Position numbers and translations under genes: made by a program. Under the pieces are notes generated by a model, which saw nothing but the letters and a program-made list of their open reading frames with translations, ran no database searches and had not been told where the DNA came from. A stretch of 9,809 nt of DNA from Candidatus Nanoarchaeia archaeon (lineage in GTDB: Archaea > Nanoarchaeota > Nanoarchaeia > SCGC-AAA011-G17 > JAFCDX01), in contig JAQUND010000054.1 of assembly GCA_028717785.1 (NCBI GenBank), positions 1 to 9,809 of the forward strand, given 5' to 3'. Positions 1 through 9,809 of this stretch are shown here, piece by piece; the stretch's first letter is position 1, and each line of letters opens with the position of its first letter.

Positions 1-1745
1 GAAGAGTCTAACCCGCCTCCACCAGACATTCTTCCTGTTTCAGTACCATGAAGTTTATACCCTCCATATAATACATTATTATAAATAGAACCCATAAAAC
101 CAGAGTGTTCTTCATTTTCTTCAATATTATTTTCTTTATCAAAGAAATTAAATGATAATTGATTTTCTTTTATCTCTTTTATTTTATTTTCTTGAACACC
201 AAATTGTGATATTTCTTTTGTAATGTGATTATATTCGACAATCAATTTTGCAAAGTCATAACCCTTTTCTGTAGCATATCGTTCTAATGTTTCTTTATTT
301 AACACAAGATCTTTATTTTTTGTCAATAACTCATTCTCTTTGTCATCTAATAAAGGTGTAAAATTTGGTATACTTCTAAATACTTCAGATAGTTGTTTAC
401 TACTATTTATATTGACTTGTTTGCCTGCAATATTATAAATACTATTTTCAATCTCTTTTGCTTTTTCTTTAAGTTGATTAGAATACTCAACCATATAATT
501 CATATCTACTTGAACACCTGTCATTTCAACATCTATTATCATCTTGATAGCAGGAATAATATAATTATAATAATTGTCTTTTACAAAAGAATCTTCTAAT
601 TCAAATCTTTTTTCAAAATATTCTTGAACTTGATAAGTCAATATAGAGTCCATACAAGCATATTCTAATAATAGTTCTTTAGGAAGTTTTGTAAAATCTT
701 GCAATTTAAATTTTTTTAAATATTGATTTAACTTATTTTCATAACCACCATAATTTGTATACAACCATGCAAGAGACTTTAATCCATTTGGACTATTTTC
801 ATTTAAAATATGAGCTGCAGTCATTGTGTCAAAATCACACCGTGCATTAAATATTCCTGCTTGTTTTAACATCTTTATATCATATTGAGGATTTTGATAT
901 GTCCATATTATATCTTTTCTTTTAAATAATTCAATTAATAAGTTTTTATCTATCTTGTCAAATAAACAAAAATGTCCTTCATAAAAATTAAATGAAAATT
1001 GTATACTGTAGATTTTATCTTTGATCCAATTCAACCCTGTTGTTTCTGTATCAATCGAAATTTTCTTAATATCTTTATTATTAATTAAATTATTCAGAAA
1101 TTCATTTGGATTAAGCTCTTCATAAAATTTACATTTCTGAATTCTTCTTACTTTCTCTTTTAAATTATCAATGGCTCTTTTTATTTGCTGTATTGAAAAT
1201 TTATACTCATATACATCTAAAACTTCATTATCTTTTATCCATTGATATAGTGGCGGTATAGGAAATATGTTACAATTATATTCTGAAGAATAAATAAAGG
1301 CGTCATCTAGTTGATACAATTGTTCTGACCCATTAACTGGAATAAAAAAATTATTATATTTAAGTAATTTACTTTCTGTAATAGTATACAATGCTCTTCC
1401 AGTTGTTATAATGACTTTTGGTTTTAGTTGTTTTATAATTTTATCAATATGAAATTCTTTGCACTTACTATATGTATGTACTGTATCCGATGAAGAGAAT
1501 CCACTTGGAGTACAACCTAATGCTGGGACTAATGCAAAAGAATATTGTGATAATATATTAAAACAAATTTTTTTAAATGGTTCAAATCGCACCGATGTTT
1601 CTTTATGTTCTAATAAAATTAAAATATCAACATCTTGCTGTGGCCTATTTTGTATAATTTCTTTATATGTATCTTGAAAAATAGCATTTTTTCTTGCTGG
1701 ACAATTACAACTCGGCATTTCTTTTTTTTGAAAAAAATCATTCAT
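1..1745 (-). CDS. polA: Family A (PolA-type) phage DNA polymerase, N-terminal UDG-like domain, 3' end missing at window edge
   Basis: This gene encodes the replicative DNA polymerase of the phage; 581 codons are visible and the rest lies beyond the left edge. Residues about 1-170 resemble the uracil-DNA glycosylase superfamily: a CxCP start (Cys13, Cys15), a VDILILLE strand (39-46), and KPKVIITTGRAL (108-119). The expected catalytic GExPG is LEHKET and the His-Pro motif is PIPP, so this domain is probably not an active glycosylase. A DnaQ-like proofreading exonuclease follows, with Exo I D232-T-E234, Exo II N285/D289 and Exo III Y362xxxD366. The palm begins at HGTETGRMSG (566-575), matching the family A TxTGRLSS motif; the later catalytic motifs are off the window. 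The ATG at 1745-1743 has AAGGA (1753-1757) seven bases upstream and follows the dCMP deaminase gene by 33 bases. Bacillus phage SPO1 polymerase is a known case of a UDG-like N-terminus. The family call is firm; the role of the N-terminal domain is inferred. Confidence 0.93.
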   Translation of the reverse strand, partial: MNDFFQKKEMPSCNCPARKNAIFQDTYKEIIQNRPQQDVDILILLEHKETSVRFEPFKKICFNILSQYSFALVPALGCTPSGFSSSDTVHTYSKCKEFHIDKIIKQLKPKVIITTGRALYTITESKLLKYNNFFIPVNGSEQLYQLDDAFIYSSEYNCNIFPIPPLYQWIKDNEVLDVYEYKFSIQQIKRAIDNLKEKVRRIQKCKFYEELNPNEFLNNLINNKDIKKISIDTETTGLNWIKDKIYSIQFSFNFYEGHFCLFDKIDKNLLIELFKRKDIIWTYQNPQYDIKMLKQAGIFNARCDFDTMTAAHILNENSPNGLKSLAWLYTNYGGYENKLNQYLKKFKLQDFTKLPKELLLEYACMDSILTYQVQEYFEKRFELEDSFVKDNYYNYIIPAIKMIIDVEMTGVQVDMNYMVEYSNQLKEKAKEIENSIYNIAGKQVNINSSKQLSEVFRSIPNFTPLLDDKENELLTKNKDLVLNKETLERYATEKGYDFAKLIVEYNHITKEISQFGVQENKIKEIKENQLSFNFFDKENNIEENEEHSGFMGSIYNNVLYGGYKLHGTETGRMSGGGGLDS

Positions 1746-1778
1746 TATTATTTCCTTATTTATAATATATAAAAGTTA

Positions 1779-2207
1779 TTAAATTTTTTCTACAAGAATT
1801 CCTACATTTTGTAACAATTGCATTCCCGATAAATCTCTATACTCTTCTCGATAAAATACTTTTTTAATCTTACTTTGTATTATTAATAAAGAACATTGAA
1901 GACAAGGCATTAAAGTTATATATAATGAAGCATCTTTTGTAGATAATCCTTGTGCAGCAGCCTTACAGATGGCATTAGTTTCCGAGTGAATCACTTCTTT
2001 TTTTGTAACAATATTTCCTTGATCATCAATCTCTTCACAATCATTAGACATCCCCGCAGGCATTCCGTTGTATCCATAAGCAATAATATTATGATCCTTT
2101 ACAATTATACATCCCACTTTATTTCTTATAGCTTGAGACATCTTAGAAGCTTCAATTGCCATATTTATATACATTAAATCATACTGCTTAATTCGTTCTT
2201 CATTCAT
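1779..2207 (-). CDS. cd: dCMP deaminase (deoxycytidylate deaminase)
   Basis: This 142-residue, full-length enzyme deaminates dCMP to dUMP in the cytosol, feeding thymidylate synthesis. The zinc-dependent cytidine deaminase signature is clear: H74-S-E76 (usually HAE; Glu76 is the proton shuttle) and PCLQC at 101-105, giving ligands His74, Cys102 and Cys105. The NGMPAGMSNDCE stretch (47-58) is typical of dCMP deaminases, such as the T4 Cd and ComEB families. The start codon lies inside the end of the hydroxymethylase gene, with an 8-base overlap, and no strong Shine-Dalgarno sequence is visible, so translational coupling is likely. Deaminase and hydroxymethylase compete for dCMP, so their tight linkage suggests balanced flux between dTMP and hydroxymethyl-dCMP. 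In T4-type enzymes the activator is dCTP or hydroxymethyl-dCTP; whether that holds here cannot be read from sequence. Confidence 0.94.
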   Translation of the reverse strand: MNEERIKQYDLMYINMAIEASKMSQAIRNKVGCIIVKDHNIIAYGYNGMPAGMSNDCEEIDDQGNIVTKKEVIHSETNAICKAAAQGLSTKDASLYITLMPCLQCSLLIIQSKIKKVFYREEYRDLSGMQLLQNVGILVEKI

Positions 2208-2916
2208 AACTTTTTACAATATTTTTTATCATATCAAAATCACGTTCATATACATGAAAACTATTTACTTTCCAAATAATTTCACCAATTTTAATAGTAT
2301 TATATTTTTCTTTTAATTCATTATAAAATTTATTATATACAAAACAATGCCAAGGAAAATCTGAAAAAAATCCTGCCTTAAAATCATTACTTCTCATATC
2401 AACTATATAAATTAATTTATTATTTCTAATAAATTGTTGAGTATAAAATGTACAAATATAATCACTCATTCTGTTTTTATTATACTCTTTAGTTATTGAC
2501 GGACGATTATAAATCATACATGCTCTACGAGAATCTTGATTATTTACTAATTCATCTAATGAAAAGTTATATTGATAATAATTTTCTTTTGAAAAAATAC
2601 ACCATCCATAATTTGAGTTTATTTCTTTTTTATTATCTTTAGTACATACTTGATTCCAAATTTGAATATCATCTACATAATTTATAATTGATAAAGATTG
2701 TGATAAATACCAATTTAATTCTTTTTTAACATAATTTTCTGGAGTTTTACGTATATTATTAAAATTTAAATTAGGTTGCAATGGATTTAATTTATCGATT
2801 TTAATACATAATATCTCTACACATTTAACACCGGTCTTATCAACAATAAAATCTTTTTGTTGAATTTTATTATAAAATTCTAAAATATACGGAAAAATAA
2901 TTTGTTCATTGTTCAT
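2200..2916 (-). CDS. 42: Deoxycytidylate (dCMP) hydroxymethylase, T4 gp42-like
   Basis: This 238-residue member of the thymidylate synthase superfamily resembles T4 gene 42 product (about 246 residues) along its whole length, from my recollection of that protein. Shared blocks include KDFIVDKTGVK (21-31), KELNWY (65-70), EINSNYGW (98-105), DSRRACMIYNRPS (128-140), SDYICT (151-156), DMRSND (173-178) and SFHVYERDF (219-227). Cys155 is the expected nucleophile, Glu66 matches the catalytic Glu, and Arg130-Arg131 match the phosphate-binding pair. Asp186 (SDFPW) falls where T4 has Asp179, the residue that favours cytosine over uracil; true thymidylate synthases have Asn. The expected reaction is dCMP plus methylene-tetrahydrofolate and water to 5-hydroxymethyl-dCMP. 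Residues just after Asp186 (FPWH) differ from T4 (YAWQ), so base preference should be tested. It overlaps the kinase gene by 11 bases and the deaminase gene by 8. A dUMP hydroxymethylase is the main alternative. Confidence 0.9.
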   Translation of the reverse strand: MNNEQIIFPYILEFYNKIQQKDFIVDKTGVKCVEILCIKIDKLNPLQPNLNFNNIRKTPENYVKKELNWYLSQSLSIINYVDDIQIWNQVCTKDNKKEINSNYGWCIFSKENYYQYNFSLDELVNNQDSRRACMIYNRPSITKEYNKNRMSDYICTFYTQQFIRNNKLIYIVDMRSNDFKAGFFSDFPWHCFVYNKFYNELKEKYNTIKIGEIIWKVNSFHVYERDFDMIKNIVKSYE

Positions 2917-3799
2917 AAATAATCTCTTCTAATAATTGCTTATATTGTAATTGTTTATCATGATGAAATCTAAAGTAATATTGAGGATGAGGAATTTTAT
3001 AGTATTTGATATTTAATTTTTTAATTAATTTTTCTGTTTTATTTCCTAATGCAATAATTTTGTATGGATTTATTAAATTAATTTCTTCTTTTAATAATTC
3101 AAGATCTTTATCTTCATTTAAAGTTTTATATGCATTTGTTAAATAAAAATTATTATAGTTCATTAATGATAACGCTTCATGTAAAAATCTTGATGAATTA
3201 TGCAAATTAGTAAATGTTTTATTCATTTCTTTACCATAAGAAAATTTTGTATTACCTCCATATTTTTCTCCTATTAACATAATAGAATTATTAATAGATC
3301 CAATGCTTTCGTATTTTTTATATTTATTATAATCTACATTTTCTAAATCTAATAAAAAATTATCTTTTATAAAATCGATTTTATATTTTTGTAAAATACT
3401 TCTTTCAAAACAAATATTAAAATAATTTTCTTCTTTTTCAATCTCATTTACATTTACATAATCTTCTCCTCGAGTTTCAAATATATTTTTTTTAAAATCA
3501 AATGAAGTATTACAGTACAATAGTATAGCTCCTTTAATCTGAAGAATTCTTTCAATAAGATGTTGTTGCCATAATAATAATGCATCTCTTCCATCTTTTT
3601 TTAACATCGGATACACATATTCACCAAGATGAAAACGATCTACAACAGCATCATCATATTCTAGAGCTTTTTCTAAATAATATTGAGCACCTCCATTAGG
3701 TTTACTTTCTTTAATATATTTTAAATTATATTGTTTTACTAGTTGTTTTGCTAAAGTTGTTTTACCGACACCGTTGGGTCCTTCTAATATTATAAGCAT
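2906..3799 (-). CDS. Deoxynucleoside monophosphate kinase fused to a uracil-DNA-glycosylase-like domain
   Basis: This is a two-domain protein of 297 residues. Residues 1 to about 160 form a P-loop kinase of the thymidylate/deoxynucleoside kinase group: Walker A GPNGVGKTT (7-15), a D54-R55 motif in AVVDRFHLGEYVYP, and a lid-like ETRGEDY (108-114). Residues about 170-297 resemble the uracil-DNA glycosylase superfamily: MLIGEKYGG (174-182), FYLTNAYK (218-225), KIIALGNKTEKLI (247-259) and an intact His-Pro motif in IPHPQYYFRF (269-278). The acidic motif-A residues of active family 4 enzymes are not obvious. By position before the hydroxymethylase, the kinase may phosphorylate 5-hydroxymethyl-dCMP, the job done in T4 by unrelated-looking gp1. 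The role of the second domain is unknown: base sensing, nucleotide hydrolysis or base excision are possible. The ATG directly follows the methyltransferase stop codon and has AAAAGGA (3809-3815) nine bases upstream. Confidence 0.85.
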   Translation of the reverse strand: MLIILEGPNGVGKTTLAKQLVKQYNLKYIKESKPNGGAQYYLEKALEYDDAVVDRFHLGEYVYPMLKKDGRDALLLWQQHLIERILQIKGAILLYCNTSFDFKKNIFETRGEDYVNVNEIEKEENYFNICFERSILQKYKIDFIKDNFLLDLENVDYNKYKKYESIGSINNSIMLIGEKYGGNTKFSYGKEMNKTFTNLHNSSRFLHEALSLMNYNNFYLTNAYKTLNEDKDLELLKEEINLINPYKIIALGNKTEKLIKKLNIKYYKIPHPQYYFRFHHDKQLQYKQLLEEIIYEQ

Positions 3800-5020
3800 T
3801 TAAAATAATCCTTTTTTAATTATCTTAGTATGATCTTGTACTGTTATAAATCTATTAATCTTTTGAATATCTACATTAAAATTTAAAATATCTATAGCCC
3901 ACTGAATGGCAATTTTTGCTGTATTAACTGGAATTGCTTGACATATATGATTTATATTTTTAATGGGATTTTCTAATATAAAATCATTAGGCATTCCCAT
4001 TAAATACATTAGTTCTTTTATTGTAAATGGTCTTATCTCTTTTGATATTGGATTTATAGTATTAAATACACTCTTACCACAAATAGCATTTATTTTTCCT
4101 TTAATGATAGAAGGACTTATATCCCAAAATCCTTTATTATCCAATAATTTATTTTTTATATATATTGCTTTTTCTTTAATATCTAGATCATCATTAAATA
4201 TATCATTATTCTTATCATATTCCTTTAGTAAATATCTCCAAGTACTTATAACGTATTCAGATTTATCTTTATTCTCTTTTTTTATCTTATCTATTATATT
4301 ATAATATATAATATATTTTAATAATTTTTTAACATAATTATTTTTAAGAACAACGTTATGAATATCATCTTGATCAACTATTAAATTTCTTAAATAATTT
4401 TCAATAGAAATTATTGGTTGATTATAATTTTTTAATAAAAAGGATTTGCTATTTTTTGATATGATTAAAAAACTTCTTAAACGATATTGAGGTAAGCCAT
4501 AATTAATTGTATTAACTTTAATTAAGTTAATCTTATATAGATCTAAAACATTATTGAATTCAAAGATAGATTGAATTTTTTTAAGAACTTTATCACCTTC
4601 TTTTCCTATAAGTCCAGGAGCATTTTCCATTATTAAAATTTTGTTATTTTGCGCAATAAACCACTTTACTGTTTCAAAAATAAAATAATTTGTTTTAGAT
4701 TCAGCAGATCGATTAGCACTATTTAACAATGATAATCCACCACATGGAGGAATTGCTAACATTAGATCAGTAAAATTTATCTTATTATCAAAAATATATT
4801 TTTTATATTCTTCTATTGATAGAGAATTGTTAATAAAATTATAATCTAAATAAGATATATTTACTTTTTTATTATTTATAAGATGTTGTTCATTTTTTTT
4901 AAACCCATCAAAAGAAAAAATATATTCATACTTTAATTCATCTTTAATTTCTTTATTATATTTTTCTTGAGCTAAATAAAAAGAACCAATTAATGGTATA
5001 AAATGTGTTATTGAATACAT
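3800..5020 (-). CDS. C5-cytosine DNA methyltransferase-fold protein with degenerate motif I
   Basis: This 406-residue protein has most catalytic motifs of DNA cytosine-5 methyltransferases: motif IV PPCGGLSLLN (91-100) with nucleophile Cys93, motif VI ENA (132-134), motif VIII QYRLR (178-182), a long variable region (about 190-325) where a target-recognition domain would sit, and the C-terminal block RPFTIKELMYLMGMP (330-344) plus QAIPVNTA (361-368). Motif I, normally FxGxGG for SAM binding, reads FIPLIGSF (7-14), so it has lost one or two glycines. An ordinary methyltransferase is the default reading. Its place between a hydroxymethylcytosine glycosyltransferase and the hydroxymethyl-dCMP genes makes the substrate uncertain, because phage cytosines should already be substituted at C5. 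It overlaps the glycosyltransferase gene by one base (TAATG), with AAAGGA at 5031-5036. Fold assignment is firm; activity and specificity are not known. Confidence 0.85.
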   Translation of the reverse strand: MYSITHFIPLIGSFYLAQEKYNKEIKDELKYEYIFSFDGFKKNEQHLINNKKVNISYLDYNFINNSLSIEEYKKYIFDNKINFTDLMLAIPPCGGLSLLNSANRSAESKTNYFIFETVKWFIAQNNKILIMENAPGLIGKEGDKVLKKIQSIFEFNNVLDLYKINLIKVNTINYGLPQYRLRSFLIISKNSKSFLLKNYNQPIISIENYLRNLIVDQDDIHNVVLKNNYVKKLLKYIIYYNIIDKIKKENKDKSEYVISTWRYLLKEYDKNNDIFNDDLDIKEKAIYIKNKLLDNKGFWDISPSIIKGKINAICGKSVFNTINPISKEIRPFTIKELMYLMGMPNDFILENPIKNINHICQAIPVNTAKIAIQWAIDILNFNVDIQKINRFITVQDHTKIIKKGLF

Positions 5021-6264
5021 TAAAATAAAGTCCTTTTCTTAAACGGTATAGAATACGATAACTGCTTAAAATTTTGCATTGTATCTATCATTTTTTTAAA
5101 AACAACATCTGAAGAATACACTTGAATAGATTCAAATGAAGTGTCATAATATTTTTTTCTTAATTCTAAATTTAAAAATATTTCATTCATGTTAAATGCA
5201 CATTCTTCTGCATTTGATAAATCTTTCTTTAAAAAAATTCCAAAATTTATTATTGTATTTAAACTTATATTATTTATTTTTGTATGTAATGACCAATCAT
5301 AATCAAACAGTGGGATTAATCCAACACTAATCATTTCTAATTGTGCATATTCTATATTATTTCCATTTGCATCTGAGTTAATATTATAAAAAGAACAACC
5401 AAATAAACTGTCTCCAATTTCATTAAGAGTTTTTTCTCTTTCATACGGTCCATATACATAGGGCAACTGTATGTCTTGTTTTGATCTTATAGTATAAAAT
5501 TTTTTACTATCAGTACAATCAAACATTTCTATATTATGTTTTGAAGTTTTCATATCAGAAAATTTAAACATTGGAAATACAGCCCCAATAGAACGTTCAA
5601 TTCCAATAAGTTCACTTTTAAAATTATATCTTTTTATATAAGAGTGAAAATTATATAAACGAAAAGGATCTTTAAAAGTTGCATATCTACCTAAATAAGT
5701 TACTCGTTTTTCTCTATCTTTAATATCTTTTCTATATTTAAGAAGTTCTTTAAAATTAATACCATTCTGTAAAAAAATATATTTATTAAGAATATTTTTT
5801 CCATACCTTATTTTTAATTCTTCAAAAAATGGACTTTTATTTGAAAATGAAAATATACCATCCATCTTTTCATTTATTTCGTATAAATTAGCATTGCGGG
5901 CTAAACTTTGTTTTTTATGATCATTCTGTGTACTAAATTTTTTTGGTTTAATCACATCACAAATTAGATAATTATAAAAATCATCAATACATTTTTGTGA
6001 AAACCCTTTTTTTGCGGGGATAGAACAATAAAGAATTAAGTCAAATTCTGTATTTAATTTAATAGATAATTCTTTAAATTGATCTACTTCAATTAAAGAA
6101 TAATTTATTATATTTTGTAAATTTTTTCGAGGCCAAGATTTTTCATTTACTGCAAAAATATGAGAATACATATTATTTTCATTTATATAATTATTTAATT
6201 CGGTTGCAAATCGAGTAACTCCCGCACCCTCAATTCCTCTACCTAATATTAATGCAATTTTCAT
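5020..6264 (-). CDS. agt: DNA alpha-glucosyltransferase-like enzyme (T4 Agt family) for hydroxymethylcytosine
   Basis: This 414-residue protein resembles T4 alpha-glucosyltransferase (about 400 residues), which transfers glucose from UDP-glucose to 5-hydroxymethylcytosine in DNA. Matching blocks, compared from memory of the T4 protein, are GRGIEGAGVTRFATE (8-22; T4 has ARGLEGCGVTKFSLE), NDH (114-116) with the following SLARN, YLGRYATFKDPFRLYNFH (190-207), GIERS (221-225) and YAQLEMISVGLIPLF (306-320), whose Glu310 fits the nucleotide-sugar ribose position of GT-B enzymes. The two-Rossmann GT-B layout is complete. Sequence cannot fix the sugar: relatives in some T4-like phages may use others such as arabinose. 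The ATG overlaps the dUTPase stop by one base, with a strong AGGAG (6272-6276) seven bases upstream inside the dUTPase coding region. With the gp42-like gene in the same cluster, the joint signal for glycosylated hydroxymethylcytosine DNA is strong. Confidence 0.88.
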   Translation of the reverse strand: MKIALILGRGIEGAGVTRFATELNNYINENNMYSHIFAVNEKSWPRKNLQNIINYSLIEVDQFKELSIKLNTEFDLILYCSIPAKKGFSQKCIDDFYNYLICDVIKPKKFSTQNDHKKQSLARNANLYEINEKMDGIFSFSNKSPFFEELKIRYGKNILNKYIFLQNGINFKELLKYRKDIKDREKRVTYLGRYATFKDPFRLYNFHSYIKRYNFKSELIGIERSIGAVFPMFKFSDMKTSKHNIEMFDCTDSKKFYTIRSKQDIQLPYVYGPYEREKTLNEIGDSLFGCSFYNINSDANGNNIEYAQLEMISVGLIPLFDYDWSLHTKINNISLNTIINFGIFLKKDLSNAEECAFNMNEIFLNLELRKKYYDTSFESIQVYSSDVVFKKMIDTMQNFKQLSYSIPFKKRTLF

Positions 6265-6704
6265 TATTTATCTCCTGTACTTCCAAAACCACCGTCTTTA
6301 CGTTCTGTATTAACATCTACCTCATTTACTAATTTTGGGACTCCATTCCAGACCGGAAATACAAGTCCTTGGCATATCTTATCACCTTTAGTAAATGTAA
6401 CTTCATGATCAGAATTATTATATAAATGTGCATGAACATTTCCACGGTAATCACTATCAATCACACAAGCTAAAATGTCACATTTCTTTTTAGTTGCAAT
6501 ACCACTTTTTTCTTTCATTATAAGTGTGTATCCCTGTGGCATTTCAACACAAATGTCTAGAGGAATTAACACATCTTTTCTTGGTTCAATAATGATATTT
6601 ATTGGTGTATAAAAATCTAGACCTGCAGATTCTTTAGTACCTCGTGTTGGCATTTTTGCATTTTCAGATAATAACTGAATATTTAAATAAAAATTTTTAA
6701 ACAT
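6264..6704 (-). CDS. dut: dUTPase (trimeric dUTP diphosphatase)
   Basis: This 146-residue protein has the usual length and all five motifs of homotrimeric dUTPases: motif 1 AGLDFYT (27-33), motif 2 KEKSGIA (64-70, Lys where Arg is common), motif 3 VIDSDYRGNV (81-90) with the catalytic Asp and uracil-stacking Tyr86, motif 4 GDKICQGLV (107-115) and the C-terminal P-loop-like motif 5 RKDGGFGSTG (135-144). It hydrolyses dUTP to dUMP and pyrophosphate, which limits uracil in phage DNA and supplies dUMP. T4 instead has an unrelated dCTPase-dUTPase (gp56) that also destroys dCTP; nothing here shows dCTP activity. GGAG (6711-6714) sits six bases before the ATG, and the start overlaps the end of the small upstream gene by eight bases. 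Confidence 0.96.
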   Translation of the reverse strand: MFKNFYLNIQLLSENAKMPTRGTKESAGLDFYTPINIIIEPRKDVLIPLDICVEMPQGYTLIMKEKSGIATKKKCDILACVIDSDYRGNVHAHLYNNSDHEVTFTKGDKICQGLVFPVWNGVPKLVNEVDVNTERKDGGFGSTGDK

Positions 6705-6870
6705 TTAATTCTCCATTTTTAAATTCTTTACAACTTAATTTTACTTTATAAGATTGCTTACAAGTCTTAATACATTTTTTACATAATTCATTATATTCAG
6801 CCCACCACCATTTTTCCCATTGTTTTTCTGTACAATAATCCATATTTTGTTTTTCTATTAATTCAGCCAT
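6697..6870 (-). CDS. Small Cys- and Trp-rich protein, function unknown
   Basis: This is a 57-codon reading frame that I translated by hand. The protein begins MAELIEKQ and has an aromatic core WEKWWWAEY (18-26), then CKKCIKTCK (30-38), with further cysteines at 13 and 47. The CxxCxxxC spacing plus Cys47 could bind a metal such as zinc, but no named family is recognised. AAAAGG (6880-6885) lies nine bases before the ATG, and the frame fills the space between two real genes: it starts six bases after the 84-residue gene ends and its stop overlaps the dUTPase start by eight bases. That packing is the main support for it being expressed. Residues 49-54 (EFKNGE) carry the dUTPase Shine-Dalgarno sequence. 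Confidence 0.75.
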   Translation of the reverse strand: MAELIEKQNMDYCTEKQWEKWWWAEYNELCKKCIKTCKQSYKVKLSCKEFKNGELNV

Positions 6871-6876
6871 TTGTTA

Positions 6877-7131
6877 TTACCTTTTAATTGTAGTTTCAAA
6901 GCCATAATATTTTGCAAATGAAGAGGGAATAGAGTCTGCTGCCACCTTTATATATGAATCTATTCTTTCTTTTGAATAATTAGTTTCTTTTTGTAAATAA
7001 CTTAAAAATGACATTAATTGATTTTCTGAATCACCAACAAAATCATCTTTTAATTTACATACAATACTTAACATCATATAGAATCTTATACTATTAATAA
7101 TATCTGATACTTCAAAAAATTTATTACTCAT
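6877..7131 (-). CDS. Small helical protein, function unknown
   Basis: This gene encodes 84 residues and is not recognised. The sequence looks mostly alpha-helical and soluble: a first amphipathic segment (about 6-30, ending VCKLKDD), a linker FVGDSEN (31-37), a second helix with LSYLQKE (43-49), and a Tyr- and Ser-rich tail ending KYYGFETTIKR. It has no signal peptide or clear membrane span and a single cysteine (25). The start is well supported, with a strong AAGGAG (7139-7144) seven bases upstream of the ATG. It follows nrdD by 47 bases and precedes the Cys/Trp-rich small gene by six, so it is probably co-transcribed with the nucleotide-metabolism genes. A small replication or reductase accessory factor is possible, but nothing in the sequence shows it. 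Confidence 0.78.
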   Translation of the reverse strand: MSNKFFEVSDIINSIRFYMMLSIVCKLKDDFVGDSENQLMSFLSYLQKETNYSKERIDSYIKVAADSIPSSFAKYYGFETTIKR

Positions 7132-7178
7132 TTTATTTCTCCTTTTATAATCTTAATATATAAAATTTTTTTAAAAAT

Positions 7179-9185
7179 TTATTGATTTATTTCAAAATCT
7201 CCATTCTTAAATTCTTTACGTCTTTTAAAATCATATTCCCTTTTATAGAATGACCAATCTTTTACATTTGTAAAAAAACCTACGACTCTAGAAATTTTCT
7301 CAATTATTTTACCTGAACAAATTGGACACAAATCTTTATTACCAATTGTTACATGTCCATTTTCACATTTACAGAAAGCAGAATTTATAGCAAAATGCTC
7401 ACAATTACTTTCTACTGCAAAATTAATCAATTTTTCTGCTTGCTTACTTGTAATATGTTCACCAACTGTTATATGACTAATGCCACCTCCAGTTAGCATA
7501 GATAAATATTTTCCATCTATTTTCATTTTATCCCAAACAGTTGTTTGATTATCCCATAGTGGAATGAATTGATTCGCATATAAATTATAAGAAACTATTT
7601 TATCATTAAATAATAATTTATCTGCACGGGGTAATCTATGTGCCATTGCCTCAGCGGGCACCTGTTCTACGTTAATAAAAATTTCATTAAAATCTTCTTT
7701 ATTTATATCTAAATTATTATTTAATATAAATAAACTATCTTTAATTGCATCCTCATTTTTTGTATAAATTAATTTTTTCTTTAAAATTTCATCAGCTTCA
7801 ACGTACCCAATAATCCCTATAGTTGAAAACATTTTGTCTAACTGTATCCAACCAATTTTTAAAAAATGCTGTAACCCTCTTTTTGTCGAATCTTGCAAAA
7901 GTAATTTGTGTGCTTTCAATATTTTTTTACAACTTAATGTTGAATCCTTAATTAATTGATGATACTCTTCTTTTGATTTTGCAATTAAAGCTAATCTTGC
8001 AAAGTTTATACAAACAACCCTGTGTGAACCTAATGAAATAGAACCACCAGCACCAAAACTATTTGCTTGTGATGCTAAATCTATTTTATCTTTATCCGAC
8101 CAAAGGCGACAACAACTGGCTATTTTATTTCCTTCACTTACAAAAATATTATATCTATAAATATCTTTTTTACAAATAGATTTTAAAAATTGTTTATCTT
8201 CAATTATCCAATTTCCATCTTTATTTTTTTTCTTTGATACATTTAAAGTAACTACAGGGAAACGGTAAGGCATTCCATTATTACAAGGATCACCTTTATC
8301 AAAAAATTCCATAAATATATTTTGAAGTTCAATTATGAATTCAATAATATAATTTACATCATATTTTAAATTCCCGCTATCATCTTGATAATACCATAAA
8401 TATTCTTCACCAACTAATTTTTTTAATTTCTCTCTGTCGAATAAAGATATGTTGGTAAACGGAGATTCCGATCCACCACTTCTACTTAATGAATTAAAAC
8501 CATGTACTATTCTTTGAAATTGATTTTCAATATATTTTCTATATTCTATATTTTTTAAATCTTCAATTGTTTTATTTTCTTTTAATAAAAGTAAATGTGT
8601 AATATCAAGAAGGAATGATCCTACTGCAATCGCCCCAGCAAGAGAATTACTCATTTGATGAACAACTTCATTTAACAATGAAATATATGAGTCAACTCTT
8701 TTTACAGGTTTTGATGGTAATTGCCCAAAAGGTTTTCCAAAACTAATTAATTTTGATGCGTCGAAACTCCAACAGTATGGAATTTTTATTTGTCCTGAAT
8801 CTGAAATTGCTAAAGTATAATCATACATTAAACTTGTTAAATAAGATGCCTCTTTCTTACCATACAATTCATTCATTTTTCTATATAAAGCGCGATACCC
8901 TATTGTTTTCTTTATAGGAGTTACTGCTTCTTGGAAAATTCCTGAAACAGTTTTTTCTTTATTAGCATTATCATCAATTGTAATATCATTTAAATTCCCC
9001 TCTTCTAACTCCTCATATTGATTTATTATTGAAAAACTGTCTTTGTCTAAACCATGTATTTTTAAAATATTATTTGTAGTTTCTTCTAATTTATTTTCAG
9101 GTATCTTATAATATTCTCGAAGTCTATTTTCCAATGTTTTATAAATCAAATTTGATGCTTGAGCTATACTTGTACTATTATGCAT
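7179..9185 (-). CDS. nrdD: Anaerobic (class III) ribonucleoside-triphosphate reductase, large subunit
   Basis: This 668-residue glycyl-radical enzyme reduces ribonucleoside triphosphates to deoxyribonucleotides in anaerobic cells. The barrel is seen in IPYCWSFD (135-142), the Gly/Ser-rich GGSESPFTNISL (237-248), GMPYRFPVVTLNVS (304-317), ASCCRLW (356-362) with Cys359 as the likely thiyl-radical cysteine, and the GAGGSISLGSHRV run (378-390). Near the C-terminus, CKC (605-607) and CPIC (620-623) form the zinc site, and RVVGFF (633-638) carries the glycyl radical at Gly636. An N-terminal ATP-cone is not apparent; residues 1-80 are a short, charged lead. The start has an excellent AGAGGTG (9188-9194) only a few bases before the ATG, and the gene follows nrdG by 13 bases. 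It needs NrdG for activation and is inactivated by oxygen, so it implies anaerobic infection. Whether formate or a thioredoxin-like donor is the reductant cannot be settled here. Confidence 0.95.
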   Translation of the reverse strand: MHNSTSIAQASNLIYKTLENRLREYYKIPENKLEETTNNILKIHGLDKDSFSIINQYEELEEGNLNDITIDDNANKEKTVSGIFQEAVTPIKKTIGYRALYRKMNELYGKKEASYLTSLMYDYTLAISDSGQIKIPYCWSFDASKLISFGKPFGQLPSKPVKRVDSYISLLNEVVHQMSNSLAGAIAVGSFLLDITHLLLLKENKTIEDLKNIEYRKYIENQFQRIVHGFNSLSRSGGSESPFTNISLFDREKLKKLVGEEYLWYYQDDSGNLKYDVNYIIEFIIELQNIFMEFFDKGDPCNNGMPYRFPVVTLNVSKKKNKDGNWIIEDKQFLKSICKKDIYRYNIFVSEGNKIASCCRLWSDKDKIDLASQANSFGAGGSISLGSHRVVCINFARLALIAKSKEEYHQLIKDSTLSCKKILKAHKLLLQDSTKRGLQHFLKIGWIQLDKMFSTIGIIGYVEADEILKKKLIYTKNEDAIKDSLFILNNNLDINKEDFNEIFINVEQVPAEAMAHRLPRADKLLFNDKIVSYNLYANQFIPLWDNQTTVWDKMKIDGKYLSMLTGGGISHITVGEHITSKQAEKLINFAVESNCEHFAINSAFCKCENGHVTIGNKDLCPICSGKIIEKISRVVGFFTNVKDWSFYKREYDFKRRKEFKNGDFEINQ

Positions 9186-9187
9186 TT

Positions 9188-9194
9188 CACCTCT
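9188..9194 (-). promoter_or_regulatory. Strong ribosome binding site of nrdD
   Basis: AGAGGTG on the minus strand matches a long stretch of the 16S rRNA anti-Shine-Dalgarno region and lies just before the ATG at 9185-9183. It is the longest such match noticed in the window and sits in the 13-base gap after nrdG. It favours high translation of the reductase relative to its activase, as expected for an enzyme and its catalytic activator. Confidence 0.6.
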
Positions 9195-9198
9195 TCCA

Positions 9199-9735
9199 TT
9201 AATAAAATTTTAGTACTCCGTTTTTACTTAACTGCTTATACTCTGCATCATAGAAATTTTGATTCTTTGATGCTAATTGCATTCTGTAATCATCCTTAAA
9301 AGATTCTTGTTTCTTTTTCTCCTCGTATTTGCCACACTTTAAAAATTTAAATCCAGTTATGTTTTGCTCTTTTACATAATCAATTTCATATCCCGTATAA
9401 ATACATATTGAATATTTATTTCCATTCTCCTCGCAAAACTTTTTTGTAAAATATAAATTATTTTTATGTAAAGGATCGCCCCCACTTAAAACAATTGCTT
9501 CAACTTGATCGTTCTTTTGCATGAATTCATTAATGAGTCGAATAGCTGTATTTGTATGTATTTCTACAGTACCTTCAATTTCTTGTTCTGAATCCTGAAG
9601 TTGTGGGTTATGACAATTTTTGCAATTATGTTCGCAACCTGTAAGATATACTACAAGTGAACAAAAATAAGGATCTGGATAATCCTGAAATGATATTGAA
9701 AATGGGTAAGCAAGTTTAATAAGTTTTGAATCCAA
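9199..9735 (-). CDS. nrdG: Anaerobic ribonucleotide reductase activating protein (radical SAM)
   Basis: This 178-residue radical SAM enzyme uses a 4Fe-4S cluster to make the adenosyl radical that installs the glycyl radical on NrdD. The cluster motif is C34-x3-C38-x2-C41 (GCEHNCKNCHNP), followed by SGGDPLH (84-90), the SAM-binding GGE-like segment, and YTGYE (113-117). The N-terminal SISFQDYPDPYFCSLVVYL matches the family's usual opening, in which the chain runs straight into the cluster loop. The start is TTG at 9735-9733: there is no ATG in frame before the cluster motif, a TAG stop lies four codons upstream, and AGGA (9743-9746) is seven bases before the TTG. Length is a little above the bacterial norm, with a Lys-rich loop (137-150). 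It is the first complete gene of the cluster, 13 bases before nrdD. Confidence 0.95.
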   Translation of the reverse strand: MDSKLIKLAYPFSISFQDYPDPYFCSLVVYLTGCEHNCKNCHNPQLQDSEQEIEGTVEIHTNTAIRLINEFMQKNDQVEAIVLSGGDPLHKNNLYFTKKFCEENGNKYSICIYTGYEIDYVKEQNITGFKFLKCGKYEEKKKQESFKDDYRMQLASKNQNFYDAEYKQLSKNGVLKFY

Positions 9736-9742
9736 TATATAG

Positions 9743-9746
9743 TCCT
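9743..9746 (-). promoter_or_regulatory. Ribosome binding site that fixes the TTG start of nrdG
   Basis: AGGA on the minus strand lies seven bases before TTG at 9735-9733. A TAG stop lies in frame just upstream, partly overlapping this site, and no in-frame ATG comes before the radical SAM cysteines. The TTG is therefore the only sensible start. A rare start codon and a modest Shine-Dalgarno match suggest that the activase is made in smaller amounts than NrdD, whose site is much stronger. Confidence 0.6.
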
Positions 9747-9758
9747 ATATGTTAGTAT

Positions 9759-9786
9759 GTTATAGATTCCTTATTTAAATGTGTAA
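9759..9786 (-). promoter_or_regulatory. Possible sigma-70-like promoter upstream of nrdG (weak)
   Basis: On the minus strand, TTACAC (9781-9786) and TATAAC (9759-9764) are separated by 16 bases, a loose match to the TTGACA / TATAAT boxes. A start near 9752 would leave a leader of roughly 17 bases, just enough for the nrdG ribosome binding site. In DNA this AT-rich, such matches arise easily by chance, and the operon may instead begin further right, beyond the window. The 74 bases upstream of nrdG hold no other feature that I can support. Confidence 0.2.
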
Positions 9787-9809
9787 CTTCTAATTATTAG
9801 TAAAAAATT

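Follow-up and report, generated by a model that had tools for sequence, protein, structure and literature searches.

A probable cytosine hypermodification cluster in a phage with a family A polymerase, and its C5-methyltransferase-fold protein with altered SAM motifs

Gene content of the cluster

The DNA analysed here (the window) is a stretch of 9,809 nucleotides and is that of a virus of bacteria. An earlier note had described a compact hydroxymethylcytosine (hmC) gene cluster at 1779..6704, and the open reading frames were found at these coordinates, co-oriented and all on the minus strand. The predicted products of the window are the following.

3..1745, minus strand: PolA-family DNA polymerase (comprising the 3'-5' exonuclease and the beginning of the polymerase domain; cut on its C-terminal side by the window edge)
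1779..2207, minus strand: dCMP deaminase, 142 aa (PF00383, 2.3e-24; phrog_174, 1.5e-49)
2200..2916, minus strand: dCMP hydroxymethylase of the T4 gp42 type, 238 aa (PF00303, 2.8e-13; 1b49, E 4e-50)
2906..3799, minus strand: nucleotide-kinase-like P-loop and UDG-superfamily fusion, 297 aa (PF03167, 3.2e-8; phrog_761, 5e-9)
3800..5020, minus strand: phage-family protein with the C5-cytosine-methyltransferase fold, 406 aa (PF00145, 3.5e-20)
5020..6264, minus strand: Agt-family (GT-B) DNA glycosyltransferase, 414 aa (PF11440, 3.8e-10; phrog_2888, 2e-60; 1xv5, E 6e-17)
6264..6704, minus strand: dUTPase of the PF00692 type, 146 aa (PF00692, 2.2e-27; phrog_135, 3e-45)
7179..9185, minus strand: class III (anaerobic) ribonucleotide reductase NrdD, context (PF13597, 1.3e-65)
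9199..9735, minus strand: NrdG-like radical-SAM activase, context (PF13353, 2.8e-15; phrog_626, 3e-22)

The identities proposed for the deaminase, hydroxymethylase, glycosyltransferase, dUTPase and PolA were borne out by family matches, none of them at chance level. The protein taken for a dNMP kinase does carry a kinase-like P-loop domain, but the UDG-superfamily domain (PF03167) fused to it had been overlooked; this half, searched alone, gave 6e-9. The inventory of 1779..6704 had also missed the second-largest gene, the C5-cytosine-methyltransferase homologue at 3800..5020, which is the most unusual part of the cluster.

PolA was the only polymerase type seen within the window. It matched PF01612 (6e-17), PF00476 (5e-10) and phrog_17 (6e-47), as well as Klenow-fragment entries of the PDB (E 3e-9). 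In the family search, the N-terminal 200 or so residues matched no family, and a UDG-like domain suspected there by eye was unsupported on searching.

Upstream of the cluster lie nrdD and nrdG, which the earlier note had not reported. They agree with its guess of an anaerobic host, and the host of this PolA phage is probably an anaerobe.

Hydroxymethylase, glycosyltransferase and comparable phages

Among PDB entries, the hydroxymethylase matched T4 dCMP hydroxymethylase (1b49) with an E-value of 4e-50; the top-scoring thymidylate synthase (TS) reached 7e-8. The protein keeps, on the TS fold, the nucleophile Cys155 and Asp186, the latter at the position numbered 177 in E. coli TS. Asp186 aligns with the T4 Asp, presumably residue 179, which is replaced by Asn in the mutant entries 6l18 and 6a9a. 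Both residues were invariant in the 23 rows of alignment A3, in which 22 of 30 hydroxymethylases were used. An Asp at this position of the fold accompanies cytosine as the substrate (PMC8670742). Furthermore, in the tree the protein fell in a 100/100 clade with T4 gp42, apart from the thymidylate synthases with a readable Asn motif; three such phage synthases were placed outside the clade, and one long-branch Microbacterium synthase with an unreadable motif sat inside it. The gp42-like assignment thus holds, and the protein is predicted to be a T4-type dCMP hydroxymethylase.

The glycosyltransferase matched a single Pfam family, AGT (PF11440, 39.8 bits for a curated cut-off of 25). Its UDP-contact residues G15, R193 and E310 (G15, R204 and E311 in T4) were kept in 34/34 rows of alignment A2, these being 34 of the 79 available (the window protein and 78 matches, which include its match to itself). 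The Agt-like assignment was therefore upheld. However, a reading of the DNA as glucosylated would go too far: His114, His116 and His140 of T4 Agt, the reported glucose contacts, align with Asn114, His116 and Phe140, and because two of the three are replaced, glucose specificity is unsupported. On these alignments, the protein would be an Agt-family member for which glucose is not indicated as the sugar. A TAGT-type second glycosyltransferase was matched in 1 of 22 cases, with a score below the cut-off.

In T4, the hydroxymethylase and Agt work alongside a family B polymerase (gp43). The window resembles this Tevenvirinae glucosyl-hmC system in its gp42-clade hydroxymethylase with the conserved Asp and Cys and in its PF11440 glycosyltransferase with the UDP contacts. 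It differs by a PolA instead of a PolB, by the two substituted His, and by the additional C5-methyltransferase-like gene and UDG-fused kinase. The pairing of hmC genes with PolA, put forward in the earlier note, is thus present, but it is weak as a novelty, since cyanophage S-TIM5 sets a precedent and rules out the pairing as new. The S-TIM5 genome holds a PolA match, an Asp-type TS homologue, an Agt and a C5-methyltransferase-like gene, and it gave no PolB match. In contrast to the window, only its TS and C5-methyltransferase-like genes lie within 4 kb of each other, the Agt and PolA being far off. As the Asp-type TS homologue of S-TIM5 groups, on a long branch, with true synthases, its product is putative.

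A comparable gene set was observed in Bacillus phage G (gp301, gp306, gp313, gp315, gp317 and gp319), where a C5-methyltransferase-like gene, two Agts, a kinase-UDG, a dCMP deaminase and an Asp-type TS lie within about 15 kb. The kinase-UDG architecture is shared, the BLASTP match to gp315 (E 5e-15, 26% identity) covering both halves, and Agt gp313 is 30% identical to that of the window. Phage G differs by a nearby gene annotated as a DnaE-like polymerase and by its family member gp301 (profile E 6e-45), in which motif I reads FIFGGSASIG and QxRxR is degenerate.

A phage family with the C5-methyltransferase fold

The protein encoded at 3800..5020 keeps the catalytic Cys93, Glu132 and Arg180/Arg182, and its SAM motifs I, II and X are replaced. 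Thus, the catalytic residues of a SAM-dependent C5-cytosine methyltransferase are present, but the SAM signature is absent. The motifs were compared between 80 family sequences (L163, which is canonical, and L039, matched in pieces, being excluded) and 108 canonical viral sequences. The catalytic Cys, Glu and both Arg (PC, EN, QxRxR) occurred in 80/80 family sequences and were also invariant in 49/49 rows of a separate alignment; P0014 and P0017 were excluded from alignment A1. In motif I, each position of FxGxGG was conserved in 96-99% of the canonical sequences, whereas P-L-x-G was found in 80/80 family sequences and the Phe and first Gly of the canonical motif in 0/80. The motif II acid, present in 98% of the canonical set, is Ser/Thr in the family; the motif X GN (82-84% in the canonical set) ends in Gln in 80/80; and the canonical PCQ becomes PC(A/G/S). 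By motif, PCQ and the motif X GN are the places of Q82 and N304 of M.HhaI, which are trimmed to make room for bulky donors (PMC10666283). A profile-profile alignment reproduced this motif register, and the patterns PLxG, PC[AGS]GLS, ENAP and QxRxR were matched by 120/120 of the further proteins listed. Motifs II/III often retain an aromatic residue and an acid, so that a nucleotide-type cofactor, even SAM in a new binding mode, may still be used.

The predicted fold aligned with M.HhaI and M.HaeIII at 14-17% identity; these enzymes differ by the SAM-binding motifs that the family has replaced. The family formed one group in a quick tree with a random draw of 40 of the 108 canonical sequences; long branches and composition prompted warnings for this tree. 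Relatives are encoded on 291 viral stretches; scans of viral_contigs with single proteins gave none of them, and they appeared only with alignment queries. No relative came from 84,980 genomes of cellular species, scanned once with one motif pattern. Cultured carriers are S-TIM5, Pseudoalteromonas phage XG4 and the divergent G. Among the open-licence papers listed by the searches, no description of the family and no report on the chemistry of any member were found.

To describe the neighbourhood, family loci were compared with 120 control loci, which were selected by a DNA pattern for PPCQGFS, so that their motif IV is fixed by construction; 108 of them have an open reading frame of 250-600 aa with PCQGFS. 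A hydroxymethylase was found within 5 kb in 23/82 family loci and in 0/120 controls, the latter averaging 8.9 kb and some extending less than 5 kb per side. On whole contigs, 27/38 for the family and 1/30 for the controls had a hydroxymethylase match, counted beyond the fetched loci by match and not by individual confirmation of the Asp; the single control match is an Asn-type TS. These 30 control contigs were chosen from the listed ones above 40 kb (L171, L206, L224 and L240 being among those omitted), and most of them are smaller and belong to other types of phage, no more than 5/30 reaching 75 kb. Of the family contigs that reach this length, 20/22 had a hydroxymethylase match (17/19 when contigs with an identical methyltransferase-like sequence were removed). 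All 30 non-redundant TS-fold proteins in family or Agt loci were of the Asp type, the query being the window protein, which favours that type.

The link between the family and hmC is not absolute, because 9/16 contigs below 75 kb, as well as G029 and G028, had no hydroxymethylase match. G029 (155 kb) carries methyltransferase-like, glycosyltransferase-like and nucleotidyltransferase genes with only a ThyX nearby, and the only candidate on G028 (76 kb) is a TS of the Asn type. All these contigs may be fragments. A search for Tet/JBP as another source of hmC gave 0/17 matches, and its control was equally silent.

Among 38 of the 82 loci, hand-picked as non-redundant, glycosyltransferase-like clusters lay within 5 kb in 27 and sugar-nucleotide clusters in 25, with homologues of either in 0/120 controls, which were searched for these homologues and not for every glycosyltransferase. 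The clusters are single-linkage BLASTP groups with one annotated representative each, and most glycosyltransferase labels rest on a representative below the Pfam curated cut-off (PF13524). Since only 3/16 Agt-bearing records, near-copies included, hold the methyltransferase-like gene, glycosylation does not depend on it. The arabinosyl-hmC system of RB69 and the pentose-cytosine system of Shewanella phage Thanatos combine a hydroxymethylase with nucleotidyltransferase-phosphotransferase proteins. The two domains of these latter proteins adjoin the family as a pair in other phages, a likeness by description only; neither phage was among the 7, 13, 9 and 6 records matched by four family members, in a collection that may lack both.

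Proposed pathway and alternative readings

The window genes probably replace cytosine by sugar-coated hydroxymethylcytosine in the viral DNA. By homology, the hydroxymethylase would produce hm-dCMP, which the kinase would help lift to hm-dCTP; the family A polymerase would incorporate hm-dCTP into DNA, and the Agt-family enzyme would attach a sugar to the hydroxymethyl group, with dCMP deaminase and dUTPase supplying pyrimidine pools. On balance, we lean towards a hypermodification pathway in which the C5-methyltransferase-fold protein acts on the same bases without ordinary use of SAM. After replication and in the manner of C5-methyltransferases, this protein would flip out C or hmC and attack C6 with its Cys. 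If SAM is not used in the ordinary way, a C5 substituent other than methyl would therefore be installed, exchanged or rearranged, most likely on hmC. Most likely, the protein acts at the DNA level on C5 of cytosine or hmC and takes a non-standard donor; its substrate, departure from ordinary SAM use and product are what we infer from the observed families, residues, predicted fold, grouping and co-occurrence.

Chemists force a comparable reaction on M.SssI with thiols. We suggest tentatively, and rate as rather unlikely, that the family consists of SAM-free enzymes in which Cys adds to C6 of hmC in DNA, the hydroxyl (or a sugar or phosphate ester) is expelled, and another nucleophile adds to the resulting exocyclic methylene.

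Alternatively, a SAM derivative or other activated donor could be used to install a larger group, extended by the glycosyltransferase or other enzymes, which we consider unlikely. Such a case with carboxy-SAM is the phage DNA C5-carboxymethyltransferase CmoX (8yf3; PMC12783734), which shares with the family the fold, a role in phage hypermodification and a changed motif X, where the family has Gln. In addition, by analogy with M.HhaI Q82A (PMC10666283), the change from PCQ to PCA/PCG may widen the donor channel; the adenine-site residues are also partly retained. However, the adenosyl-holding motif I Phe25 and motif II Glu47 of CmoX and its motif X Arg350 (PMC12783734) are absent from the family. 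At these positions and at SPPC, the window protein has Ile8, Ser36, Gln361 and IPPC (in the family, PLxG, Ser/Thr, Gln and (C/P)PC(A/G)), and membership in CmoX was ruled out on these four features. Furthermore, no donor-making enzyme was seen among the annotated recurrent neighbour clusters, about ten of the 28 being without a Pfam match or not scanned.

We find it equally improbable that the protein is an ordinary 5mC methyltransferase of DNA whose SAM pocket has diverged and which acts on residual or host cytosine, for protection or regulation, next to an unrelated hmC pathway: the near-invariant FxGxGG and motif II acid of the canonical viral enzymes are replaced throughout the family, no such hydroxymethylase or glycosyltransferase-like neighbours were seen at the control loci, and the one scan gave no cellular relative. 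The loss of the SAM signature and the frequent glycosyltransferase-like neighbours would also suit a non-catalytic reader of C or hmC that targets host DNA or guides the glycosyltransferase, but such a protein has no need for the invariant catalytic Cys, Glu and Arg, and we hold this for quite improbable.

To return to the favoured hypermodification pathway, an hmC route in the PolA phage of a probable anaerobe widens the reach of a classic modification, for which a precedent exists. The new lead is the methyltransferase-like family, which is common in phages, linked to hydroxymethylase and glycosyltransferase-like genes and, judging from its motifs, built as if to attack cytosine without the usual methyl donor. 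The database label 'DNA-cytosine methylases' given to its genes may be wrong. The cultured carriers S-TIM5, XG4 and G open the product to direct search. If the SAM-free reading is true, the family would be a natural version of the forced M.SssI-thiol reaction, and hundreds of phages would make cytosine bases that are as yet unknown. DNA labelling, and the understanding of how phages escape restriction, would gain from either a new donor or an hmC reaction that needs none.

Gene content of the cluster and its hydroxymethylase

The window, whose G+C content lies between 19 and 28% in 1-kb steps, contains ten likely genes, all encoded on the minus strand.

Genes of the window, in the direction of transcription
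9199-9735, minus: nrdG
7179-9185, minus: nrdD
6877-7131, minus: 84-aa ORF between nrdD and dUTPase, no match in Pfam or PHROGs
6264-6704, minus: dUTPase
5020-6264, minus: Agt-family glycosyltransferase
3800-5020, minus: C5-cytosine-methyltransferase homologue
2906-3799, minus: kinase-like domain fused to a UDG-superfamily domain
2200-2916, minus: dCMP hydroxymethylase
1779-2207, minus: dCMP deaminase
Cut by the window edge, minus: family A polymerase (PolA)

The compact cluster of dUTPase, dCMP deaminase, hydroxymethylase, glycosyltransferase and PolA described in the earlier note is real, and its reading as a hydroxymethylcytosine (hmC) pathway is largely right. The dNMP kinase of that note corresponds to a kinase-like domain joined to a UDG-superfamily domain, a fusion that is perhaps a modified-nucleotide checkpoint. 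The same architecture was seen in phage G gp315 (E 5e-15 across both halves), which lies four genes ahead of the Asp-type thymidylate synthase (TS) of this phage.

Against the T4 dCMP hydroxymethylase, gp42, the window hydroxymethylase gave an E-value of 4e-50; its matches to thymidylate synthases reached no better than 7e-8. It has retained the nucleophilic Cys as well as the cytosine-associated Asp; Asp at this key position of the TS fold is reported to go with cytosine, not uracil (PMC8670742). Both residues were also found in 30/30 non-redundant TS-fold proteins from related loci, which were collected with the window protein as query, a search that favours the Asp type. A tree of 31 rows put gp42 and the window protein into one clade (support 100/100). 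The three Asn-type synthases for which the motif was readable were placed outside it, and one Microbacterium protein on a long branch inside.

The novelty attributed to the pairing with PolA is weak, and PolA is not what makes the cluster unusual. In S-TIM5, PolA and an Agt were matched and PolB was not; its TS homologue (L161:1772-2608), annotated 'thymidylate synthase', carries Asp at the cytosine-selecting position and sits on a long branch among true synthases. A 185-kb viral contig, G036, combines PolA with an Asp-type hydroxymethylase, with no PolB match and no Agt. In phage G, the gene set lies near a gene annotated DnaE-like. Among the 38 records examined for polymerases, most of which carry the methyltransferase-like gene, 25 matched PolB and 4 PolA. 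The phage collection offered no close relative of the window among the matches listed, the top PolA match being at 28% with half of the protein covered.

The Agt-family glycosyltransferase

PF11440 was the sole Pfam match of the glycosyltransferase, and in the PDB, marginal AcrIIA14 rows aside, it matched T4 Agt. Equivalents of T4 G15, R204 and E311, reported contacts of the UDP part, were present in 34/34 homologues; among H114, H116 and H140, reported as glucose contacts (PMC6024577), H116 alone is kept in the window protein. Because the UDP contacts are kept but only one of the three glucose-contact histidines is, the protein is likely a DNA glycosyltransferase, and glucose is not assured as its sugar. 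A hydroxymethylase match was found in 11/16 Agt-bearing records, near-copies counted.

Neighbours of the methyltransferase-like family

A hydroxymethylase lay within 5 kb in 23/82 family loci, versus 0/120 loci around canonical C5-methyltransferases (average size 8.9 kb). In whole records, it was matched in 27/38 family contigs: 20/22 of those of at least 75 kb (17/19 when identical methyltransferase-like sequences were counted once) and 7/16 of the shorter ones. Control contigs, only 5/30 of which reach 75 kb, gave 1/30, an Asn-type protein.

A set of 38 loci was selected for non-redundancy. Within 5 kb, a glycosyltransferase-like cluster occurred in 27 of them, a sugar-nucleotide cluster in 25 and a hydroxymethylase in 21, and homologues of these neighbours in none of the 120 control loci. 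Cluster labels rest on one representative apiece, and the commonest glycosyltransferase label, PF13524, scores under Pfam's cut-off. Further neighbours included a fusion of NTP transferase and phosphotransferase domains, NAD-dependent epimerases and HAD phosphatases. In the window's lineage, the four best methyltransferase-like proteins were each matched by a glycosyltransferase with a longest contig of equal size (42,691; 6,551; 41,502; 19,303 bases), which suggests that this pair stays together.

Three results count against a tie of the methyltransferase-like protein to the hydroxymethylase or Agt. The 155-kb contig G029 (L058:4705-12608) carries the gene with glycosyltransferase-like, nucleotidyltransferase, radical-SAM and HAD genes and ThyX, with no hydroxymethylase match in the whole record; the 76-kb contig G028 has an Asn-type synthase only; and just 3/16 Agt records hold the methyltransferase-like gene.

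At L079:6732-12126, on a 185-kb PolA contig, the gene is adjoined by a 5-hmdU DNA kinase helical-domain protein, two sulfotransferase-family proteins and a sugar epimerase; a sulfated or phosphorylated base is possible there. Tandem pairs of the gene were seen at L001:9950-12383, L040:9959-12372 and L059:6843-9250, and in two of the three a quick pattern check found an ENV string, which may or may not lie at motif VI, in the second copy.

Possible chemistry of the methyltransferase-like protein

Unusual reactions are possible for C5-methyltransferases, as engineered M.SssI is reported to couple thiols to hmC and M.HhaI to form hmC with formaldehyde (PMC7176277). M.HhaI Q82 (motif IV) and N304 (motif X) were trimmed to let in bulky donors (PMC10666283); judged by motif, both correspond to positions at which the methyltransferase-like family departs from the usual residue. 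CmoX is a naturally occurring example of this fold whose donor, carboxy-SAM, does not deliver a methyl group (PMC12783734). The window protein is ruled out as a CmoX because the latter, unlike it, has kept Phe in motif I and Glu in motif II and carries Arg in motif X. We infer that the window protein is a C5 enzyme that acts at the DNA level on cytosine or hmC, its donor being either non-standard or absent altogether. The added gene would be a variant on a known kind of enzyme, and its consequences are testable in cultured phages.
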